Source: Flammeovirga pectinis (GTDB lineage: Bacteria; Bacteroidota; Bacteroidia; Cytophagales; Flammeovirgaceae). Taken from it: 64,000 bases of DNA. The notes beneath the pieces are model-generated. The model was not told the origin of the DNA. It did no database searches and worked only from the letters and a program-made list of their open reading frames with translations. The stretch is taken from NCBI RefSeq assembly GCF_003970675.1, contig NZ_CP034562.1:2976001-3040000 (forward strand). The letters run 5' to 3'. Position 1 is the first letter of the stretch. Each line of letters opens with the position of its first letter. Both the position numbers and the translations under genes were made by a program. Positions 1 to 64,000 of the stretch are shown here, piece after piece.

Positions 1-86
1 TGTTCGTTTTCTTCCTTCATTCCGCATGATGTAAGTAACATAGTACTTACTGCAGTAGTAATTAAAAATGAAGAAAGTTTTTTCAT
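1..86 (-). CDS. Lipoprotein, N-terminal fragment (cut by window edge)
   Basis: The first 28 codons of a gene that leaves the window on the left. The peptide starts MKKLSSFLITTAVSTMLLTS and continues to Cys21, giving a positively charged start, a hydrophobic stretch and an LTSC lipobox, so it should be cleaved and lipidated by the lipoprotein pathway. After the Cys the visible residues are charged and flexible (GMKEENE). Too little is present to assign a family. It is transcribed divergently from the glycosyltransferase at 346, with about 260 bases between them. Confidence 0.72.
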   Translation of the reverse strand, partial: MKKLSSFLITTAVSTMLLTSCGMKEENE

Positions 87-345
87 CGTAATATACATAT
101 CTCGGATCAGTTGTTTTAAATCTTTAGACGCTGTAAAAGTAAATGTTTTAATATACAATCAAAAACTGTCTACATCGTAATCTATTTAAATACGAAAAAC
201 GTACCATAAAAAACATATTATTCACATTTTTTGCATTTTTAATATATATATTTGCAATAAATAAATTTAAGCAAGCTAGTTCATTACTCATAATAATTCT
301 AAAATTCATTGTCCGTAATAACGAATTAATTGTTTTCAATATTAT

Positions 346-1545
346 ATGACGAAATCATATACTAAAAAAATTAAGATACTCCGTATTATTGCTCGCCTTA
401 ATGTTGGAGGGCCAGCGATTCATACTATCCTATTATCAGAAAAAATAAATAACGATAAATATTCTACTAAGCTAGTGGCCGGACCGGTACCTAGTAATGA
501 AGGAGACATGAGTTATTTAGCTGATGAAAAAGATGTAACGGTTTCTTATTTAAATAATTTGCAAAGAGAGTTATCTCCTAAAGATGATCTTAAAGCACTT
601 TCTGAGTTGCTTTCTATCATTAAAAAGTTCCAACCAGATATCATTCATACTCATACTGCAAAAGCAGGGTTTATTGGGAGAGGTGCGGCTATTTTATATA
701 ATTCTTTCAGAAAAAATAAAGTAAAAACAATCCACACTTTTCATGGCCATGTTTTCCATGGTTATTTCTCTCCACTAAAAACAAAGTTATTTTTAAATAT
801 CGAAAGAGCTTTAGCTAAACATACAGATACAATAATAACCATCACAAATAGGCAACAAGAAGAAATTTTAGCATTGGGTATTGGAAAAAAAGAACAACAC
901 CGAATGATTCCGCTTGGCTTAGACCTTGAACGATTTTATATAAATAAGAATACATCTTTCTTACATACAACATATTCTATACCTTCTGAAAAGAAATTAA
1001 TTGGAATTGTAGCAAGATTTACACAGATAAAGAACTTAAAAATGTTTATCCGCGTTGCAAACATTATGTATCAGAAAGATAAGAACTTACACTTTTTTAT
1101 GATCGGCGATGGTGAAGATAGAGATATGCTTGAAGCTTACACAAATGAGACAATGGCTAGTTCATATATCACATTTACAGGCTTTTTAAAGAATTTACCA
1201 GACATTTATTCAAGTTTGGATTTAGTTTTGCTTACTTCTAACAACGAAGGCTCTCCTGTTTCTATTATTGAAGCTATGACGAGTGGTACTTCTGTTGTTT
1301 CTACATCTGTTGGAGGTGTTCCAGACCTATTTACCAAATATGGAAATAAATTTTTAGTTAATCCAGATGATGATGTTGCTATGGCTAATGCAGCATCTGA
1401 AATTTTATTACCTCATAATAATCAGCTATTTATTGAAGAACATCAAGGTGCGACCTATTCTAAATACAATTTTAATAGGCTTGTTGATGATCTCATGAAT
1501 ACTTATAAAGAATTAACACATGAATCTATCTACGTTACTGCTTAG
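346..1545 (+). CDS. Glycosyltransferase family 4 (GT-B fold)
   Basis: A 399-residue GT-B glycosyltransferase that would transfer a sugar from a nucleotide donor to a lipid-linked or glycan acceptor on the cytoplasmic side. The N-terminal acceptor domain opens with the GT4 pattern LNVGGPAIH (residues 19-26) and contains the HTHTAKAG segment near 101. The C-terminal donor domain begins near 215 (KKLIGIVARFTQIKN) and carries the EX7E motif as EGSPVSIIE, Glu301 to Glu309, followed by SVGGVPDL. The last 26 bases overlap the start of the WecA-like gene in another frame, which argues for translational coupling. Donor and acceptor cannot be read from sequence. It belongs with capsule, O-antigen or exopolysaccharide synthesis. 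Confidence 0.9.
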   Translation: MTKSYTKKIKILRIIARLNVGGPAIHTILLSEKINNDKYSTKLVAGPVPSNEGDMSYLADEKDVTVSYLNNLQRELSPKDDLKALSELLSIIKKFQPDIIHTHTAKAGFIGRGAAILYNSFRKNKVKTIHTFHGHVFHGYFSPLKTKLFLNIERALAKHTDTIITITNRQQEEILALGIGKKEQHRMIPLGLDLERFYINKNTSFLHTTYSIPSEKKLIGIVARFTQIKNLKMFIRVANIMYQKDKNLHFFMIGDGEDRDMLEAYTNETMASSYITFTGFLKNLPDIYSSLDLVLLTSNNEGSPVSIIEAMTSGTSVVSTSVGGVPDLFTKYGNKFLVNPDDDVAMANAASEILLPHNNQLFIEEHQGATYSKYNFNRLVDDLMNTYKELTHESIYVTA

Positions 1546-2764
1546 TTTAGTTTTAGGAGCAATTACCTCCTTTATTATTACAAGAGTACTTATTACTCAA
1601 GCAGTTAAATATAATATTGTTGATAAACCTCGTGCAGACCGTTTTCATTCAAAAACAACTGCATTAATGGGTGGTATCGGTATTATGGTATCTTTTATTA
1701 TAGTTTCTACATTTTTAGAAATTCTACCTTTATGGTGGAGTATTCCTTCTACCTTAGGAATATGTATCTCAATGTATTTGCTATTTAATAATCAGATAAA
1801 AAAGTCTTATGTAGCAAGTTGCATTACAGTAATTGCAGGCATTGGTGGTATTTTTCTTATGTTTCCAGAAAATCCTTTTGATCAGAAAATGATTTGGTTA
1901 TTCTCTGGAGCCGAAATTATCTTCTTTACCGGTACTTATGATGACAAATCAAAAGCAATGGAGCCGAAGATTAAACTTTTCTTCCAGCTACTTGCAGCTT
2001 CAATAGCAATTTTTATTGTAGGGTCTGCGTCATTCTTCCCTCCTGTATTAAGTCAACTATTTACTTTCTTTTGGATTGTGGGCGTTATCAATGCACTCAA
2101 TTTAATTGATAACATGAATGGACTTTCTCCAGGAACTGCCGCTTTAGTTTCTCTTGCTTTTGGTATTTTATCAATTGTTTATTTTGGAAATCATGAAGTA
2201 GCAATTATTAGCTTAGGCTTAGCTGCTGTTTTATTTGGCTTCCTTCCAAATAACTTCCCAAATGCAAAAATATTTATGGGAGACTCTGGAAGTATGTTCC
2301 TAGGGTATATGTTAGCGATGATAGGTGTATTACAATCTTGGCAAGTTGAAACTATCAATATTAGCGTTTTAACACCTATTCTATTACTCGCTTATCCTAT
2401 TTTTGATGTTACTTTTGTGACAATCAATAGAATTCGCTCTGGTAGACCTATTTACCTTGGCGGTAAAGATCACTCATCTCATTTGTTAGTAAAATATGGT
2501 TTTTCTCCTAAATATGCTGTTTTAGCAATTTATGGCTTATCATTCCTTACAGCATTTATAACTTATTATATTAATACTTTAGATTTAGGCTATGCAGCTA
2601 CTGCATGTACTATAATTTTATCTACATTCTTATTGTTAGGCTTTGTGCTTACCAAATTACACGATAAAGAATATATGCCTAAAGGAAAAAACAATGTAGT
2701 TATAGATGAGAAAACAATTCCAATTACTTCTAACATTAATAAGGAATACAAAAAAGTACAATAA
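1520..2764 (+). CDS. WecA/MraY-family undecaprenyl-phosphate sugar-1-phosphate transferase
   Basis: A 414-residue polytopic membrane enzyme of the polyprenyl-phosphate N-acetylhexosamine-1-phosphate transferase family. It would load the first sugar phosphate of a surface glycan onto undecaprenyl phosphate. About eleven hydrophobic segments are visible. The family motifs are present in order: Asp141-Asp142 in GTYDDKSKAMEPK, NLIDNMNGL (194-202), IFMGDSGSMFLG (251-262), and the cytoplasmic KDHSSHLL loop that recognises the sugar. It looks closer to WecA/TagO than to MraY because of the NLIDNMNGL and HSSH signatures. The ATG lies inside the end of the glycosyltransferase gene, and no alternative start fits the first transmembrane helix better. 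The substrate, GlcNAc or another HexNAc, is not determined. Confidence 0.9.
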   Translation: MNLSTLLLSLVLGAITSFIITRVLITQAVKYNIVDKPRADRFHSKTTALMGGIGIMVSFIIVSTFLEILPLWWSIPSTLGICISMYLLFNNQIKKSYVASCITVIAGIGGIFLMFPENPFDQKMIWLFSGAEIIFFTGTYDDKSKAMEPKIKLFFQLLAASIAIFIVGSASFFPPVLSQLFTFFWIVGVINALNLIDNMNGLSPGTAALVSLAFGILSIVYFGNHEVAIISLGLAAVLFGFLPNNFPNAKIFMGDSGSMFLGYMLAMIGVLQSWQVETINISVLTPILLLAYPIFDVTFVTINRIRSGRPIYLGGKDHSSHLLVKYGFSPKYAVLAIYGLSFLTAFITYYINTLDLGYAATACTIILSTFLLLGFVLTKLHDKEYMPKGKNNVVIDEKTIPITSNINKEYKKVQ

Positions 2765-2870
2765 AATCTAAATTTGATATTTATTGATTTAATCAAGACT
2801 GAAATCATTAAATATCAAATTCAGAAAATCACTATATATATTTGATTATCTTTCTAAAAGATGATCTACA

Positions 2871-2906
2871 AAAAAAGCCCTTGCATTTTCATGCAAGGGC
2901 TTTTTA
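2871..2906. terminator. Bidirectional intrinsic terminator
   Basis: A near-perfect stem with arms AGCCCTTGCAT and ATGCAAGGGCT around a 4-base loop, with an A-run on the left and a T-run on the right, so it works in both directions. It ends the glycan transcript coming from the left and the trigger factor transcript coming from the right. Confidence 0.9.
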
Positions 2907-2926
2907 TATAACTAGGAACTTACTAC

Positions 2927-4261
2927 TTAGTTAGCAGCTTGCTCGTTTCTTTTAGTTAAGATCTCTTCGAATTGACCTAAATCAACTTCTTGAGCATTTA
3001 AAGCAACTTTTTCTTTCATTGCGTTAAATACTTTCTCGTTATAAACTTGCTCATAAGTTTGTTCGAAATACTTACCGTTTTCAGCTTGTAAGTAGTTTTG
3101 AACAAATTCACCCATGCGCTCATCCTCATCACCCATAAAGTTACCAAACTGAGCTTTGATAGCCACTAAAGCAGCAGCTTCAACTTCTTCTTTCTCAACT
3201 TTGATATCATTATCAGCAAATACTTTATCAGAAATTGCTCTCCATTTTACAGCTTCTTCAAACTTACCTAAGCTTTCAGTAGCTTCTTCTTCTGTTGCTT
3301 TAGGATTGTTTTGCATGTAAACTTTCTTCAATAACTCAGCAGGAAGAGCAATTGAAGTTCCTTCTACTACTCCGTTACGAACGTTATCGTTAGTAACACC
3401 ATCGATAGCTTGAGCGTTTACTTCAGAAATTGTCTTTTTCAATTCAGTTTTGAACTCCTCTTCTGTTGATACTTTATCTGGTCCGATTACCATATCAAAG
3501 AATTCTTTGTTCATTTCTGGCTCGTGAGAACGAGTAATCTTAGTAATTTCTACTGAGAATTGACCAACAAATTTGTCAGCATCTTCAGTACCTAAGAATA
3601 AACTTAAACGGTTGTTGTCTTCGTACATTGTAGTAATGTCTAAAGTAACAACATCGCCTACTTTTTTACCTACGAATTGATCAGCAACTCCTTCAGCTAA
3701 TTTTTCATCTAAATCAAAAGCAGCTCCTTCTTTTTCGAAGTCACCCTCTACAGCTTTAAAAGTTGCAGTGATTAAATCACCTTTTGCAGCTTCGTCAGCA
3801 TCCTTTTTAGTAGGATAAGATTCTTTTAATTTAGTGATTGTATTTTCAACGTCAGCATCTGTTACTGTTAAGTTGAAAGTATCAGCATTAACACCTTCTA
3901 AGTTTAAATCAAACTCAGGAAGTAATAATTCAAATTGAACAGTTTGATCACCACCAACTTGCTCAGGTGTAATAAAATCACCTTTGTAGATTGGTTGGAA
4001 TAAAGGCTTAATGTCGTTGTCTTTTAAGTAAGTATCAACAGCTTTTCCAACAGTTTCGTTGAAAGTATCCATTTTTAATTGCTTACCGTACATTTTTTGT
4101 ACCATTGACATTGGCACTTTACCCTTACGGAAACCTTTCATATTAGCATTTTCAGCTTGTTGCTTCAATTTTGACTTATATGCTGGCATGTAATCCGCTT
4201 CAGTAAGAATTACTGAAAGTAACCCGTATGAGTTCTCTTGTTTATCTAATTTGAATTCCAA
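2927..4261 (-). CDS. tig: Trigger factor (ribosome-associated chaperone, peptidyl-prolyl isomerase)
   Basis: Trigger factor docks at the ribosome exit tunnel and holds nascent chains. The ribosome-binding loop is plain as GFRKGKVPMSM in the N-terminal domain. A middle FKBP-like region follows (KGDLITATFKAVEGD onward), then a long acidic alpha-helical C-terminal arm. I place the start at a TTG at 4261, giving 444 residues beginning MEFKLDKQENS, because family members begin with this short strand. A longer reading from an ATG at 4315 adds 18 residues that do not resemble the family. A promoter box lies about 250 bases upstream, so the messenger would have a long leader. The gene converges on the glycan operon and diverges from the (p)ppGpp gene. 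Confidence 0.93.
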   Translation of the reverse strand: MEFKLDKQENSYGLLSVILTEADYMPAYKSKLKQQAENANMKGFRKGKVPMSMVQKMYGKQLKMDTFNETVGKAVDTYLKDNDIKPLFQPIYKGDFITPEQVGGDQTVQFELLLPEFDLNLEGVNADTFNLTVTDADVENTITKLKESYPTKKDADEAAKGDLITATFKAVEGDFEKEGAAFDLDEKLAEGVADQFVGKKVGDVVTLDITTMYEDNNRLSLFLGTEDADKFVGQFSVEITKITRSHEPEMNKEFFDMVIGPDKVSTEEEFKTELKKTISEVNAQAIDGVTNDNVRNGVVEGTSIALPAELLKKVYMQNNPKATEEEATESLGKFEEAVKWRAISDKVFADNDIKVEKEEVEAAALVAIKAQFGNFMGDEDERMGEFVQNYLQAENGKYFEQTYEQVYNEKVFNAMKEKVALNAQEVDLGQFEEILTKRNEQAAN

Positions 4262-4850
4262 AGTTCTATGATTTTTGTTGTGACAAAACTCTACATTTAA
4301 GAGAAAACCATACAAAAACTTGTAAAGTCTCCTAATTTTAAAGTGATATTTAAAAGTAAAGCAATTGCTACTTATTATTTATCACTCAAAATATTTCAGT
4401 TCAAAATAAAGATGACAACACACTGAAAAACAATGTCTAACATCAAATATTTTGATATGAAATGCCTTAAATCAAACGGTTATAAAATAACTACTTTTAT
4501 TTAAGCGATGCAAAGGTAATCAACTCATAAGTAAAATCATCAATTCTACTTCAAAAAAATGTAAACAATTAAATATATATGTATGTAATTTATAATGATT
4601 TGCACTCTATTTCAATATCCTAAATTATGCATTGTAAAAGGCCTACATTACTATTATATCTATTGATTAGATATAAAAACAACACCTAAAACAAGGTTTA
4701 TATATTCAAAACAAAAGTTCTTCTCATTAAATGGTCAATAATTTATAAATAAACAGAGTTATTTTAGTCTTACTAGTTGTTGTTTGATTTTTTTTATGCA
4801 AATTTAATCAAGCATTGATATGAATCTAATTAAAGTTTTGAGGTTATAAT
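4262..4850. other. Divergent intergenic region between tig and rel
   Basis: About 590 very AT-rich bases with no credible reading frame. On the minus strand it holds the promoter listed for tig and hence about 245 bases of tig 5' leader. I see no clear promoter box for the (p)ppGpp gene on the plus strand and no strong hairpin. Confidence 0.6.
4511..4543 (-). promoter_or_regulatory. Bacteroidota-type promoter for tig
   Basis: Read on the minus strand: TTG, 22 bases, then TACCTTTG, which fits the TAnnTTTG -7 consensus of Bacteroidota with its upstream TTG element. Transcription would start near 4505. The same TACCTTTG octamer precedes the DEAD-box helicase gene at 34659. Confidence 0.6.
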
Positions 4851-7064
4851 ATGGAGATCAATATAGAAAAGGAAAGAAGGGAACTTATTCGCATGTATGC
4901 TAATTTGTTACGAAAAGCTAGACCCTTTCTAAATGACCCAAAAGACATAAAATTAATAAAGGAAGCTTTCTTATTTGCCACTGAAGCACATAAGGATATG
5001 CGTCGTAAATCTGGCGAACCTTTTATTTACCATCCTGTTGCAGTTGCTACTATTGCTGCAGAAGAAATTGGTCTGGGCACAACATCTATTATTTCTGCTC
5101 TTTTACATGACGTTGTGGAAGATACAGAATATACATTAGAAGATATTGAAGAACGTTTTGGTGCTAAAGTAGCATTAATTGTTAACGGTCTTACAAAAAT
5201 ATCTGGAGCAGCTCAAAAAGGAGGTTCTTTACAAGCTGAGAATTTCAGAAAAATGTTATTGACAATTTCTGAAGATGTACGTGTAGTTTTAATCAAAATT
5301 TCTGATAGACTACATAACATGCGTACTCTCATGTCGATGCCTAAAGACAAACAGCTTAAAGTAAAAGCTGAAACTGAGTACATTTACGCTCCCCTCGCTC
5401 ATCGTTTAGGACTTTATAATATTAAATCGGAATTAGAAGATTTATGTCTTAAATATTCTGATCAAACACTTTACGAAGAGATAACTAAGAAATTAAAAGA
5501 ATCTGAAGAGGCTCGTGAACATTTTACCTACGAGTTTAAAACTCCTCTTACAGAAACTTTAGATAAACAAGGATACAAATACACCATTAAATCGCGTACA
5601 AAATCGATTACCTCTATTGCTAACAAAATGAAAAAGCAACAGGTAGGGTTTGAAGAAGTATTTGACTTATTTGCTGTTCGTATCATTTTTGAAAGTCCTC
5701 GACAAGTTGAAAAATCTACTTGTTGGCACGTTTACTCTATTGTTACAGATTATTACACTCCTAATGTAAGTAGGTTGAGAGATTGGATTAGTATGCCTAA
5801 ATCTAATGGTTACGAATCTCTTCATACAACTGTAATGGGGCACAATGGTATTTGGGTTGAGGTACAAATCCGTTCTAAAAGAATGGATGAGATTGCCGAA
5901 AAAGGATACGCTGCCCATTGGAAATACAAAGAACAAGGAGATAATAGTTCTGAAAAAGGTATTGAGCAATGGCTAAATGAGGTCAGAACCTTAATGGAAA
6001 ACGACAAAGTTAACGCTGTAGAGTTCCTTGATGACTTTAGAACGAACCTTTTTAATAAAGAAGTTTTTGTTTTTACTCCAAATGGAGATTTAAAAGTATT
6101 CCCACAAGGGGCTACAGTTTTAGATTTTGCATTTGATATCCATACAGAAGTTGGTGCTAAATGTTTAGGTGCTAAAATTAATGGTAAACTTGTTCCGTTA
6201 AGTTACCAATTACAAAATGGCGATCAGATTGAAATTCTTACGGCTAACCAACCAAAAGCAAATGAGGGTTGGTTAAAAATTGTACGTACCTCTCGTGCAA
6301 GAGCGAAGATAAGGTCTCATTTAAAAGACGATAGAAAAAGAGTTGCAATGATTGGTCGTGAAATAATTGACCGAAAATTAAAGCAGCTTAAAATTAAATA
6401 TGACGATAAGGTAGCACAACAACTTAGAGATTTTTTTAATCTAAATAGTGAAAGTGATTTATATTATCAAATAGGTGAAGGTATAATTGAACATACGCAA
6501 ATCAAGAAGTTTAAAGACCATCTTGATACTACCAATACCGTTAAAAAGAAAAAAATTGTTCCTGATTCTGCAAAAGAATTCAAGACCAAGATAAAAAAAA
6601 TACGCAAAGACGATGACGAACTTGTAATTGGAGAAGATATGGATAATGTCCATTACTCTATAGCAAATTGTTGTCATCCAATTCAAGGAGATGATATCTT
6701 TGGTTTTATTACTATTAATAATGGTATAAAAATACACAGAACAAATTGCCCCAACTCTATAGCTATGATGGCCAACTACGGCTACAGAATTATTAAAGCA
6801 CGTTGGGCATCAGAAAAAGAATCTTCTTTTATATCTAAAATTGCTATTGAAGGTACAGATAGAATTGGACTCGTGAACGATGTTACTAGAATAATAACTA
6901 GTAGAATGAAAGTGAACATCAGATCGATATCAATAGAGTCTCTAGATGGTATTTTTAAAGGAAATATAGAAATCTCCGTCAAAAATTTAAAAGAGTTTGA
7001 AAAAGTAATTACAGAGATTGGAGAAATTAATGGAATATTAAAAATTACAAGAACAGATAATTAA
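4851..7064 (+). CDS. rel: Bifunctional (p)ppGpp synthetase/hydrolase (Rel/SpoT)
   Basis: A full-length 737-residue long RSH enzyme that makes and degrades the stringent-response alarmone (p)ppGpp. Order of domains: HD hydrolase with intact His86-Asp87 in ALLHDVVEDT; synthetase domain around 240-350, with RLRDWISMPKSNGYESLH; TGS domain near 408-470 (FVFTPNGDLKVFPQGATVLD); zinc-finger-like Cys region (ANCCHPIQGD); and a C-terminal ACT domain near 660-737. The charged synthetase motif reads RLRD, the basic RXKD-like form found in bifunctional enzymes rather than the acidic form of monofunctional RelA, so both activities are expected. This appears to be the only long RSH gene in the window. A terminator follows 22 bases after the stop codon. 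Confidence 0.96.
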   Translation: MEINIEKERRELIRMYANLLRKARPFLNDPKDIKLIKEAFLFATEAHKDMRRKSGEPFIYHPVAVATIAAEEIGLGTTSIISALLHDVVEDTEYTLEDIEERFGAKVALIVNGLTKISGAAQKGGSLQAENFRKMLLTISEDVRVVLIKISDRLHNMRTLMSMPKDKQLKVKAETEYIYAPLAHRLGLYNIKSELEDLCLKYSDQTLYEEITKKLKESEEAREHFTYEFKTPLTETLDKQGYKYTIKSRTKSITSIANKMKKQQVGFEEVFDLFAVRIIFESPRQVEKSTCWHVYSIVTDYYTPNVSRLRDWISMPKSNGYESLHTTVMGHNGIWVEVQIRSKRMDEIAEKGYAAHWKYKEQGDNSSEKGIEQWLNEVRTLMENDKVNAVEFLDDFRTNLFNKEVFVFTPNGDLKVFPQGATVLDFAFDIHTEVGAKCLGAKINGKLVPLSYQLQNGDQIEILTANQPKANEGWLKIVRTSRARAKIRSHLKDDRKRVAMIGREIIDRKLKQLKIKYDDKVAQQLRDFFNLNSESDLYYQIGEGIIEHTQIKKFKDHLDTTNTVKKKKIVPDSAKEFKTKIKKIRKDDDELVIGEDMDNVHYSIANCCHPIQGDDIFGFITINNGIKIHRTNCPNSIAMMANYGYRIIKARWASEKESSFISKIAIEGTDRIGLVNDVTRIITSRMKVNIRSISIESLDGIFKGNIEISVKNLKEFEKVITEIGEINGILKITRTDN

Positions 7065-7085
7065 GTCCATTAAAGAAATAAAAAT

Positions 7086-7120
7086 AAAGCTACATCGTTA
7101 TAACAGGTGTAGCTTTTTTT
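7086..7120 (+). terminator. Intrinsic terminator of rel
   Basis: Arms AAAGCTACA and TGTAGCTTT separated by 13 bases, followed by a run of Ts. It lies just after the rel stop codon. Confidence 0.85.
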
Positions 7121-7298
7121 ATGAACTACCAACAAACTGTACTCATTCAATAAAAATTAGCACATTGGCAATATATTTATTAAATTGAGGAAACGCGTAA
7201 GAAGTGTATTTTTTCGAAAATTGGACATTATCAATTTTACACTTTCTTATTTTTTTAATGGTAAAACTACTTCTTCTTACTCATATTTTTCATACAGC

Positions 7299-10200
7299 AT
7301 GAAAACAGGATATTTAGATCAGGCACTTTCAATATATCAGAATTTAACTAGAGAGTTAACTTTTAAAGGACTTTCTACAAAAATTTTATCAACAGTTACT
7401 TCAATGTCAATTGTTGAGAGAGCATCAATTATTATTAAATCAGGTGATGATTTTGTTTTAAAAGCATATCAAGTCAGAACTGATAATGATGTTGTTTTTT
7501 CAGAATCTAATAGAATAGCTTTTGACGATGACTTGCCGTTAGGTATTTTAAGTCAGATAAAAGAAAGTAAATCAACTGTTTTTGTTGATGTTGCTAAAGG
7601 AAATCAAACAGTTTCTTCTGATTTATATGTCAAATTAAATTCACCTACTTACCTAAATTTTATTCCTCTTTGGAATGATGATATTATAGTAGGATTTTTG
7701 ATGTTAGAACAGTTTCAAAATTTAAACTCAACGCCTGAGAGTATTAAATTCCTGCAACTTTTAGCCCCTCAAATGGCTATTTTACTTCAAAATGCTGTAG
7801 CACTAGAAAGCTATAAAAAGTTATCTACTGCTGCTGTTGAACGTAAAGAAGAAGTTACTCAAAAAGATCCTGAAGAAGACAATTCATCAATTAATAAATC
7901 TGACTTAAAAGTTTTAGGAGATATCGGACAAATCATTGCCACATCTCATACTATTGAGTCTATGATTCAAACTGTTTATCAGAAGATAAATAAGTTAATT
8001 GATGCACAAACCCTAGATATAGGTATTTATAACGAAGAAAAAGGGCTTCTTGAATTCCCTTCTTCTTACGAGGATGGTGAAAAACTTCCTTTTAATACTT
8101 GTGCTATTAAGGAAGGAAATAGATTGGCAACAATCTGTTTTAATGAAAGCAGAATAATTCACATCAATAATTTTGATGAAGAAATAAGAGATATAATTCC
8201 ATCTTATGAGGTAACAGCTCCTAGAGTTGGTAAAAAAGTAAAATCAATAATTTACGTTCCAGTTATTGATAAAAATAAGGTAATTGGCGTAATGACCGTT
8301 CAGAGTGGTTTAGAAAATGCATACAACCCTTCTGACATTTACTTGGTAAGAAATATTAGTTCATATATTGCTATTGCAATTGATAATATCAACTTATCAA
8401 AATCTTCTAAAGAACAAGAAGAAACACACAGCCTCATTACTAAAATGAATGAGGAAAAACTATCAAAAGCCTATACAACTTTAAAAAGTTTAGGTGAAAT
8501 TGGTCAGGATATTACTTCTAACCTTTCTATTGAAAGAATCTCAGATACTGCATACGAAAGTTTAAATAGTTTAATTGATGCCCCTTTATTCTCTATAGGA
8601 ATTTATAATAAAGACCGTGGAGTTATAGAAGTATCGACAAATATTGAACATGGAGAAAAACTTCCTCCAAAAACAATATTACTTACTGATAATACTAAAC
8701 TCTCTGTACAATGTTTTAAAACATTGAAAGAGATTATTATCAATGATGTTGTAAGCGAATACTCTACTTTTATTCCTAATGTGAAGTTGCCTTATGATGA
8801 TGTTGCAAAAATGCCTCAATCATTAATTTATTTACCATTAATTGGTAAGGAAGGCACTTTAGGGTTTATTACTGTTCAGAGTTATAAGCCACATGCATTT
8901 CTAGAAAGTGATCTAAACGTTTTAAGAAACATTGCAATTTATATTGGTATTGCCCTTGATAACGCATTAACGTATGAAGGCCTTGAAGAAATTGTAACTG
9001 ATAGAACGGCAGAACTTCAGCAGCAAAAGCAAGAAGTAGAAGCAAATAGAGATGAAATTCAGCAATCCTATAAAAATGTACAGTTATTATCTGATATCGG
9101 CGTAACACTATCTTCTAGTTTAAGTGTTGATGGAGTTATTGAAACTGTATATAAGAATGTACATAGTTTAATGGATGCTACTACTTTTGGTATTGGTATT
9201 TACAAACATAGAAAACAACAAATTGAGTTTAGAGGTGCAATGGAAAAAGGTGAAAAGCTACCTTTCTTCATTCATGAAATGAGTGATAAAACTAAATTAT
9301 CATCCATTGCTCTAATCGAAAATAAAGACATTGTAATTTCTGATATTACTACAGAAATCTACGATTATATTGACACAAACGAAGAAATTAAGACAATCGG
9401 TGAAATGCCGTATTCGATTATTTATCTTCCTTTAAGAACAAAAGAAAAGCTTATTGGTGTTATTACTGTTCAAAGTTTTGAGAAAAACTCTTATTCTGAA
9501 TTACAGGTTAATCTTCTAAAAAACATTGCTGTACTTTCTGCAATTGCAATTGACAATGCTGTTTCTTACGAAAAGATTGAACGCCAAAAAGAAGAACTTC
9601 AATCAACTTCACAGAAGATTACATCTAGTATTAAGTACGCTAAGCAGATTCAAAGTGCAATCTTACCTAACCGTACTGTAATTAGAAATTTACTTCCAGA
9701 CTCTTTCATTTTCCATAAACCTAAAGATATCGTATCAGGAGATTTCTTCTGGTTCCATCAAGAAGGTAACCGTACATTTATTGCTACTGTAGATTGTAAC
9801 AACAATGGTGTTCCTGGAGCAATGATGAGTATTATTGGTACTTCTTTATTTAGAGAAATTGTTGAGATTCAAGGAATAGTATCACCAGATGAAATTATCG
9901 AATTGATGAACCAGCGTATTTCAATTCATCTAAGTCCTAAAACACAAGAAAAAGAAAATGCAATTGATATTTCTTTATGTGTAATTGATAAAGATGCTAA
10001 TGTAATGGAATTTGCAGGTGCCAATACTTCTTTAGTAAGAATAGCAAACGATAAATTCTACTTTATTAAAGGTACTCCTGTTTCTATAAGTTCAACTTCT
10101 GACAACTCTACTAAGTTCAAGAAACATACATTCGATCTAAATGACGATGCTACTTATTATATGTATACAGATGGTTATGCACAACAAATTGGTGGAGAAG

Positions 10201-10370
10201 ATAAGAAAGAATATAGTAATGATCAGTTCTTAAAACTATTGAACGATAATTATAAATCTGAGAAATCTAATCAAAGAACTGCAATACGTAGAGCTTTTAA
10301 TGATTGGATGGAAAACGAGTTAGTACAAACAGACGATGTATTAGTTCTTGGGTTTTCACCTAAAGGATAA
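7299..10370 (+). CDS. Multi-GAF sensor with C-terminal PP2C (SpoIIE-type) phosphatase domain
   Basis: A large cytoplasmic signalling protein, 1023 residues from the ATG at 7299. A TTG at 7185 would add 38 residues of no recognisable fold, so I prefer the ATG. A divergent N-terminal GAF domain (about 15-165) is followed by three clearly homologous GAF repeats (about 200-375, 395-560 and 600-765). Each repeat shares a GEKLP segment and an IxYxP..GxxTVQS core. Coiled coil separates the second and third repeats, and a helical linker (KEELQSTSQKITSSIKYAKQ) precedes the phosphatase domain. The phosphatase keeps metal-binding Asp residues in SGDFFWF, VDC, TDGYAQQ and TDDVLVLGF, but the usual TGHGVPGA motif reads NNNGVPGA. 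It probably dephosphorylates an anti-sigma-factor antagonist or similar target in response to ligands. No partner is adjacent. Confidence 0.85.
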   Translation: MKTGYLDQALSIYQNLTRELTFKGLSTKILSTVTSMSIVERASIIIKSGDDFVLKAYQVRTDNDVVFSESNRIAFDDDLPLGILSQIKESKSTVFVDVAKGNQTVSSDLYVKLNSPTYLNFIPLWNDDIIVGFLMLEQFQNLNSTPESIKFLQLLAPQMAILLQNAVALESYKKLSTAAVERKEEVTQKDPEEDNSSINKSDLKVLGDIGQIIATSHTIESMIQTVYQKINKLIDAQTLDIGIYNEEKGLLEFPSSYEDGEKLPFNTCAIKEGNRLATICFNESRIIHINNFDEEIRDIIPSYEVTAPRVGKKVKSIIYVPVIDKNKVIGVMTVQSGLENAYNPSDIYLVRNISSYIAIAIDNINLSKSSKEQEETHSLITKMNEEKLSKAYTTLKSLGEIGQDITSNLSIERISDTAYESLNSLIDAPLFSIGIYNKDRGVIEVSTNIEHGEKLPPKTILLTDNTKLSVQCFKTLKEIIINDVVSEYSTFIPNVKLPYDDVAKMPQSLIYLPLIGKEGTLGFITVQSYKPHAFLESDLNVLRNIAIYIGIALDNALTYEGLEEIVTDRTAELQQQKQEVEANRDEIQQSYKNVQLLSDIGVTLSSSLSVDGVIETVYKNVHSLMDATTFGIGIYKHRKQQIEFRGAMEKGEKLPFFIHEMSDKTKLSSIALIENKDIVISDITTEIYDYIDTNEEIKTIGEMPYSIIYLPLRTKEKLIGVITVQSFEKNSYSELQVNLLKNIAVLSAIAIDNAVSYEKIERQKEELQSTSQKITSSIKYAKQIQSAILPNRTVIRNLLPDSFIFHKPKDIVSGDFFWFHQEGNRTFIATVDCNNNGVPGAMMSIIGTSLFREIVEIQGIVSPDEIIELMNQRISIHLSPKTQEKENAIDISLCVIDKDANVMEFAGANTSLVRIANDKFYFIKGTPVSISSTSDNSTKFKKHTFDLNDDATYYMYTDGYAQQIGGEDKKEYSNDQFLKLLNDNYKSEKSNQRTAIRRAFNDWMENELVQTDDVLVLGFSPKG

Positions 10371-10384
10371 TAAAAAAATAAACG

Positions 10385-10423
10385 AAAAAAGCTCCTCAAA
10401 TTCAGGATTTGAGGAGCTTTTTG
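10385..10423. terminator. Bidirectional intrinsic terminator
   Basis: Arms GCTCCTCAAAT and ATTTGAGGAGC around a 5-base loop, with six As before and five or more Ts after. It serves the GAF-phosphatase gene on the left and metZ on the right. Confidence 0.9.
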
Positions 10424-10443
10424 GTTTTATATAACTTGGTTGA

Positions 10444-11619
10444 CTATGCTTCTAAAGCTTGTTTAATGTCTCCAATAATATCATCTAGATGTTCTAAACC
10501 TACAGAAATACGAATTAAACCTGGCGTAATTCCAACAGATAATCTTTCCTCTTCGCTCAATTTTGAGTGCGTTGTAGAAGCTGGGTGTGTAGCAATTGTA
10601 CGAGTATCTCCTAGGTTAGAAGATCTTGATATCATATTTAAACTATCCCAGAATTTCTTACCTGCTTCTACTCCACCTTTAATTTCAAAAGAAACAATTG
10701 CACCACCTAGACGCATTTGTTTTTTTGCTAAATCATATTGCGGGTGAGATTTTAAGAATGGATATTTCACCATTTGTACTTGTGGAAATCCTTCTAATGC
10801 TTTTGCCACTTTTAAAGCATTATCACAATGCTTATCCATACGAACAGCAAGTGTTTCTAATGACTTAGACAATATCCAACCATGGAAAGGAGATAAAGCC
10901 GGTCCTGTATGTCTTGACAAGAATTTAACTTCATTCATATGCTCCTTTGTACCAAGAATGGCTCCTGCCAATACTCTACCTTGTCCATCAATAAACTTAG
11001 TTGCAGAGTGTGTTACAATATGAGCACCCAATGCAATAGGATTTTGGATATACGGCGTAGCAAAGCAATTGTCAACATTAAGAATAACATTATGCTTATT
11101 TGCTATTTTAGCCAATGCTTCAATATCTATTAAATCGATAGCCGGGTTAGATGGCGTCTCAATAAATATCATTTTAGTATTTGGCTGAACTGCTTTATCA
11201 AAGCCCTCTAAATCATCAAAATCTACGTACGTATGAGAAACTCCCCAACGAGGTAGCAGTTGTGTTAAGATTTGATGAGTTGAACCAAATAATGATCTTG
11301 ATGCAACTACATGATCGCCGCTCTTTACAAAAGATGCAATACTTAAAAACATTGCAGACATACCCGACGATGTTGCAATTCCTGCTTCAGCACCCTCCAA
11401 CTGAACAAGTTTATCAATAAACTCGTCGTTATTAGGATTTGAATATCTTGAATAGATATTACCTTCTACTTCATCAGAAAATAATGCACTTGCATGGTCT
11501 GCATCTTCAAATGTGAAACTTGAAGTTGCATAAATTGGCACAGAATGTTCTCTGTTATGTGAACGCTCTGTCTGTGCTCTTACCGCAATGGTTTCAAATT
11601 TTTTATCCTCTTGGCTCAT
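10444..11619 (-). CDS. metZ: O-succinylhomoserine sulfhydrylase (Cys/Met metabolism PLP enzyme)
   Basis: A 391-residue Cys/Met-metabolism PLP enzyme that would make homocysteine directly from an acylated homoserine and sulfide in methionine synthesis. Family landmarks: YSRYSNPNNDEF near 56-67, SSGMSAM near 84-90, the PLP-binding Lys208 in HSATKFIDGQGR, and the C-terminal ATHPASTTHSKLSEEER segment. The FIDGQGRVLAG context after the lysine is typical of MetZ rather than of cystathionine lyases (usual pattern YLGGHSD). Exact acyl donor preference is inferred from the family. The 164-base gap upstream contains two inverted repeats that may be operators or RNA structures. A shared terminator lies just after the stop codon. 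Confidence 0.88.
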   Translation of the reverse strand: MSQEDKKFETIAVRAQTERSHNREHSVPIYATSSFTFEDADHASALFSDEVEGNIYSRYSNPNNDEFIDKLVQLEGAEAGIATSSGMSAMFLSIASFVKSGDHVVASRSLFGSTHQILTQLLPRWGVSHTYVDFDDLEGFDKAVQPNTKMIFIETPSNPAIDLIDIEALAKIANKHNVILNVDNCFATPYIQNPIALGAHIVTHSATKFIDGQGRVLAGAILGTKEHMNEVKFLSRHTGPALSPFHGWILSKSLETLAVRMDKHCDNALKVAKALEGFPQVQMVKYPFLKSHPQYDLAKKQMRLGGAIVSFEIKGGVEAGKKFWDSLNMISRSSNLGDTRTIATHPASTTHSKLSEEERLSVGITPGLIRISVGLEHLDDIIGDIKQALEA

Positions 11620-11648
11620 ACAGCTCTGTTAGTTTAATCTTATTATTA

Positions 11649-11670
11649 TTAATCAAACGAATTTGATTAA
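11649..11670. promoter_or_regulatory. Perfect inverted repeat upstream of metZ (candidate operator)
   Basis: Nine-base half-sites TTAATCAAA and TTTGATTAA around a CGAA centre, 30 bases before the metZ start codon. The size and symmetry suit a dimeric repressor. It could also form a small hairpin in the leader. No regulator gene is adjacent. Confidence 0.5.
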
Positions 11671-11678
11671 ACACAATC

Positions 11679-11724
11679 AATCTCAATATTAATAAATATC
11701 AGTCAATTAATTAATATCGAGATT
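11679..11724. repeat. Second inverted repeat in the metZ upstream region
   Basis: Fifteen-base arms at 11679-11693 and 11710-11724 match at 14 of 15 positions (AATCTCAATATTAAT against AATCTCGATATTAAT on the other strand), with a 16-base spacer. It could be an operator pair or a leader hairpin. It has no T-run, so it is not a normal terminator. Confidence 0.45.
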
Positions 11725-11783
11725 AATAAAGTTCAAAACTTTAACGTCTTTACTTCAACTTTATAAAATGTTGGTAAAGATAT

Positions 11784-12206
11784 CTATTTAACTATCTCAA
11801 AAGAATGTGTAATCTTTGCTGTAGATTTCACCATTTCAGCAACAGAACAGTACTTATCTACTGCTAAAGCAACAGCTCTTTCTGCTTTACCCTCGTTGAT
11901 ATCACCAAATAATTTAAAATGAACATTTACTGTTTCAAACGGAGAAGGAACTGCATCTCTTCTATCTCCTTCAACCGTAATTTTCACATCTTTAATTTCT
12001 TGACGTTGTTTCTTTAAAATATGAATCAAGTCGAAAACAGCACAACCGGCAACTCCTGTTAATACTAATTGCATAGGGCTAAACGCAGAGCCTAAACCCA
12101 TGCCATCCATTTTACCTTTACCTGCATCAATGTGTAATGTGTTACCTTCTTCTGAAGTTGCTTCGAAACGAACCCCTTCGTTTACTCTATTTAATTCGAT
12201 TTTCAT
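11784..12206 (-). CDS. OsmC/Ohr-family peroxiredoxin-like protein
   Basis: A 140-residue OsmC-fold protein. Members reduce organic or fatty-acid hydroperoxides with a pair of cysteines, and both are present here: Cys55 in GVAGCAVFDL and Cys120 in DKYCSVAEMV. The length and the SPMQLVLTGVAGC segment resemble the YhfA-type branch rather than Ohr, so the physiological substrate is uncertain. It is divergent from the rhodanese gene across an 87-base gap. Both being sulfur or redox proteins beside metZ suggests a loose sulfur/oxidant cluster, but they are not in one transcript. Confidence 0.88.
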   Translation of the reverse strand: MKIELNRVNEGVRFEATSEEGNTLHIDAGKGKMDGMGLGSAFSPMQLVLTGVAGCAVFDLIHILKKQRQEIKDVKITVEGDRRDAVPSPFETVNVHFKLFGDINEGKAERAVALAVDKYCSVAEMVKSTAKITHSFEIVK

Positions 12207-12293
12207 ACGTTTGAATGTTTTTTATTGCCAATAATTTGTTCTATACCCAAAGGTTTGATAAAATTACAAAATACAAACTAAATTCAACGTACT

Positions 12294-12605
12294 ATGAAAA
12301 GTATTACTGTAGAAGAATTAAAAGATTTACAAGATAGTGGCACAGACTTCCAATTAATTGATGTGCGTGAGGACTATGAATACGATGAAGCTAATCTTGG
12401 CGGAGTATTACTTCCTTTAGCGACTGTAATTGATGAAGCAGAAGCAAAAATCAGTAAAGACAAACGTGTAATTATTCACTGCCGCAGTGGAAAACGTTCT
12501 GCAAATGCTATTGCTGCATTAGAAGGAATGAAAGGTTACACAAACCTAGAAAACCTTGAAGGAGGAATTCTTGCATATATTGATGCTTTTGGTCTTGAGG
12601 ACTAA
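12294..12605 (+). CDS. Single-domain rhodanese-like protein
   Basis: A 103-residue single rhodanese domain without a signal peptide, hence cytoplasmic. The active loop is CRSGKRSA with the catalytic Cys63, which accepts a sulfane sulfur as a persulfide. LIDVREDYEYDEANLGG near 21-37 is the conserved CH2A-type segment of the fold. Small rhodaneses of this kind act as sulfur carriers or thiosulfate/persulfide transferases. The precise donor and acceptor are unknown. The transcript is closed by the hairpin at 12657-12699. Confidence 0.9.
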   Translation: MKSITVEELKDLQDSGTDFQLIDVREDYEYDEANLGGVLLPLATVIDEAEAKISKDKRVIIHCRSGKRSANAIAALEGMKGYTNLENLEGGILAYIDAFGLED

Positions 12606-12656
12606 TCGTATGAAAACACCACTTTTTTAACGATATTTGCATTGTTGAAAAAAATG

Positions 12657-12699
12657 AAGCCGATTTGTAATTTCAATTACAGATCGGTTTTCTCTTTTT
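12657..12699 (+). terminator. Terminator after the rhodanese gene
   Basis: Thirteen-base arms (12659-12671 and 12676-12688) around a TTCA loop, paired throughout if two G-U wobbles are counted, then TTTTCTCTTTTT. A GATATTTG box at 12632-12639 lies before it, so it could also attenuate the acetyltransferase gene. It lies upstream of that gene's chosen start. Confidence 0.75.
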
Positions 12700-12728
12700 C
12701 AGGTATTAAACCCTATAATAATCAAGAA

Positions 12729-13175
12729 ATGTCAGATACATTATCAATCGTTATTTTTCAAGGAATAGAATCTGATTGGTGGCCAGCGGTTATGCAGATT
12801 CGTAAAGAAGTATTTGTTGACGAACAAGAAATTGACCTATCTTTAGAATTTGATGATTTAGAACCTAAAGCTCACCACCTTTTGGTATTAGATGATGGAA
12901 GACCAGCAGGTACTTGTCGTTTTTACACAACAGAAGAAGGTTATAAACTAGGTCGTTTTGCTGTTTCTAAAGATTTTAGAGGAGAAGGAATTGGCAATGC
13001 TTTATTACAGGCTAGTTTATCTGAAATTGAAGAAATTGCTCCAGAAGGAACACGTGTTTACCTTCATGCTCAATCATATATAACAAAATTTTACGCTGAA
13101 GAAGGTTTTGAAGTAAAAGGTGATGAATTTATGGAAGATGGCATTCCACATGTTGTAATGGAAATGGCAATTTAA
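12729..13175 (+). CDS. GNAT-family N-acetyltransferase
   Basis: A 148-residue GNAT acetyltransferase. The acetyl-CoA binding motif A is plain in LGRFAVSKDFRGEGIGNALL, with the RGEGIG pyrophosphate loop. The start of the fold, IRKEVFVDEQEID, and the ending VYLHAQSYITKFYAEEGF are typical of the ElaA/YjcF-type group. The acceptor amine is unknown. I start at the ATG at 12729 (MSDTLSIVIF) because a longer frame from a TTG at 12642 would translate straight through the terminator hairpin and adds nothing conserved. Confidence 0.87.
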   Translation: MSDTLSIVIFQGIESDWWPAVMQIRKEVFVDEQEIDLSLEFDDLEPKAHHLLVLDDGRPAGTCRFYTTEEGYKLGRFAVSKDFRGEGIGNALLQASLSEIEEIAPEGTRVYLHAQSYITKFYAEEGFEVKGDEFMEDGIPHVVMEMAI

Positions 13176-13197
13176 TTGCACCTTTTTATACTAAAGG

Positions 13198-13234
13198 ATA
13201 GTCTTTTTATTTTAAATAGGAAGACTATTTTTTA
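13198..13234 (+). terminator. Terminator of the acetyltransferase gene
   Basis: Arms ATAGTCTT and AAGACTAT with a 15-base loop, then six Ts. It lies between this gene and the converging AraC-type gene. Confidence 0.7.
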
Positions 13235-13237
13235 TGA

Positions 13238-14188
13238 TTAATCATTTTGGTTTTTCTTAAATTCTTTAGGAGTGTACCCATAATACTTTTTAAAAACAGC
13301 TGTAAAATGACTAGACGTTGAAAAACCCAAGTCCATAGCAATCATGGCTTGTGTTTTGTCTCCTTTTAAAAGTAATTTCTTAGACTCCTCTAACCTTATT
13401 TGTTGCTGAAATTGATAAATAGGTACTTCAAAGAAAGTCTTAAACAACAACCTCAATCTACTTACGCTCATACCAGATTCCTTGGCTAAAAACTCAATCG
13501 GTATATCTGCTCCTTTCTTATCTATTATCAGTTGTCTAGCATGAAAGAGGGCATTCATATTTAATGACGAATCATCGTTATCAATAGAATTTACAGATAG
13601 CTTAGACATTGTTAAAGTGATGAGATAATTAGCGCAATGCTCCATTAGTTCTTTACCATAAATGGGATCATCAATTTCAAACATTCTTAATAATGTACCC
13701 AACATTACAGGGTCTAGACTATCGAATTGAGTAAATGATTTTTCCTTTTCAATACTCTTTTTTAGGCTCTCTGATTTATTTACTAACCTAAAAAAATTTT
13801 CTTCGCTTACTTTTAGAAGTAATAACTTTAAGGGTACTTTGGCAGGTTGAAACCAATTTAAACTCTTCTTATCATTAGAAACTACTACCCCTCGAAGATC
13901 TATTCTTCTTTCTAAATCAAATGCTATATATTTTGATGCATTTACCTCTTGCTGTCCAAAAAGAAAGTTAACATACTCACTGTCATTAACTAAGTTCTTA
14001 CCTAAATCTGAAAGATCATTATGTAGAAAAACATCAAATTTCAGTAAATATAAATCATCTGAAAAAACTTCACCTTTAATAGAACCACTTGCAATATCAT
14101 TATTAAATGAGACACAATTATTTTCGATTGATCCATTAAAAGTAGTTGACCAATAGGATAATGTTTCTTGTAATTTTGGTTGTGGCAT
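13238..14188 (-). CDS. AraC-family transcriptional regulator
   Basis: A 316-residue regulator. The C-terminal ~95 residues form the double helix-turn-helix of AraC proteins: the first from IPIEFLAKESGMSVSRLRLLF, the second from QAMIAMDLGFSTSSHFTAVF, ending in the YYGYTPKEFKK signature. The N-terminal ~200 residues are not a recognisable cupin by eye and may bind an effector. The target is unknown. It stands alone, converging on the acetyltransferase gene. Confidence 0.85.
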   Translation of the reverse strand: MPQPKLQETLSYWSTTFNGSIENNCVSFNNDIASGSIKGEVFSDDLYLLKFDVFLHNDLSDLGKNLVNDSEYVNFLFGQQEVNASKYIAFDLERRIDLRGVVVSNDKKSLNWFQPAKVPLKLLLLKVSEENFFRLVNKSESLKKSIEKEKSFTQFDSLDPVMLGTLLRMFEIDDPIYGKELMEHCANYLITLTMSKLSVNSIDNDDSSLNMNALFHARQLIIDKKGADIPIEFLAKESGMSVSRLRLLFKTFFEVPIYQFQQQIRLEESKKLLLKGDKTQAMIAMDLGFSTSSHFTAVFKKYYGYTPKEFKKNQND

Positions 14189-14223
14189 ATCAAAAAAAGT
14201 AAAATATTTCGTTTCTTGAAACT

Positions 14224-14263
14224 AAAAGAAGTCTTGCATTTTTACAATACAAGACTTCCTTTT
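14224..14263 (-). terminator. Terminator of ndk
   Basis: Arms GAAGTCTTG and CAAGACTTC with a 13-base loop. On the minus strand the stem is followed by TTTTAG, and on the plus strand by CTTTTT. Confidence 0.75.
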
Positions 14264-14280
14264 TCAATTAAATATATGAT

Positions 14281-14760
14281 TTATTTTCCCCATCCGAAGA
14301 AACAGTGACCATCTTGGTTATATCTCTCGCTAAATGAGAAAAAGAAAGAAGCTTCTTCTGCTGCATTTTCATCAGAGTCTGAACCGTGAACTACATTTCT
14401 ATCTGTAGATTTAGCAAAACGCTTACGGATTGTACCTTCTTCTGCCTTTGTTGGGTCTGTAGCACCAATCAATTTACGGTAATCTTTTACTGCATTGTCT
14501 TTTTCTAAAACTGCTGCAATTACAGGCCCTGAAGTCATGTAATTTACAACATCACGGTAGAAAGGTTGTTCTGCTAAATGACGGTAAAACATTTCAGCTT
14601 GTTTTGTACGTAATCGAATCATTTTCATGGCTTGAATACGGAAACCTGCTTCATGAATCATTGTCAAAATTTCACCAATATTATCTTGGTTTTCTTCGCC
14701 AGGCTTTATCATTGTAAATGTAAATGAGCCTTTTGGGGGTGCAAAATTATCTTGGAACAT
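14281..14760 (-). CDS. ndk: Nucleoside diphosphate kinase
   Basis: Transfers the gamma-phosphate of ATP to nucleoside diphosphates through a phosphohistidine. The active His125 sits in NVVHGSDSDENAAEEASFFF as expected, with the neighbouring EGTIRKRFA segment. At 159 residues it is longer than the usual ~140, because of an N-terminal extension and a C-terminal tail (SERYNQDGHCFFGWGK). The usual KPDAV after the first strand reads KPGEENQDN, so the conserved Asp is replaced and a few residues are inserted, while the Lys19 is kept. The gene has its own promoter about 100 bases upstream. Confidence 0.93.
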   Translation of the reverse strand: MFQDNFAPPKGSFTFTMIKPGEENQDNIGEILTMIHEAGFRIQAMKMIRLRTKQAEMFYRHLAEQPFYRDVVNYMTSGPVIAAVLEKDNAVKDYRKLIGATDPTKAEEGTIRKRFAKSTDRNVVHGSDSDENAAEEASFFFSFSERYNQDGHCFFGWGK

Positions 14761-14859
14761 TGTGTTTTGTGTTTAGTGTTATTATTTTTTTGGCTGTTGA
14801 CAGTAATATTTTTTGCATCACAATTAATGTGCTACTCTATCTCTGTTCGTTTGGTATAA

Positions 14860-14890
14860 CAAACATATAGTAATTAAGGGTATATATCAA
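14860..14890 (-). promoter_or_regulatory. Promoter of ndk
   Basis: Read on the minus strand: TTG, 20 bases, TATGTTTG, a match to the Bacteroidota TTG/TAnnTTTG promoter. The leader before the ATG is about 95 bases. The upstream element touches the terminator of the ABC exporter. Confidence 0.7.
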
Positions 14891-14898
14891 GTAAAAAG

Positions 14899-14939
14899 AA
14901 AGGTTAGATATAAAACTGAAAGTCCTATATCTAACCTTT
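14899..14939 (-). terminator. Terminator of the ABC exporter gene
   Basis: Perfect 14-base arms (AAAGGTTAGATATA and its complement) with a 13-base loop. On the minus strand the stem is followed by CTTTTTAC. Confidence 0.85.
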
Positions 14940-14978
14940 ATATTTTTCAATCCTTTTAAAAGGGATTTTTAGTCTATT

Positions 14979-16760
14979 CTAAAACTCTTGCAACTGAATA
15001 AGTTTTGCATAAGAACCATCAGAATCAGCGATTAAGTCATCGTGTTTACCAATTTCCTTCACAGTACCTTCTTCTAATACAGCAATTTTATCTGCGTTAC
15101 GAATTGTAGATAATCTATGTGCGATTATTAAACTCGTTCTGCCTTCCATTAGCGTTTCTAAGGCTTCTTGAACTTGTTTTTCTGATTCAATATCTAAAGC
15201 AGAAGTTGCTTCGTCTAGAATTAATATTGCAGGGTCTTTTAAAATAGCTCTTGCAATAGCAATTCTCTGACGTTGTCCACCAGACAATTTAACTCCTCTT
15301 TCTCCAACAAGCGTTTCAAACCTTTCTGGGAAGCTTTCTATAAATTCTAAAGCATTTGCTTTTTTAGCTGCCTCTATAATTTCTTGCTGAGACGCTTCTG
15401 GTTTACCATAAGCAATATTCTCTGCAATTGTACCTCCAAATAGTAATACCTCTTGAGGAACAACACCTACATGCTTTCTATAACCAATTAGGTTAAAGTC
15501 TTTAGATGATTTTCCATCAATAATAATATCTCCGCTATTAATATCGTAGAAACGTTGTAATAAATGGGCTATAGTAGATTTACCACCACCTGACTTACCT
15601 ACTAATGCTACTTTTTCCCCCTTCTTTATTTCAAGGTTTACACCTTTTAATACTTCAAGTTCGCTACGAGTTGGATAAGCAAAACGAACATCTTTTAAAG
15701 TAATATTTCCATCTAAACGAGGAATTTCTTCTTTATTAATTTCATGTTCTGTTTCTGCTTCAAGAATTTCTTGTACTCTTTCTGTAGCTCCTACTGCTTT
15801 TTGGATAGCACCATAAATGTCGCCTAGACCACCAATAGAACCACCAATAAACATTGTATAAAGTACAAAAGAAGTAAGATCTCCTACACTTATAGAACCT
15901 TGTGATACTAAGTAACTACCGTACCATAATACACCAACAATACCACCAAATAAAACAAAGATGATAAATGATATAAATGCTCCTTTAAAAGTTGCAGATT
16001 TTAAAGCTATTCCAACCACCTTGTCTAAAGATGAAGAGTAACGCTTTACTTCATAATCTTCATTGGCAAATGTTTTAACAGTACCAATAGATTGCAATGT
16101 TTCTTCTACTACAATATTTGCTTTTGCTAAAGCATCTTGAGTCCCTTTCGATAACTTTCTGATAAACTTACCAAATACAATTGCAACAACAATTAATAAT
16201 GGGAAAGTTACGATCATGAATAAAGTTAACTTAGGGTTTGTTGCAAATAAAATAGCAACGCCCAAAACTAATGTAGCTACCTGACGAATTAATTCTGCTA
16301 ATGTAGTAGAGAATGTATCCTGAAGTACAGCAACATCTGCTGTAATTCTACTAAATAATTCACCAGATCTATTTTTATCATAAAATGACATTGGTAACGA
16401 CATAAACTTTCTATAAAGTTCACGACGTAAATCTGCCATTGCATTTTCATTCACTACTGCAAAGAAGTAAACTCTTGCAAAAGAAAAAATACTTTGGACT
16501 AAAAGCACTCCCATTAATGCCAACCCAACGTGAGTTAAGTCAGATAACCATGGAATTTTACTTTGTCCTTGTGCTGTATCTATTAAGCTACCTGTTAAAT
16601 AAGGAAAAGCTAACAACACTGTACTAGAAAAGAATAAACTGATTAAACCCAGCGTAAAACTTCCCTTGTATGGAGCCATGAAACGAAAGATACCTTTCAG
16701 TTTTTGCATGCTCCCTTTATCTAAACGCGGCTTCTTCTCACCGGAGTCTTTTCGCGCCAT
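14979..16760 (-). CDS. ABC exporter half-transporter (MsbA/multidrug type)
   Basis: A fused membrane plus ATPase half-transporter that would work as a homodimer in the inner membrane. Six transmembrane helices lie within the first ~320 residues, with the SRITADVAVLQD coupling region. The nucleotide-binding domain has Walker A GKSGGGKST, Q-loop VPQEVLLFGG, signature LSGGQRQRIAIARA, Walker B ILILDEATSALD and H-loop IIAHRLST. Substrate, lipid or drug, cannot be told. I use the ATG at 16760 (593 residues). A TTG at 16778 adds six residues but overlaps a promoter-like TACGTTTTG. No second half-transporter is adjacent. Confidence 0.92.
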   Translation of the reverse strand: MARKDSGEKKPRLDKGSMQKLKGIFRFMAPYKGSFTLGLISLFFSSTVLLAFPYLTGSLIDTAQGQSKIPWLSDLTHVGLALMGVLLVQSIFSFARVYFFAVVNENAMADLRRELYRKFMSLPMSFYDKNRSGELFSRITADVAVLQDTFSTTLAELIRQVATLVLGVAILFATNPKLTLFMIVTFPLLIVVAIVFGKFIRKLSKGTQDALAKANIVVEETLQSIGTVKTFANEDYEVKRYSSSLDKVVGIALKSATFKGAFISFIIFVLFGGIVGVLWYGSYLVSQGSISVGDLTSFVLYTMFIGGSIGGLGDIYGAIQKAVGATERVQEILEAETEHEINKEEIPRLDGNITLKDVRFAYPTRSELEVLKGVNLEIKKGEKVALVGKSGGGKSTIAHLLQRFYDINSGDIIIDGKSSKDFNLIGYRKHVGVVPQEVLLFGGTIAENIAYGKPEASQQEIIEAAKKANALEFIESFPERFETLVGERGVKLSGGQRQRIAIARAILKDPAILILDEATSALDIESEKQVQEALETLMEGRTSLIIAHRLSTIRNADKIAVLEEGTVKEIGKHDDLIADSDGSYAKLIQLQEF

Positions 16761-16879
16761 ATTTCTAAATATTCCCAAAACGTATTAATAACAAAAATCC
16801 AACTGCAAAAGAACATATTTTTATTCTTTTAAGCGTCTTAATTTGGAGATAAAATGCAAATTTCTCAGTATTTAATCAC

Positions 16880-16914
16880 AAAAAAGCCATGAAAATAGAT
16901 TTTCATGGCTTTTT
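16880..16914. terminator. Terminator of the nrf/ccs operon
   Basis: Perfect 10-base arms GCCATGAAAA and TTTTCATGGC around a 4-base loop, flanked by an A-run and a T-run. It separates ccsA from the ABC exporter gene, both read on the minus strand. Confidence 0.9.
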
Positions 16915-16949
16915 GAGGTCAAACATCATTGTTTAACTTAAATATTTTT

Positions 16950-17762
16950 CTATTGTGTGTAGGTATGAACACTTTGCTGTGCCGATGGTAAGTAATTTAC
17001 TCCAAACCAACAGATCAATAAAATTCCAAATGATAAAGCCAATGCCCATAATGGTTTTTTGACTGCATCAGGATGTCTATATCTTAAATGAACATACGTT
17101 AAATAACTTAACCAAGTTAAGAATGCCCAAGTTTCTTTTGGATCCCATGTCCAATAATGCCCCCAAGCTTCTTTTGCCCATAAAGCACCAAATAATAAAC
17201 CGAAAGTCAAGAAACCTAACCCTATATAAGCCAGGTTATTAGCCATATCTAATGTTTCTTGTACTAGTTGATTTTTACTATGCTGATACAAACCATGAAA
17301 CGCTACCAAAGAAGAGGCTGCTAACAAAGCATATGCAAAAATATAAACAACCACGTGAGGGACAAACCAAGGGCTTTGTAATGCAGGCATTAATGCCTTA
17401 TTGTACGTATCAGGATTTGATAAAGTAATTAATAAAAACAGAGAAGCCATAGCTAAACTATAGCCTACAAACCATTTATATCGCCACCTTAAATAAGCAA
17501 TAAGTCCTACTGCAGATAAAAAGAAACCATACCATAATCTAGTTTCACCTAAAGTTCTTAAAGGAGGTCGTTCTAAAGAAATCCACAATATTGTTATAAA
17601 TGCACCTATCGTTATTACTCCTCCAAGAGCAACAAGTAAGGCGGTTGTTTCTTTAGATGATTTTTTTTCACTTTTAAATAACAAGAAACCAGCAATACAC
17701 CATAAGATAATTGCTCCAACTGAAAAATATGGGAATGTAACCCAAGTATCAAAATGTGTCAT
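16950..17762 (-). CDS. ccsA: Cytochrome c biogenesis protein CcsA/ResC (heme handling)
   Basis: A 270-residue inner-membrane protein of the HemeHandling family. With ResB it exports heme and attaches it to apocytochrome c in system II. The tryptophan-rich WGHYWTWDPKE lies at 200-210, flanked by external histidines His136 (VPHVVVY) and His266 near the C-terminus. About eight membrane spans are visible. It is the last gene of nrfH-nrfA-resB-ccsA and probably serves the multi-heme nitrite reductase, including perhaps its unusual CWTCK site. Confidence 0.93.
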   Translation of the reverse strand: MTHFDTWVTFPYFSVGAIILWCIAGFLLFKSEKKSSKETTALLVALGGVITIGAFITILWISLERPPLRTLGETRLWYGFFLSAVGLIAYLRWRYKWFVGYSLAMASLFLLITLSNPDTYNKALMPALQSPWFVPHVVVYIFAYALLAASSLVAFHGLYQHSKNQLVQETLDMANNLAYIGLGFLTFGLLFGALWAKEAWGHYWTWDPKETWAFLTWLSYLTYVHLRYRHPDAVKKPLWALALSFGILLICWFGVNYLPSAQQSVHTYTQ

Positions 17763-17797
17763 AACACGAATATTTTTTCTGAAAGTAACTACTTAAA

Positions 17798-19036
17798 CTA
17801 TGATTGTTTTTGGCCAGTCCAAATGATGTAAGCAGCACCTATCATCATCATAAAGATACCAATATATACAACTGGTAACCATGGGTCTCTCACCAATTCA
17901 ACTACACTTAGTTTAGACCAACGTCCAAAGCGTTCATCATAACTTAATTGATATACTTTCCACCCCCCTACTTCAATAGGGTAATTTACCTCTAAGTCTG
18001 TAGTTTTTTGTTCTCCATCTTTAGTGTATAAAGTAACATTAGAACTAAATTTCTTGGCTTCTGGAGGTAGAATACCAATTTCATATTCATCGTCTACTTG
18101 TAAAGTAGCTCCATCAAAACGAAACGAACCTGCACAAATCCATCCTTCAACGGTTTTTCCTGTGTTCTGATTTGTCAATTTAATTAAAGCAGCAGGAGCA
18201 GCTCCATCGTCATTAAATTGTTGGTATACACCATTTACAGGGGCAGACTCATAAAGGTATTTTACAATTTCAACTTTCCAGTCTTTATATAAATACGCTT
18301 TTAAATCCGGATCAATCATTACAAAAGCATTCTCTCCTTTGCTCATTACTTTACCAGTTTCTCGGTTAGCAAAAGCTATTTTAGGAGGGAATTCTGTAAT
18401 TGAAAATTTATTAAGCTTGATAGCAAGTGGTAGCTCAACATCATTTAAGTCTTTATCGTAAGCTTTCCATTCTGTTTTTCCTTCGTATAAATCCATTGAT
18501 AAACGTTGAAGGTCTCCGCTACCTAAACCGGCAGCAACAACTGTTACCCATAAACCTAAATGATTAAAAATGAAACCTAAGTTTTTCAACTTAAAAGGAA
18601 GGATCCTATTCCATGTTGCTAAACCTAGGTTGGTTAACATCAAAAACATGACAAATGCGAAAGGCCAGCTTTCTGTCATATTAGAAAAACCCAATGGATC
18701 CAATTCAATAGTAGGGTCGTAAGATGCTTGAGGGATAGTTCCCATCACCACAACCAAAACTAATACAAGTACAGATGAAGCAACAGCTAATGGTACAGAA
18801 CGCAACCATTTAACTACAGAAGTCTTTTTTGCAAAATAATGTACAAAGCCTAACCCAAACCAAAAGGTTAGCATAAAATACATGTTTAGTGGGTAGTGTA
18901 CTGCTTTAACACTACCAATAGTATATTGAAGAATACAGCCGGTTAAAAACAACCCGATACCAAAAATAAAAGATTCGGCATAACCCCATGGAAATTGCCA
19001 TAGAGGAGTGCGTTGTTCGTGTGTTGGTCTTGTCAT
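17798..19036 (-). CDS. resB: ResB/CcsB-like cytochrome c biogenesis protein
   Basis: A 412-residue partner of CcsA in system II cytochrome c maturation. N-terminal spans are at about 20-45, 50-70 and 83-105, a fourth span is near 125-150 (WPFAFVMFLMLTNLGLATW), and one more ends the protein (VVYIGIFMMMIGAAYIIW). A large periplasmic domain lies between. The GGWKVYQLSYD segment near the end matches the ResB pattern of the small periplasmic beta domain. It lies 35 bases upstream of ccsA. In many bacteria ResB and CcsA are fused; here they are separate. Confidence 0.87.
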   Translation of the reverse strand: MTRPTHEQRTPLWQFPWGYAESFIFGIGLFLTGCILQYTIGSVKAVHYPLNMYFMLTFWFGLGFVHYFAKKTSVVKWLRSVPLAVASSVLVLVLVVVMGTIPQASYDPTIELDPLGFSNMTESWPFAFVMFLMLTNLGLATWNRILPFKLKNLGFIFNHLGLWVTVVAAGLGSGDLQRLSMDLYEGKTEWKAYDKDLNDVELPLAIKLNKFSITEFPPKIAFANRETGKVMSKGENAFVMIDPDLKAYLYKDWKVEIVKYLYESAPVNGVYQQFNDDGAAPAALIKLTNQNTGKTVEGWICAGSFRFDGATLQVDDEYEIGILPPEAKKFSSNVTLYTKDGEQKTTDLEVNYPIEVGGWKVYQLSYDERFGRWSKLSVVELVRDPWLPVVYIGIFMMMIGAAYIIWTGQKQS

Positions 19037-19151
19037 TTCTCTAGTAAATTAATATGTTTTCAATCTTTTTACAGACTGATGGAAAATTCTTTATTGTAGC
19101 AATACGAAATGCGTTTGTATCAAATAAATGCAAATGCAATGTTTATAAATT

Positions 19152-19188
19152 ACAAAGACCGTTGATTATTAAAATCAACGGTCTTTGT
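19152..19188. terminator. Strong hairpin between nrfA and resB
   Basis: A perfect 15-base stem (ACAAAGACCGTTGAT and its complement) with a 7-base loop, but without a good T-run on the minus strand. It would reduce read-through or protect the nrfHA messenger 3' end, giving more reductase than assembly factors. Confidence 0.6.
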
Positions 19189-19214
19189 GTATAAGATGAG
19201 CTCTTTAAACTATC

Positions 19215-20738
19215 TTATTTAGATTGGTAGAATTTCTCATCGTAAGTCGCCTCACGTTTTTGAGCTTCCTCAATCCATTTTGGAAGTAATTCTTCCTTGA
19301 ATTTTTCTTTTTCAGCTTCTAACTTCTTCAAATCCATTCCAATGTACTTTTGAGCAAGTGCTTTAGTTTGGATATTAGGGTAAGCAACATCGCCAACACC
19401 TAATTTAGAAAGAAGACGCGCTAATCTTACACGAGCATCTAACACTCTATCCATACCAGTAGCTACAATTCTACCCATTTCTACAGGAGCGTGGAAAGAA
19501 CCACCATGAGATGCAGCTGTAAAGTCCCATCTCCATTGTGCGTGACGGATAGCTTTTAAGATTGGTTCCATTTGTTTTTCAGTAGCACCATTATCCCAAG
19601 CAGTTTTTGCTTCGATGTGTGCTCTTACTAACATTTTTTCTAGCTCATTTCTTGTTTCGATAATCTTATCTTGACGTTCGTAAACGCTCTTGATTAAGCT
19701 ACCTTCTGATTCTCTATGACAAACTTGGCAAGAATTTGCAACGTTGTTAAGAGGAGATTGTAATTTATGATCTGTGAATTTTTGTCCACCTTCTGATTTG
19801 TAAGGCATATGACAATCTGCACAAGAAACACCTCTTTGACCGTGAATACCTTCTGTGAATAATTCGTAGTCTGGGTGTTGAGTTTTTAACATTGGTGCAC
19901 GAGATAATTTATGCGTCCAATCACTGAAGTCGATTTCGTCATAGTATTTCTCCATGTCATCAACAGTCATACCGTCTCTCCAAGGGAATTTTAAGTAAGG
20001 AGTTCCTTCTTTACCAGGTAACTTCTTATCAAAATAATATTCAACGTGACATTGTGCACATACTAATGATCTCATTTCTTGGTGAGATGCTTTAGAAATA
20101 TCTTTCCCTTGTGCTTCAAAAGCTTCAATTAATGCTGGACGAGTAATTTTTAAGTCCATAGATTTCTCATCGTGACAATCTGCACACCCAATTGGGTTTA
20201 CAATTTCTGCACCATGACGCGCCCATTTTCCTTTATAAAATTCTTCTACTCCTAACTCGTTCATTAACCTTGGAACGTCTGGAGATTTACATGTCCAACA
20301 AGTTGCTGGCATAGGACCTTCATTTTCGTTTAAAGGACCACCTGTTCTTAAAGAATTTTGGATATCATCTATCGCATAAGCGTGTCCTCTACCTTGGTTG
20401 TAATCTTTAGAAAAACCATAACCTGCCCAAAGAATAACCAATCTAGGATCTTCTTCTAACATATCAATCATAGCTCCACCGCCGTGCTTACTTCTAAAAG
20501 TAGTATCTTTAGTTTCGTAATAAGACTCAAATTCTCTTGGGTAATTTTCTCCCCAAACTTCATTTCTTGGTTCTAACTTCGCTATAGGTCTTTTCTGAGC
20601 ATTTAAATACTCACCTTCTAATCTTCTTTCAGTAATTGAAGACGCTAATAAACCTAGGCCAAATACTACAGCCATACTAAGGGCGAATATTAGCCAACCT
20701 ACCGCTGGTTTATCATTAATAATTTTCTTAAGTGACAT
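19215..20738 (-). CDS. nrfA: Ammonia-forming cytochrome c nitrite reductase NrfA
   Basis: A periplasmic pentaheme enzyme that reduces nitrite to ammonium with six electrons (EC 1.7.2.2). All five heme sites are visible: CWTCK at 147-151, the active-site heme with lysine ligand, then CADCH 185-189, CAQCH 227-231, CADCH 306-310 and CQVCH 337-341. The first ~35 residues form a signal anchor (VGWLIFALSMAVVFGLGLL), so this NrfA may stay membrane-attached. The 507-residue length fits the family. It lies 63 bases after nrfH. Confidence 0.97.
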   Translation of the reverse strand: MSLKKIINDKPAVGWLIFALSMAVVFGLGLLASSITERRLEGEYLNAQKRPIAKLEPRNEVWGENYPREFESYYETKDTTFRSKHGGGAMIDMLEEDPRLVILWAGYGFSKDYNQGRGHAYAIDDIQNSLRTGGPLNENEGPMPATCWTCKSPDVPRLMNELGVEEFYKGKWARHGAEIVNPIGCADCHDEKSMDLKITRPALIEAFEAQGKDISKASHQEMRSLVCAQCHVEYYFDKKLPGKEGTPYLKFPWRDGMTVDDMEKYYDEIDFSDWTHKLSRAPMLKTQHPDYELFTEGIHGQRGVSCADCHMPYKSEGGQKFTDHKLQSPLNNVANSCQVCHRESEGSLIKSVYERQDKIIETRNELEKMLVRAHIEAKTAWDNGATEKQMEPILKAIRHAQWRWDFTAASHGGSFHAPVEMGRIVATGMDRVLDARVRLARLLSKLGVGDVAYPNIQTKALAQKYIGMDLKKLEAEKEKFKEELLPKWIEEAQKREATYDEKFYQSK

Positions 20739-20801
20739 TGTATATAGGGTTGTTTGTATCCTAATTAGTATCTATTATTATTATATCCTGTTGCCTGTTG
20801 A

Positions 20802-21386
20802 TTATTTACTCATAATCGATTTTAGCCAAGCAGGCGTTGGACTTCCTTTCACAGGTACCCGAGCATTTGGAGTAGAAGATTGACTTTTGACTCTGCCGTG
20901 AGGTACTTCTCTATGGCAATCCCAACATAATCGACCCTCTCCGTGTATTGCCATTTTAGTGTTGCTATCTAATAATCCAATATTTTCATTTAGATTATTG
21001 TGACATCTTTCACAATTGGCCTGTACAACGTCGCTACTTGCTTCTTTAATTTGAATTACCTGAGGTTCCATTCTTAATGTGAACATACTCGCATGGTATA
21101 ATCCATCTTTCGCTTTAAAGAAATACTTGTTAAAAATATTGTCTTGTGGTACATGACAATCATTACAAGAAGCATTATCTCTATGCGAACTATGTTGCCA
21201 TGTTGCATATTCCGGAGCCATTAGGTGACAGTTTACACATGCTTTCGGATCATCTGATAAATACGAAAACGCATTAGACACATAAAGTGTGTAAGTAGCT
21301 ACTCCAGCTAACATACCTATGGAAATGATAGCCGCAAACCTCCACTCAGGTGGTGGAATTATGTAACGTAGTATCGATTTTCCCAT
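20802..21386 (-). CDS. nrfH: NrfH, tetraheme quinol-oxidising subunit of nitrite reductase
   Basis: A 194-residue NapC/NirT-family cytochrome that takes electrons from menaquinol and feeds NrfA. One N-terminal membrane helix (about 17-37), then four heme motifs: CVNCH 50-54, CNDCH 74-78, CERCH 125-129 and CWDCH 154-158. The first is followed by LM, so the axial Met typical of NrfH heme 1 is available. It is the first gene of nrfH-nrfA-resB-ccsA. The promoter region carries two Crp/Fnr-type palindromes, so anaerobic or nitrogen-oxide control is expected. Confidence 0.96.
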   Translation of the reverse strand: MGKSILRYIIPPPEWRFAAIISIGMLAGVATYTLYVSNAFSYLSDDPKACVNCHLMAPEYATWQHSSHRDNASCNDCHVPQDNIFNKYFFKAKDGLYHASMFTLRMEPQVIQIKEASSDVVQANCERCHNNLNENIGLLDSNTKMAIHGEGRLCWDCHREVPHGRVKSQSSTPNARVPVKGSPTPAWLKSIMSK

Positions 21387-21410
21387 ATTTAAATATTAGT
21401 TGATTTAAGG

Positions 21411-21418
21411 CAAAAATA
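21411..21418 (-). promoter_or_regulatory. -7 box of the nrf operon promoter
   Basis: TATTTTTG on the minus strand, fitting TAnnTTTG, with transcription start expected near 21405. No TTG element is seen at the usual upstream distance, which fits a promoter that needs an activator. Confidence 0.6.
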
Positions 21419-21461
21419 TAATTGTTACCCCTCTGTAATAGTAAGCATAATCACAGCTTTT

Positions 21462-21479
21462 AAGTGACAAAGATCACTT
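21462..21479 (-). promoter_or_regulatory. Crp/HcpR-like palindrome upstream of nrfH
   Basis: AAGTGA, six bases, TCACTT: a perfect 6-base inverted repeat with the GTGA-N6-TCAC core recognised by Crp-superfamily regulators. Its centre lies about 66 bases before the predicted transcription start. Confidence 0.65.
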
Positions 21480-21485
21480 TTGACA

Positions 21486-21499
21486 TTGATTGATATCAA
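21486..21499 (-). promoter_or_regulatory. FNR-type site upstream of nrfH
   Basis: TTGAT-TGAT-ATCAA, an exact match to the classical FNR consensus TTGAT-N4-ATCAA. Its centre lies 22 bp (two helical turns) from the centre of the neighbouring GTGA-N6-TCAC site and about 88 bases before the predicted start. Confidence 0.7.
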
Positions 21500-21688
21500 A
21501 CCAAAAAATAACATCAAAAAAAACCTCATAAAACACTAAATAACAGCGATTTACAAGGTTATACTTTATTTAATAATACAGTACACGAGCATCTATTGAT
21601 AATATAACTACATCAATTAAGGTGTAAAAAATAATAACATTCATAAAAAAAAATCATTACTCGTTATACTTGTTTACACAAATAAATA

Positions 21689-23086
21689 TTATTCGTCTTC
21701 TATTTCATTTTGAGAAACAGAAAACTCTCCATTTTTAAATTCACAACTCACTCCTTTCCCCTCTACATTTGTCTCTAAAACAACAGGAAAATTCGACCAT
21801 AAAGTAGATATATAAGCTAATGTTTTATTGACATACCCAAGCTCTAATTCTCTCCCATCAAATTCGTGTTGTAATTGTAATGTATTTGATAAAGGTGCAA
21901 TTCCCTTCACTTTAATAATTGGAATACTTCCCGTACCAGTTTGAGCAATTAATGTATCTCTGACTTCTTTCCAACCTTTAAAATCATTTGATACGTTTGA
22001 AACTTTAACCTGCCCATTATTTTGATCGTACTCAAATAAACCAAGTTCTTCCATTAATTCTTGTGTAAGAAATCTCCTCAAAAAAGACGCATCTCTATCA
22101 ATTGTTCTCGTATCAAAAATTTGATTATTGATTTCGTATTCAAACATATCTTTTTTCCCTGCCAAATGTGTCATTAGCGTAAAGCCTATATGATAAGGAT
22201 TCAAACCACCTAAATGAGGGCGAATTACTTGATTATGTGACCGGATAAAATCTACGTGCATTGCTGGTGGTAGATTAAGTTTATGCAGAATAGTATAATG
22301 CCAAAAACTTGCCCACCCTTCGTTCATAATTTTTGTTTCCATTTGGGGCAGAAAGTACAAAGTTTCATCACGTACAATTCTCAATATATCTTTTTCCCAA
22401 TCTTCTAAAAAACGGCTATGTTCAATTAGAAATAATAATAGGTCTTCTGATAGAGTTGGAATAAACTCTTCTTCTTTATCAACTTCAATTTTCAAATCGT
22501 CCCAAGTAGCTCTTTCTCTATTTAACTGCCCAAAGTGTCTTAGTTTTTGTTCATCTTCAGACAACCTTACTATACGTTGATTTCTATCAACATGAAAACT
22601 AATTGCATGTGCTGCATCAAGAATTCTTTCTACTCCTTCATAACCAATATTAGGAGTTTCTATATATGATCTAATTCTGTCTGCATTTAACTTAAATGAT
22701 TCTAATGCTAACTCTGCTCTTGTATGTGAGAAATTTATATTGTTCTTAAAAAAATCATTGTGTCCATAAACGTGAGCCATTACCAATATTTGCATAGATA
22801 ATGGATTATCAATCATAAGGTAAGCCAAGCATGGGTTTGAGTTAATAACCATTTCGTATGCTAAGCCAGACATACCTAACTTATACATAGTATTTTGTTT
22901 CTCGAAAGACTTCCCAAAACTCCAATGAGGATACCTTGAAGGCATTCCAACATACGATTGGTAACCAATCATATCATGATAATCACAAACTTCGAATTCC
23001 TGTGGGTAGTAATCTAAACCACAATCTTGCGCAACTCTTTCTATCTTATCGTTCCAACGGGCTAAATCATCTAATGTCCAGTCCAT
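21689..23086 (-). CDS. spoVR: SpoVR family protein
   Basis: A 465-residue soluble protein of the SpoVR/YcgB family. Function is unknown, although in Bacillus it affects spore cortex formation. Family landmarks include the N-terminal CDYHDMIGYQSYVGMPSRYPHW, the VMAHVYGHNDFFKNN segment, LPQMETKIMNEGWASFWHY, and LNPYHIGFTLM. The conserved His and Glu residues in these motifs look like a metal site. It is the last gene of prkA-yeaH-spoVR (the order seen in many non-sporulating bacteria), 30 bases after yeaH. In gamma-proteobacteria this trio is a stationary-phase and nitrogen-stress module. Confidence 0.92.
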   Translation of the reverse strand: MDWTLDDLARWNDKIERVAQDCGLDYYPQEFEVCDYHDMIGYQSYVGMPSRYPHWSFGKSFEKQNTMYKLGMSGLAYEMVINSNPCLAYLMIDNPLSMQILVMAHVYGHNDFFKNNINFSHTRAELALESFKLNADRIRSYIETPNIGYEGVERILDAAHAISFHVDRNQRIVRLSEDEQKLRHFGQLNRERATWDDLKIEVDKEEEFIPTLSEDLLLFLIEHSRFLEDWEKDILRIVRDETLYFLPQMETKIMNEGWASFWHYTILHKLNLPPAMHVDFIRSHNQVIRPHLGGLNPYHIGFTLMTHLAGKKDMFEYEINNQIFDTRTIDRDASFLRRFLTQELMEELGLFEYDQNNGQVKVSNVSNDFKGWKEVRDTLIAQTGTGSIPIIKVKGIAPLSNTLQLQHEFDGRELELGYVNKTLAYISTLWSNFPVVLETNVEGKGVSCEFKNGEFSVSQNEIEDE

Positions 23087-23116
23087 AATTGTATTTTTTT
23101 TGGTTCTTCAAGTTTT

Positions 23117-24298
23117 TTAATCCATTAAAGAATTTGTCTTGTCTTTATTTAAAAACTTCTTTAAAGCAGGCCATACAGCATCTTTAGACCTCATTCTTAA
23201 ACAAACAAAATTATCTTCTTCAATTTTCTTGTACTCATCTAACATTGTAGACCAAGAATATCCCATATCTGGTTTTATTTCACCGTAGCCAAATAGATTA
23301 CAAACCTCGCTAAGTTTGGTTGCACACTCTATTGCTTTTTTATTATCAGATGAAAAGTTATCTCCATCAGAACAATGAAATGCATAAATATTCCATAGTA
23401 CAGGATTGTACCTTTCTTCTATAATTTCTAATGCCTTTTGATATGCTGAAGATATAATTGTACCTCCTGATTCTCCTTTATGAAAGAATTCATCTTCGGT
23501 CACCTCTTTTGCTGTTGTATGATGGGCAATAAAAACAATTTCAGTATTTTCATACCTCGTTTGTAAAAAGGTATATAGCATAAAATAGAAACTTCTTGCA
23601 AGGTATTTTTTTGTTTGATCCATAGAGCCAGAAGTATCCATTAAACACATTACAACTGCATTAGAATGTTCCTCTGTATCTACCTGAAGCCTTCTGTAAA
23701 CTAGGTCATCGTTATGAAACGGAAATAGTTCTTCCTCTTCTTTTAACGTGATGCTATCAACCCCTTTTGCTTTCATTCGCTTAATTCTGTTCATCATTGT
23801 TTTTCTTTTTGATAAACGAGCACGAATGCCTTTTTTCTGATACCCCACCAATTTTCGAAATACCTCAGTATCGGTCTGAAAATACTTCTTCTTATCCATA
23901 TCAGGAAGTTCTAAATCTTCGAACATTAAGCCAATAGCTTCTTCTAAAGTTATTTCTGTTTCATAAATATCTTCTCCAGGGTCTTGTCCTGCTTCCCCTT
24001 TACCTTGTCCCTTCTGAGCAGGAGCATTCTGATCTTGAATAACTTGTCCTTTTTGCTCCTGTCCTGTTCCTTGTGCTGCACCTTTACTTTTATTTGAGCC
24101 ATACACAAACCGATACTCCTTAATACCTTGAATGGGTACTTTAATCTTCTTGTCTTTGTTCTGTCCAATAATCGATTCGTTTGCAATTACATCAGCAATG
24201 CCTTTCTTTATTTTATCTTTTACTAAATCTTTGTGACGCTGCCTATCTGCAACAGAACGATCTCTTTTCTGTTTACTAAACTCTTTAAAAATAGCCAT
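23117..24298 (-). CDS. yeaH: YeaH/YhbH family protein (DUF444) with vWA-type MIDAS motif
   Basis: A 393-residue DUF444 protein. An N-terminal basic region (KQKRDRSVADRQRHKDLVKDK) is followed by a Gln/Gly/Lys-rich linker near 75-108. The C-terminal half is a von Willebrand A-like domain with the metal site DTSGSMD at 221-227, plus the SGGTIISSAYQKAL and FHCSDGDNFSSD segments. It is the presumed partner or substrate of the PrkA kinase encoded just upstream. The 72-base gap to prkA and 30-base gap to spoVR indicate one transcript. Confidence 0.92.
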   Translation of the reverse strand: MAIFKEFSKQKRDRSVADRQRHKDLVKDKIKKGIADVIANESIIGQNKDKKIKVPIQGIKEYRFVYGSNKSKGAAQGTGQEQKGQVIQDQNAPAQKGQGKGEAGQDPGEDIYETEITLEEAIGLMFEDLELPDMDKKKYFQTDTEVFRKLVGYQKKGIRARLSKRKTMMNRIKRMKAKGVDSITLKEEEELFPFHNDDLVYRRLQVDTEEHSNAVVMCLMDTSGSMDQTKKYLARSFYFMLYTFLQTRYENTEIVFIAHHTTAKEVTEDEFFHKGESGGTIISSAYQKALEIIEERYNPVLWNIYAFHCSDGDNFSSDNKKAIECATKLSEVCNLFGYGEIKPDMGYSWSTMLDEYKKIEEDNFVCLRMRSKDAVWPALKKFLNKDKTNSLMD

Positions 24299-24370
24299 AA
24301 TGAGATTTTTAATTTTAAATAATGATATGAAATACCTCTACTACTAAATAGAAGTAGCAGAGGTTAGAGA

Positions 24371-26311
24371 TTAATCTTTCCACAAATTATTTGATGCAAA
24401 CGATAGTACTGCTTCTACACTTTCTTCGTTGTAGCCCATACTTATCATTTGATTTACCATTTCATTATATTTCGATTTCTGGCTATCGTCTCTTGTTTTA
24501 GCTTTTAAAATTATTCTTGTAATATCTTTTACAGAAGCCATAAGCTTCTTCTCTATTGCTTCTTTTAATGGTTCGTAGCTAGAATAATGTAATTCTCCAT
24601 TACGACGTAAAATGTGAGTAACATAACTCATTACATCTTGTCTAAAACCATCTGCAGCTGTTCCGGTTATACCGATTTGTTGTTCTATAGAATCTAAAAA
24701 TTTCACATCTGGATCAAGTTCTTCGTTATTCTGACTAGTTACTTTACGCTTTAATACATAGGCCTCTACATGGTCTAAGTAATTTTGGAATAACGACTCT
24801 GCTTGTTCATCATAAGCATGTACAAATGCTTTTGTAATATCTCCTTCTAACATTTTCAGATATTCTTTGTATAAAATATCCTTTAAGATGTGCATGTAAC
24901 TATCCTTCACATCCCCTGCCATTGGCTCTTCTTTTAACTTAGTTTGTAAAGCATCTAAAACAGCTATTGGGTGTATTGTATTGGTTTCAGTATCTGATAA
25001 AGCGTTATCTAATGATTTCATGATAAAACGAGTAGAAATACCGCTCATTCCCTCATCTTCGTGTTCATCTTTTAACTCAAGAACATTTATACGCTTCGAT
25101 TGACCATTTTCAGTTACTTCGTCACCATTATACAATTTAAGTTTTGTGAGTAAATCACATTTATTGGTAGGTTTTAATCGGGTAAGAATAGCAAACATAG
25201 AAGCTATCTCTAGAGAATGTGGAGCTATATGTGCATTAAAATCTGACTTATTTATAATTTTCTTGTAAATCTTAATCTCTTCTGATATTTCTAAAACATA
25301 AGGGACTTCAACTTTCACAATACGGTCTAATATTGCTTCATTAGTATGATCTGCCTTAAACCTATTCCATTCCGCTTCATTAGAGTGTGCTAAAATTACA
25401 CCATCAAAATAGATCATGCCGTGTTTACCCGGTGCAGGAATTCTTTTTTCTTGTGTAGCCGTAAGCATTACATGTAGGTATTCAATCTCGTTTTTAAACA
25501 CCTCAATAAACTCCACTAATCCACGGTTGCCTACATTAAAAGCTCCATTAAGTGTCAGAACCCTTGGGTCGTCTTCACTGTACCTGTCTAATTTAGAAAT
25601 ATCTTCGGACCCAATTAATACAGATGTATCTTGGTTATTTGGATCTACAGGAGGTACCATTCCAATACCATGTCTTTTCCGAATACTAAATTCCCTTTTT
25701 ATAACTTTAAACTTTGTAAAGTCGCCATTGTATTCGTTGTCAAGAATATATTGCGTTACAGGGTCTAACTCTCCTTCAATTTCCACACCTAATCTACTTT
25801 CCATTTCTGGACGTAACTCTTTTGGTATTGCCAATAAAGGATTAGTATTCATGGGAGAACCCTCTAAAAAGTAAAAAGGTGCTGATTCTTCTAATCCACT
25901 TTTTAATTTTTCTATTAATGATGATTTACCAGCACCAACAGGACCTACTAAAAATAGGACTTGTCTGCTTTCCTCTCCTTTTAAAGCTGCAGAATGAAAG
26001 TACCGCACTAACTTTTGTAGTACCCTTTCAATTCCAAAAAATTCATCTTTAAAAAAATTATAACTTTTAAGTTTTGTATGAGGTCCAAAAATTCTTCTTA
26101 AACGAACATCTTTTTCTGTATCTAGATTAGAAAAGCCATTTGATGTAATTGATTTATACATCCGCTTATGGGCTAAATCTGATAATTCTGAAGATTTTTG
26201 AACCTCTTCTAAGTAATCTAAAAATGAGATACTTTTTACTTCTTTACTTTTTGATTTTCGATAGGAATCAAAGAGTTTCTTGAACTCATTTTGGTCATTT
26301 GCAGCATTCAT
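24371..26311 (-). CDS. prkA: PrkA family serine protein kinase
   Basis: A 646-residue PrkA/YeaG-type protein. The N-terminal AAA domain has Walker A GPVGAGKSS (123-131), and the C-terminal ~250 residues form the PrkA domain. The DDPRVLTLNGAFNVGNRGLVEF and HSNEAEWNRF segments are well conserved in the family. Members phosphorylate serine in stress responses, and some are reported to be AAA proteases as well, so the activity here is inferred. It is the first gene of the three-gene operon. The 185 bases upstream hold no promoter box I could identify. Confidence 0.94.
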   Translation of the reverse strand: MNAANDQNEFKKLFDSYRKSKSKEVKSISFLDYLEEVQKSSELSDLAHKRMYKSITSNGFSNLDTEKDVRLRRIFGPHTKLKSYNFFKDEFFGIERVLQKLVRYFHSAALKGEESRQVLFLVGPVGAGKSSLIEKLKSGLEESAPFYFLEGSPMNTNPLLAIPKELRPEMESRLGVEIEGELDPVTQYILDNEYNGDFTKFKVIKREFSIRKRHGIGMVPPVDPNNQDTSVLIGSEDISKLDRYSEDDPRVLTLNGAFNVGNRGLVEFIEVFKNEIEYLHVMLTATQEKRIPAPGKHGMIYFDGVILAHSNEAEWNRFKADHTNEAILDRIVKVEVPYVLEISEEIKIYKKIINKSDFNAHIAPHSLEIASMFAILTRLKPTNKCDLLTKLKLYNGDEVTENGQSKRINVLELKDEHEDEGMSGISTRFIMKSLDNALSDTETNTIHPIAVLDALQTKLKEEPMAGDVKDSYMHILKDILYKEYLKMLEGDITKAFVHAYDEQAESLFQNYLDHVEAYVLKRKVTSQNNEELDPDVKFLDSIEQQIGITGTAADGFRQDVMSYVTHILRRNGELHYSSYEPLKEAIEKKLMASVKDITRIILKAKTRDDSQKSKYNEMVNQMISMGYNEESVEAVLSFASNNLWKD

Positions 26312-26496
26312 AGTTGTTTTTGATTTGGTTAATAATAGTTTTTCATCAAATGATTGACTTGAAAAACTTTAGCTTGGATAAATTTGTATAGATAAAAAAT
26401 CTGTCAAGTTTTACTCAACAAATTAGTTATTGGAATTAACTATTATCTATAATATACGATATTAACCAATCAAAATCAATTATAAACAACTACATA

Positions 26497-28389
26497 TCAA
26501 TCATTTACAGAATACTCCTCTCCTTTTTCATTGATATAAAACGATCTTCCGTTTTGATCTACAACAGGTGCCATACCGTCTTTCATAGCTCCTACGCTAA
26601 CATATTTACCTAATGGTACAACAACACTTCCGTCTGTTTTTACTATGCCTTCATTAAATTCAAAATCAGTTACTTTTAAATACGGATTACCTTCTTCTAC
26701 AAATTCTACTGTTGCATATTTTGAAGGAAAAACCGTATTAAAATCTTTATCTAAAAAGCCAATTCCAATTTTCCCATCTCCTTTATCTTGTAAGAACATA
26801 AAGGCGTAATGCTCTGGTGCAAATTCAGAAAATTGATAGTCTATATTTTGTTCCCACCCTTTACGGTTGTTACTATAATGTACCGTTCCTTTTTGGTGTC
26901 GCATAGAAATAGAATGTCCATTTATAGACTTTCCTGTAAGTTTATCATCTTTTAATGAGTAAAGATCCGTTACTTGTCTTGCTGGGCCGTCTTTCACTTT
27001 GCGTTCCAATAAAAGTATCTCATGTGTAAGTTCAATTTCATGCCCCACCGTAGATTCGTATCTCATATCTGTAACAAGACTACGCTTATTAATATCGTAA
27101 AAAGCATACTTATCTCCTCTGTTACCGACAATTAAAAGACCGTAATCTTCTACATAAGGGGTATAAAGTTGATCGTATTTAATATCTACAACAAACTCAT
27201 TTAAATCTATATCATAAACACCTTGCTTATTTTGGTCATCCATTACGATAATCCATTCTACAGGTTTGTCATCTTCTAATACTGGAGAATAGCTTCTCAA
27301 AGATTCATAATCGTTTACTAGAATCTCGCCTAAATTATCTTCATCTAAAGATATTAATGTGTGTTTTGTTTCCCCTGTTTCAGAATCAAAAGATATGCCT
27401 TGTAAAACTCTGTGATTAAAGTAAACTAAGCTGTCATAACTTAGAGGTATTTCTTCATCATCATTATAGAGCACATAACTACCTGCAGCTACTTTCTTAA
27501 TTTCTAAACTTGGGTGAGCTTCCACTTTATGATCTTCTAATTCTGATGTTACAATAGTACCATCATCTTCTAAAGAATAAATTATATTCTTAGAGATATA
27601 AAGTGCATTATCTGCTAAATTAAATCCTTGAGACTGATAATATTCAGTATCAATTTCTCTAATCTGACTTTCTGAAGGCTGAGTTAGTAACTGTCCTTTT
27701 TTATTAATTAGGTTATAACCGTTTACTGTTTTAATAGCAGAGATATCATCCCATTTATCAAAAGTGATCAATTCTGTAGTTGCTATTCCTCTACTTTTTG
27801 AATGAGAAACTTTTGGTTCTGTAATCATACTGTATGATACAGGATCTAAAATACCTACACCTTGTTCGTTTTCTATTAAAAGAAAGTTATTTACATCAAA
27901 AACTAAAGATTTATAAACTGGATCTATCTTCCATTTTCCTTCTTTAACACTATACAATCCACAACTATTATTTTGATATACTAAATATGTATCAAACTGA
28001 TCAAAAACTCGGATACTATCATATTTCAAGGGTAATAGTTTATCTTCATTACCACTAATTATTCCGGCTTTGTTCTTAGTGTTATAGACAATGAATTCTT
28101 TATCTACTAAAGTTTGCTTTATTTCTAAATATTTAGGTTTAATTACCCATTCCCCATTTAAATCAATTACACCTTTTTTCTGTTTTAGAGTAACAATAGC
28201 TAAACCACTGTCGCTAAACGGGTTCACATCATCAAATAAGTAATTGATTACTAGATTATTGGACGTATTACAATATCCCCATTTATTATCTTTACTTACG
28301 GGTATTAACTTGTCTTTTTCTGTAGTAGCAATACTATTATTTACACATAAAAATAGGGTTAACAATATAACTGTGATAGTAGACTTCAT
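26497..28389 (-). CDS. WG-repeat secreted protein
   Basis: A 630-residue exported protein. It begins with a signal peptide (MKSTITVILLTLFLCVNNSIA) and is then built of repeated segments of about 35-50 residues with the pattern kWGyid..g..vi...yd, for example NKWGYCNTSNNLVINYLFDD and KKGVIDLNGEWVIKPKYLE. These are WG (KWG Leptospira) repeats, thought to form beta-rich scaffolds. The repeats become diverged in the middle. No catalytic motif is seen. It is transcribed away from the purine-uptake operon and close behind the prkA operon, with no shared transcript evident. Confidence 0.82.
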   Translation of the reverse strand: MKSTITVILLTLFLCVNNSIATTEKDKLIPVSKDNKWGYCNTSNNLVINYLFDDVNPFSDSGLAIVTLKQKKGVIDLNGEWVIKPKYLEIKQTLVDKEFIVYNTKNKAGIISGNEDKLLPLKYDSIRVFDQFDTYLVYQNNSCGLYSVKEGKWKIDPVYKSLVFDVNNFLLIENEQGVGILDPVSYSMITEPKVSHSKSRGIATTELITFDKWDDISAIKTVNGYNLINKKGQLLTQPSESQIREIDTEYYQSQGFNLADNALYISKNIIYSLEDDGTIVTSELEDHKVEAHPSLEIKKVAAGSYVLYNDDEEIPLSYDSLVYFNHRVLQGISFDSETGETKHTLISLDEDNLGEILVNDYESLRSYSPVLEDDKPVEWIIVMDDQNKQGVYDIDLNEFVVDIKYDQLYTPYVEDYGLLIVGNRGDKYAFYDINKRSLVTDMRYESTVGHEIELTHEILLLERKVKDGPARQVTDLYSLKDDKLTGKSINGHSISMRHQKGTVHYSNNRKGWEQNIDYQFSEFAPEHYAFMFLQDKGDGKIGIGFLDKDFNTVFPSKYATVEFVEEGNPYLKVTDFEFNEGIVKTDGSVVVPLGKYVSVGAMKDGMAPVVDQNGRSFYINEKGEEYSVND

Positions 28390-28554
28390 CTGATTATTTA
28401 AATAACGAAATTTTAAGATATATATAAGATAAGCATTTTCATCTTGAGTTCAATTTAGTAAAAACTAATAAATAAACAGTGGTAAAAAAATCCTACTTTA
28501 CCATTAAATATTACATTAATTAACTAAATGTTATAAAATTAAAAAACTATACAA

Positions 28555-28562
28555 TACATTTG
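28555..28562 (+). promoter_or_regulatory. -7 box for the channel/permease operon leader
   Basis: TACATTTG, an exact TAnnTTTG match, about 435 bases before the channel gene. No good TTG element is seen upstream. Confidence 0.6.
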
Positions 28563-28904
28563 CACAACTTCTATCGAAACTACAAAACAAACTTGCTTCA
28601 AAAAAAGGACATAAAGCTTATTACTCCAACCTCAAGTAGGTTAAAGTCGTGTAAAAAAAGAGTTGATATTTTATTCTCTTTATTTTCAGTTCCTTTTTAC
28701 AAATCAACAAATATTAAACGTAACAAGAACATTTTATATTGTTCTAAAAGTTTACCTTATCAAAATAATGGAGCAAGTATAATAGCATTAATGTTTGCTA
28801 GTTTTTTAGGTAGTTTAATAGATGCCTCTCGAGATAAAGGCGATGGGAATAGGTTGTATTTAATTACTACTGTACCAAAGCATATCTATACATTTTTAAT
28901 TCTA

Positions 28905-28954
28905 AAAAAAGGAATATTTCCTGTTCATACAAGAGCAGAAAATATTCCTTTTTT
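28905..28954 (+). terminator. Terminator/attenuator hairpin in the leader
   Basis: Fifteen-base arms of the form AAAAAAGGAATATTT and complement, extended inside by CTGTTC/GAGCAG with one wobble, then TTTTTTCTTTT. It stands 44 bases before the ATG of the Tsx-like gene with no credible gene in front. It therefore looks like an expression platform rather than an ordinary gene end. Confidence 0.8.
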
Positions 28955-28997
28955 CTTTTCCAATTCTCTTATTTATTCAAATCTGATTTAAAAAATC

Positions 28998-29843
28998 ATG
29001 AAAAATTTATCACTACTTACCTTATTCGTTTCTGTACTATTTCTGACATTAACAGAATCTATTGCTCAGAACTACAATTCTACTTTTGGTCAAATTGCTT
29101 ACGGAAGTGGTAATAAAGATTTTCAGTTTGGTAACAATACTGATAATGGAAATATGTGGCTACTAACTTTAGACCACGTTTCTGAATGGAGTTACGGTGG
29201 TAACTATGCTTTCATTAATTTTATGGCTGCAGACAACATGATTCCAGATTTACAATTTGATCAAAACGGAGCTCCTATATTCGATCCTGCTACAGGTGCC
29301 CCAGTTGAAGGTACGGAAGGGCCTATTCGTTTATATACAGAATGGTCTCCTTGGTTATCATTAAATAAAATTACGGGGAAAGATTGTGGTTTCTGGATCT
29401 TTAAAGATTTCTCGGCAGAAGGTCAGTTAAATGTATCTTACTCTGGTTACTATGCACTTTTAGGCGGTTTAGGAGTCACTTTTAAAACAGCTAATTACGA
29501 TACATTCTTAAAATTGATGGTGTATTATAAATCTGCAATTTTTGCTGGTCAGCAATCTAACTTAGCACAAATAACAGGTGTTTACGACATCCCATTATCA
29601 AGAAAATTAGGAATTCGTTTACAAGGTTTCTTCGATTTTATTCCAAATGGTGTTGATACAGAAAACAACAACTATATGTGGGGTACAGATTTCCTTGCTC
29701 AACCTAGAGTTCTTTACAACTTAGGACAACACTTTATGCCTGACGAGTTTACAAAACTTGAAGTAGGTTTAGATTTATATATGCATTATAACAGCGAATT
29801 ATCTGTAACTGCTCCTCAAGCTGCAGTTCGTTTAACATGGTAA
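28998..29843 (+). CDS. Tsx-like nucleoside channel, outer-membrane beta-barrel
   Basis: A 281-residue outer-membrane protein with a signal peptide ending SIAQ (residue ~23). It is rich in alternating aromatic strands and ends in Trp (AAVRLTW), the usual barrel terminus. The pattern NMWLLTLDHVSEWSYGGNYAFINF followed by LYTEWSPWLSLN is like the Tsx/DUF5020 nucleoside-channel group. The neighbouring purine permease supports nucleoside or nucleobase passage. Substrate is inferred from family and context. It is the first gene of a two-gene operon, with 50 bases to the permease. Confidence 0.75.
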   Translation: MKNLSLLTLFVSVLFLTLTESIAQNYNSTFGQIAYGSGNKDFQFGNNTDNGNMWLLTLDHVSEWSYGGNYAFINFMAADNMIPDLQFDQNGAPIFDPATGAPVEGTEGPIRLYTEWSPWLSLNKITGKDCGFWIFKDFSAEGQLNVSYSGYYALLGGLGVTFKTANYDTFLKLMVYYKSAIFAGQQSNLAQITGVYDIPLSRKLGIRLQGFFDFIPNGVDTENNNYMWGTDFLAQPRVLYNLGQHFMPDEFTKLEVGLDLYMHYNSELSVTAPQAAVRLTW

Positions 29844-29893
29844 TTTCTCTGCAACCAATTCAATTAATTTACTAATACTACAACAAACCTGAA

Positions 29894-31219
29894 ATGAATA
29901 ATTCACAGGCAGAAAATGGATTTTTAGAGCGCTTTTTTAATATTAAAAAGCACGGTTCTACCAAACGTCAAGAAGTAATTGGAGGGGTAACAACTTTCCT
30001 TACAATGGCCTACATTATATTTGTTAACCCTAGTATTTTAGGTGAAGCAGGTATGGATAAAGGAGCCTTATTTACTGTAACATGTGTTGCAGCTCTTATT
30101 GGTACTTTATTGGCTGCTCTTTGGGCGAGAGTACCTTTTGCAATGGCTCCAGGAATGGGATTAAACGCATTCTTTACTTATGCTTTAGTACTTGGTAGAG
30201 GTTTACCTTGGGAAACAGCTTTAGGTATTGTATTTATATCTGGTATTACTTTTATACTACTTACTGTTTTAGGTGTTAGAGAGAAAATTGTAAATGCAAT
30301 CCCTCTATCGTTACGTTTAGCAACATCAGCTGGTATTGGGCTTTTTATTACTTTTATTGGTTTTAAAAATATGGGTCTAGTAGTTTCTAACCCAGCTACA
30401 TTAGTTGGTTTAGGACATTTAGGTACACCTACAATTATAGCATTACTAGGTCTTATATTTATAGTTGTTTTAGAAGTAATGAAAGTTAGAGGTGGAATTC
30501 TAATTGGAATTATTGTAATGACAATTGTAGGTATGGCTATGGGTGAAGTAGCATTACCTTCAGAAATTGTTTCTTTACCTCCATCTATGGCACCTATTGC
30601 TTTTAAACTAGATATAATGAGTGCATTGGATTTAGCATTTATTGCTCCAATATTCTCTTTTATGTTTGTTGATTTATTTGATTCTGTAGGTACAATTGTA
30701 GCTTGTTCTTATGAAGCTAAAATGGTAGATAAAAAGGGTAATATTCCTAAAATTGGAAGAATATTAGAAGCCGACTCATTAGCAACTGTAATTGGTTCTG
30801 TTCTAGGAACATCTACAACTACAACATATATCGAATCTGCCTCTGGAATTGCACAAGGCGCTAGAACAGGTTTAGCTTCTGTAGTTACTGCTGCTTTATT
30901 TGCAATAGCCCTATTATTTGCCCCTTTAGTAACTATTGTTCCTGCATTTGCTACTGCCCCTGCATTAGTTATGGTGGGTATTTATATGTTTAAAAATATA
31001 AAAGATATTGAATTTAGTGATTTAGTAGAAGGAGCTCCTGCTTTCTTAACTATTATCTTAATGCCATTAACTTACAGTATCAGTAATGGATTAACATTCG
31101 GTTTCCTTTCGTACTTAATTATTGCATTATGCAGCGGTCAGGTAAAAAGAATCTCGAAAGTTATGTGGGTTATTGGTTTACTATCTGCTGTTAATTTATA
31201 CATTGCAGCACTAGCGTAA
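29894..31219 (+). CDS. NCS2-family purine permease (AzgA/PbuG-like)
   Basis: A 441-residue inner-membrane permease with about 13 hydrophobic spans. It belongs to the AzgA-like branch of NCS2, which imports hypoxanthine, guanine or adenine with protons. Diagnostic segments: FLTMAYIIFVNPSIL near 37, MAPGMGLNAFF near 86, FVDLFDSVGTIVA near 257, and LGTSTTTTYIESASGIAQGA near 300. Together with the Tsx-like channel upstream it gives a complete route for purines across both membranes. A terminator follows the stop codon after 22 bases. Confidence 0.92.
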   Translation: MNNSQAENGFLERFFNIKKHGSTKRQEVIGGVTTFLTMAYIIFVNPSILGEAGMDKGALFTVTCVAALIGTLLAALWARVPFAMAPGMGLNAFFTYALVLGRGLPWETALGIVFISGITFILLTVLGVREKIVNAIPLSLRLATSAGIGLFITFIGFKNMGLVVSNPATLVGLGHLGTPTIIALLGLIFIVVLEVMKVRGGILIGIIVMTIVGMAMGEVALPSEIVSLPPSMAPIAFKLDIMSALDLAFIAPIFSFMFVDLFDSVGTIVACSYEAKMVDKKGNIPKIGRILEADSLATVIGSVLGTSTTTTYIESASGIAQGARTGLASVVTAALFAIALLFAPLVTIVPAFATAPALVMVGIYMFKNIKDIEFSDLVEGAPAFLTIILMPLTYSISNGLTFGFLSYLIIALCSGQVKRISKVMWVIGLLSAVNLYIAALA

Positions 31220-31241
31220 CACATAACACTCATTAAATATA

Positions 31242-31279
31242 AAAAAGCAGTAAAGGATTACGATTCTTTACTGCTTTTT
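31242..31279 (+). terminator. Terminator of the permease operon
   Basis: Fourteen-base arms AAAAAGCAGTAAAG and complement with a 10-base loop, ending in a T-run. Confidence 0.9.
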
Positions 31280-31355
31280 ATTTTAATATTAGAATTATAC
31301 ATTAAATTGCTTACCACTTTTACTGCAGATTTAAAACTTTATTACTACTCACTTA

Positions 31356-32045
31356 ATGAACAACAACACTAGGTTTGACACTTACCTAAGTCTTGGAAAT
31401 AGCTTCCACTTTACATACGACTGTTTAAACTTAACAATTTCAAGTATTTCAGATAATCTTGAGAGCGAAACAGGATATATCAAAAATGAGATTCTAAATA
31501 ATTCGAGTTTTCATTTTACTGACAGTAATTTCTTCAATAAGAATATTAAAAATTATATTAGTATCTATAACTCATTTATAGCGCTACATATTAATACATA
31601 TATCGATTATAATGTATTTTTTCACTTCCCCTTAATTAGAAAAGATAATTCTGTTGCTGAATGTGTTTGTGAAGTTTCTATAGATCAGTTAACTGCAGGT
31701 AATAAAATTGCAATTTGCTCAGCTTCTGTATCTATTATTAAAGATAATTTTCAGAATATTGAAAAAGATGGTATTAGTATTATTACATCAATACATAAAT
31801 TTTCCTATTCTACTATCCTTTCTCTAGAAGAGTTAGAACAAAATATTAAAACTACTCAATTGTCTGAGAGAGAAATTGAGATTCTATTTTTAGTTAGTAA
31901 TGGTTTATCAAACCAGCAAATAGCCGACAAAATTAATGTTAGTATACATACTGTTACTACGCATAAAAAAAATATTATTACAAGAACTGGCACATCTAAT
32001 ATTATGAATACTATAAAAAAAGCTGTAAAATTAAAGATGATTTAA
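31356..32045 (+). CDS. LuxR-type transcriptional regulator (first of a tandem pair)
   Basis: A 229-residue protein. The C-terminal ~60 residues are a LuxR/FixJ-type helix-turn-helix: LSEREIEILFLVSNGLSNQQ followed by IADKINVSIHTVTTHKKNI. The N-terminal ~150 residues look like a diverged PAS-type sensor (repeated start around LTISSISDNLESETGY). It has no receiver domain, so it is a one-component regulator. The next gene, 32 bases on, encodes a paralog. The ligand and targets are unknown. Base composition is even more AT-rich than its neighbours. Confidence 0.8.
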   Translation: MNNNTRFDTYLSLGNSFHFTYDCLNLTISSISDNLESETGYIKNEILNNSSFHFTDSNFFNKNIKNYISIYNSFIALHINTYIDYNVFFHFPLIRKDNSVAECVCEVSIDQLTAGNKIAICSASVSIIKDNFQNIEKDGISIITSIHKFSYSTILSLEELEQNIKTTQLSEREIEILFLVSNGLSNQQIADKINVSIHTVTTHKKNIITRTGTSNIMNTIKKAVKLKMI

Positions 32046-32077
32046 CTAGCACACTCCATCCTACTTCCCCTACTATT

Positions 32078-32890
32078 ATGATAGATTTAATTGCTACAGA
32101 TTTTGTAGCTAACCTAACTTACATTTATGAAAATAAAGGTATTGGTAAAAAAATAATTTCCAATACCAATGCATCTTATAATCAAAGTAATACTATAATT
32201 GAAAAGAGCAGTTACTTTAATTATCCTGGACCTACTGTCGATTTTATAGTTGATGTTGAAAAATTCACCTTTTTAGTATTAAAAAATAGAGGTATTAACT
32301 TCGAGTTTCCAAGCATAGAATCTGATTTATCGTTTCTAATCAAAAGTCTTGATGTATTGACATTAGAAGAAGATAAAGACGTCTACCTTTACTCAATCAA
32401 TAAACTTTTTAATTACTTTATCTTTCTATTTTATAAAGATATAGAATGTAATTATAGATCAAGTTTTACCTTCAGAATAAATAATTCTAAAGGAATGATC
32501 AATCAGTTTATGCAACAAAATATTCCTCTTGAAATCAAAAATGGTCAGATTACTAAATTCTATTCTAGTATTACTGATATATCGCATATATCTACTAAAC
32601 AGGAATATAAACTGTCTTTTTTTAATATTATTAATAATGATGTACATCATATAGATATAAAGAAATTTACTCATTCTCCTACTGATCAAGTACCAGAAAT
32701 TAACTTATCGGAAAGAGAGTTAGAAATCCTTATTCATATTTCGAATGGCTTAAATGCAAAGGCTATTGCCATAGAATTAGCTATTTCTATAGAAACAGTG
32801 AACAAGCATAAAAAAAATATGATTAAGAAAAATAATGTAAATAACCTGATTCAATTAGCTACTAAAGCCATTAAAAAGGGTATTCTTTAA
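32078..32890 (+). CDS. LuxR-type transcriptional regulator (second of a tandem pair)
   Basis: A 270-residue paralog of the preceding protein. The helix-turn-helix is LSERELEILIHISNGLNAKA followed by IAIELAISIETVNKHKKNM. The N-terminal sensor region is of similar size and general character but has little clear identity with its neighbour. The pair probably arose by duplication and diverged in signal recognition. The short gap favours one transcript. Confidence 0.78.
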   Translation: MIDLIATDFVANLTYIYENKGIGKKIISNTNASYNQSNTIIEKSSYFNYPGPTVDFIVDVEKFTFLVLKNRGINFEFPSIESDLSFLIKSLDVLTLEEDKDVYLYSINKLFNYFIFLFYKDIECNYRSSFTFRINNSKGMINQFMQQNIPLEIKNGQITKFYSSITDISHISTKQEYKLSFFNIINNDVHHIDIKKFTHSPTDQVPEINLSERELEILIHISNGLNAKAIAIELAISIETVNKHKKNMIKKNNVNNLIQLATKAIKKGIL

Positions 32891-32965
32891 TGCATAACAA
32901 CATTGAATAAAATAATAATTTAACACTTTATTACTTGTTGAAAGATAGTTGTATAAAGTAAATAC

Positions 32966-32973
32966 TATATTTG
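32966..32973 (+). promoter_or_regulatory. -7 box upstream of the beta-propeller gene
   Basis: TATATTTG, an exact TAnnTTTG match. Its final TTG (32971) is in frame with the following gene, so a longest-frame caller would use it as a start codon. Transcription should begin a few bases downstream of it. Confidence 0.65.
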
Positions 32974-33006
32974 CATGTGAATAAAACTGCAGACAAAATT
33001 TTTAGT

Positions 33007-33870
33007 ATGTATAAGATAATTTTTAGTTTCTTTTTCTGTTTAACTTTAACGAGTACTGTTTTTGCCCAAAAAGAAGAAGGCAAAAAGAAGAAAAACAAAA
33101 AGACAATTACTGCCGATCCAAATGCAAAACTTATAAAACCTACTGATGTAGCCTTTGATGAGAAATCTGGACTGTTTTATATTAGTTCTCCTGGTAACCA
33201 TGGTATCATAAAAAGAGGTCGCCGAGGAGGTGCTGTTTTTGCCGTAAAAGATTTATTACACCCTAGAGGATTAACTACTTATGGAGGTATTCTATATGTT
33301 GCAGATTCCAATAGAGTGGTTGGCTATCAATTAAAAACATCTAAAAAAGTCTTTGAAGAAAATATTGACGGGGCCAATGCTTTACATAGCATAGCTTGTG
33401 ATGGATCGCATTTATTTGTATCTGACAAATCTGTTTCTAAGATTTTTAAAATCACGATAAAATCTAAGAAACAAGAAATTCTTACTGCTGATATTGTTAA
33501 CCCTACTGGGTTATATTACGATAAAAAATTAAGAGAAATTTTAATTCTAAGTTCTCAAGAAAGTGGTGGAGGGGTTTATACTTATAACCTTAGAAATAAA
33601 GAAATTGAGTTACGATTAACAGTTGATGAATTTCCTTATTTAGAAGATATTACTTTTAATGAATCTATGAGTTATTACATTACTGCTTGGGGAGCAGACC
33701 ATAAAGAAAATGTAATAATTAAAATTAATAGTAGCTTAAAAAGAGAGGCAAGAGTTATCCAATCTTCTACAGATGGACCAAGTGGTTTACTTTATATAAA
33801 AAGAACAAACGAACTGGCCATTGCAAGTGAATATTCTAATAATCTGAATATTATTAAACTAGGTTACTAA
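33007..33870 (+). CDS. Secreted NHL/SMP-30-like beta-propeller protein
   Basis: A 287-residue exported protein starting at the ATG at 33007. It opens with a clean signal peptide (MYKIIFSFFFCLTLTSTVFA), then a Lys-rich stretch (KEEGKKKKNKK), then about six repeats of the type P.dva.d..g.lyisd....i. Examples are KPTDVAFDEKSGLFYISSPG, HPRGLTTYGGILYVADSNRV and HSIACDGSHLFVSDKSVSKI. This is the pattern of SMP-30/NHL propellers. It may bind ligands or hydrolyse a lactone, but I see no definite metal-site set. The start is supported by the promoter box that occupies the upstream TTG. Confidence 0.8.
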   Translation: MYKIIFSFFFCLTLTSTVFAQKEEGKKKKNKKTITADPNAKLIKPTDVAFDEKSGLFYISSPGNHGIIKRGRRGGAVFAVKDLLHPRGLTTYGGILYVADSNRVVGYQLKTSKKVFEENIDGANALHSIACDGSHLFVSDKSVSKIFKITIKSKKQEILTADIVNPTGLYYDKKLREILILSSQESGGGVYTYNLRNKEIELRLTVDEFPYLEDITFNESMSYYITAWGADHKENVIIKINSSLKREARVIQSSTDGPSGLLYIKRTNELAIASEYSNNLNIIKLGY

Positions 33871-33903
33871 TTAGATTACAGAAGTAGTTTATAAAAATAT
33901 TTT

Positions 33904-33964
33904 ACGCTTTACAGTATAAATCCAACTTTTTTGAAGGGGATTTATACTGTAAAGCGTTTTTTTT
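33904..33964 (+). terminator. Very long intrinsic terminator
   Basis: A perfect 20-base stem (33904-33923 with 33938-33957) around a 14-base loop, then eight Ts. It is the longest perfect stem I found in the window. Confidence 0.92.
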
Positions 33965-34052
33965 ATGTTATAATATTAAAAATATATAATTAATTCTTCG
34001 GTATTTTATAAATTAAAACACGGAATTTAAACTTCACGATTTTATTAACAGA

Positions 34053-34523
34053 ATGAAAAGTATTTTATTGATTGCTACTACACTCTTCTGCTTAGGCTGT
34101 AGTAGTTCTGATGAGGTAAATACTGATGTGCGTTACGAGGCTGTAAAGGGGTTTCATAAAGTTGAAACTAGCGATACATTAGACCATGAAAAACTCATCG
34201 TTTTTACTGAAATTTCAGATATTGGGAAAGGTACAATTACACGCCCCGAAGGACATATATGGCCAGAAGAAATAACATTAAGAATGCCTTTTGATAGGCT
34301 AGAAGGTTTTAAAGCTTATTCTAATACCGACAAAGATCATTTATTTGAGCAATTTTATTCCTCAAATCCGAGACAACCTCAGTATGTTTCAACATTCAAA
34401 GGTTCTGAATTAAAAACTTCAATTAAAGATCTACCCTACATAGATATTCAATTACCAAAGGAGATGTTTCAAGACAATCCAAAATTAATTTATGTAGAAT
34501 GGGTAAATGTTTACCGTAATTAA
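34053..34523 (+). CDS. Lipoprotein of unknown function
   Basis: A 156-residue lipoprotein with lipobox LGC (Cys16 in LFCLGCSSSDE). The mature part is a small mixed domain with no motif I recognise. Features: EVNTDVRYEAVKGFHKVETS, an acidic middle, and the ending LIYVEWVNVYRN. It has its own terminator four bases after the stop codon. I cannot assign a function. Confidence 0.7.
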   Translation: MKSILLIATTLFCLGCSSSDEVNTDVRYEAVKGFHKVETSDTLDHEKLIVFTEISDIGKGTITRPEGHIWPEEITLRMPFDRLEGFKAYSNTDKDHLFEQFYSSNPRQPQYVSTFKGSELKTSIKDLPYIDIQLPKEMFQDNPKLIYVEWVNVYRN

Positions 34524-34526
34524 ATG

Positions 34527-34560
34527 AAAAAAGGACTGCTTCCCCACAGTCCTTTTTTTT
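34527..34560 (+). terminator. Terminator of the lipoprotein gene
   Basis: Arms AAAAAAGGACTG and CAGTCCTTTTTT with an 8-base loop, ending in a T-run. It is directly after the stop codon. Confidence 0.92.
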
Positions 34561-34622
34561 ATACTCTTTCTTAAAGATTCTATATGAAATGCCGTTTTTT
34601 CTATTTTCCCAATAAATAAACC

Positions 34623-34630
34623 TACCTTTG
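34623..34630 (+). promoter_or_regulatory. -7 box of the DEAD-box helicase gene
   Basis: TACCTTTG, an exact TAnnTTTG match, 28 bases before the ATG. Confidence 0.65.
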
Positions 34631-34658
34631 TGTTTCGTCAAGAAATAAAAAGAAAAAG

Positions 34659-35771
34659 ATGACATTCAAGGAATTAGGAATTCAAGATGCTTTAGTAAAA
34701 GCATTAGTAGAAAATGGTATTGAAGAACCTACGGCTATTCAGGAAAAATCAATCCCATTTTTAATCACAAAAGGAACTGATTTTATCGGACAAGCACAAA
34801 CAGGTACAGGAAAAACAGCCGCTTTTGGCCTTCCTCTTCTTCAGACTGTAAATCCTAAAAGTTCTCAACCTCAAGCTTTAATCCTTTCACCTACACGTGA
34901 GTTAGGACAGCAAATTCAGAAGCAATTATTCCGTTTCACAAAATACTATCATAAAGTATTCTGCGAGGCTGTTTATGGTGGAGCTTCTATCGATCAACAA
35001 ATCAATAACCTAAAGAGACCAACACATATTGTTGTTGCAACTCCTGGGCGTTTATTAGATTTAGTTGACCGTAATGCTATTGATCTGTCTGAAGTTAAAA
35101 CCGTAGTAATGGATGAGGCTGATGAGATGTTAAGTATGGGATTTAAAGAAGACCTGTCTAAAATTCTTCGTCTTACAACAAATAAAAAAGCGACATGGTT
35201 GTTCTCTGCTACTTTCCCTGCAGGTATCAATGATATTGTAAATAAACATATGGATAAAGATGCGTTCCGTATCGAAGTAAATCCATTTAACGTTATCAAT
35301 AAAAAGATAAAGTTTGAATATATTCTTGCTGAACAAAAACAAAAAATCGAAACATTAAACTGGTTCATTAGATCCCAGGGAGATGCAAGAGGAGTTGTTT
35401 TTACAAGAACAAAAGCAGAAGCTCAACAAGTATCTAAGCAATTACATGGTAAACAGTTTAAGGCTGAAGCAATCCATGGTGATTTATCTCAGAAAGAAAG
35501 AGATAAAGTAATGCGTGCTTTTAAAGGTAACAAATTACAGATTTTAGTAGCTACAGATTTAGCAGCTAGAGGTATTGACATTGCTGACCTTGCGTACGTT
35601 GTTCACTATCAACTTCCAGATAAAATGGAATACTTTACTCATAGAAGTGGTAGAACAGCAAGAGCAGGTAGATCAGGTACTTCTTTATGTATTGTAAGTA
35701 AAAGAGAGATGACTAAACTTGATGACATTGAAGATTCTTTAGGAATCACAATGGAACAAATTTTTGATTAA
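34659..35771 (+). CDS. DEAD-box RNA helicase, core only
   Basis: A 370-residue ATP-dependent RNA helicase. Motifs in order: Q-motif EEPTAIQEKSIP, motif I AQTGTGKT, Ia PTRELGQQ, GG, Ib TPGR, II DEAD (VVMDEADEML), III SAT, IV VVFTRTK, V ATDLAARGID and VI HRSGRTARAG. The protein stops right after the RecA-like core (GITMEQIFD) and lacks the basic RGG/C-terminal extension of RhlE or DeaD types. Target specificity therefore comes from partners or the core. Likely roles are ribosome assembly or mRNA turnover, especially in the cold. It has its own promoter and terminator. Confidence 0.95.
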   Translation: MTFKELGIQDALVKALVENGIEEPTAIQEKSIPFLITKGTDFIGQAQTGTGKTAAFGLPLLQTVNPKSSQPQALILSPTRELGQQIQKQLFRFTKYYHKVFCEAVYGGASIDQQINNLKRPTHIVVATPGRLLDLVDRNAIDLSEVKTVVMDEADEMLSMGFKEDLSKILRLTTNKKATWLFSATFPAGINDIVNKHMDKDAFRIEVNPFNVINKKIKFEYILAEQKQKIETLNWFIRSQGDARGVVFTRTKAEAQQVSKQLHGKQFKAEAIHGDLSQKERDKVMRAFKGNKLQILVATDLAARGIDIADLAYVVHYQLPDKMEYFTHRSGRTARAGRSGTSLCIVSKREMTKLDDIEDSLGITMEQIFD

Positions 35772-35791
35772 TCATCACTCCATTTAGACAT

Positions 35792-35837
35792 AAAAAAAGC
35801 GAGTCATTCTTTTATCTAGAATGACTCGCTTTTTTTT
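35792..35837. terminator. Bidirectional terminator
   Basis: Nineteen-base arms, GCGAGTCATTCT with flanking As and the complement with Ts, around a 7-base loop. It is shared by the helicase gene and the converging secreted-protein gene. Confidence 0.93.
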
Positions 35838-35850
35838 GATACTTATTTTC

Positions 35851-36501
35851 TTAGAAACCGAAGCCACTAGTACTCATTTTATTGTAACCTACAGTAGATA
35901 AGTTATACTTTTTATTTACAACCTCTGCCGCTTTTATCATCATGTTCGAGTTATTTTTAGGATCTGTAAAACGTACTCCTAATAATACTTCGCCATCTTC
36001 TAATTCAACACCAATTTTCTGAGTTAAGATTTTAGTAAGGTTTTCTAATCCTTTTGCAGGGAAATCTACTTTACCAATAAAGACCTCAACTTTCTGTCCG
36101 TCTTTTTCTCCTTCAAAGGCTCTACATTTAGAACCAAGAATTTCTTCTTTAGATTTTTTATTCTCCTTTACGGGAACATCTTTAATGCCCAATACATCTA
36201 AAGTTTTTGGATCTACTGGAGATTCTACAGCTATCTTTTGTCCAAACTGACGCATTAATATTAAGTATTTGTTATTTTCAAAATCACATAACATATACTG
36301 AGAACCTGCATCTTCTTCTGATACTACTCTTGCTCCCAAATATTCTGCAGGACCTACCAATAAGGTAGCCTTAGGATATTCTTGAACTTTACCGTTTTGA
36401 GATTGTTGAAATACAATTTGTTTCTCAAATGGATACGAACCTTGTGCAAATACTGAACAAGCTGTAATTAGTAGTATGGATAGGATCTGAATTAATTTCA
36501 T
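35851..36501 (-). CDS. Secreted protein of unknown function, DUF4412-like
   Basis: A 216-residue exported protein with a signal peptide ending in SVFAQ. The Cys in LLITACSV is followed by SVFAQ, so type I cleavage after FA is as likely as a lipoprotein. The mature part has the sequence style of DUF4412/GLPGLI-type periplasmic proteins: YMLCDFENNKYLILM, a Lys-rich turn near 114, and SKCRAFEGEKDGQKVEVFIG, in which a Cys pair could form a disulfide. The family assignment is tentative and no function is known. Confidence 0.65.
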   Translation of the reverse strand: MKLIQILSILLITACSVFAQGSYPFEKQIVFQQSQNGKVQEYPKATLLVGPAEYLGARVVSEEDAGSQYMLCDFENNKYLILMRQFGQKIAVESPVDPKTLDVLGIKDVPVKENKKSKEEILGSKCRAFEGEKDGQKVEVFIGKVDFPAKGLENLTKILTQKIGVELEDGEVLLGVRFTDPKNNSNMMIKAAEVVNKKYNLSTVGYNKMSTSGFGF

Positions 36502-36589
36502 CTTATTTAATTTGAAAGTTGAATTCTAAAATAAAAAGTCGATTGTTTACATAAATCTATTCGAACCTAAAAATAAGCATACGAATTGA

Positions 36590-36994
36590 TTACTTCACTT
36601 TTTTATCTTGTAATAATTGATAAATATTTGATGCTCCGCTCTCTATAATAACATCTTCTTTAACTGTAAACTCAATATCTGTTCTTTGAGGTTTTAAATG
36701 ATTCATTTCAATTCCGGCGTTATTTTTTCCTTTACCTTCCTCTAAATGTACCTTTACAACGGTATTCTCTGATCTATAAGTTCCTGAAAATTCGTAAAAT
36801 GAACCATCAGAATATTCTACAATGTACTTCATTGTACCATTATTATTAAAGGCATATGCTGTCGTTCCTCGTCCAGATGTATGGATATATACTTTAGCGT
36901 CTTTTTCAATTATAATATCATCATCTGCAATGATTTGACTTCCAAAACAGAATGAAAACAGTAATAGAAATACTACTCTTATTTTATTTTTCAT
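36590..36994 (-). CDS. Small secreted protein of unknown function
   Basis: A 134-residue exported protein that starts at the ATG at 36994 (MKNKIRVVFLLLFSFCFGSQ), whose signal peptide would be cleaved after IIADD or slightly before. A longer frame to 37033 adds 13 polar residues and is unlikely. The rest is an acidic, glycine-containing beta-rich stretch (YIVEYSDGSFYEFSGTY). No known family by eye. It stands alone. Confidence 0.6.
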   Translation of the reverse strand: MKNKIRVVFLLLFSFCFGSQIIADDDIIIEKDAKVYIHTSGRGTTAYAFNNNGTMKYIVEYSDGSFYEFSGTYRSENTVVKVHLEEGKGKNNAGIEMNHLKPQRTDIEFTVKEDVIIESGASNIYQLLQDKKVK

Positions 36995-37091
36995 AGTTGA
37001 GTGTCTTTTATTATTTATACTACTGACGTACAATTATTAATAAAAGACACCTATGTAAACATTCATTTAATTGAAATGAGATTTTTTAACG

Positions 37092-37130
37092 AAAAAAAGC
37101 CCTTCTGAGAATACTCAGAAGGGCTTTTAT
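37092..37130 (-). terminator. Terminator of secDF
   Basis: Perfect 13-base arms (AAGCCCTTCTGAG and complement) around a 4-base loop. On the minus strand the stem runs into seven Ts. Confidence 0.92.
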
Positions 37131-37150
37131 ATATCTTAAAAGAAATAAAA

Positions 37151-40117
37151 CTATGCTTTAACAGCAGTAGCTTCAGTAGCTTTCTTTCTGATTTCTTTTT
37201 TAGAAGTATCAAATACCACTGGAGCAGCGATAAAGATAGATGAGTAAGTACCCACCATGATACCAACAAATAATGAGAATGAGAATCCTCTTAATGCTTC
37301 ACCACCAAATACTAATAATACAAAGATTACTAATAATGTAGTAAACGAAGTAATAATTGTACGGTTTAATGTACCATTAATTGCTTTGTTGATAACGTTA
37401 ATTAATTGATCTCCATCTTTAGAATTTTCTTCTTCTTCACGAACACGGTCAAATACAACCACTGTATCGTTAATAGAATAACCAATTACTGTTAAGATTG
37501 CTGCAATAAATACTTGGTCTAATTCAAAACCAGCACCTAATAAGTTTGCAATACCAAAAGCACCAAATACAATTAATGTATCGTGAACTAATGCTGCAAT
37601 TGCACCAATACCAAAGTTAGCTCTACGGAAACGTACCCAGATATAAGCAAAGATTCCTAATAAAGAGAACAATACTGCTTCTTCTGCACCATCTGTAATA
37701 TCATCTGCAATAGTAGCACCTACTTTAGATGTAGAAGGAATAACAAAAGTACCAGCATCTACTTTTTGTTTATCAGAGAATTTATCTCCAGTAAACTTCT
37801 CGATACCTTTTACTACAATTTGTTGCACTTTAGTATCTGCCTCAGTAGACTCGTCGTCTACAAGGTATGCTGTAGTAATTTTTAAAGTTTGATCGTTACC
37901 GTAAGTTTTAACTTCAACAGATTTACCATCAAAATCCTTCACTAAAGAAGCTTGTAATTTTGAAGGTACAATCGCTTCGTCGAAGCTTACAATATAACTA
38001 CGCCCACCAGTAAAGTCTACACCTAAGTTTAAACCATTAATTGATAAAGAAGCAAGACCTGCAATAATAACAACTACAGAAGCAGCGTAAGCAATCTTAC
38101 GTTTACCCATGAAGTCGTAATTAGATTGTCCAGCTAATTTCTTAGATAAACCTGTTTCGAAGCTTAATTTAGTTTCCTCGCCATACTTGTTAGTGAAGTA
38201 AGAAACAATTAAACGAGAAATAAATACTGCTGAGAAGAATGAACAAACAATACCAATCATTAATGTTACTGCAAAACCTTTAATTGGTCCCATTCCGAAT
38301 ACATATAAGAATGCACCCGTTAATAAAGTAGTAACGTTGGCATCAAAAATTGTCCAGAATGCACGGTCATAACCATTATTAATTGCTTGTAATAACGACC
38401 TACCTGCCCTTTGTTCTTCACGAATACGTTCGAAGATAAGTACGTTGGCATCAATCGACATACCAATTGTAAGTACAATACCTGCAATACCTGGTAACGT
38501 TAATGCTGCACCAAGCTCTGCTAAAATACCTACAATAAAGAAGATGTTTGATAATAAAGCAACGTTTGCAATAATACCACCTTTAGCATAGTAAACGATC
38601 ATAAATACGATTACTAAGCTTAAACCTAATAATACTGAATTAAGACCTTCGCTTTGCGCAACTTTACCTAATGATGGTCCAACTACTACTTCCTCGATAA
38701 TACGAGTTGGAGCAGGTAATTTACCAGCCTTAAGAACGTTTGCTAAATCTTTTGCTTCGTTGATATCAAAAGAACCCGTAATTTCAGAACGACCACCGTC
38801 AATTTCAGAATTTACAGTTGGAGCAGTATATACTTCATTATCTAAAGCAATAGCAATACGACGACCTAAATTTTGGCCAGTCATTTTCTTCCATTTCTTA
38901 GCACCTTCAACATTCATTGACATTGAAACTGCAGGTTGAGCTCTTTGATCAAAAGTTTGGATTGCATCTGTAATAACATCACCACCAAGTTTTGCTTCAC
39001 GATCTTTCTTCACTGGGAATAATTCGTAGAAGCTCTTACCGTTTTGTTCAGCAAGTGGTTTGTGAGCCCAGATAAATTTCATATCAGAAGGGATAACATC
39101 CATAACTTCTGTATCACGTAGCATTTTGTTTACTGCTGCTGTATCATCATCAGAGTAAACTAAACCACCTTGCATTTTAGCTAAAAGAGGAGAAACTGAA
39201 GTTTCGTCAACTTTTGCAGAATCTGCAGCAGCAGTTGTAGAGTCACCTTCGAATAATGAATTTTCAGATGCTTCTTTTTTAGGAGCGTCAGCTTTAGCTA
39301 CTTCTCCTGATAATTTCTTACGAGCTTCTTCTTGTTTTACCCAAGCTTGGTTCATTTGGAAAATGTAAGGCTGTGCCTCTTGGTTTGTCCAAACTTCTAA
39401 GAACTCTAATTTTGCAACACCTTGTACTAAATTACGAACACGCTCTGGGTTATCAACACCAGGAAGTTCGATAGAAATACGGTTAGTACCTTGAAGACGT
39501 TGAATGTTTGGTTGTGTAACACCAAATTTATCAATACGAGTACGGATAATTTCAAATGCTCTATCTACAGCACCATCCACTTCAGACTCTACTAATTTTT
39601 TAACTTTATCGTTTGGAGAATTAAAAGAAATTCTTCCTTTGTTAGATGAAGTAGCAAAATAAGTTGCAAAAGGAACGTTTGGAGCGTTCTCTTCTAATGC
39701 ACTAAAGAAATTGTCTGTAAAAGACTCTCTATTTTCTTTTTCTGCAGCAGATGCAGCAGCAATTGACTTTTCAAAAGCAGGATCTACATTAGAACCAGCC
39801 ATAGCTTTAATCACTTCGATTGGAGAAACCTCCAATGTTACTGACATACCACCTTGAAGGTCAAGACCTAATGCTAATTCTTTGTTTTTTACCTCTTCGT
39901 ATGTGTAAGAAGTGAAGCCTAAATCATAAACTGGTAATTTCCATACCGAATCAATGTAAGCTTGTTTTTTAAAATAGTCTACATGACCTTTCGAATCCAT
40001 TGCATACTCATCTGCACTGTTCTGAACTGAACGAGATACAACTGTGAATGATAGGTCGAATAAACTGAATAGCGTCACTGTGATCGCAATAAACAGTACA
40101 AAACCTCTGTTTCTCAT
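37151..40117 (-). CDS. secDF: Protein translocase subunit SecDF (fused SecD and SecF)
   Basis: A 988-residue fusion that uses the proton gradient to pull proteins through SecYEG. The SecD half has a first membrane span (FVLFIAITVTLFSLFDLSFTV), the periplasmic P1 domain with LGLDLQGGMSVTLEV and TRIDKFGVTQPNIQRLQGTN, then five spans including PGIAGIVLTIGMSIDANVLIFER. The SecF half starts near 680 with the span IAYAASVVVIIAGLASL, NLGVDFTGGRS, and ends with spans that include VIGYSINDTVVVFDRVREE. An Ala/Lys/Glu-rich insert near 270-315 lies inside the P1 head. The fusion is the usual arrangement in Bacteroidota. Confidence 0.96.
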   Translation of the reverse strand: MRNRGFVLFIAITVTLFSLFDLSFTVVSRSVQNSADEYAMDSKGHVDYFKKQAYIDSVWKLPVYDLGFTSYTYEEVKNKELALGLDLQGGMSVTLEVSPIEVIKAMAGSNVDPAFEKSIAAASAAEKENRESFTDNFFSALEENAPNVPFATYFATSSNKGRISFNSPNDKVKKLVESEVDGAVDRAFEIIRTRIDKFGVTQPNIQRLQGTNRISIELPGVDNPERVRNLVQGVAKLEFLEVWTNQEAQPYIFQMNQAWVKQEEARKKLSGEVAKADAPKKEASENSLFEGDSTTAAADSAKVDETSVSPLLAKMQGGLVYSDDDTAAVNKMLRDTEVMDVIPSDMKFIWAHKPLAEQNGKSFYELFPVKKDREAKLGGDVITDAIQTFDQRAQPAVSMSMNVEGAKKWKKMTGQNLGRRIAIALDNEVYTAPTVNSEIDGGRSEITGSFDINEAKDLANVLKAGKLPAPTRIIEEVVVGPSLGKVAQSEGLNSVLLGLSLVIVFMIVYYAKGGIIANVALLSNIFFIVGILAELGAALTLPGIAGIVLTIGMSIDANVLIFERIREEQRAGRSLLQAINNGYDRAFWTIFDANVTTLLTGAFLYVFGMGPIKGFAVTLMIGIVCSFFSAVFISRLIVSYFTNKYGEETKLSFETGLSKKLAGQSNYDFMGKRKIAYAASVVVIIAGLASLSINGLNLGVDFTGGRSYIVSFDEAIVPSKLQASLVKDFDGKSVEVKTYGNDQTLKITTAYLVDDESTEADTKVQQIVVKGIEKFTGDKFSDKQKVDAGTFVIPSTSKVGATIADDITDGAEEAVLFSLLGIFAYIWVRFRRANFGIGAIAALVHDTLIVFGAFGIANLLGAGFELDQVFIAAILTVIGYSINDTVVVFDRVREEEENSKDGDQLINVINKAINGTLNRTIITSFTTLLVIFVLLVFGGEALRGFSFSLFVGIMVGTYSSIFIAAPVVFDTSKKEIRKKATEATAVKA

Positions 40118-40262
40118 AATTGTAAAAAAATACTATATAATAGCTGAAATGATTAATTGAATATATATACACACAAGAATTAGAATAGCCAAGTCGTTAC
40201 TTGCCTACAAATTCTGTAAAAAGTGTCTATTAAATGATAGGAGTACCCTTAATTAGGTTTAA

Positions 40263-40658
40263 TTAAGGTGCATTTGGTGCGGCGTACAAGCCAAACACAC
40301 AAGATTTGTGTGCTGAAGTTGGAGCATCTTGTTGATGTCCATTAGGTTTGATGTTATCGTTAGGCTTTAAGATCAATCTAAAGTTTTCTGTTGGAGGTAA
40401 CGTTTTTATAAAAACATTACACCATTGGATACTTTCTGTACTCTGTGGCAAAGCATTCGATTGTTCTTTTAAAACATCGAAAGTTGCTTTCTGAGTATTA
40501 CCTTGATCTGAGTCGTCTTCTGATGCAGAAGCTACTGTAGTGATAACAGTTGCATCCATAGTCACAGCATACACCGTCTCAGCAAATAATGCTGAAAGGA
40601 TAACTATTGCCATCATAAATGGAAATAATTTGAATGATATGTACTTATTTTCTTGCAT
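40263..40658 (-). CDS. Small exported protein of unknown function
   Basis: A 131-residue protein with one N-terminal hydrophobic segment (LFPFMMAIVILSALFAETVYA) that is either a signal peptide or an anchor, then a Ser/Asp/Gln-rich region. There are two cysteines (one in SIQWCNVFIK, one in KSCVFGLYAAP). No known family by eye. It has a well-formed promoter 19-50 bases upstream. An inverted repeat CCTTAATT/AATTAAGG (40247-40268) covers its stop codon. It lies just upstream of secDF on the same strand but has 145 bases between. Confidence 0.55.
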   Translation of the reverse strand: MQENKYISFKLFPFMMAIVILSALFAETVYAVTMDATVITTVASASEDDSDQGNTQKATFDVLKEQSNALPQSTESIQWCNVFIKTLPPTENFRLILKPNDNIKPNGHQQDAPTSAHKSCVFGLYAAPNAP

Positions 40659-40676
40659 AGATTCTTACTATTAAAG

Positions 40677-40708
40677 CAAAAATAAGAATCATTTAGAAAT
40701 AATCACAA
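40677..40708 (-). promoter_or_regulatory. Promoter of the small exported protein gene
   Basis: Read on the minus strand: TTG, 21 bases, TATTTTTG. Both elements of the Bacteroidota promoter are present, and the start of transcription would be about 13 bases before the ATG. Confidence 0.7.
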
Positions 40709-40832
40709 TGTAGGGTGGTGTTTTTCACTAAAAAAAACACAATTGTAACTTTAAAAAGTTATGGGACATGATAACTAAGTGTCAAAGCAATAATTTACTA
40801 TTGCTTTTGCACTAATTTTCAACAGAAAGTAA

Positions 40833-42278
40833 CTATTCTCTAATCAAAATAGTAGCATCTCCTACTACTTGTGGTTTCTGTTCTCTGTTATTTAATCGTC
40901 TTGCCATATATTCTACATTTGAAGTAATGTATTCTGACATCTCTTTTACTGATATCTTATTATCGTTGTTTGTATCAGCAGCACCTTGTAACCCCTTTAA
41001 ATAGAAATAGGTAAATAAACCATGGTTCTGATCATTATACCAAGAAGCAACTTGCTCTGATTGAGAGGCTGACATAATTACAGCTAATTCATCGTTCATT
41101 ACTTTATTTTCTGTCTTAATAAAAACAGGCGAGATACTTTTAAGTAACATTCCTCCATCAGAAGAACCACTGAAACACGCATCTATAACTACATTTAATG
41201 ATTTATAAGGAACCTCTCCTAAGTTTTTATAAAATGTAGTTAAAGAGTAACCGTTAAACTGAATTAAAGATGGGTCTGTATCTACCGGAACAAAGAAACC
41301 CTCTTTGGATTCTGGGTTTGGAGCTCCATGACCACTATAAAACACAAATACATCAGACTTATTTGGTTTTACATAATTGTATAATTTCCCTTTAGCATTA
41401 CCCTTAATGCCAAAAATGGCATTAAAGTCTGCCTGTGTAGCGTTTTCTTTATAAATGATATTCCCTTCTCTAAAACCAAATGTTTCAATAAGGTATTTCT
41501 TCATAATTTTAGCATCATGAACAGCATATTTTACCTCTGGCACATCTGGATTTCTGTAAGCTTTGTTACCAATAATTACAGCAACTGCATCTTCATTTAC
41601 TTTATTTGATTTAGGAATATTAATGTCAACATCACTAGAATATACTTCAACAACTTCTTCTACAGGAACTTCTTTCTTTACCAATAGAACTTCCTCTTTA
41701 GGTGTTTCTTTCTCAGGTGCTTGTTTAATTACAGGTATCACTACAGCCTTCGGTACATCTAAATACTTTCCTGCTGCAAGATTTGCTGTTGCAGTTTGCA
41801 TCAAAGGTTTAATTATTTTTTCAAATGCTTGCTCTATTTGCTTCTTCTTATCTGTAGAATAATTAGGAGTAGATTTTGACACTTGTGTAGCCAACAATCT
41901 TCTTTCAGAAACATCAAAAACATTTACAGTAATTTCTACAAAAGACCCGTTATAAGAAGTCTTTGTTTTAGCAGCAATTTGAGTATATAATTTTAATCCG
42001 TTTTGAGAGATTATTTCATTCTGAACTTCATCATTTGCTTTATAGCACCCTCCAGAAGAATACAATTGTTCTATTATAGCAGATGAATTTACAACACTAT
42101 ATCTATTTTTTTTGTACACATTCTCTACGGCACTAATACTTATTTTATTATCATATATCTGATATGCATTGCAAATGGTTCCTCCTTTAGCAACCTTAGG
42201 CATTACCACAATTTTTTTCTGAGCAAAAGTAGAAATTGAAAAAAGTAGACTTAGTATTAAAAATATTGTTGTTCTCAT
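40833..42278 (-). CDS. Secreted caspase-family (C14) protease with EF-hand-like loop
   Basis: A 481-residue exported protein. It starts at the ATG at 42278 (MRTTIFLILSLLFSISTFAQ, a signal peptide). The longer frame to 42353 passes through a promoter box and is rejected. Residues 22-170 form a domain I do not recognise, a linker rich in Glu/Lys/Val/Pro covers 175-215, and the caspase domain follows from about 230. The catalytic pair is His317 in FYSGHGAPN and Cys368 in VIDACFSGSS. Near the end, DTNNDNKISVKE (435-446) fits a calcium-binding EF-hand loop. A role in cell-envelope stress or cell death is possible but not shown. Confidence 0.85.
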   Translation of the reverse strand: MRTTIFLILSLLFSISTFAQKKIVVMPKVAKGGTICNAYQIYDNKISISAVENVYKKNRYSVVNSSAIIEQLYSSGGCYKANDEVQNEIISQNGLKLYTQIAAKTKTSYNGSFVEITVNVFDVSERRLLATQVSKSTPNYSTDKKKQIEQAFEKIIKPLMQTATANLAAGKYLDVPKAVVIPVIKQAPEKETPKEEVLLVKKEVPVEEVVEVYSSDVDINIPKSNKVNEDAVAVIIGNKAYRNPDVPEVKYAVHDAKIMKKYLIETFGFREGNIIYKENATQADFNAIFGIKGNAKGKLYNYVKPNKSDVFVFYSGHGAPNPESKEGFFVPVDTDPSLIQFNGYSLTTFYKNLGEVPYKSLNVVIDACFSGSSDGGMLLKSISPVFIKTENKVMNDELAVIMSASQSEQVASWYNDQNHGLFTYFYLKGLQGAADTNNDNKISVKEMSEYITSNVEYMARRLNNREQKPQVVGDATILIRE

Positions 42279-42300
42279 GAGTGTTCTATAAGTTGAAAAG

Positions 42301-42308
42301 CAAAAATA
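42301..42308 (-). promoter_or_regulatory. -7 box of the caspase-like gene
   Basis: TATTTTTG on the minus strand, about 23 bases before the ATG at 42278. It lies inside the longer open frame and so supports the shorter start. Confidence 0.6.
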
Positions 42309-42434
42309 ACTATCTTCTAGTATAATTACATGATGTACTTTACTTTGATTCAAAACAAAAACTATTTTTTAATGTTTTAACTCCTAAAGTATGACAAACG
42401 AAATAGGTTTTGTGCCTTTATTAAATAAATACTC

Positions 42435-43175
42435 ATGAAAAGTTATCTGGTTGGACTATTAAGTATTTTTATTTTAACGATTAGTTGTAACAACGAAACG
42501 GAAGAATATCCCTCACCTTCGTATAATTCTACTACTACGGCAACAGTTATTAATGAAAACATTCCTACTCGTTCTTTAAAGATTTTAGCTTTGGGAGATT
42601 CCTATACAATTGGAGCTAGTGTACAGAAAAAAGACCGGTGGAATGAACAGCTAAAAGTACAATTAGAAGCAAAAGGATATTCTATTGGAGAAGTAACCTA
42701 CATTGCTCAAACAGGGTGGACAACAAAAAGCCTTTTAAACGCAATCGACACTCAAAAAAACACACTTTTAACTAATTACGACCTTGTTACTTTATTGATT
42801 GGCGTAAATAATCAGTACCAAAGAATTAATTTTGATGTCTTTTTAGAAGAATACCCTCAACTACTAGATATTGCGATCAAGTACGGTAATAACAATACTG
42901 ATAATGTAATAGTACTTAGCATACCAGATTACGGAGCAACTTACTCAGCACCATCACCAAGTATTTCCACAGAAATAGATAAGTATAATTCTTCTAAAGC
43001 AAGCCTTACTTATTCTAAAGGAGTTCGCTTTTTTAATATTACAAGTATTTCTAAAATGGCACAACAAGATCGTACATTAATAGCCTCAGATGGTCTTCAT
43101 CCTTCTGCAAAGATGTATAAGTATTGGGTGAGTGATATTATAGATGATGTTTTTAATCAGTTGCTTGAACCATAA
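42435..43175 (+). CDS. SGNH/GDSL-family esterase lipoprotein
   Basis: A 246-residue lipoprotein, lipobox ISC with Cys18. SGNH hydrolase blocks are visible: block I LALGDSYTIGAS with the catalytic Ser56, block III LLIGVNNQYQ, and block V SDGLHPSAKMYKYW with the Asp-His pair. Block II Gly is likely in AQTGWTT. It would hydrolyse an ester at the outer membrane surface or periplasm. The substrate is not known. Its ATG faces the caspase-like gene across about 155 bases, and its 3' end meets the glycosyltransferase gene with 10 bases between stop codons. Confidence 0.88.
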   Translation: MKSYLVGLLSIFILTISCNNETEEYPSPSYNSTTTATVINENIPTRSLKILALGDSYTIGASVQKKDRWNEQLKVQLEAKGYSIGEVTYIAQTGWTTKSLLNAIDTQKNTLLTNYDLVTLLIGVNNQYQRINFDVFLEEYPQLLDIAIKYGNNNTDNVIVLSIPDYGATYSAPSPSISTEIDKYNSSKASLTYSKGVRFFNITSISKMAQQDRTLIASDGLHPSAKMYKYWVSDIIDDVFNQLLEP

Positions 43176-43185
43176 GAAACACAAG

Positions 43186-44325
43186 CTATTTAGATTGGTA
43201 GTTTCTATTAATATTTAGGATAAAGTCTTGTAATTTAGAAGCAAAATTCTTCCAAGACATTTCCTTTTTCAGCTCAATAATTTTTAATTTATACTGCTTG
43301 ATATCATTATTAAAAAAAGTATCAATACCTCTCTTTAAATGATCTACAGTTGCAGAAGGAACAATTTCTCCTGTCTCTCCATTAATTATAAGTTCTTTTA
43401 AACCGCCTACATCAGTAGCAATTAATGGTACCTCAAAATGCAACGCAATTGATGTAATTCCACTTTGAGTAGCCGACTTATAAGGTAACACACAAACATC
43501 TGCAGCAGAAAAGTAATCGCCTACTTCTTGATCTGAAATGTACTGATTGAATATATGAATACGTTCTTTATTTCTATTTTCTTCAATAAGCTTAGTATAA
43601 CTATCAAAAGAGCCATAAACTTCTCCAGCAATAAGTAATTGATACGAATCGTCGAGTTGATCAAATGTTTTGATAAGAATATCTAGCCCTTTGTAATCTC
43701 TTATAAACCCAAAGAATAATAATGTCTTTTTACCCGTTTCTACTCCTATTTTTAACTGTGCTTCTTGTTGGTTTTGTGGATCACCAAAATGATTATATAA
43801 TGGATGAGCTTTTAATAGGCTAGGCTTTATCGGTTCATAACTTCTTAAGTCTTTTTCAACAACATCGCTCATTGTTACAAAACAATGGTGCTGATTTAAG
43901 TAGTACTTTGTAAAAGGTTTATCAAAAAAACGACCTTCATGAGGAATTACATTATGTAAAATACTTAAAGTAATGCAGTCGTTTTTCAGTAATTTAGCTA
44001 CCGTCCCCATAGATGGTCCAAAAAAAGACATCCAAAATTGAGTAATTAAAACATCAGGTTTAAATGCTTTTATTTTTTTGGCAGTAGTATAATAAGTTAT
44101 CGGATTAATTGAGTCCAGAACCTCTTCAGATTCTACGCTTTCAACATTATCCTCTTCTGTAATATATTGTGACTTTCCTGGAAACAAAAAATCAGGGTAT
44201 TGTCTAGAAAATGTAAATGCCTTTACAACATGACCTTCATTTTCTAAAGCTTTTAAAAGTGCAGCCCCATAAGTGGCAATTCCACCTCTTAATGGATAAA
44301 AGGTAGAAAGTATGGCAATCTTCAT
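43186..44325 (-). CDS. Glycosyltransferase family 4 (variant donor-site motif)
   Basis: A 379-residue GT-B glycosyltransferase. The N-terminal acceptor-side loop is FYPLRGGIATYGAALLKALE. The donor domain has GKKTLLFFGFIRDYKGLDIL and ends VPLIATDVGGLKELI. At the place of the usual EX7E motif the chain reads YKSATQSGITSIALHFE, so both Glu positions are changed. This SATQSG form occurs in a recognised subset of GT4 enzymes. It is the last gene of a three-gene operon with a LysM protein and an unknown protein, which hints at a cell-wall or exopolysaccharide step. Confidence 0.85.
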   Translation of the reverse strand: MKIAILSTFYPLRGGIATYGAALLKALENEGHVVKAFTFSRQYPDFLFPGKSQYITEEDNVESVESEEVLDSINPITYYTTAKKIKAFKPDVLITQFWMSFFGPSMGTVAKLLKNDCITLSILHNVIPHEGRFFDKPFTKYYLNQHHCFVTMSDVVEKDLRSYEPIKPSLLKAHPLYNHFGDPQNQQEAQLKIGVETGKKTLLFFGFIRDYKGLDILIKTFDQLDDSYQLLIAGEVYGSFDSYTKLIEENRNKERIHIFNQYISDQEVGDYFSAADVCVLPYKSATQSGITSIALHFEVPLIATDVGGLKELIINGETGEIVPSATVDHLKRGIDTFFNNDIKQYKLKIIELKKEMSWKNFASKLQDFILNINRNYQSK

Positions 44326-44344
44326 AATCTATTCGTTAAAGCAA

Positions 44345-45160
44345 TTATTGATTGTATTCAACTCTCACTCTAAATTCTTCGTTTACAACCCCAATTTTCT
44401 TCGCTACTTGCTCAGAAATTTTAATAATAACGCCATCAGCAATGCTTTGATCTGGTAAAGCTGCCACCACTCTAACAATTGCTTCTTTATCGTTATTTGG
44501 ATTGATCACTTTTATATAAGAACCTACTGTTTCTTTTCTATGTAATGCCATTAGCTTACTTGTATTATTAGGCAAATCGACAATAATGCCATTTCCTCTC
44601 TCTACTTTCTGCATAGGAATATCATAATCTTCTGCTTCTTGAACGGTTAAATCTGCATAAGATTTTGATTGTACTTTATTTGCAGTTTCATCTACTTTAT
44701 TTACTTCTCCTGTAATACTCACTACAATTTGCTGATTTTCTACAAGCATCTGATCTGGTAAAAATCCATTCCAAACAGCCAAACTATCTACAGGCACTTG
44801 ATATATATAAGCTACCTGACGAAGTGTTTCGCCATCTTGTGCAGAATAATAAATCGCTTCTTTGATCACCAAATTTTGAGCTGGAGTAATCTTTATTGCT
44901 GGTATTACTTCTGTAGCAGGAACATTGTAAGGGTCTTCTTCAACTTCCCCTTTCTGTGGAATTGTAAGTACCTGACCAATCTTAATTACATTATTTTGAA
45001 TGTTATTTGCGTCAACAATTTCTGTAACAGACACATTGTATTTTCTAGATATTGAAAATAATGTTTCTTGATCTTGTACCTCGTGAGATACCGTAGTTTG
45101 TGCGTGTGTAGCTACAATTGGAAGAATGAAAAAATAGAGAAAAAAAAGTAATACTCTCAT
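44345..45160 (-). CDS. Exported LysM protein with two LysM domains
   Basis: A 271-residue exported protein with a signal peptide (MRVLLFFLYFFILPIVATHA). Two LysM domains bind glycan: first from SHEVQDQETLFSISRKYNVS (about 24-70), second from YYSAQDGETLRQVAYIYQVP (about 103-150). The C-terminal ~80 residues (NGIIVDLPNNTSKLMALHRK onward, with GSYIKVINPNNDKEAIVRVV) look like a double-psi beta-barrel of RlpA type. It probably anchors to peptidoglycan. It sits 20 bases from the glycosyltransferase gene and 23 from the upstream gene, one operon. Confidence 0.85.
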   Translation of the reverse strand: MRVLLFFLYFFILPIVATHAQTTVSHEVQDQETLFSISRKYNVSVTEIVDANNIQNNVIKIGQVLTIPQKGEVEEDPYNVPATEVIPAIKITPAQNLVIKEAIYYSAQDGETLRQVAYIYQVPVDSLAVWNGFLPDQMLVENQQIVVSITGEVNKVDETANKVQSKSYADLTVQEAEDYDIPMQKVERGNGIIVDLPNNTSKLMALHRKETVGSYIKVINPNNDKEAIVRVVAALPDQSIADGVIIKISEQVAKKIGVVNEEFRVRVEYNQ

Positions 45161-45182
45161 GTTGTATGTTTCCTATTGATAT

Positions 45183-45860
45183 TTATGCTAGGGGAACTGC
45201 ATTCCAAATTTCTTTATCCTTAATATAGAGAAGCATATTTTCTGCTACAAAAAAACTATCCATAATCTGAGCTTTTACGTCCACATCCATAGTATCTTCA
45301 TAGATTACCTCTCCGGATAAATTACAAATTAGCAGTTTTCTACGAAGTTCCCCACTACTATTTTCTAAGAATACAAAAATAATTTTATCATTACTCTCTA
45401 AATAATGTATATCACTCTCTTCTACCAAGAATTTTTTTGATGATAAAAACTCGGTTAATGTTGTATTATGTGATACACCTTTAGGATAAACAATAGGTAA
45501 AATAAAGTTTTCGGCACTTACTAAATCTATTGGATCTTCTTGATTATCTTCAATAATTGCAGCTTCTAAAATATCCAGCTTAATCAAGTTACTAACTTTA
45601 GGAATACTACTTTCTGCATCAAAACGAGAGAAGTACAAAAAGCCATCTTTTACTCCTGCCATAGAAACCCACCAAGAATCGTCTAATTGTAGACCTTCCC
45701 ACAATACTTTTCCTGTTACAACATTCAAAGCTGCAAAACTTACTTCTTTTCTTTCGCCATCGCGCATCTCCAATAAAATTACCTTTAAAGAAGCTGAATA
45801 CATAACACGCCAAATCAATCCGTGTGCATTAAAAGAATAGTTTAATTGAAGTTTATCCAT
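45183..45860 (-). CDS. Protein of unknown function, possibly DUF4905
   Basis: A 225-residue cytoplasmic protein without membrane segments. It is beta-rich with repeats of the kind found in small propellers (LNVVTGKVLWEGLQLDDSWW, KDGFLYFSRFDAES). It may be a member of the Bacteroidota family DUF4905, but that is from memory of sequence style. I use the ATG at 45860. The TTG at 45890 lies in a GATCTTTG promoter box. It is the first gene of a three-gene operon with a LysM protein and a glycosyltransferase. Confidence 0.65.
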   Translation of the reverse strand: MDKLQLNYSFNAHGLIWRVMYSASLKVILLEMRDGERKEVSFAALNVVTGKVLWEGLQLDDSWWVSMAGVKDGFLYFSRFDAESSIPKVSNLIKLDILEAAIIEDNQEDPIDLVSAENFILPIVYPKGVSHNTTLTEFLSSKKFLVEESDIHYLESNDKIIFVFLENSSGELRRKLLICNLSGEVIYEDTMDVDVKAQIMDSFFVAENMLLYIKDKEIWNAVPLA

Positions 45861-45887
45861 ATCTCGTTTTCTGTATTTTGATAGGTC

Positions 45888-45895
45888 CAAAGATC
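45888..45895 (-). promoter_or_regulatory. Promoter-like box of the LysM operon
   Basis: GATCTTTG on the minus strand, one base from TAnnTTTG, placed 28 bases before the ATG at 45860. Its TTG is in frame with the gene, as at other loci in the window. Confidence 0.45.
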
Positions 45896-46159
45896 AATAT
45901 TTATAATTGACTACACAAAAATATTTAAGAAAATGAGAGCAATTTTAGAGCTTATCAAGAAGTTAAATAAGTAAGAATTTCAATTCTCTTTTTGATGTAT
46001 CATGATTTAAAATATATTCCAAAGTTTCATTTATCTAAAAGCCGAAGAATCCCATCATTTAATGAAGAAATACGTATCTTTATAAGATAATCGAGAAAAA
46101 ACAAAACCGATTAAGACAAATAGAGTTTTATAATAAACAGCATAAATTACTCGAATAGC

Positions 46160-47494
46160 ATGAAACAATTCGTTCACTATATACTCCTTGGATTATTACT
46201 ATTTAGTAGTCTAAACACTCTTGCAGAAGATAAAGACCCCATCGTTTTCGAATTTGCATTACGTGCCGAAATTGATCCTAGAACATCTCGATTAGTAGAA
46301 AATGCTCTTAACGAGGCAACAGAATTAAATGCAGATTATGTAATTATTGATCTAGATACTTACGGAGGTGCTGTAAATGATGCCGATAAAATCCGTCAGT
46401 TAATCTTAGATTATCCAAAACCAATTTTTGCATTCATAAATAAAAATGCTGCCAGTGCTGGTGCGTTAATATCTATTGCTTGTGATTCTATTTATATGGA
46501 ATCTGGTTCTAATATTGGTGCTGCAACTGTAGTTATGGGTGGTTCTGGAGAAAAAGCTCCCGATAAATACCAATCTTACATGCGTTCAATGATGCGTTCT
46601 ACTGCCGAAGCAAACGGAAGAGATCCTCAAATTGCAGAAGCGATGGTAGATCAAGATTTAGTAGTTGAGGGTATTTCTGAAGAAGGTGCTGTAATTACTT
46701 TTACGACTACTGAAGCTATTAAATATGAATTTTGTGAAGCAGAAGTGACAGGAGTAAAAGAAATCTTAGAAAGAAATAATATCACTTCTTATGAACTCAA
46801 AAAATATACACCTCCAACAACAGAATCTATTATTGCATTGTTTTTAAACCCTGCCATTAGTAGTATTCTAATATTGATAATTTTAGGTGGAATCTATTTT
46901 GAGCTTCAATCTCCTGGAATTGGATTTCCTATTGCAGCAGCAATAATTGCAGCGGTTTTATACTTAGTACCTTATTACCTTAGCGGGATGGCTGCTAATT
47001 GGGAATTGATAATCATTGCCGCCGGACTTCTTTTAATAATGTTAGAAGTTTTTGTAGTTCCTGGCTTTGGCGTTACCGGAATTTCCGGAATTGTCAGTTT
47101 AATTTTAGGGTTAACATTAGTAATGCTAGATAATGAGTATTTTGATTTCACGTTTGTATCTACAGAAAGTATTGCTACCTCTTTAATTAGCGTTACTTCT
47201 GCTATTTTTATTGGTGGAGGAGGAATTTTCTTGTTCGGTCATAAGTTATTGGATAGCCCAATTTTTAATAAAATTGCATTAGAAGATACACTCGATAGTT
47301 CTGCAGATTTCTTGGTAACTTCTTATATCGGTTTAACAGGACTTGCTTATACAGTTTTAAGACCAGCAGGGAAAGTTAAAATTGATGATCAAGTATATGA
47401 TGCAACAACAGAAGGTGATTTTATCTCTAAAGGAACACCTATTGAGGTAGTTGAACAAAGTGGCTCAACTTTAAAAGTGAGAACATTAAGCTAA
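46160..47494 (+). CDS. NfeD-family membrane-bound serine protease (ClpP class)
   Basis: A 444-residue protein with a signal peptide (about 1-22). A ClpP-like protease domain follows, with DYVIIDLDTYGGAVNDADKIR and the nucleophile in NKNAASAGALISIACDSIY (catalytic Ser in ASAG). The likely catalytic Lys is in the downstream EKAPDKYQSYMRSMMR region. Four to six membrane spans follow (about 225-355), and the C-terminal ~60 residues are the NfeD OB-fold (GLTGLAYTVLRPAGKVKIDD). Members are often paired with stomatin-like proteins. No stomatin gene is in the adjacent sequence. The long form suggests a STOPP-type partner elsewhere. Confidence 0.9.
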   Translation: MKQFVHYILLGLLLFSSLNTLAEDKDPIVFEFALRAEIDPRTSRLVENALNEATELNADYVIIDLDTYGGAVNDADKIRQLILDYPKPIFAFINKNAASAGALISIACDSIYMESGSNIGAATVVMGGSGEKAPDKYQSYMRSMMRSTAEANGRDPQIAEAMVDQDLVVEGISEEGAVITFTTTEAIKYEFCEAEVTGVKEILERNNITSYELKKYTPPTTESIIALFLNPAISSILILIILGGIYFELQSPGIGFPIAAAIIAAVLYLVPYYLSGMAANWELIIIAAGLLLIMLEVFVVPGFGVTGISGIVSLILGLTLVMLDNEYFDFTFVSTESIATSLISVTSAIFIGGGGIFLFGHKLLDSPIFNKIALEDTLDSSADFLVTSYIGLTGLAYTVLRPAGKVKIDDQVYDATTEGDFISKGTPIEVVEQSGSTLKVRTLS

Positions 47495-47516
47495 AAATCA
47501 TCTATTAAAACATATA

Positions 47517-47560
47517 AAAAGGTCTAAAACGTGTTTAAACTACTACGTTTTAGACCTTTT
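47517..47560. terminator. Terminator after the NfeD gene
   Basis: Perfect 16-base arms (AAAAGGTCTAAAACGT and complement) around a 12-base loop, with A-run and T-run sides. It works toward the converging aminotransferase gene as well. Confidence 0.9.
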
Positions 47561-47619
47561 GCTTTATTTAAAGAATAATGATTATAAAATTAAATATAAT
47601 CACATTTTCACTGCTACAA

Positions 47620-48843
47620 TTAGCAAGAACAACATGAGTTTTTAGGTTTAGCCTCTACATCCTGTCCCTCTATATTACAATTAATTGCTGTTTTAAGTTC
47701 TTGAAAAGCTTCTTGAATTGTAGACAATGGAGATGCAGTATTCAACCTCATAAATGAAGAATGATTATCTCCAAACCAATTTCCTGGAGTTAATGCAAGG
47801 TTTGCTCTATTAAAAACTAAATGATTCAGAGCATCATCAGAAAGTTTTAAACCACTAAAATCTAACCATATTTGATAGGTTCCTTCTGGTTTAAATAACT
47901 TTACTTCTGGTAATTCTTTTGAAAGAAAACTCTCAATCCAACAATTTGTTTTTTCTAGATAACCTAGTAATTCATTCAACCATTCTTCTCCTTTTGTATA
48001 TGCTGCAATAGTTGCATATGCAGATAATGCATTTCCATGATCTAAATACATTCCTCCAATAACTCCCTTTAATTGCGTTCGCATTTCTTCATTAGAAATA
48101 TATAAATAACCATTAGAAATACTATGCATTCCAAAAGTCTTTGCTGGTGATCCTATCACTGCAACATGTTTATGTAATGTATCTACAGAGACTATACTAT
48201 TAAACTTTGATGTAGAAAAAATTATATCGGAATGTATTTCATCACTAATAATTGTGACGTTATATTGATTTGCCAATAACGTTAATTTTGTCATTTCTTC
48301 TTTACTCCAAACTCTACCAACCGGATTGTGTGGATTACAAAGAATCATCAGCTTTACGTTCCCTTGTTTAAACTTTAATTCTAGATCTTTAAAATCAATA
48401 GAATAAACACCATCAACTATTTTCAAAGGATTTTCTATAACTTCTCTTTTAGCTGACTTTATTACTTTAAAAAATTGATGATATACAGGAGTTTGAACAA
48501 CTACTCCCTCACCCTCTTTAGATAGTTCTCTAATTAATAATGAGATTCCTGTTAATACACCTGGAACTTGTAAAAAAGCATCTGTATTTAAATCAAGTTG
48601 GTGTCTTTTAAAATTCCAATTTTTAATGGCTTTAAAAACATCTTTTTCAATAAATTCATAGCTATAAATACCTCTTTCAACAATACGGTTTAGCTCTTCT
48701 GTAATTGGTTCAGCTACTTTAAAATCCATATCTGCAATCCATAGAGGTGTTGCTTCTGTATTCCCAAACATAGATTGCAAAAAATTTGGATTACTTTTAG
48801 CAAAATTGTTTTTTACCTCGTGCTTAATATCTAATAAACTCAT
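47620..48843 (-). CDS. MalY/PatB-family PLP enzyme (C-S lyase) with Cys-rich tail
   Basis: A 407-residue class I fold PLP enzyme of the MalY/PatB group, which cleaves cystathionine or related C-S bonds. Landmarks: PLWIADMDFKVAEPI, VVVQTPVYHQFF, MILCNPHNPVGRVWSKEEM, ISDEIHSDI, and the PLP-binding Lys235 in GSPAKTFGMHS. The C-terminus ends NSCCSC, three cysteines in four residues, which is not part of the fold and could bind metal. An inverted repeat stands upstream. The sigZ gene lies just upstream on the same strand, so the two could be linked by redox or metal sensing. Confidence 0.85.
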   Translation of the reverse strand: MSLLDIKHEVKNNFAKSNPNFLQSMFGNTEATPLWIADMDFKVAEPITEELNRIVERGIYSYEFIEKDVFKAIKNWNFKRHQLDLNTDAFLQVPGVLTGISLLIRELSKEGEGVVVQTPVYHQFFKVIKSAKREVIENPLKIVDGVYSIDFKDLELKFKQGNVKLMILCNPHNPVGRVWSKEEMTKLTLLANQYNVTIISDEIHSDIIFSTSKFNSIVSVDTLHKHVAVIGSPAKTFGMHSISNGYLYISNEEMRTQLKGVIGGMYLDHGNALSAYATIAAYTKGEEWLNELLGYLEKTNCWIESFLSKELPEVKLFKPEGTYQIWLDFSGLKLSDDALNHLVFNRANLALTPGNWFGDNHSSFMRLNTASPLSTIQEAFQELKTAINCNIEGQDVEAKPKNSCCSC

Positions 48844-48878
48844 CTCTTTTTTTGTTTTTATATTGTCTAATTATGCTT

Positions 48879-48903
48879 ATTTCAAAGTTTTTAGCTTTGA
48901 AAT
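48879..48903. promoter_or_regulatory. Perfect inverted repeat upstream of the MalY-like gene
   Basis: Nine-base arms ATTTCAAAG and CTTTGAAAT around a 7-base centre, 36 bases before the start codon. No T-run follows on either strand, so it is more likely an operator than a terminator. Confidence 0.45.
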
Positions 48904-48978
48904 ATAAAACACAACTTGTTGTTTTCTTTTAAAATCAACCTATAGACGTCAAACAAAAAAAAAGACGCAAAAATTTAG

Positions 48979-49527
48979 TTAGTCACAATTATCATCACAC
49001 TTTTTAGGTTTACATTCTAAGATTTCTCCATACTTATCTGTAGTAATATTACAGCATTTATCATAGGTTGCTCTTAACATTTGTCTTCCTCTTTGAACCC
49101 GAGATTTTGCACCTGAATAAGATATTTGTAGCCTCTTCGCTAATTCTTTCTGAGGCATATTTTCTATATCTGAAAGTATCAGCGCTTCTCTATATTTAGG
49201 AGGTAAAGTACCTATCATAGGATGCATGTATTCTATTACTTCTGACTTTAAATCTTCTTCTTCAAATTCCTTTTCCTGGAAAAAGTCGTCAGATGGTATT
49301 TCAAACTTGTTTTGCCTAAAGTGAGATACTATTTCATTTCTTGTTATCTGATAAATCCACGAGACTAATTTGTCTTTATCTTTTAATGTATCAATTTTAG
49401 AAAACACCTTTAAAAAAACTTCCTGAACTATATCCTTAGATAACTCTTCATCTTTAGTTTTTCCTTTTACGAAGTTTACCAAACGGTCATTCATCTGATT
49501 CCAAACCGATATTAATTCTGTTTCCAT
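48979..49527 (-). CDS. sigZ: SigZ-type RNA polymerase sigma factor
   Basis: A 182-residue ECF-type sigma factor. Region 2 is near 18-80 (LSKDIVQEVFLKVFSKI, LVSWIYQITRNEIVSHFRQN). Region 4 is near 110-160 (LPPKYREALILSDIENMPQ, LAKRLQISYSGAKSRVQRGR). After region 4 comes a tail with Cys-Cys near 159, then ECKPKKCDDNCD. This Cys-rich tail is a recognised feature of the SigZ group and suggests direct sensing of metal or thiol stress, since no anti-sigma gene is adjacent. The MalY-like enzyme next to it also has a Cys cluster. Confidence 0.85.
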   Translation of the reverse strand: METELISVWNQMNDRLVNFVKGKTKDEELSKDIVQEVFLKVFSKIDTLKDKDKLVSWIYQITRNEIVSHFRQNKFEIPSDDFFQEKEFEEEDLKSEVIEYMHPMIGTLPPKYREALILSDIENMPQKELAKRLQISYSGAKSRVQRGRQMLRATYDKCCNITTDKYGEILECKPKKCDDNCD

Positions 49528-49630
49528 AATTCTTCAATTTATTACTAAATACGTATATCCGTCACATAAGTAATGAAGATGTAATATATTTATTTTCAAG
49601 AGCATTAAAATAGCACAAGAAAATCTCAGA

Positions 49631-49684
49631 AAAAAAATAAGGGAGACCACATTAAATATTTTACTATCTAAATATGATTCCCTT
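49631..49684 (-). terminator. Probable terminator of the HAD-hydrolase gene
   Basis: AAGGGA/TCCCTT ends with an inner ATATTT/AAATAT stem. On the minus strand it is followed by a run of Ts (the As at 49631-49637). Confidence 0.5.
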
Positions 49685-49723
49685 ATACTCTCTATTCGTC
49701 AACAAAAATTATTACTCTTATCT

Positions 49724-50332
49724 TTATTGGAATACTACTCCAAGTTTTTTTAATTCTTCTTTTAAATTCGTTGTCTTTTTCACATGTACAACCTTAAAAC
49801 CTAATATTTCAGCTGCTTGAACATTCGTTAAATTATCATCTATAAACACGGACTGCTTCGGTTTTAAATTATATCGATCTGTCAGAATAGTATAAATTTC
49901 CACATCAGGTTTACAGATTTTTTCTTCTCCCGATACCACTACTCCTTTAAAATATTTAAAGAAGGAAAAACGGTTATATAGTATTGGAAGAGTTTCAGAT
50001 GACCAGTTTGTAAGACCATACAACTTATAATTTTCTTTCAGGTTGTCTAAAAGTGAGCTATTTTCAGGGATATCACTTTTAATCATTTCATCCCAATTGG
50101 TGTGAAATAATTTAATTTCTTTGGTGAATTCTGGAAACTTCAGAATTAGATCATTTACCCCACTTTCAAAAGGATATCCTTTATCTAAATCTTGATTCCA
50201 AGTAGTAGTACAAACGTTCTCTAAAAAGAATTGTAATTCCTTTTTATCTGTAAACTTATCGTCAAAAAGATACAATGGGTTCCAATCAATAAGAACTCCT
50301 CCAAAATCGAAGACTATATTTTTTATTTCCAT
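49724..50332 (-). CDS. HAD-superfamily (IA) hydrolase
   Basis: A 202-residue haloacid-dehalogenase-like phosphatase. Motif I is VFDFGGVLIDWN with nucleophile Asp near residue 9. The second Asp of the usual DXD is replaced by Gly, as in several HAD-IA proteins of the YihX type. Motif II is LTNWS, motif III Lys is in EEKICKPDVEIY, and motif IV is SVFIDDNLTNV. The cap is helical. It is likely a sugar-phosphate or nucleotide phosphatase, substrate unknown. Its own promoter box lies about 30 bases upstream. Confidence 0.88.
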   Translation of the reverse strand: MEIKNIVFDFGGVLIDWNPLYLFDDKFTDKKELQFFLENVCTTTWNQDLDKGYPFESGVNDLILKFPEFTKEIKLFHTNWDEMIKSDIPENSSLLDNLKENYKLYGLTNWSSETLPILYNRFSFFKYFKGVVVSGEEKICKPDVEIYTILTDRYNLKPKQSVFIDDNLTNVQAAEILGFKVVHVKKTTNLKEELKKLGVVFQ

Positions 50333-50356
50333 GCACTTTATTGTTTAATGATAATA

Positions 50357-50364
50357 CAAAAGTA
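50357..50364 (-). promoter_or_regulatory. -7 box of the HAD-hydrolase gene
   Basis: TACTTTTG on the minus strand, 25-32 bases before the ATG. The same octamer precedes the VOC-family gene and rimO. Confidence 0.6.
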
Positions 50365-50569
50365 CAGGATAGGTATGCCCTTTAATTGTATATTTTAAAC
50401 ACTTTTCATTTTACACAAAAAAATACTGCATCTTAAAATTGGTACTTGACGTAAAAAGAATTTGACTGTTCTAAGACAAAAGAAATATTAAGAGTAAAAT
50501 TAGATTAGTTATGTTTTTAGTAACGTAGTTTGCATCTCCCTTTAAATTGATTGACCTAAAAATTATCAA

Positions 50570-51154
50570 ATGAAAAACTATTTATTCATCACCATATTAA
50601 CAATCGGCCTTATTAGTTGTACATCTGAAAAAGCATTATTAAAAAATAGTGAACTTTCTACTGCTTCAATCGAAATAAAAGGTGAAAAAGCATATGTAAA
50701 TGGTATTCTAGGAAAAACATTTTATAAACGTCTTCAAAAAGCGTTAAAGGAAAACCCTCAGATTAACACATTAATTTTACAACAAATACCTGGTTCTATT
50801 AATGACGATTGGAACGTAAAATCCTGCCTTCTGATTTATAAACAAGGAATTAATACAGAATTATTAGAAAATTCTGTTGTTGAATCTGGAGGAGCAGATC
50901 TCTTTGTTTCTGGGAAAAGATTAATAATTGTGGAAGGTGCTAAAATTGGAGTTCATTCTTGGGCCGGTTCAGAAAAAGCAGCAATCGAATATCCTAAAGA
51001 CCATGATGAGCATAAGATTTTTTTAGATTTATATACAACTGTAAAGATTGACACTTCTTTTTATTGGTATACTTTAAAAGCCGCTCCTGCAGAAGATATA
51101 CATTATATGACAAGTGGTGAAATAAGTAAATATCTAGGCAGTAAAATCAAATAG
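50570..51154 (+). CDS. Lipoprotein with ClpP/crotonase-like fold features
   Basis: A 194-residue lipoprotein, lipobox SC at about residue 17 (TIGLISCTSEK). After a 20-residue linker, the sequence YVNGILGKTFYKRLQKALKE, NTLILQQIPGSIND, SVVESGGADLFVSGKRLIIV and GAKIGVHSWAG follows the layout of exported ClpP-like proteins, including the GxHSW step near the active site. A Ser in ESGGADLF sits where the nucleophile would be, but the surrounding residues are unlike active members. Activity is therefore uncertain. An AraC regulator follows 44 bases on and may be co-transcribed. Confidence 0.6.
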   Translation: MKNYLFITILTIGLISCTSEKALLKNSELSTASIEIKGEKAYVNGILGKTFYKRLQKALKENPQINTLILQQIPGSINDDWNVKSCLLIYKQGINTELLENSVVESGGADLFVSGKRLIIVEGAKIGVHSWAGSEKAAIEYPKDHDEHKIFLDLYTTVKIDTSFYWYTLKAAPAEDIHYMTSGEISKYLGSKIK

Positions 51155-51197
51155 TAATAAATTTTATTAAACTTAATTTCTCTAAAACCTAACTAAT

Positions 51198-51992
51198 ATG
51201 GAAATAACCTCTTACCCTGTAAACCATTATCCAGACTTAATAGAACGTCTATGGATTATTGATAACAAAGCAGAAGATACTGATTTAATCACACCCCCAA
51301 GTCAGTATGTAAATATAATTATCCCATTAAATCAATCAACTTATACATACAATGGAGAAATAAAAAACTCTCCACAAATTGAAGGGTTAAGTTTACAATC
51401 ATCTTGTATTCATTATCCAAAAGGAAGTAGGTTTATAGGAGCTCGATTATATCCACATGGCTTACACTCATTTTTAGATATCCGAGGGGAAGAAATCATG
51501 AATAAAAGTATAGACTTCTATCCCCCATTAGATGTTTCTATTTTTAATAAGAGTAATTCTGATGTAGAACGATTGAACACTATCTACGATCAATTAAAAA
51601 AGATGTTCATTCAAAAAAATTATGATGAGGCTAATTTAGTACGTGATTATTATCAATATTTCAGAAAAACAGAATCTATGATTTCTATAGATGAGTATTG
51701 TAAGGAACATAACACAAATTATACTTCTCTAAATAGGCTATTTTCTAAAATTATTGGTTTATCTCCTAAACGATTTGAACGCTTAATAAAATTTAGAAGA
51801 TCGTTATGTGATTTGATTGATAGTGAAGAAAGTCTAACCAATATCGCAACAGATTCTGGTTATTTTGATCAAGCACATTTTATAAGAGAGTTTAAATATT
51901 TTCTAAACAGAACCCCGTCTGCTTATCAGAATCTAATAAAAGCTGCAGATAAAGAAACGAATATTATTAATTACAATTTCAGACTTTTATAA
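51198..51992 (+). CDS. AraC-family transcriptional regulator
   Basis: A 264-residue regulator. The N-terminal ~130 residues form a beta-rich ligand-binding domain of the type seen in AraC proteins with a DUF6597-like part (ERLWIIDNKAEDTD, GARLYPHGLHSFLDI). The C-terminal helix-turn-helix comprises ISIDEYCKEHNTNYTSLNRLF and SLTNIATDSGYFDQAHFIRE, ending FLNRTPSAY. The target is unknown. It may govern the accessory genes on either side, including the adjacent lipoprotein. Confidence 0.8.
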   Translation: MEITSYPVNHYPDLIERLWIIDNKAEDTDLITPPSQYVNIIIPLNQSTYTYNGEIKNSPQIEGLSLQSSCIHYPKGSRFIGARLYPHGLHSFLDIRGEEIMNKSIDFYPPLDVSIFNKSNSDVERLNTIYDQLKKMFIQKNYDEANLVRDYYQYFRKTESMISIDEYCKEHNTNYTSLNRLFSKIIGLSPKRFERLIKFRRSLCDLIDSEESLTNIATDSGYFDQAHFIREFKYFLNRTPSAYQNLIKAADKETNIINYNFRLL

Positions 51993-52031
51993 AGTGCTTA
52001 AAACATACAATTTATAGATAAGCAGGCATTG

Positions 52032-52039
52032 TACTTTTG
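52032..52039 (+). promoter_or_regulatory. -7 box of the VOC-family gene
   Basis: TACTTTTG, an exact TAnnTTTG match, 30 bases before the ATG. Confidence 0.65.
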
Positions 52040-52068
52040 TCTTAGAATCTAATAAAAAAAGTAAAGAC

Positions 52069-52458
52069 ATGAAGATTGAACACATAGCAATTTGGGTACG
52101 TGACATTGAAAAAATGAAAGACTTTTATACTAAGTACTTTGGGATGAAAAGTAATGATTTGTATGTAAATCAAAAAAAACAATTCAGCTCCTACTTCTTA
52201 TCTTTTGATGATTCGTCATCTAGAATTGAACTAATGACAAGAGCAGATATTATTGAGTTAGAAGGTAGTCATAGTATAGGTTTTGGTTACACTCACATTT
52301 CTATATCTGTTGGTAATCGTGAAAATGTTCATGTTTTAACCGAACGTTTAAGAACCGATGGCTTTACAATTTTTGGAGAACCTCGTGTAACAGGCGATGG
52401 CTATTACGAAAGTGTAATTGAAGATCCTGAAGGAAATCATATTGAAATTGCAGAATAA
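52069..52458 (+). CDS. VOC-family (glyoxalase-like) metalloenzyme or resistance protein
   Basis: A 129-residue single-domain vicinal-oxygen-chelate protein. Two beta-alpha-beta-beta-beta modules are visible: the first from IEHIAIWVRDIEKMKDFYTK, the second from YTHISISVGNRENVHVLTER with the terminal ESVIEDPEGNHIEIAE. Likely metal ligands are His5, His96 (YTHIS) and Glu in HIEIAE. Such proteins may be glyoxalase I-like, dioxygenases or drug-binding. None can be chosen from the sequence. Confidence 0.82.
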   Translation: MKIEHIAIWVRDIEKMKDFYTKYFGMKSNDLYVNQKKQFSSYFLSFDDSSSRIELMTRADIIELEGSHSIGFGYTHISISVGNRENVHVLTERLRTDGFTIFGEPRVTGDGYYESVIEDPEGNHIEIAE

Positions 52459-52547
52459 ATAACCTTTTAAGTAAAACGCTATTTCCAAAGAATAATTCTT
52501 AATTTTAAATCTAGAAGTAGCATATTTATTTACGAACAATTTTAGTT

Positions 52548-52883
52548 ATGAACACATTTAAACTTTTAGCGATTTTAGCATTTTTATCTACAGCTTGTAG
52601 TCAAAATCAAGAAAATGATAAGGACAATAAGAAACAACAACTTGTTGGTGCATGGAGTACTGCTGATATTAATAATGAAGTAGAAAGTGCAACTACTTTT
52701 GCTATAAAAGAATTAGGAACTTCTTCTCCACTCAAAGATATAATTAGTGCTAAGAAGCAAGTTGTTAGTGGAATGAATTATGAAGTTGTTTTTAAATTAC
52801 AAAACAATGAAATATGGTCTGTAAAAGTATATAAAGATCTTTCTGGCAATTACACTCTTCTTAGCAAATCTTTAAATAAATAA
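52548..52883 (+). CDS. Small lipoprotein resembling a cystatin (cysteine-protease inhibitor)
   Basis: A 111-residue lipoprotein with lipobox STAC, Cys17. The mature part (about 30-111) reads like a cystatin. GAWSTADINNEVESATTFAI has the conserved N-terminal Gly34 and the alpha helix. AKKQVVSGMNYEVVFKL carries the inhibitory first loop QxVxG as QVVSG (71-75). The second loop, usually with PW, is replaced by YKDLSGNYT. If this reading is right, the protein would inhibit papain-type cysteine proteases at the cell surface. Homology is by eye only, and the gene stands alone in an AT-rich stretch. Confidence 0.65.
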   Translation: MNTFKLLAILAFLSTACSQNQENDKDNKKQQLVGAWSTADINNEVESATTFAIKELGTSSPLKDIISAKKQVVSGMNYEVVFKLQNNEIWSVKVYKDLSGNYTLLSKSLNK

Positions 52884-52985
52884 GTTGTAAACATTTGAAC
52901 TTCTATCTTTTAATTCTCAACTATTTTGAATGATGATAATTAGAAAGTTATCAACATGCATTTTTTACTACCATAGGAGCTATTT

Positions 52986-53032
52986 TAAACAGTAAACCAT
53001 AAAAAATGCCCACTATTTTTATGGTCTGTTTA
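52986..53032. repeat. Bulged hairpin after the cystatin-like gene
   Basis: Arms TAAACAG-taa-ACCATAAAAA and TTTTTATGGT-CTGTTTA, 17 pairs with a 3-base bulge on one side and a short loop. Confidence 0.55.
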
Positions 53033-53033
53033 T

Positions 53034-53052
53034 TATTCTTTAGCAAAGAATA
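53034..53052. repeat. Small perfect hairpin
   Basis: Arms TATTCTTT and AAAGAATA around AGC, directly after the larger hairpin. Together they form a structured block about 100 bases past the stop codon of the cystatin-like gene. Confidence 0.5.
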
Positions 53053-53388
53053 GAACTAATACTCCTACTATTTACTAGATAAGTAGTCGATCTTATACTT
53101 ATTCACATTCGTGTTAATCTCTATACCTAAAGAGGTTAACATAAAGTTCTCTATTGTATTCACCTTCTTTATAAGAATCTATTGATACATATTACTAATA
53201 AATCATTAGACAAATTTCAGATCAAAAAGGTTGGCGATTGGAATTCGCAAGAATTATTAAAAGAATAGTAGTGTAATCGGTTACTTCTTCTAACTTTATA
53301 TAGAGTACACTTTCAAACTTTTACTCAAAAAAAAATTATATTCTGAAATCGCTTCGCAAATAAACTGTAAGCAACTAGTAAAAAATCT

Positions 53389-54936
53389 ATGAATAGTAAA
53401 ATAACTCCTGTTTTATCCTTCTTATTAATGGGGCAATTTTTTGTTGGTTGTACTCCACAATCAACCCCAGTTACTGAAGACACTTCTAGTACAAAAATAC
53501 AAAAGATGAAAATGTCTACAGAAATACCTGATGGCATTGAAAGTCCGAATGTAATTAAATCTAAAACATTAGGTGATTTATCTTTTTATGATGGTGTTCC
53601 ATTACCTAATACAGTAGATAAAGTGTATGATTATCTCGATCTAATAAATGCTATTGATGCCTACACAAAAGGTATTCAGTTGGCATCTATGGAAGCTATG
53701 AAACAAGGTATATTATCTTTTGGTCCTGCTAATCAAACAGCATTGCTTTTTGAAGATTTAATGGATTCTAAGGCACTGTTTCTAACAGCGAATACTACTT
53801 CTGTATATATGATGTCGTGGTTAGAACTTGGTGACGAACCTATAGTTATTGAAACTCCTCCTGATGTTTTAGGAATTATAGATGATCATTATTTTAAATA
53901 TGTTGCAGATTTTGGACGTCTAGGTCCAGATAAATCAAAAGGTGGTAAATTTTTAATCTTACCTCCTAATTATAAAGGAAAAGTACCGAAAGGATACTTT
54001 GTAAAACAAGCTAATACATATGGTCATTGGGTTATTTGGAGAGGTTTTCAAAAAAATGGAAGTCCACTACCTGCTATCCAAGACACCAAAAAAACGTATA
54101 AGGTATACCCATTATCTCAAAAGGATAATCCTCCTGCAATGAACTTTGTAAATGTTTCTGGAAAAGAATTCAATACAATTCATAAAATGGACGAAAGAAT
54201 TTATGATGAAATTGATGCAGTGATTCAGGCTGAACCTACTTTTGGAGAAAATCCTGAAATTTTAGGTTCATTAGCAGCTATTGGTATTGAAAAGGGTAAA
54301 AAGTTTGCTCCAGACAATAGAATGAAAGAAATTTTGAAAGAAGCGGCTAAAGTTGGTAGTGCTATTGTTCGTACCGAGATGGCGAAACCAAGAAGTAAGT
54401 ATTTATTCAAATTTCCTAATACACAATGGCTAAATCCGTTGGCCTATAAGAGTTATTTATTTGAACATAATGGGGCTAGATTATTAGATGCTAGAAGTGC
54501 TTTTCATTTTTATGCAACAGGAATTACTCCTGCAATGTCTATGAAAATTGTTGGTAAAGGCTCTCAATACTCTATTGCTTATTCTGATAAAGATGGAAAT
54601 ACTTTTGACGGTAGCAAAACCTATAAATTCCATGTACCAGCTAATCCTCCAATGAAAGATTTCTGGTCGTTTACTATTTATGACAACCAATCTAGATCTA
54701 TGTTACAAACAGATCAAAGATTCCCTGGGATAGATAGTAACCAAAAAGGATTAGTACAAAACAAAGACGGATCTTGGGACATTTTTATTGGTCCTAAAGC
54801 ACCTAAAGGTTTTGAGAAAAACTGGATTCAGACAAATCCTTCTAAAGGATGGAATACAATATTTAGACTTTACGGCCCTTTAGAACCGTGGTTCGAAAAT
54901 AAGTGGTATCCTTCTGATGCAGTTTTAGTAAAATAG
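53389..54936 (+). CDS. DUF1254/DUF1214 lipoprotein
   Basis: A 515-residue lipoprotein with lipobox VGC at Cys21. The N-terminal domain (about 60-200) matches the DUF1254 style, with VDKVYDYLDLINAIDAYTKG and NTTSVYMMSWLELGDEP. The C-terminal domain matches DUF1214, with GSKTYKFHVPANPPMKDFWS, FTIYDNQSRSM, DGSWDIFIGPKAPKG and WNTIFRLYGPLEPWF. These proteins are widespread, beta-rich and of unknown function. The gene is isolated, ending at a good terminator. Confidence 0.85.
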   Translation: MNSKITPVLSFLLMGQFFVGCTPQSTPVTEDTSSTKIQKMKMSTEIPDGIESPNVIKSKTLGDLSFYDGVPLPNTVDKVYDYLDLINAIDAYTKGIQLASMEAMKQGILSFGPANQTALLFEDLMDSKALFLTANTTSVYMMSWLELGDEPIVIETPPDVLGIIDDHYFKYVADFGRLGPDKSKGGKFLILPPNYKGKVPKGYFVKQANTYGHWVIWRGFQKNGSPLPAIQDTKKTYKVYPLSQKDNPPAMNFVNVSGKEFNTIHKMDERIYDEIDAVIQAEPTFGENPEILGSLAAIGIEKGKKFAPDNRMKEILKEAAKVGSAIVRTEMAKPRSKYLFKFPNTQWLNPLAYKSYLFEHNGARLLDARSAFHFYATGITPAMSMKIVGKGSQYSIAYSDKDGNTFDGSKTYKFHVPANPPMKDFWSFTIYDNQSRSMLQTDQRFPGIDSNQKGLVQNKDGSWDIFIGPKAPKGFEKNWIQTNPSKGWNTIFRLYGPLEPWFENKWYPSDAVLVK

Positions 54937-54958
54937 ACTACATATATACTTATTATAC

Positions 54959-55000
54959 AAAAGGCATATTGATGAAGAAATTCAATCAATATGCCTTTTT
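54959..55000. terminator. Terminator after the DUF1254 gene
   Basis: Perfect 15-base arms (AAAAGGCATATTGAT and complement) with an 11-base loop, then Ts. It also ends the MacB-like gene from the other side. Confidence 0.88.
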
Positions 55001-55062
55001 CAATTTATCCTTATAAATACACTACCCAAAATTGTATTTGATACTTTTAAGTAGAAACTTGT

Positions 55063-56295
55063 TTATTCAAACCTTAATGATTCTATAGGGTCTAATCTAG
55101 ATGCTTTTCTTGCTGGATAATATCCTGAAACTACACCAACACCTACACAGACAAAAATTGAGATTGTTATCCACATCCATGGTAAAACAAAACTCTCAGA
55201 TTCTAAAAATACTGCTATAATATTCCCAATGCCTGCACCTAAAAATGCACCCACTGCTCCGCCTATCAAACAAATAAAAATAGCTTCTAATAAAAACTGT
55301 TGGCGAATAGCTGTTGGAGTTGCACCCATCGCCTTTCTAATACCTATTTCTCTGGTTCTTTCAGTTACAGAAACCATCATTATATTCATCAAGCCAATTG
55401 ATGCTCCTAATAGTGTTACAATCGCAATAGCCAAGCCGCCAATTCTTAAAATAAAAGTCATCTGATCAAATTCACTATTTAAAGAATCATTCCTTTTTAT
55501 TTCAAAAGAATCAGGCTTACCTAACTGGTCTTGGCGAATAATTCTTAAAATACCCCTAGCCTCACTCATTGCATAGTCTAAACCTCTTGGATCTGTTATA
55601 TTAATTGTAGCTGTGTAATTTAATAATTGTTGGGCGGCAAACTTATTTGCATTTAGTAGAGGAATAAAAACTTGCCTATCAGCATCTCCTTCCCCAATTC
55701 CTCCTTTTTCTTCTAAAACACCTATTACTCTATATTTTTTTCCTTTAAAGCCTATAGACTTTTCTATAGGATCTTCGTTCTTATCAAATAATTTTAACCG
55801 AACATCTTTGGCAATAATTGCTACATTCTGACCTTGAGATAATTCTATAGACGAAAAGGATCGTCCATCTTTTAAAGTATAACCATTATTTGACAAGTAC
55901 ATGTCATCAATACCTACAACACCGTAATTTGGTGTAGTTTTCTTAGATAATCTTTTAATTTCCAAAGAACTAGAGATTGGCGTCTGAACACTAATTTTTC
56001 CCTCTACAGGTAATAATTTCTTAAACTTACGCAGTTGCTCGTAAGTAATTGTATTCTTTTTAGATACTTTCCTACCAAACTTACCTCTTCTACGTGTTAA
56101 ATCTGTAATTGTGAAATTACTTACACCTAGATCATCCATTCCAGAATTAATAGAATCCTGAACAGCATCTATGGCAGTCATTATTCCTACTAATGCCATA
56201 ATACCGATAGCAATCATTGCAGAAGTTAGAAAAGACCGAAGTTTATTTGCTTTCACAGAGGTAATTGCCTCTATTATATATGTTATTAAGTACAT
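55063..56295 (-). CDS. MacB/FtsX-type ABC transporter permease
   Basis: A 410-residue permease with the MacB topology: an N-terminal span (FLTSAMIAIGIMALVGIMTA), a periplasmic MacB_PCD domain, then three C-terminal spans of the FtsX domain. The segment VTERTREIGIRKAMGATPTA is diagnostic, and the ending PARKASRLDPIESLRFE fits the family. These act as mechanotransmitters for lipoprotein or peptide export rather than as channels. The matching ATPase and adaptor are not adjacent. The gene is single, ending at the shared terminator. Confidence 0.92.
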   Translation of the reverse strand: MYLITYIIEAITSVKANKLRSFLTSAMIAIGIMALVGIMTAIDAVQDSINSGMDDLGVSNFTITDLTRRRGKFGRKVSKKNTITYEQLRKFKKLLPVEGKISVQTPISSSLEIKRLSKKTTPNYGVVGIDDMYLSNNGYTLKDGRSFSSIELSQGQNVAIIAKDVRLKLFDKNEDPIEKSIGFKGKKYRVIGVLEEKGGIGEGDADRQVFIPLLNANKFAAQQLLNYTATINITDPRGLDYAMSEARGILRIIRQDQLGKPDSFEIKRNDSLNSEFDQMTFILRIGGLAIAIVTLLGASIGLMNIMMVSVTERTREIGIRKAMGATPTAIRQQFLLEAIFICLIGGAVGAFLGAGIGNIIAVFLESESFVLPWMWITISIFVCVGVGVVSGYYPARKASRLDPIESLRFE

Positions 56296-56534
56296 AAGCT
56301 AAATATCAATTCTTAGTATAGTACAATTGTTTATTATCAGTAATTTTTTAATAAAGTTATAAACATTACAATGTAATATTTTCTCAATTTAATTACTTTT
56401 TAGAGTATTTATCCTCTCTAAACAATTGTAACTTAAATATAGTTTAAAAGTTCATACAATTACGTTTACTTTCCTGTTAAACCAAATTGCCATGTCTTTT
56501 ACCCCTATTAACAACAGATAATAACCTATACTTT

Positions 56535-57794
56535 ATGAAATACATTATCTCATTTTACTTCCTAATTTTAACACAGTTGACTTGCTACGGCAACTATATT
56601 CTTGTTCCAATGGACAAAGAACAAAACAACCATCTGAAAGCGTATGGTGTTACGTTCTGGGTATTGGAGCAAGAAATAGAAGCTGAGTGGCTCTTAAACT
56701 ACCGTGGTGGAAGTTTTATGTTTGAAAATGTGGCTCATTTTGAACAAGAGCTTGTTATCCGAGGAATTGACTATTCGATACTCTCTAATGCACAAGCATT
56801 ACAAATAAAAGAAGAAATTGCTCACCCAGAGTCTAATATGGATATCATGAGATTAGATGCGGTACCACGTATTGCTGTTTACTCTCCTCCATCAAAACAA
56901 CCTTGGGATGATGCTGTAACATTAGTATTAACCTACGCAGAAATACCCTATGATGTGATTTTCGATGATGAAGTGATGGCCGACCTCTTACCAAAGTATG
57001 ATTGGCTTCACTTACATCACGAAGATTTTACTGGACAGTACGGAAAATTTTATGCTACCTATGGTAGAGAAGCATGGTATATAGAAGCTCAAAATCAATT
57101 TGAAGAATCTGCTAGAAAGCATGGTTTTGATAAAGTGTCTCATTTAAAAACAGGTGTAGTTAAAAAAATAAGAGATTTTTGTGCTGGCGGTGGCTTCTTA
57201 TTTGCCATGTGTTCTGCTACAGATACTTATGATATAGCATTAGCAGCAGAAGGAATTGATATTATAGATTATATGTATGATGGAGATGGTGTTGACCCCG
57301 ACGTTCATGAAAAATTGAATTATCAGAACACTTTCGCATTTAAAGATTTTAAATTAAAGCTTGATCCTTATCAATATGAATACTCAGAAATTGATAACCA
57401 ATCTTATGAAAGAGGATTAAGAGAAGAAAATGATTTCTTCGAATTGTTTGCCTTTTCAGCAAAATGGGACCCTGTTCCTACAATGCTAACACAAAATCAT
57501 CAAAGACAAATTAAAGGGTTTATGGGGCAAACAACAGCTTTTAAAAAACACTTAATAAAGAGTGATGTAATTATTCTTGGTGATTGTAATTCTGCTAAAG
57601 AAGCTAGGTACATTCACGGTACTTTCGGTAAAGGTACTTGGACATTCTTTGGAGGTCATGACCCTGAAGATTACAGACACTTTGTTGGTGAGGAACCTAC
57701 TGACTTGAATCTGCACCCAAGTTCTCCTGGCTACCGATTAATACTAAATAATATTTTATTTCCGGCAGCTAAGAAGAAAAAACAAAAAACGTGA
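56535..57794 (+). CDS. Secreted GATase-like-fold protein (asparagine synthetase B look-alike)
   Basis: A 419-residue exported protein that starts at the ATG at 56535 with signal peptide MKYIISFYFLILTQLTCYG. The frame open to 56487 adds 16 polar residues and is not supported. The chain PRIAVYSPPSKQPWDDAVTL, DWLHLHHEDFTGQYGKFYAT, CAGGGFLFAMCSATDTYDIA and WTFFGGHDPEDYRHFVG resembles a class I glutamine amidotransferase-like fold. A Cys at the elbow (MCSATDT) could be nucleophilic. Related Bacteroidota proteins carry the name asparagine synthetase B, but no AsnB glutaminase or synthetase motif is present, so that name would mislead. Function unknown. Confidence 0.7.
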   Translation: MKYIISFYFLILTQLTCYGNYILVPMDKEQNNHLKAYGVTFWVLEQEIEAEWLLNYRGGSFMFENVAHFEQELVIRGIDYSILSNAQALQIKEEIAHPESNMDIMRLDAVPRIAVYSPPSKQPWDDAVTLVLTYAEIPYDVIFDDEVMADLLPKYDWLHLHHEDFTGQYGKFYATYGREAWYIEAQNQFEESARKHGFDKVSHLKTGVVKKIRDFCAGGGFLFAMCSATDTYDIALAAEGIDIIDYMYDGDGVDPDVHEKLNYQNTFAFKDFKLKLDPYQYEYSEIDNQSYERGLREENDFFELFAFSAKWDPVPTMLTQNHQRQIKGFMGQTTAFKKHLIKSDVIILGDCNSAKEARYIHGTFGKGTWTFFGGHDPEDYRHFVGEEPTDLNLHPSSPGYRLILNNILFPAAKKKKQKT

Positions 57795-57816
57795 TACCAT
57801 TTAACACGATTCATTT

Positions 57817-57850
57817 AAGGGTTAGAATTTCGGTTCTAACCCTTTATTTT
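57817..57850 (+). terminator. Terminator of the GATase-like gene
   Basis: Arms AAGGGTTAGAA and complement around a 6-base loop, ending in TATTTTTT. Confidence 0.85.
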
Positions 57851-57886
57851 TTATATTAGGTATATACATTAAGTGTATTTGATAAA

Positions 57887-57949
57887 ATGAGTAAATATTT
57901 ATACTCATAATTATTTCTTTAGTATTGATTTAATCATACTAATTAGTAT
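57887..57949. promoter_or_regulatory. Cluster of palindromes upstream of the Rieske operon
   Basis: ATGAGTA/TACTCAT (57887-57908), then TTAGTAT at 57919 and again at 57943, with a perfect 14-base palindrome ATACTAATTAGTAT at 57936-57949. The two TTAGTAT copies are 24 bases apart. They lie within 80 bases of the first gene's start codon, after a TGTATTTG promoter-like box (57874-57881). The arrangement suits a regulator of this operon, identity unknown. Confidence 0.5.
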
Positions 57950-57967
57950 TCACCAACCGTTTTTAAT

Positions 57968-58180
57968 TTGGAATTACTGCTCACACTTTTCTTATCTGTA
58001 TTTAAAATATACATTGTCTTAGGAGTACTTTATAGTATTTATTTCTTCATTTGGGGAGCAAAGAAAATCGATCCATTAGTTGCTTCCACAAACAAATCAA
58101 CAAGGATATTATTTATACCTGCAACTATAATTTTATGGCCTTTACTAATCAGTAAAATTAAAAATGACATCAACTCTTAG
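57968..58180 (+). CDS. Small membrane protein, first gene of the Rieske operon
   Basis: A 70-residue protein with two hydrophobic spans (LLLTLFLSVFKIYIVLGVLY and ILFIPATIILWPLLIS). The only usable start is a TTG at 57968, which also sits in a weak promoter-like TTAATTTG, so the start is less certain than most. Its last 17 bases overlap the next gene, which argues that it is translated. No family known. Probably a small subunit or assembly factor of the membrane complex encoded downstream. Confidence 0.6.
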   Translation: MELLLTLFLSVFKIYIVLGVLYSIYFFIWGAKKIDPLVASTNKSTRILFIPATIILWPLLISKIKNDINS

Positions 58181-58526
58181 ACATAATCATTTAATTGTTT
58201 GGATAGCCATTCTTTTCCTTATTCCTATAGGGATTTATTTATCTTCAAGCACATCCGTTTCTTATTTATCTGCTATTACAATTACACAGCCTCTAGAGCA
58301 CCCTGTAACATTTACTATGGACAATGGGCAGTTACATGTTCATGTTATTCAGTCTTATAAAGCTCCTTCTGCTTTATTATATATTATAAACACAAATAAT
58401 CAGAGGGTCTTTTTAGGTGAAATAAGTAGTAGAAATAGATATCATTTTTCGTTACCAAAGAATGCTAATTCAATTTTAGTAATTAACGGTATTAATAAAA
58501 AAACACTCTTCGAATCTAAATTATAA
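58164..58526 (+). CDS. Membrane-anchored exported protein, second gene of the Rieske operon
   Basis: A 120-residue protein with one N-terminal span (HLIVWIAILFLIPIGIYLSS) and a ~90-residue outside domain of beta style (AITITQPLEHPVTFTMDNGQ, LHVHVIQSYKAPSALLYIIN). His residues in the latter (LHVHV) might be ligands. No family known by eye. It overlaps the previous gene by 17 bases and lies 8 bases from the Rieske gene. Confidence 0.65.
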   Translation: MTSTLRHNHLIVWIAILFLIPIGIYLSSSTSVSYLSAITITQPLEHPVTFTMDNGQLHVHVIQSYKAPSALLYIINTNNQRVFLGEISSRNRYHFSLPKNANSILVINGINKKTLFESKL

Positions 58527-58534
58527 GCGCTACA

Positions 58535-59584
58535 ATGTCACATGATTATCAAGCAGTACTTTGGAATCCTCAGAAGAAAAAATATGATCAATTTATCGTT
58601 CTAGGAATTATAATTTACTTAATGTCCTTTGCTGGTTTAACTTTACTTTTTGATAGTAATACCTCATTAGAAACATTAATTATTAGAGCATTTGGTTCTT
58701 TAGCAATCATCTTATTACAACTAATTCTTAGTATCGGTCCTCTTACAAGAATTAATAAAGGTTTTATGCCTTTACTATACAACAGAAGGCACCTTGGCGT
58801 TAGTATGTTTTTAATAGCAACTGTACACGGAGTGTTTTCATTAATACAGTTTCATGCTTTAGGTGATACTTCTATCATTGATTCCCTTTTTAAAGCCAAT
58901 CAAAATTATAATTCAGTTGGCGATTTTCCATTCCAAACATTAGGCTTCTTTGCCTTAATTATTCTTTTTACAATGGCTGCAACTAGTCATGATTTTTGGA
59001 ATGCCAACCTTGGTCCTAGAGTTTGGAAAATAATTCACATGTTCGTTTACCTCGCCTACCTTCTCATTGTATTTCATGTTTTACTAGGAGCTTACCAACA
59101 ACATCATGCAAACTATCTTTTATTTATTGTATGTGTTGGAAGTCTATGGCTAGTTAGTATTCATCTTTATACTGGCTTTTCCGAAGCACAAAGAGATAAA
59201 ACTTCTAATGCTAAATTGGGTAAAATTCAAAACGATGGCTTCTTGTGGGCTTGTACAATAGAAGACATTAATGATAACTGTGCTAAGGTTATTCAACTAG
59301 GTACTGAACGTGTAGCTGTTTTTAAATACGACAATAAAATTGCTGCAGTATCAAATGTCTGTGAACATCAAAATGGCCCTTTAGGAGAAGGAAAAGTAAT
59401 TGATGGCTGTATTACTTGTCCATGGCATGGATATCAATACAAGCCAGAAGATGGACAATCTCCACCTCCTTTTACAGAGAAAATTCATACATATAAAGTT
59501 CGATTAGAAAAGAATAATGTCTACGTTGACCCAACACCTCTTCCTAAAGGTACACCTACTTCACCTGCTATAATTTCTGTTTAA
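58535..59584 (+). CDS. Ferric-reductase-like transmembrane domain fused to a Rieske [2Fe-2S] domain
   Basis: A 349-residue integral membrane redox protein. Residues ~20-215 form six spans of the ferric-reductase/YedZ type. They contain candidate heme-b histidines His86 (NRRHLGVS) and His98 (ATVHGV), and His168 (KIIHMF) and His181 (IVFHVLLG). From about 228 a Rieske domain follows with CEHQNGPLGEG (Cys276, His278) and CPWHGYQY (Cys295, His298), the C-x-H and C-x2-H cluster ligands. The Rieske core faces the same side as the last span would place it, not determined here. The fusion suggests electron flow between heme and a 2Fe-2S centre in one chain. Partners are the flanking genes. Confidence 0.88.
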   Translation: MSHDYQAVLWNPQKKKYDQFIVLGIIIYLMSFAGLTLLFDSNTSLETLIIRAFGSLAIILLQLILSIGPLTRINKGFMPLLYNRRHLGVSMFLIATVHGVFSLIQFHALGDTSIIDSLFKANQNYNSVGDFPFQTLGFFALIILFTMAATSHDFWNANLGPRVWKIIHMFVYLAYLLIVFHVLLGAYQQHHANYLLFIVCVGSLWLVSIHLYTGFSEAQRDKTSNAKLGKIQNDGFLWACTIEDINDNCAKVIQLGTERVAVFKYDNKIAAVSNVCEHQNGPLGEGKVIDGCITCPWHGYQYKPEDGQSPPPFTEKIHTYKVRLEKNNVYVDPTPLPKGTPTSPAIISV

Positions 59585-59586
59585 TT

Positions 59587-60402
59587 ATGAAAGATTTCTA
59601 CATCGGTTACATCAATAAATTACCCAAAAGGTATAAAATAGCATTAAGTATAGGCTTACCTATTTTTTTGATAACACTTATATTCGCAAGTATTATTTTT
59701 AGCACAGAACAAGAACAATTTCAAAATGGCACATTCGAACTTTCTAAGGAAACAACAATAGAAGGTATGCTCTTTCAGAAGCCTGTTCCTATGCTTAAAA
59801 TTGAGGTAGAAAAAGGTTATTTTAAAGATATACTTTTAGTTGATAAAGGTAAGTTTGGTGCTGAAAATAGAATAGCTCATTTACCAAAAAAAGAAGGGTT
59901 GCCTGTTAAAATAAAAGGCCATTTGATTTATTATAATGGACATTCTGTTTTAGAAATTGAAGAAATAAATGCACTCGAAAGCAAGCTTAATTTCCATGCT
60001 TTCAATAACTATCTTGAAGGAATTCATAATACAATAATTGGAGAAATTGTAGATCCTAAATGTTATTTCGGTATCATGAAACCTGGTTTTGGTAAGATTC
60101 ACAGATCATGTGCTATACGATGTATTTCTGGAGGTATACCTGCCGTTTTAGTTCATAGAAATAATGATGGTCTAGAAAGTTATTACATCATAACGAGGAA
60201 AGATGGTACAAAAGACAACAGCGATTTATTTGATCTAATAGGAAAGACTGTTCAGATTCATGCTAAAATAAAAAAAGGTAAAGACTGGAATTTCTTAGAA
60301 TTAGATGATAGATCAAAAAAATTAATTATAAATGAACAAGGCTATTCTTATTACCCTATTACAACTACATTACCAACAGAAACTGTTGTCTGTAAACATT
60401 AG
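59587..60402 (+). CDS. Membrane-anchored protein with a conserved C...H..C...C signature
   Basis: A 271-residue protein, two bases after the Rieske gene. One N-terminal span (about 19-38, IALSIGLPIFLITLIFASII) anchors it. A beta-rich outer region with OB-like elements follows (PVKIKGHLIYYNGHSVLEIE). The striking segment is GEIVDPKCYFGIMKPGFGKI followed by HRSCAIRCISGGIPAV. It places Cys159, His172, Cys175 and Cys179 as a likely metal or cofactor site. I recall the same signature in other uncharacterised bacterial proteins next to Rieske genes, but cannot verify it here. Function unknown. Confidence 0.7.
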   Translation: MKDFYIGYINKLPKRYKIALSIGLPIFLITLIFASIIFSTEQEQFQNGTFELSKETTIEGMLFQKPVPMLKIEVEKGYFKDILLVDKGKFGAENRIAHLPKKEGLPVKIKGHLIYYNGHSVLEIEEINALESKLNFHAFNNYLEGIHNTIIGEIVDPKCYFGIMKPGFGKIHRSCAIRCISGGIPAVLVHRNNDGLESYYIITRKDGTKDNSDLFDLIGKTVQIHAKIKKGKDWNFLELDDRSKKLIINEQGYSYYPITTTLPTETVVCKH

Positions 60403-60420
60403 AAATAATTCAAACCACAT

Positions 60421-60457
60421 AAAAAAGTCCTGCTCAGTATACTGAACAGGACTTTTT
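60421..60457. terminator. Bidirectional terminator after the Rieske operon
   Basis: Arms AAAAAGTCCTG and CAGGACTTTTT, with an inner TCAGTA/TACTGA stem. A-run and T-run sides. It also ends the BatC-like gene. Confidence 0.9.
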
Positions 60458-60513
60458 AAGTTTAAAGCTAACTCTGTTTTATAAAACACAGATAACTTGA
60501 TTTCTATATATTT

Positions 60514-61407
60514 TTACCAATCTGGCTTATTTCTATCGTTCTTATTCGATTTCTTTTTCTTCTGTTGGAAGTACTGCACTTCATTATTTTTAAGTGCATC
60601 TAAAATCATTTGAGCTTGGCTAGCAGGCATTTTTATTTCTTCCATACGCTCATTGAACTGTTGTTGTTCCTGTTCCTGTTCGCGTTGCTCTCGTTCCTCT
60701 TCCGTCTCTTCTCCTTGTTCGCCCTTTTGCTGATCCTGCTGTTCTTGATCTTGTTGCTCCTGATCTTGTTGATCTTCACCTTTCTGATCTTTATTTTGCT
60801 GATCCTGTTGGTCCTGTTGATCTTGCTTATCTTGTTGCTCCTGATCTTGGTCCTCTTTCTCCTGATCTTCCTTATTTTGATCTTTTTCCTGATCTTTATC
60901 CTGCTTGTCTTTATCTTGATCTTTTTGATCTTTATTATCGTCTTTATTTTCTTGATCTTGTTGATCCTGCTCATTTTTTTGCTTTAAAAGCATTTCATAA
61001 TCATAACGAGCAGCTAAATTCTTAGGATCGTGTTTCATTGCTGCCTTTAAGAAAGCAAGAGCAGGTTTTATTTCCTTTGCCTGTGCTTTAATTACACCCA
61101 ATTGTTGGTTAGCAATTGAGGCAATTTTCTTATTTGCAGAATTTTGAATACTTGCATAGCGCTTTGTTGCATTTTCAGCATCTTCAGATAAAAAGTAGGC
61201 ATGCCCAAGATCAAGCATTGCTGCATCATCTTGAATACTCATTGAATCTAAAAGGTAAGTATATTCTTCTATTGCGGTTTTATAATCTTCCGCTTTAAAG
61301 GCAGATTCAGCTGTAGACTTACGTGCGTTAGCCTTGGCAATCTTCCCTATTCCATTGTTATCAGAATATATATTTAATACGATAAGTAGTGATAAAATCG
61401 TATACAT
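60514..61407 (-). CDS. batC: BatC-like TPR aerotolerance protein with a long Asp/Gln/Lys tract
   Basis: A 297-residue exported or membrane-associated protein. After an N-terminal hydrophobic stretch (MYTILSLLIVLNIYS), two or three TPR-like repeats span about 30-140 (ESAFKAEDYKTAIEEYTYLL, LGHAYFLSEDAENATKRYAS, LAFLKAAMKHDPKNLAARYD). Residues ~147-250 are almost only Asp, Gln, Lys and Glu. The C-terminus (MILDALKNNEVQYFQQKKKK and KPDW) is the diagnostic BatC ending. BatC normally follows batA and batB, but here rimO lies upstream, so this copy is detached. The tract is of the kind that expands and contracts. Confidence 0.85.
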   Translation of the reverse strand: MYTILSLLIVLNIYSDNNGIGKIAKANARKSTAESAFKAEDYKTAIEEYTYLLDSMSIQDDAAMLDLGHAYFLSEDAENATKRYASIQNSANKKIASIANQQLGVIKAQAKEIKPALAFLKAAMKHDPKNLAARYDYEMLLKQKNEQDQQDQENKDDNKDQKDQDKDKQDKDQEKDQNKEDQEKEDQDQEQQDKQDQQDQQDQQNKDQKGEDQQDQEQQDQEQQDQQKGEQGEETEEEREQREQEQEQQQFNERMEEIKMPASQAQMILDALKNNEVQYFQQKKKKSNKNDRNKPDW

Positions 61408-61452
61408 AAAGTGTATGTGTTAAAAAATCTTATAGAAATATCCTTTAATACC

Positions 61453-61497
61453 GAAAGACGTAAAAAACCCGCTCAAAGAGCATTTTTTACGTCTTTC
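61453..61497. terminator. Terminator of rimO
   Basis: Fifteen-base outer arms (GAAAGACGTAAAAAA and complement) enclosing a GCTC/GAGC inner stem, with a T-run on the minus strand. Confidence 0.88.
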
Positions 61498-61546
61498 ATG
61501 AATGATTCATCTATTCTAACTGATTCTTAGCAAACAATCAAGTTTT

Positions 61547-62863
61547 TTAAACAATCTCGCCATATAAATCAAATGGTTCTGCACTAGTAATCTTGACATT
61601 TGCAAAATCACCTAAACGAACATGATTCTTTTCTTCCACAGGTACTAACACTTCGTTATCTACCTCAGGAGAATCATATTCTGTTCTTCCTACAAAATAA
61701 CCACCTTCAATTTTATCAAATAAAACACGGAATACTTTGCCTACTTTTTCTTGATTAAGCTCAGCAGAAATTTCTTCCTGAATTTGCATAATCTCATCAG
61801 CTCTTTCCTGTTTAACATCTTCTGGAATAGTATCTTCCATGTCATCTCCAGCATGTGTATCTTCTTCATGAGAATAAGTAAATACACCAACACGTTCAAA
61901 ACGCATACGCTCAACAAAGTCTAACATTTCCTCAAACTCTTCTTCTGTTTCACCTGGGTGACCAGTAATTAAAGTTGTACGGATAGCAATGTTAGGAATC
62001 TCAGCACGGATATCGTTAATCAATTGCTCTTGTTTTTCTCTAGATGTACCTCTACGCATACGTTTCAACATTTCTGTAGAACCGTGTTGTAATGGAATAT
62101 CAAGGTAATTAGCAATATTATCACGTTCTTTCATTACATCAATTACATCCATTGGGAAGCCCGTTGGGTAAGCATAATGCAAACGTATCCACTCTAAACC
62201 TTCAACATCTGATAAAGCTCTAAGTAAATCTGCTAAACGTCTCTTTTTATAAATATCAAGACCATAATATGTTAAGTCTTGTGCAATAAGAAGTATCTCT
62301 TTTACCCCTTTAGCAACCATGTCTTCAGCTTGTTTTACCAAATCTTCTATTGGAGTAGAAACATGTTTCCCTCTCATTAAAGGAATTGCACAGAAAGAAC
62401 AAGGGCGGTCACAACCTTCTGCAATCTTAAGGTATCCAAAGTGTTTGTCTGTAGTAAGAAGACGCTCACCTAATAATTCTTTTTTATAATCTGCGTTTAA
62501 AGCTCTCAACAAGTTTGGCACTTCTCTAGTACCAAAGAATGCATCAACTTCAGGAATCTCGTTTACTAAATCTTCTTTATATCTTTCTGATAAACAACCA
62601 GAAACATATACTTTATCAATTAAACCTTCTTTTTTAGCATCTGCATAACGAAGAATCGTTTCAATAGATTCCGTTTTAGCATGCCCAATAAATCCACAAG
62701 TGTTGATTAATACTATATTAAACTTATCATCTTCAGCTTCATGAACTACTTCAATGCCATTACCTTTTAACTGTGTCATAATTACCTCAGAGTCTACAAT
62801 GTTCTTAGAACAACCGAGTGTAATAATATTGACTTTATTTTCTTTAAGTGTCTTGGTTTTCAA
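61547..62863 (-). CDS. rimO: Ribosomal protein S12 methylthiotransferase RimO
   Basis: Adds a methylthio group to an aspartate of ribosomal protein S12, using two [4Fe-4S] clusters. The N-terminal cluster ligands are Cys18 (LGCSKNIVDSE), Cys56 and Cys90. The radical SAM triad is Cys151, Cys155 and Cys158 in GCDRPCSFCAIP. The C-terminal TRAM domain covers about 375-438. The start is a TTG at 62863, giving MKTKTLKENKVNIITLGC, the normal opening for Bacteroidota RimO. No ATG occurs before the first conserved motif. A full promoter lies upstream. Confidence 0.96.
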   Translation of the reverse strand: MKTKTLKENKVNIITLGCSKNIVDSEVIMTQLKGNGIEVVHEAEDDKFNIVLINTCGFIGHAKTESIETILRYADAKKEGLIDKVYVSGCLSERYKEDLVNEIPEVDAFFGTREVPNLLRALNADYKKELLGERLLTTDKHFGYLKIAEGCDRPCSFCAIPLMRGKHVSTPIEDLVKQAEDMVAKGVKEILLIAQDLTYYGLDIYKKRRLADLLRALSDVEGLEWIRLHYAYPTGFPMDVIDVMKERDNIANYLDIPLQHGSTEMLKRMRRGTSREKQEQLINDIRAEIPNIAIRTTLITGHPGETEEEFEEMLDFVERMRFERVGVFTYSHEEDTHAGDDMEDTIPEDVKQERADEIMQIQEEISAELNQEKVGKVFRVLFDKIEGGYFVGRTEYDSPEVDNEVLVPVEEKNHVRLGDFANVKITSAEPFDLYGEIV

Positions 62864-62902
62864 GAGATTACTTGTTTCGTGATTTTACTTTACTTCGAAC
62901 TG

Positions 62903-62933
62903 CAAAAGTATTGCTTTCCTTTGTGGTTAGCAA
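62903..62933 (-). promoter_or_regulatory. Promoter of rimO
   Basis: Read on the minus strand: TTG, 20 bases, TACTTTTG, both Bacteroidota promoter elements with standard spacing. The start of transcription is about 35 bases before the TTG start codon of rimO. Confidence 0.75.
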
Positions 62934-63037
62934 CCAAAACTTTAAAGAGATGTAAATCATTTGGTAACCTTAAGAAAAAAAGATGTAAAACTCCTCAATT
63001 AGTAAGATTTGAGAGGGAAGATCTAATAAAAAATAGA

Positions 63038-63045
63038 TATTTTTG
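63038..63045 (+). promoter_or_regulatory. -7 box of the Cache-domain gene
   Basis: TATTTTTG, an exact TAnnTTTG match, about 70 bases before the ATG. The closest TTTG upstream is 26 bases away, somewhat long. Confidence 0.5.
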
Positions 63046-63076
63046 TAAATTAAAGTATTAACTCATGATTCGAAAT

Positions 63077-63096
63077 GACTATTTATTTAAATAGTC
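63077..63096. promoter_or_regulatory. 20-base palindrome before the Cache-domain gene
   Basis: GACTATTTA and TAAATAGTC around a TT centre, 18 bases upstream of the ATG and just downstream of the predicted transcription start. It could be an operator or could hide the ribosome-binding region. Confidence 0.5.
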
Positions 63097-63114
63097 TATT
63101 ATTCCATATATAAT

Positions 63115-64000
63115 ATGAAGCTCTTCGAGCAAGATAATAACAAACGTGAAAAAAAAGAGCACATCTCAGAGGCTACCTTTATCCCTGTAATGACTCTTTC
63201 TGTAATCGCTATTACTTTCTTAGTAGGCATTTGGTCTATTAAAGAATTGAGCGATTATAAAACTGATGTCGAAAAATTAGAACATGAGTTCACAGAGAAA
63301 CAAAAAAGTGTTACCATAAATGAAGTAGAAAATGCTTTCAAGTATATCAAGTACTTAGAAAATAACACTGAAAACACTTTAAAAAAGACATTAAAGAATA
63401 GAGTTGATGAGGCCTATCATATTGCTTCTAATATCTACGAAAGAAATAAGGGGAGATACAGTAAAAAACAGATTATTAATCTAATTAAAGATTCATTATA
63501 CCCTATTCGTTTCAATTCAAATAGAGGATATTACTTTATTGATCATATTGATGGGTATTCTGTAATGAATGTAACAGATCCTAAAGCAGAAGGTAAAAGA
63601 ATATTAGACTATCAAGATGCTAGAGGAAACTTTTTTATTAAAAAAGAATTTGAAATAGCCAAAACTAAAGGGGCTGGTTACTTTGAATATTATTGGCGTA
63701 AACCTGGACAAACAGATGCTACTCAATACCCAAAAACATCTTACTTAAGGTACTTTAAAGAGCTTGGATTAATTCTAGGAACAGGGGAATACATGGATAA
63801 TGTTACCTATGATATGCAACTGAAAGCACTTGAAAGAATGTCTGCTATTCATTTTGGAGAAGATGGTTATTTATTTGTAAACAAAAGAGGTAATCCACTT
63901 TTAATGGGATGGAAATTTTTCCAAGAAGAAAAGAAAATTAGTGATAAACAGCTTAGGTCTTTACCTCTAACTACAGAAAAAGGGGATACTACTTACTTCC
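63115..64000 (+). CDS. Cache-domain sensor protein, N-terminal part (cut by window edge)
   Basis: The first 295 codons of a gene that leaves the window. A membrane span lies near 23-43 (FIPVMTLSVIAITFLVGIWS), followed by a coiled-coil-like stretch and a large periplasmic double-Cache-type region: NSNRGYYFIDHIDGYSVMNV, KTKGAGYFEYYWRKPGQTDA, YFKELGLILGTGEYMDNV, and a second module starting AIHFGEDGYLFVNKRGNPLL. Such sensors usually end in histidine kinase, methyl-accepting or cyclase domains. Which one is not visible. Cache modules typically bind amino acids, carboxylates or similar small molecules. Confidence 0.85.
   Translation, partial: MKLFEQDNNKREKKEHISEATFIPVMTLSVIAITFLVGIWSIKELSDYKTDVEKLEHEFTEKQKSVTINEVENAFKYIKYLENNTENTLKKTLKNRVDEAYHIASNIYERNKGRYSKKQIINLIKDSLYPIRFNSNRGYYFIDHIDGYSVMNVTDPKAEGKRILDYQDARGNFFIKKEFEIAKTKGAGYFEYYWRKPGQTDATQYPKTSYLRYFKELGLILGTGEYMDNVTYDMQLKALERMSAIHFGEDGYLFVNKRGNPLLMGWKFFQEEKKISDKQLRSLPLTTEKGDTTYF

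Follow-up and report, generated by a model that had tools for sequence, protein, structure and literature searches.

Which function could be shared by four genes that lie packed end to end in the genome of Flammeovirga pectinis, one of which joins a heme-type membrane domain to a Rieske domain? The first-pass annotation of the window (the whole 64,000-nucleotide stretch of DNA analysed here) had described these genes as a membrane redox operon. The genes, their domains and the flanking hairpins are located as follows.

57817..57844, + strand: terminator-like hairpin that ends the upstream gene (hairpin scan)
57968..58180, + strand: P1, ORF of 70 amino acids with a TTG start
58164..58526, + strand: P2, ORF of 120 amino acids
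58535..59584, + strand: FRD-Rieske fusion, ORF of 349 amino acids
58694..59071, + strand: Ferric_reduct domain, the ferric-reductase-type heme membrane domain, residues 54–179 of the fusion (Pfam)
59246..59458, + strand: Rieske [2Fe-2S] domain of the soluble ferredoxin type, residues 238–308 of the fusion (Pfam)
59587..60402, + strand: P4, ORF of 271 amino acids
60061..60123, + strand: Cys/His signature of P4, C159-x12-H172-x2-C175-x3-C179, located in its second OB fold
60422..60457, reported on the − strand and symmetric by eye: terminator-like hairpin separating P4 from the convergent gene 60514–61407 (hairpin scan)

The tight packing was confirmed by the ORF list: in the order P1-P2-fusion-P4, an overlap of 17 bases is followed by gaps of 8 and 2 bases. 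Since terminator-like hairpins are located at both sides, the operon seems to consist of exactly these four genes. The fusion has a single match in the F. pectinis genome (6.68 Mb, 3 contigs). The count of promoter-like sites, 20, is no trustworthy excess over the mean of 15.2 (sd 4.1). A functional link to the neighbouring genes in the window was considered and rejected: the operon is fenced by hairpins, and the neighbouring ORFs are absent from the 40 commonest neighbour clusters. Among these neighbours, a MacB-like permease (55063–56295) and a RimO-like gene (61547–62863) were named by eye, a TPR gene is also present, and the ORF at 56487–57794 had no match in Pfam.

The claimed fusion of two domains proved to be real. 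The Ferric_reduct match (PF01794; E 6.3e-16, 59 bits against a cut-off of 28) places the membrane part in the FRD superfamily, and the Rieske match (E 8.8e-16, 58 bits against a cut-off of 20.3) identifies the second domain. At E ≤ 1, Ferric_reduct and three Rieske families were the only Pfam matches of the fusion, with neither an FAD- nor an NADPH-binding domain. NADPH oxidases and bacterial NOX resemble it in the FRD membrane core and in the movement of electrons across the membrane that is proposed here; a plain NOX was rejected because both of these binding domains are unmatched in the fusion. In the AlphaFold2 model (mean pLDDT 82.4), six long helices are predicted, followed by the Rieske domain; the Foldseek matches listed are all Rieske proteins, and the heme part has no structural placement there.

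Six residues of the fusion (R84, H86, H98, H152, H168 and H181) do not vary in any of the 104 aligned rows, among which the window's own copy may occur more than once, and H107 is kept in 101 of the 104. H181 falls just past the end of the Ferric_reduct match. According to section 12 of PMC3591440, the YedZ-type short FRDs keep three histidines and carry an arginine in TM3. Compared with the positions given there, H98, H168 and H181 fit this trio and R84 falls on the fourth canonical place, in a register that was set by eye from the spacing and not by structural superposition (R84 precedes H98 by 14 residues and H168 precedes H181 by 13, and the extra H86 follows R84 by two). The four canonical heme histidines of the long-form FRDs were not found, R84 being at the cytoplasmic place of TM3. 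With such YedZ-like ligands (three histidines, an arginine and an extra histidine), two hemes are not assured: one heme appears well supported by the conserved residues, and a second is uncertain. With the arginine at the cytoplasm-proximal place, the path from the Rieske domain to the outer heme has to rely on H86/H168, or may be broken. The heme histidines of the first-pass annotation are thereby corrected to the YedZ-like trio, with an arginine at the fourth place and the extra H86.

The heme domain is MsrQ-like at 49.7 bits, under the NCBIfam MsrQ equivalog cut-off of 130, and a plain MsrQ was rejected on this score. MsrQ and YedZ share with the fusion an FRD with the TM3 arginine and the equivalents of H98/H168/H181 (PMC3591440), and also the transmembrane electron transfer that is proposed here. 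The fusion differs from them in its sub-cut-off score, in the fused Rieske domain and in the extra invariant H86. The operon differs from MsrPQ in that no molybdoenzyme (MsrP) is found among its four genes. MsrQ works with a separate flavin reductase.

The four Rieske ligands, C276, H278, C295 and H298 (CxH...CxxH), are not merely visible, as had been noted, but invariant in all 104 rows. The top sequence and structure matches of this domain are dioxygenase Rieske ferredoxins, which are cytosolic electron carriers. The dioxygenase ferredoxins BphA3 and CarAc, as well as NirD, share the Rieske fold and ligands with the fusion; what sets the fusion apart is that its Rieske domain is attached to a membrane domain of the heme type. 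Judged by loop charge, the cytosol would hold the N-terminus (+2), loop 2-3 (+4), loop 4-5 (+1) and the Rieske side (+1), the outer loops having charges of −2, −2 and 0. The Rieske domain is predicted to lie on the cytosolic side and the P4 barrels on the outer side of the membrane. With the Rieske domain inside and P4 outside, the electron path would run through the membrane. This corrects the earlier picture of transfer from the membrane to an acceptor; the view that the parts could suffice for electron transfer is supported.

The AlphaFold2 model of P4 (mean pLDDT 85.2) predicts an N-terminal helix at residues 14–41 and then two OB-type beta barrels. Its structure matches are OB folds, mostly of DNA- and RNA-binding proteins, at a query-normalised TM of about 0.2; since the superposition is poor overall, the fold class alone is claimed. 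C159, H172, C175 and C179, the Cys/His signature pointed out earlier, are invariant in 105 of 105 rows, together with M164. The same four Cys/His residues, with a variable first spacing, were found in six aligned stand-alone domain proteins. P1, P2 and P4 have no family above the cut-off in Pfam or NCBIfam; among 29 P4 members, no Pfam family match was better than E 0.04, and a search of the PDB with the P4 profile gave no sequence match at E ≤ 10. DUF5818 (Pfam) is not matched by P4 itself. Three stand-alone relatives touch this family below its cut-off (the best at 19.6 and 19.3 bits against 27), in their C-terminal part only, which lacks the motif.

P1 is a membrane protein with two hydrophobic stretches (by eye), and its G19, D35, P51 and W57 are invariant in an alignment of 20 rows. 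P2 has an N-terminal anchor and is conserved mostly around the membrane helix (R6, H9, W13 and P21, plus G85; 15 rows); its outer part is variable and, in Rhizobium, very short. P1 and P2 may have a structural role as small subunits within the membrane part.

The next question is whether the four genes stay together. When GTDB species genomes were scanned with the fusion, at least 589 pattern-matching stretches were obtained, of which at least 570 encode a relative (Rieske-only proteins possibly included), and the best 80 of the latter were kept. The fetched loci were pooled and deduplicated to 104; about 80 of them were taken from matches ordered by their resemblance to the query, and the ratios lean to near relatives. 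Two unranked samples, of 395 and 149 genomes, agree with these ratios. Among the matches listed, the carriers are labelled Bacteroidetes, Balneolales, Acidobacteria, Planctomycetota and Rhizobium. Upstream of the fusion, P1 was detected by HMM in all 101 distinct loci with at least 700 bp of flank, P2 was recognisable at E < 1e-3 in 90 of 101, and P4 was found downstream in 100 of the 100 distinct loci with at least 850 bp of flank. These counts reflect looser distance limits; under stricter limits and without deduplication, they become 100/100 for P1, 84/100 for P2 and 92/100 for P4, and five loci that were inspected do have the P4 frame. The spacing across loci is operon-like: the intergenic medians along the set are −4, −1 and 3 bases, and the pairs are no more than 60 bases apart in 54 of 57, 64 of 66 and 62 of 72 cases. 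In two loci (L027 and L065), extra ORFs lie between the fusion and P4. Chance or a local oddity was rejected as an explanation by the recurrence of P1 and P4 in all testable loci.

Thirteen of the 395 genomes sampled from the window's phylum (its own included) carry the fusion, which in two cases, G254 and G356, is split over contig ends; the other listed matches are Rieske or FRD parts alone. The P4 profile matched 21 of the same genomes: full P4 is confined to the 13 fusion carriers, in all 13 of which it adjoins the fusion, and the remaining 8 have the outer domain alone. The hypergeometric probability of this co-occurrence is 1.3e-24, with kinship ignored. In the window's order, a full fusion was listed in 0 of 14 other genomes, which makes the distribution patchy. 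In the phylum of a genome whose record is labelled Acidobacteria (L028; genome G405), the fusion occurs in 11 of 149 genomes, G405 included, and the P4 outer domain lies beside it in 11/11. On five Rhizobium plasmids, the fusion is 42–45% and P4 27–29% identical, and in two such plasmid regions a P1-like gene, a short P2-like gene, the fusion and P4 occur in the same order. The operon is therefore conserved as a set, and the refuting condition named in the first-pass annotation, separate occurrence of the genes, does not hold: P4 adjoins the fusion in both phylum samples and follows it in the pooled loci, and its outer domain also occurs alone elsewhere.

The stand-alone occurrences give a clue to the role of this domain. 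Besides the 8 genomes mentioned above, 55 of the 149 Acidobacteriota genomes have an outer-domain match, the 11 cassette carriers included. Thirty of these loci were fetched and 8 cassette loci were set aside, leaving 22, some of which are closely related. A Cytochrom_C gene adjoins the domain in 5 of the 22, and one locus has a cytochrome c7-type multiheme cytochrome and a molybdopterin oxidoreductase as neighbours; in 16 of the 22, no cytochrome neighbour was recognised by eye in flanks of about 1.5 kb. Nine neighbours, chosen by eye, were run against Pfam, and two had no match. The cytochrome neighbours are fitting for an extracytoplasmic redox role. Two stand-alone P4-type proteins (L137 and L138) have Met-rich stretches.

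The surroundings of the cassette in relatives were examined at 59 loci with complete 6-kb flanks, the clusters being named from one member each. A gene fusing a Rieske domain to a TPP enzyme (Rieske-TPP) is near the cassette at 39 of the 59 and one with a GltB part (Rieske-GltB) at 31, both always on the fusion's strand; they occur together at 29 loci, and 18 have neither. A Na+/H+ exchanger gene, on the fusion's strand throughout, lies near 33 of the 59 loci, a YHS-domain gene near 16 (13 on the same strand; PF04945 in one scanned member) and a DUF2721 gene near 15 (11 on the same strand). Thus, the earlier statement that no neighbouring gene links the operon to a pathway holds in the window and does not extend to relatives. 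All three kinds of fusion (heme, TPP and GltB) have homologous Rieske domains. For the TPP part, pyruvate oxidase models are nearest, at 426.9 bits against a cut-off of 742. Among 41 genomes that contain loci of the best 80, Rieske-TPP is present anywhere in 24 (unbroken from the Rieske end in 23, split in one) and absent in 17; in the 395-genome sample it occurs in 10, of which 5 are cassette carriers (p 3.8e-6). Rieske-TPP is therefore associated with the cassette, not bound to it. Both partner fusions, Rieske-TPP and Rieske-GltB, are lacking in the F. pectinis genome. On a haloarchaeal plasmid, Rieske-TPP, a sodium:proton antiporter and a Rieske-bearing glutamate-synthase-related gene lie close together, and the cassette is not among the features listed for that stretch; a second haloarchaeal stretch has a Rieske-bearing TPP gene with neither an antiporter nor a glutamate-synthase-related neighbour.

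From these results, the products of the four genes probably form a single membrane complex through which electrons pass outward, one at a time, to an extracytoplasmic acceptor. A cytosolic reductant would pass electrons to the ferredoxin-type Rieske domain in the cytosol, from which they would reach a b heme of the MsrQ/YedZ-like membrane domain and then P4, the outer OB-fold protein with its three-Cys/one-His site. This site may be a metal holder or a thiol couple, and P4 would deliver the electrons to the acceptor. The direction, the complex, the P4 cofactor and the acceptor are inferred. In favour of the reading are the FRD/Rieske fusion with its invariant ligands, the loop charges and the dioxygenase-ferredoxin-like Rieske domain, and a P4 that has an invariant site and stays next to the fusion; the cytochrome neighbours of stand-alone P4 domains and the same-strand oxidoreductases with homologous Rieske domains in relatives also argue for it. 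Against it stand the arginine at the cytoplasm-proximal heme place, the mostly DNA- and RNA-binding character of the OB folds matched by P4, its lack of a PDB match and the 16 stand-alone loci in which no cytochrome neighbour was recognised. Moreover, with Rieske-TPP and Rieske-GltB both missing from the F. pectinis genome, neither can be the donor there.

The probabilities given here are not mutually exclusive, because the first rival, metal reduction or handling, is a special case of outward transfer: the membrane part would reduce Fe or Cu, and P4 would bind or deliver the metal. This is a possibility, though on balance an unlikely one. It agrees with the definition of the FRD as a ferric/cupric reductase domain in the available text of PMC3591440, with the invariant Cys, His and Met of P4, with the YHS-domain genes near 16 of the 59 loci and with the Met-rich stretches of L137 and L138; yet no siderophore, TonB-receptor, copper-ATPase or multicopper-oxidase family was found among the recurrent neighbour clusters with a Pfam-scanned member.

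A more doubtful proposal treats the cassette as a port in the membrane for a "Rieske shuttle" network, in which soluble Rieske-TPP and Rieske-GltB enzymes would exchange electrons Rieske to Rieske with the fusion, the outer OB protein would hold a new 3Cys-1His redox centre and the Na+/H+ exchanger would balance charge; the bare four-gene form seen in the window would be the port alone. The enzymes concerned are a pyruvate-oxidase-like TPP enzyme and a glutamate-synthase-like FMN enzyme.

The same neighbours could also be read in reverse: an extracytoplasmic donor (for example, a c-type cytochrome or a reduced metal) would feed P4, the heme and the Rieske domain in turn, and finally soluble Rieske enzymes such as Rieske-GltB. 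The FMN domain of glutamate synthase normally consumes electrons, and this favours inward transfer, as do the same-strand positions of Rieske-GltB and Rieske-TPP and the homology of the three Rieske domains. However, MsrQ, NOX and STEAP are FRD proteins that move electrons outward, and carriers without these partner enzymes exist, among them the window's genome; Rieske-TPP is absent from 17 of the 41 genomes. The reductase roles of FRD proteins in the available text of PMC3591440 also count against this direction, and we regard it as rather improbable.

P4 may instead be a cofactor chaperone or assembly factor for the FRD-Rieske protein, outside the electron path. Its predicted OB folds and its constant pairing with the fusion would suit such a role, and CcmE belongs to the OB fold class. 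For a CcmE-type heme chaperone, an OB fold with a heme-binding histidine would be expected; the OB folds are predicted in P4, there is no PDB sequence match, and CcmE is not among the 50 of 565 structure matches listed. Against the assembly role, 8 of the 395 genomes from the window's phylum have the outer domain and no fusion, and of the 55 Acidobacteriota genomes with a domain match, 11 have the fusion; this role is distinctly improbable. Least probable, indeed very unlikely, is an MsrPQ-like repair of methionine sulfoxide or disulfides with the P4 cysteines as the reductase, which the MsrQ-like membrane domain and three invariant outer cysteines might suggest and which the failed MsrQ equivalog cut-off, the lack of a molybdoenzyme family match among the four genes and a P4 motif with an invariant histidine instead of CxxC all oppose.

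Outward transfer can also be compared with described systems. The claim that no described system has this gene set stands in so far as no name or dedicated paper for the set was found in the open-access literature, and fails in so far as the 2013 survey of the FRD superfamily (PMC3591440) already lists, in its available part, a model M4 of an FRD with a Rieske domain, to which the legend adds FMN. No gene set, partners or function are given for M4 in that part. In the available text of PMC11334425, the flavinylation-linked MsrQ/PepSY-like extracytosolic transfer is alike in that a membrane heme protein feeds an outer redox protein; there the outer partner is a flavinylated domain, whereas here it is a Cys/His OB-fold protein, and the word "Rieske" is absent from the main text of that paper. 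A role in iron regulation via MliR in Bizionia was set aside, as the "Rieske" gene in the available text of PMC9478572 could not be tied to the fusion. As a whole, the earlier interpretation of the gene set is partly supported.

These results point to a conserved, predicted trans-membrane electron route, present in 13 of the 395 genomes sampled from one phylum and in 11 of the 149 from another. P1 and P4 accompany the fusion in every testable locus and thus constitute two partner families, and P4 has an invariant Cys/His site in a protein with neither an above-cut-off Pfam family nor a PDB sequence match. If the proposed reading is true, a Rieske-fed branch would be added to the MsrQ/NOX/STEAP kind of electron transfer, and the cassette would offer a concrete starting point for work on the homologous heme, TPP and GltB fusions of Rieske domains, which are often found together.

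Side observations on genes of the window outside the four-gene cassette are as follows.

53389-54936: lipoprotein-like DUF1254/DUF1214 protein (Pfam)
60514-61407, minus strand: TPR protein; contains a very long Gln/Asp/Lys/Glu stretch of low complexity (ORF and Pfam)

The outer domain of P4, the last cassette protein, also occurs in stand-alone form. In five loci of Acidobacteriota (L168, L173, L175, L182 and L189), c-type cytochrome genes adjoin those of small secreted proteins with this C/H/C/C domain. The stand-alone P4-type proteins of L137 and L138 carry Met-rich stretches and are adjoined by a superoxide-dismutase-like gene, named by eye. Close to the Rhizobium cassette (L165:12915-15385, local coordinates), sigma factor, DUF1109, NrsF family and chlorite dismutase family proteins are annotated; this group is possibly a stress regulon.

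Rieske domains were also found fused to several enzymes encoded near cassette relatives: a pyruvate-oxidase-like TPP enzyme and a glutamate-synthase FMN domain each carry one (L046:3443-5392 and L031:134-1741). In another fusion, recognized by eye (L102:721-1833, minus strand), the Rieske motif is followed by a flavodoxin/FMN-reductase-like part; it belongs to a group of neighbour proteins (cluster 12), a shorter member of which matched FMN_red in Pfam. The Rieske-TPP and Rieske-glutamate-synthase fusion genes frequently lie in the same vicinity, together with a Na+/H+ exchanger. On a haloarchaeal plasmid (L166:6022-12354), the Rieske-TPP, sodium:proton antiporter and Rieske-GltB genes lie in close proximity, and the cassette was absent among the features listed for the stretch examined. 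Thus, this trio may constitute a separate module of its own.
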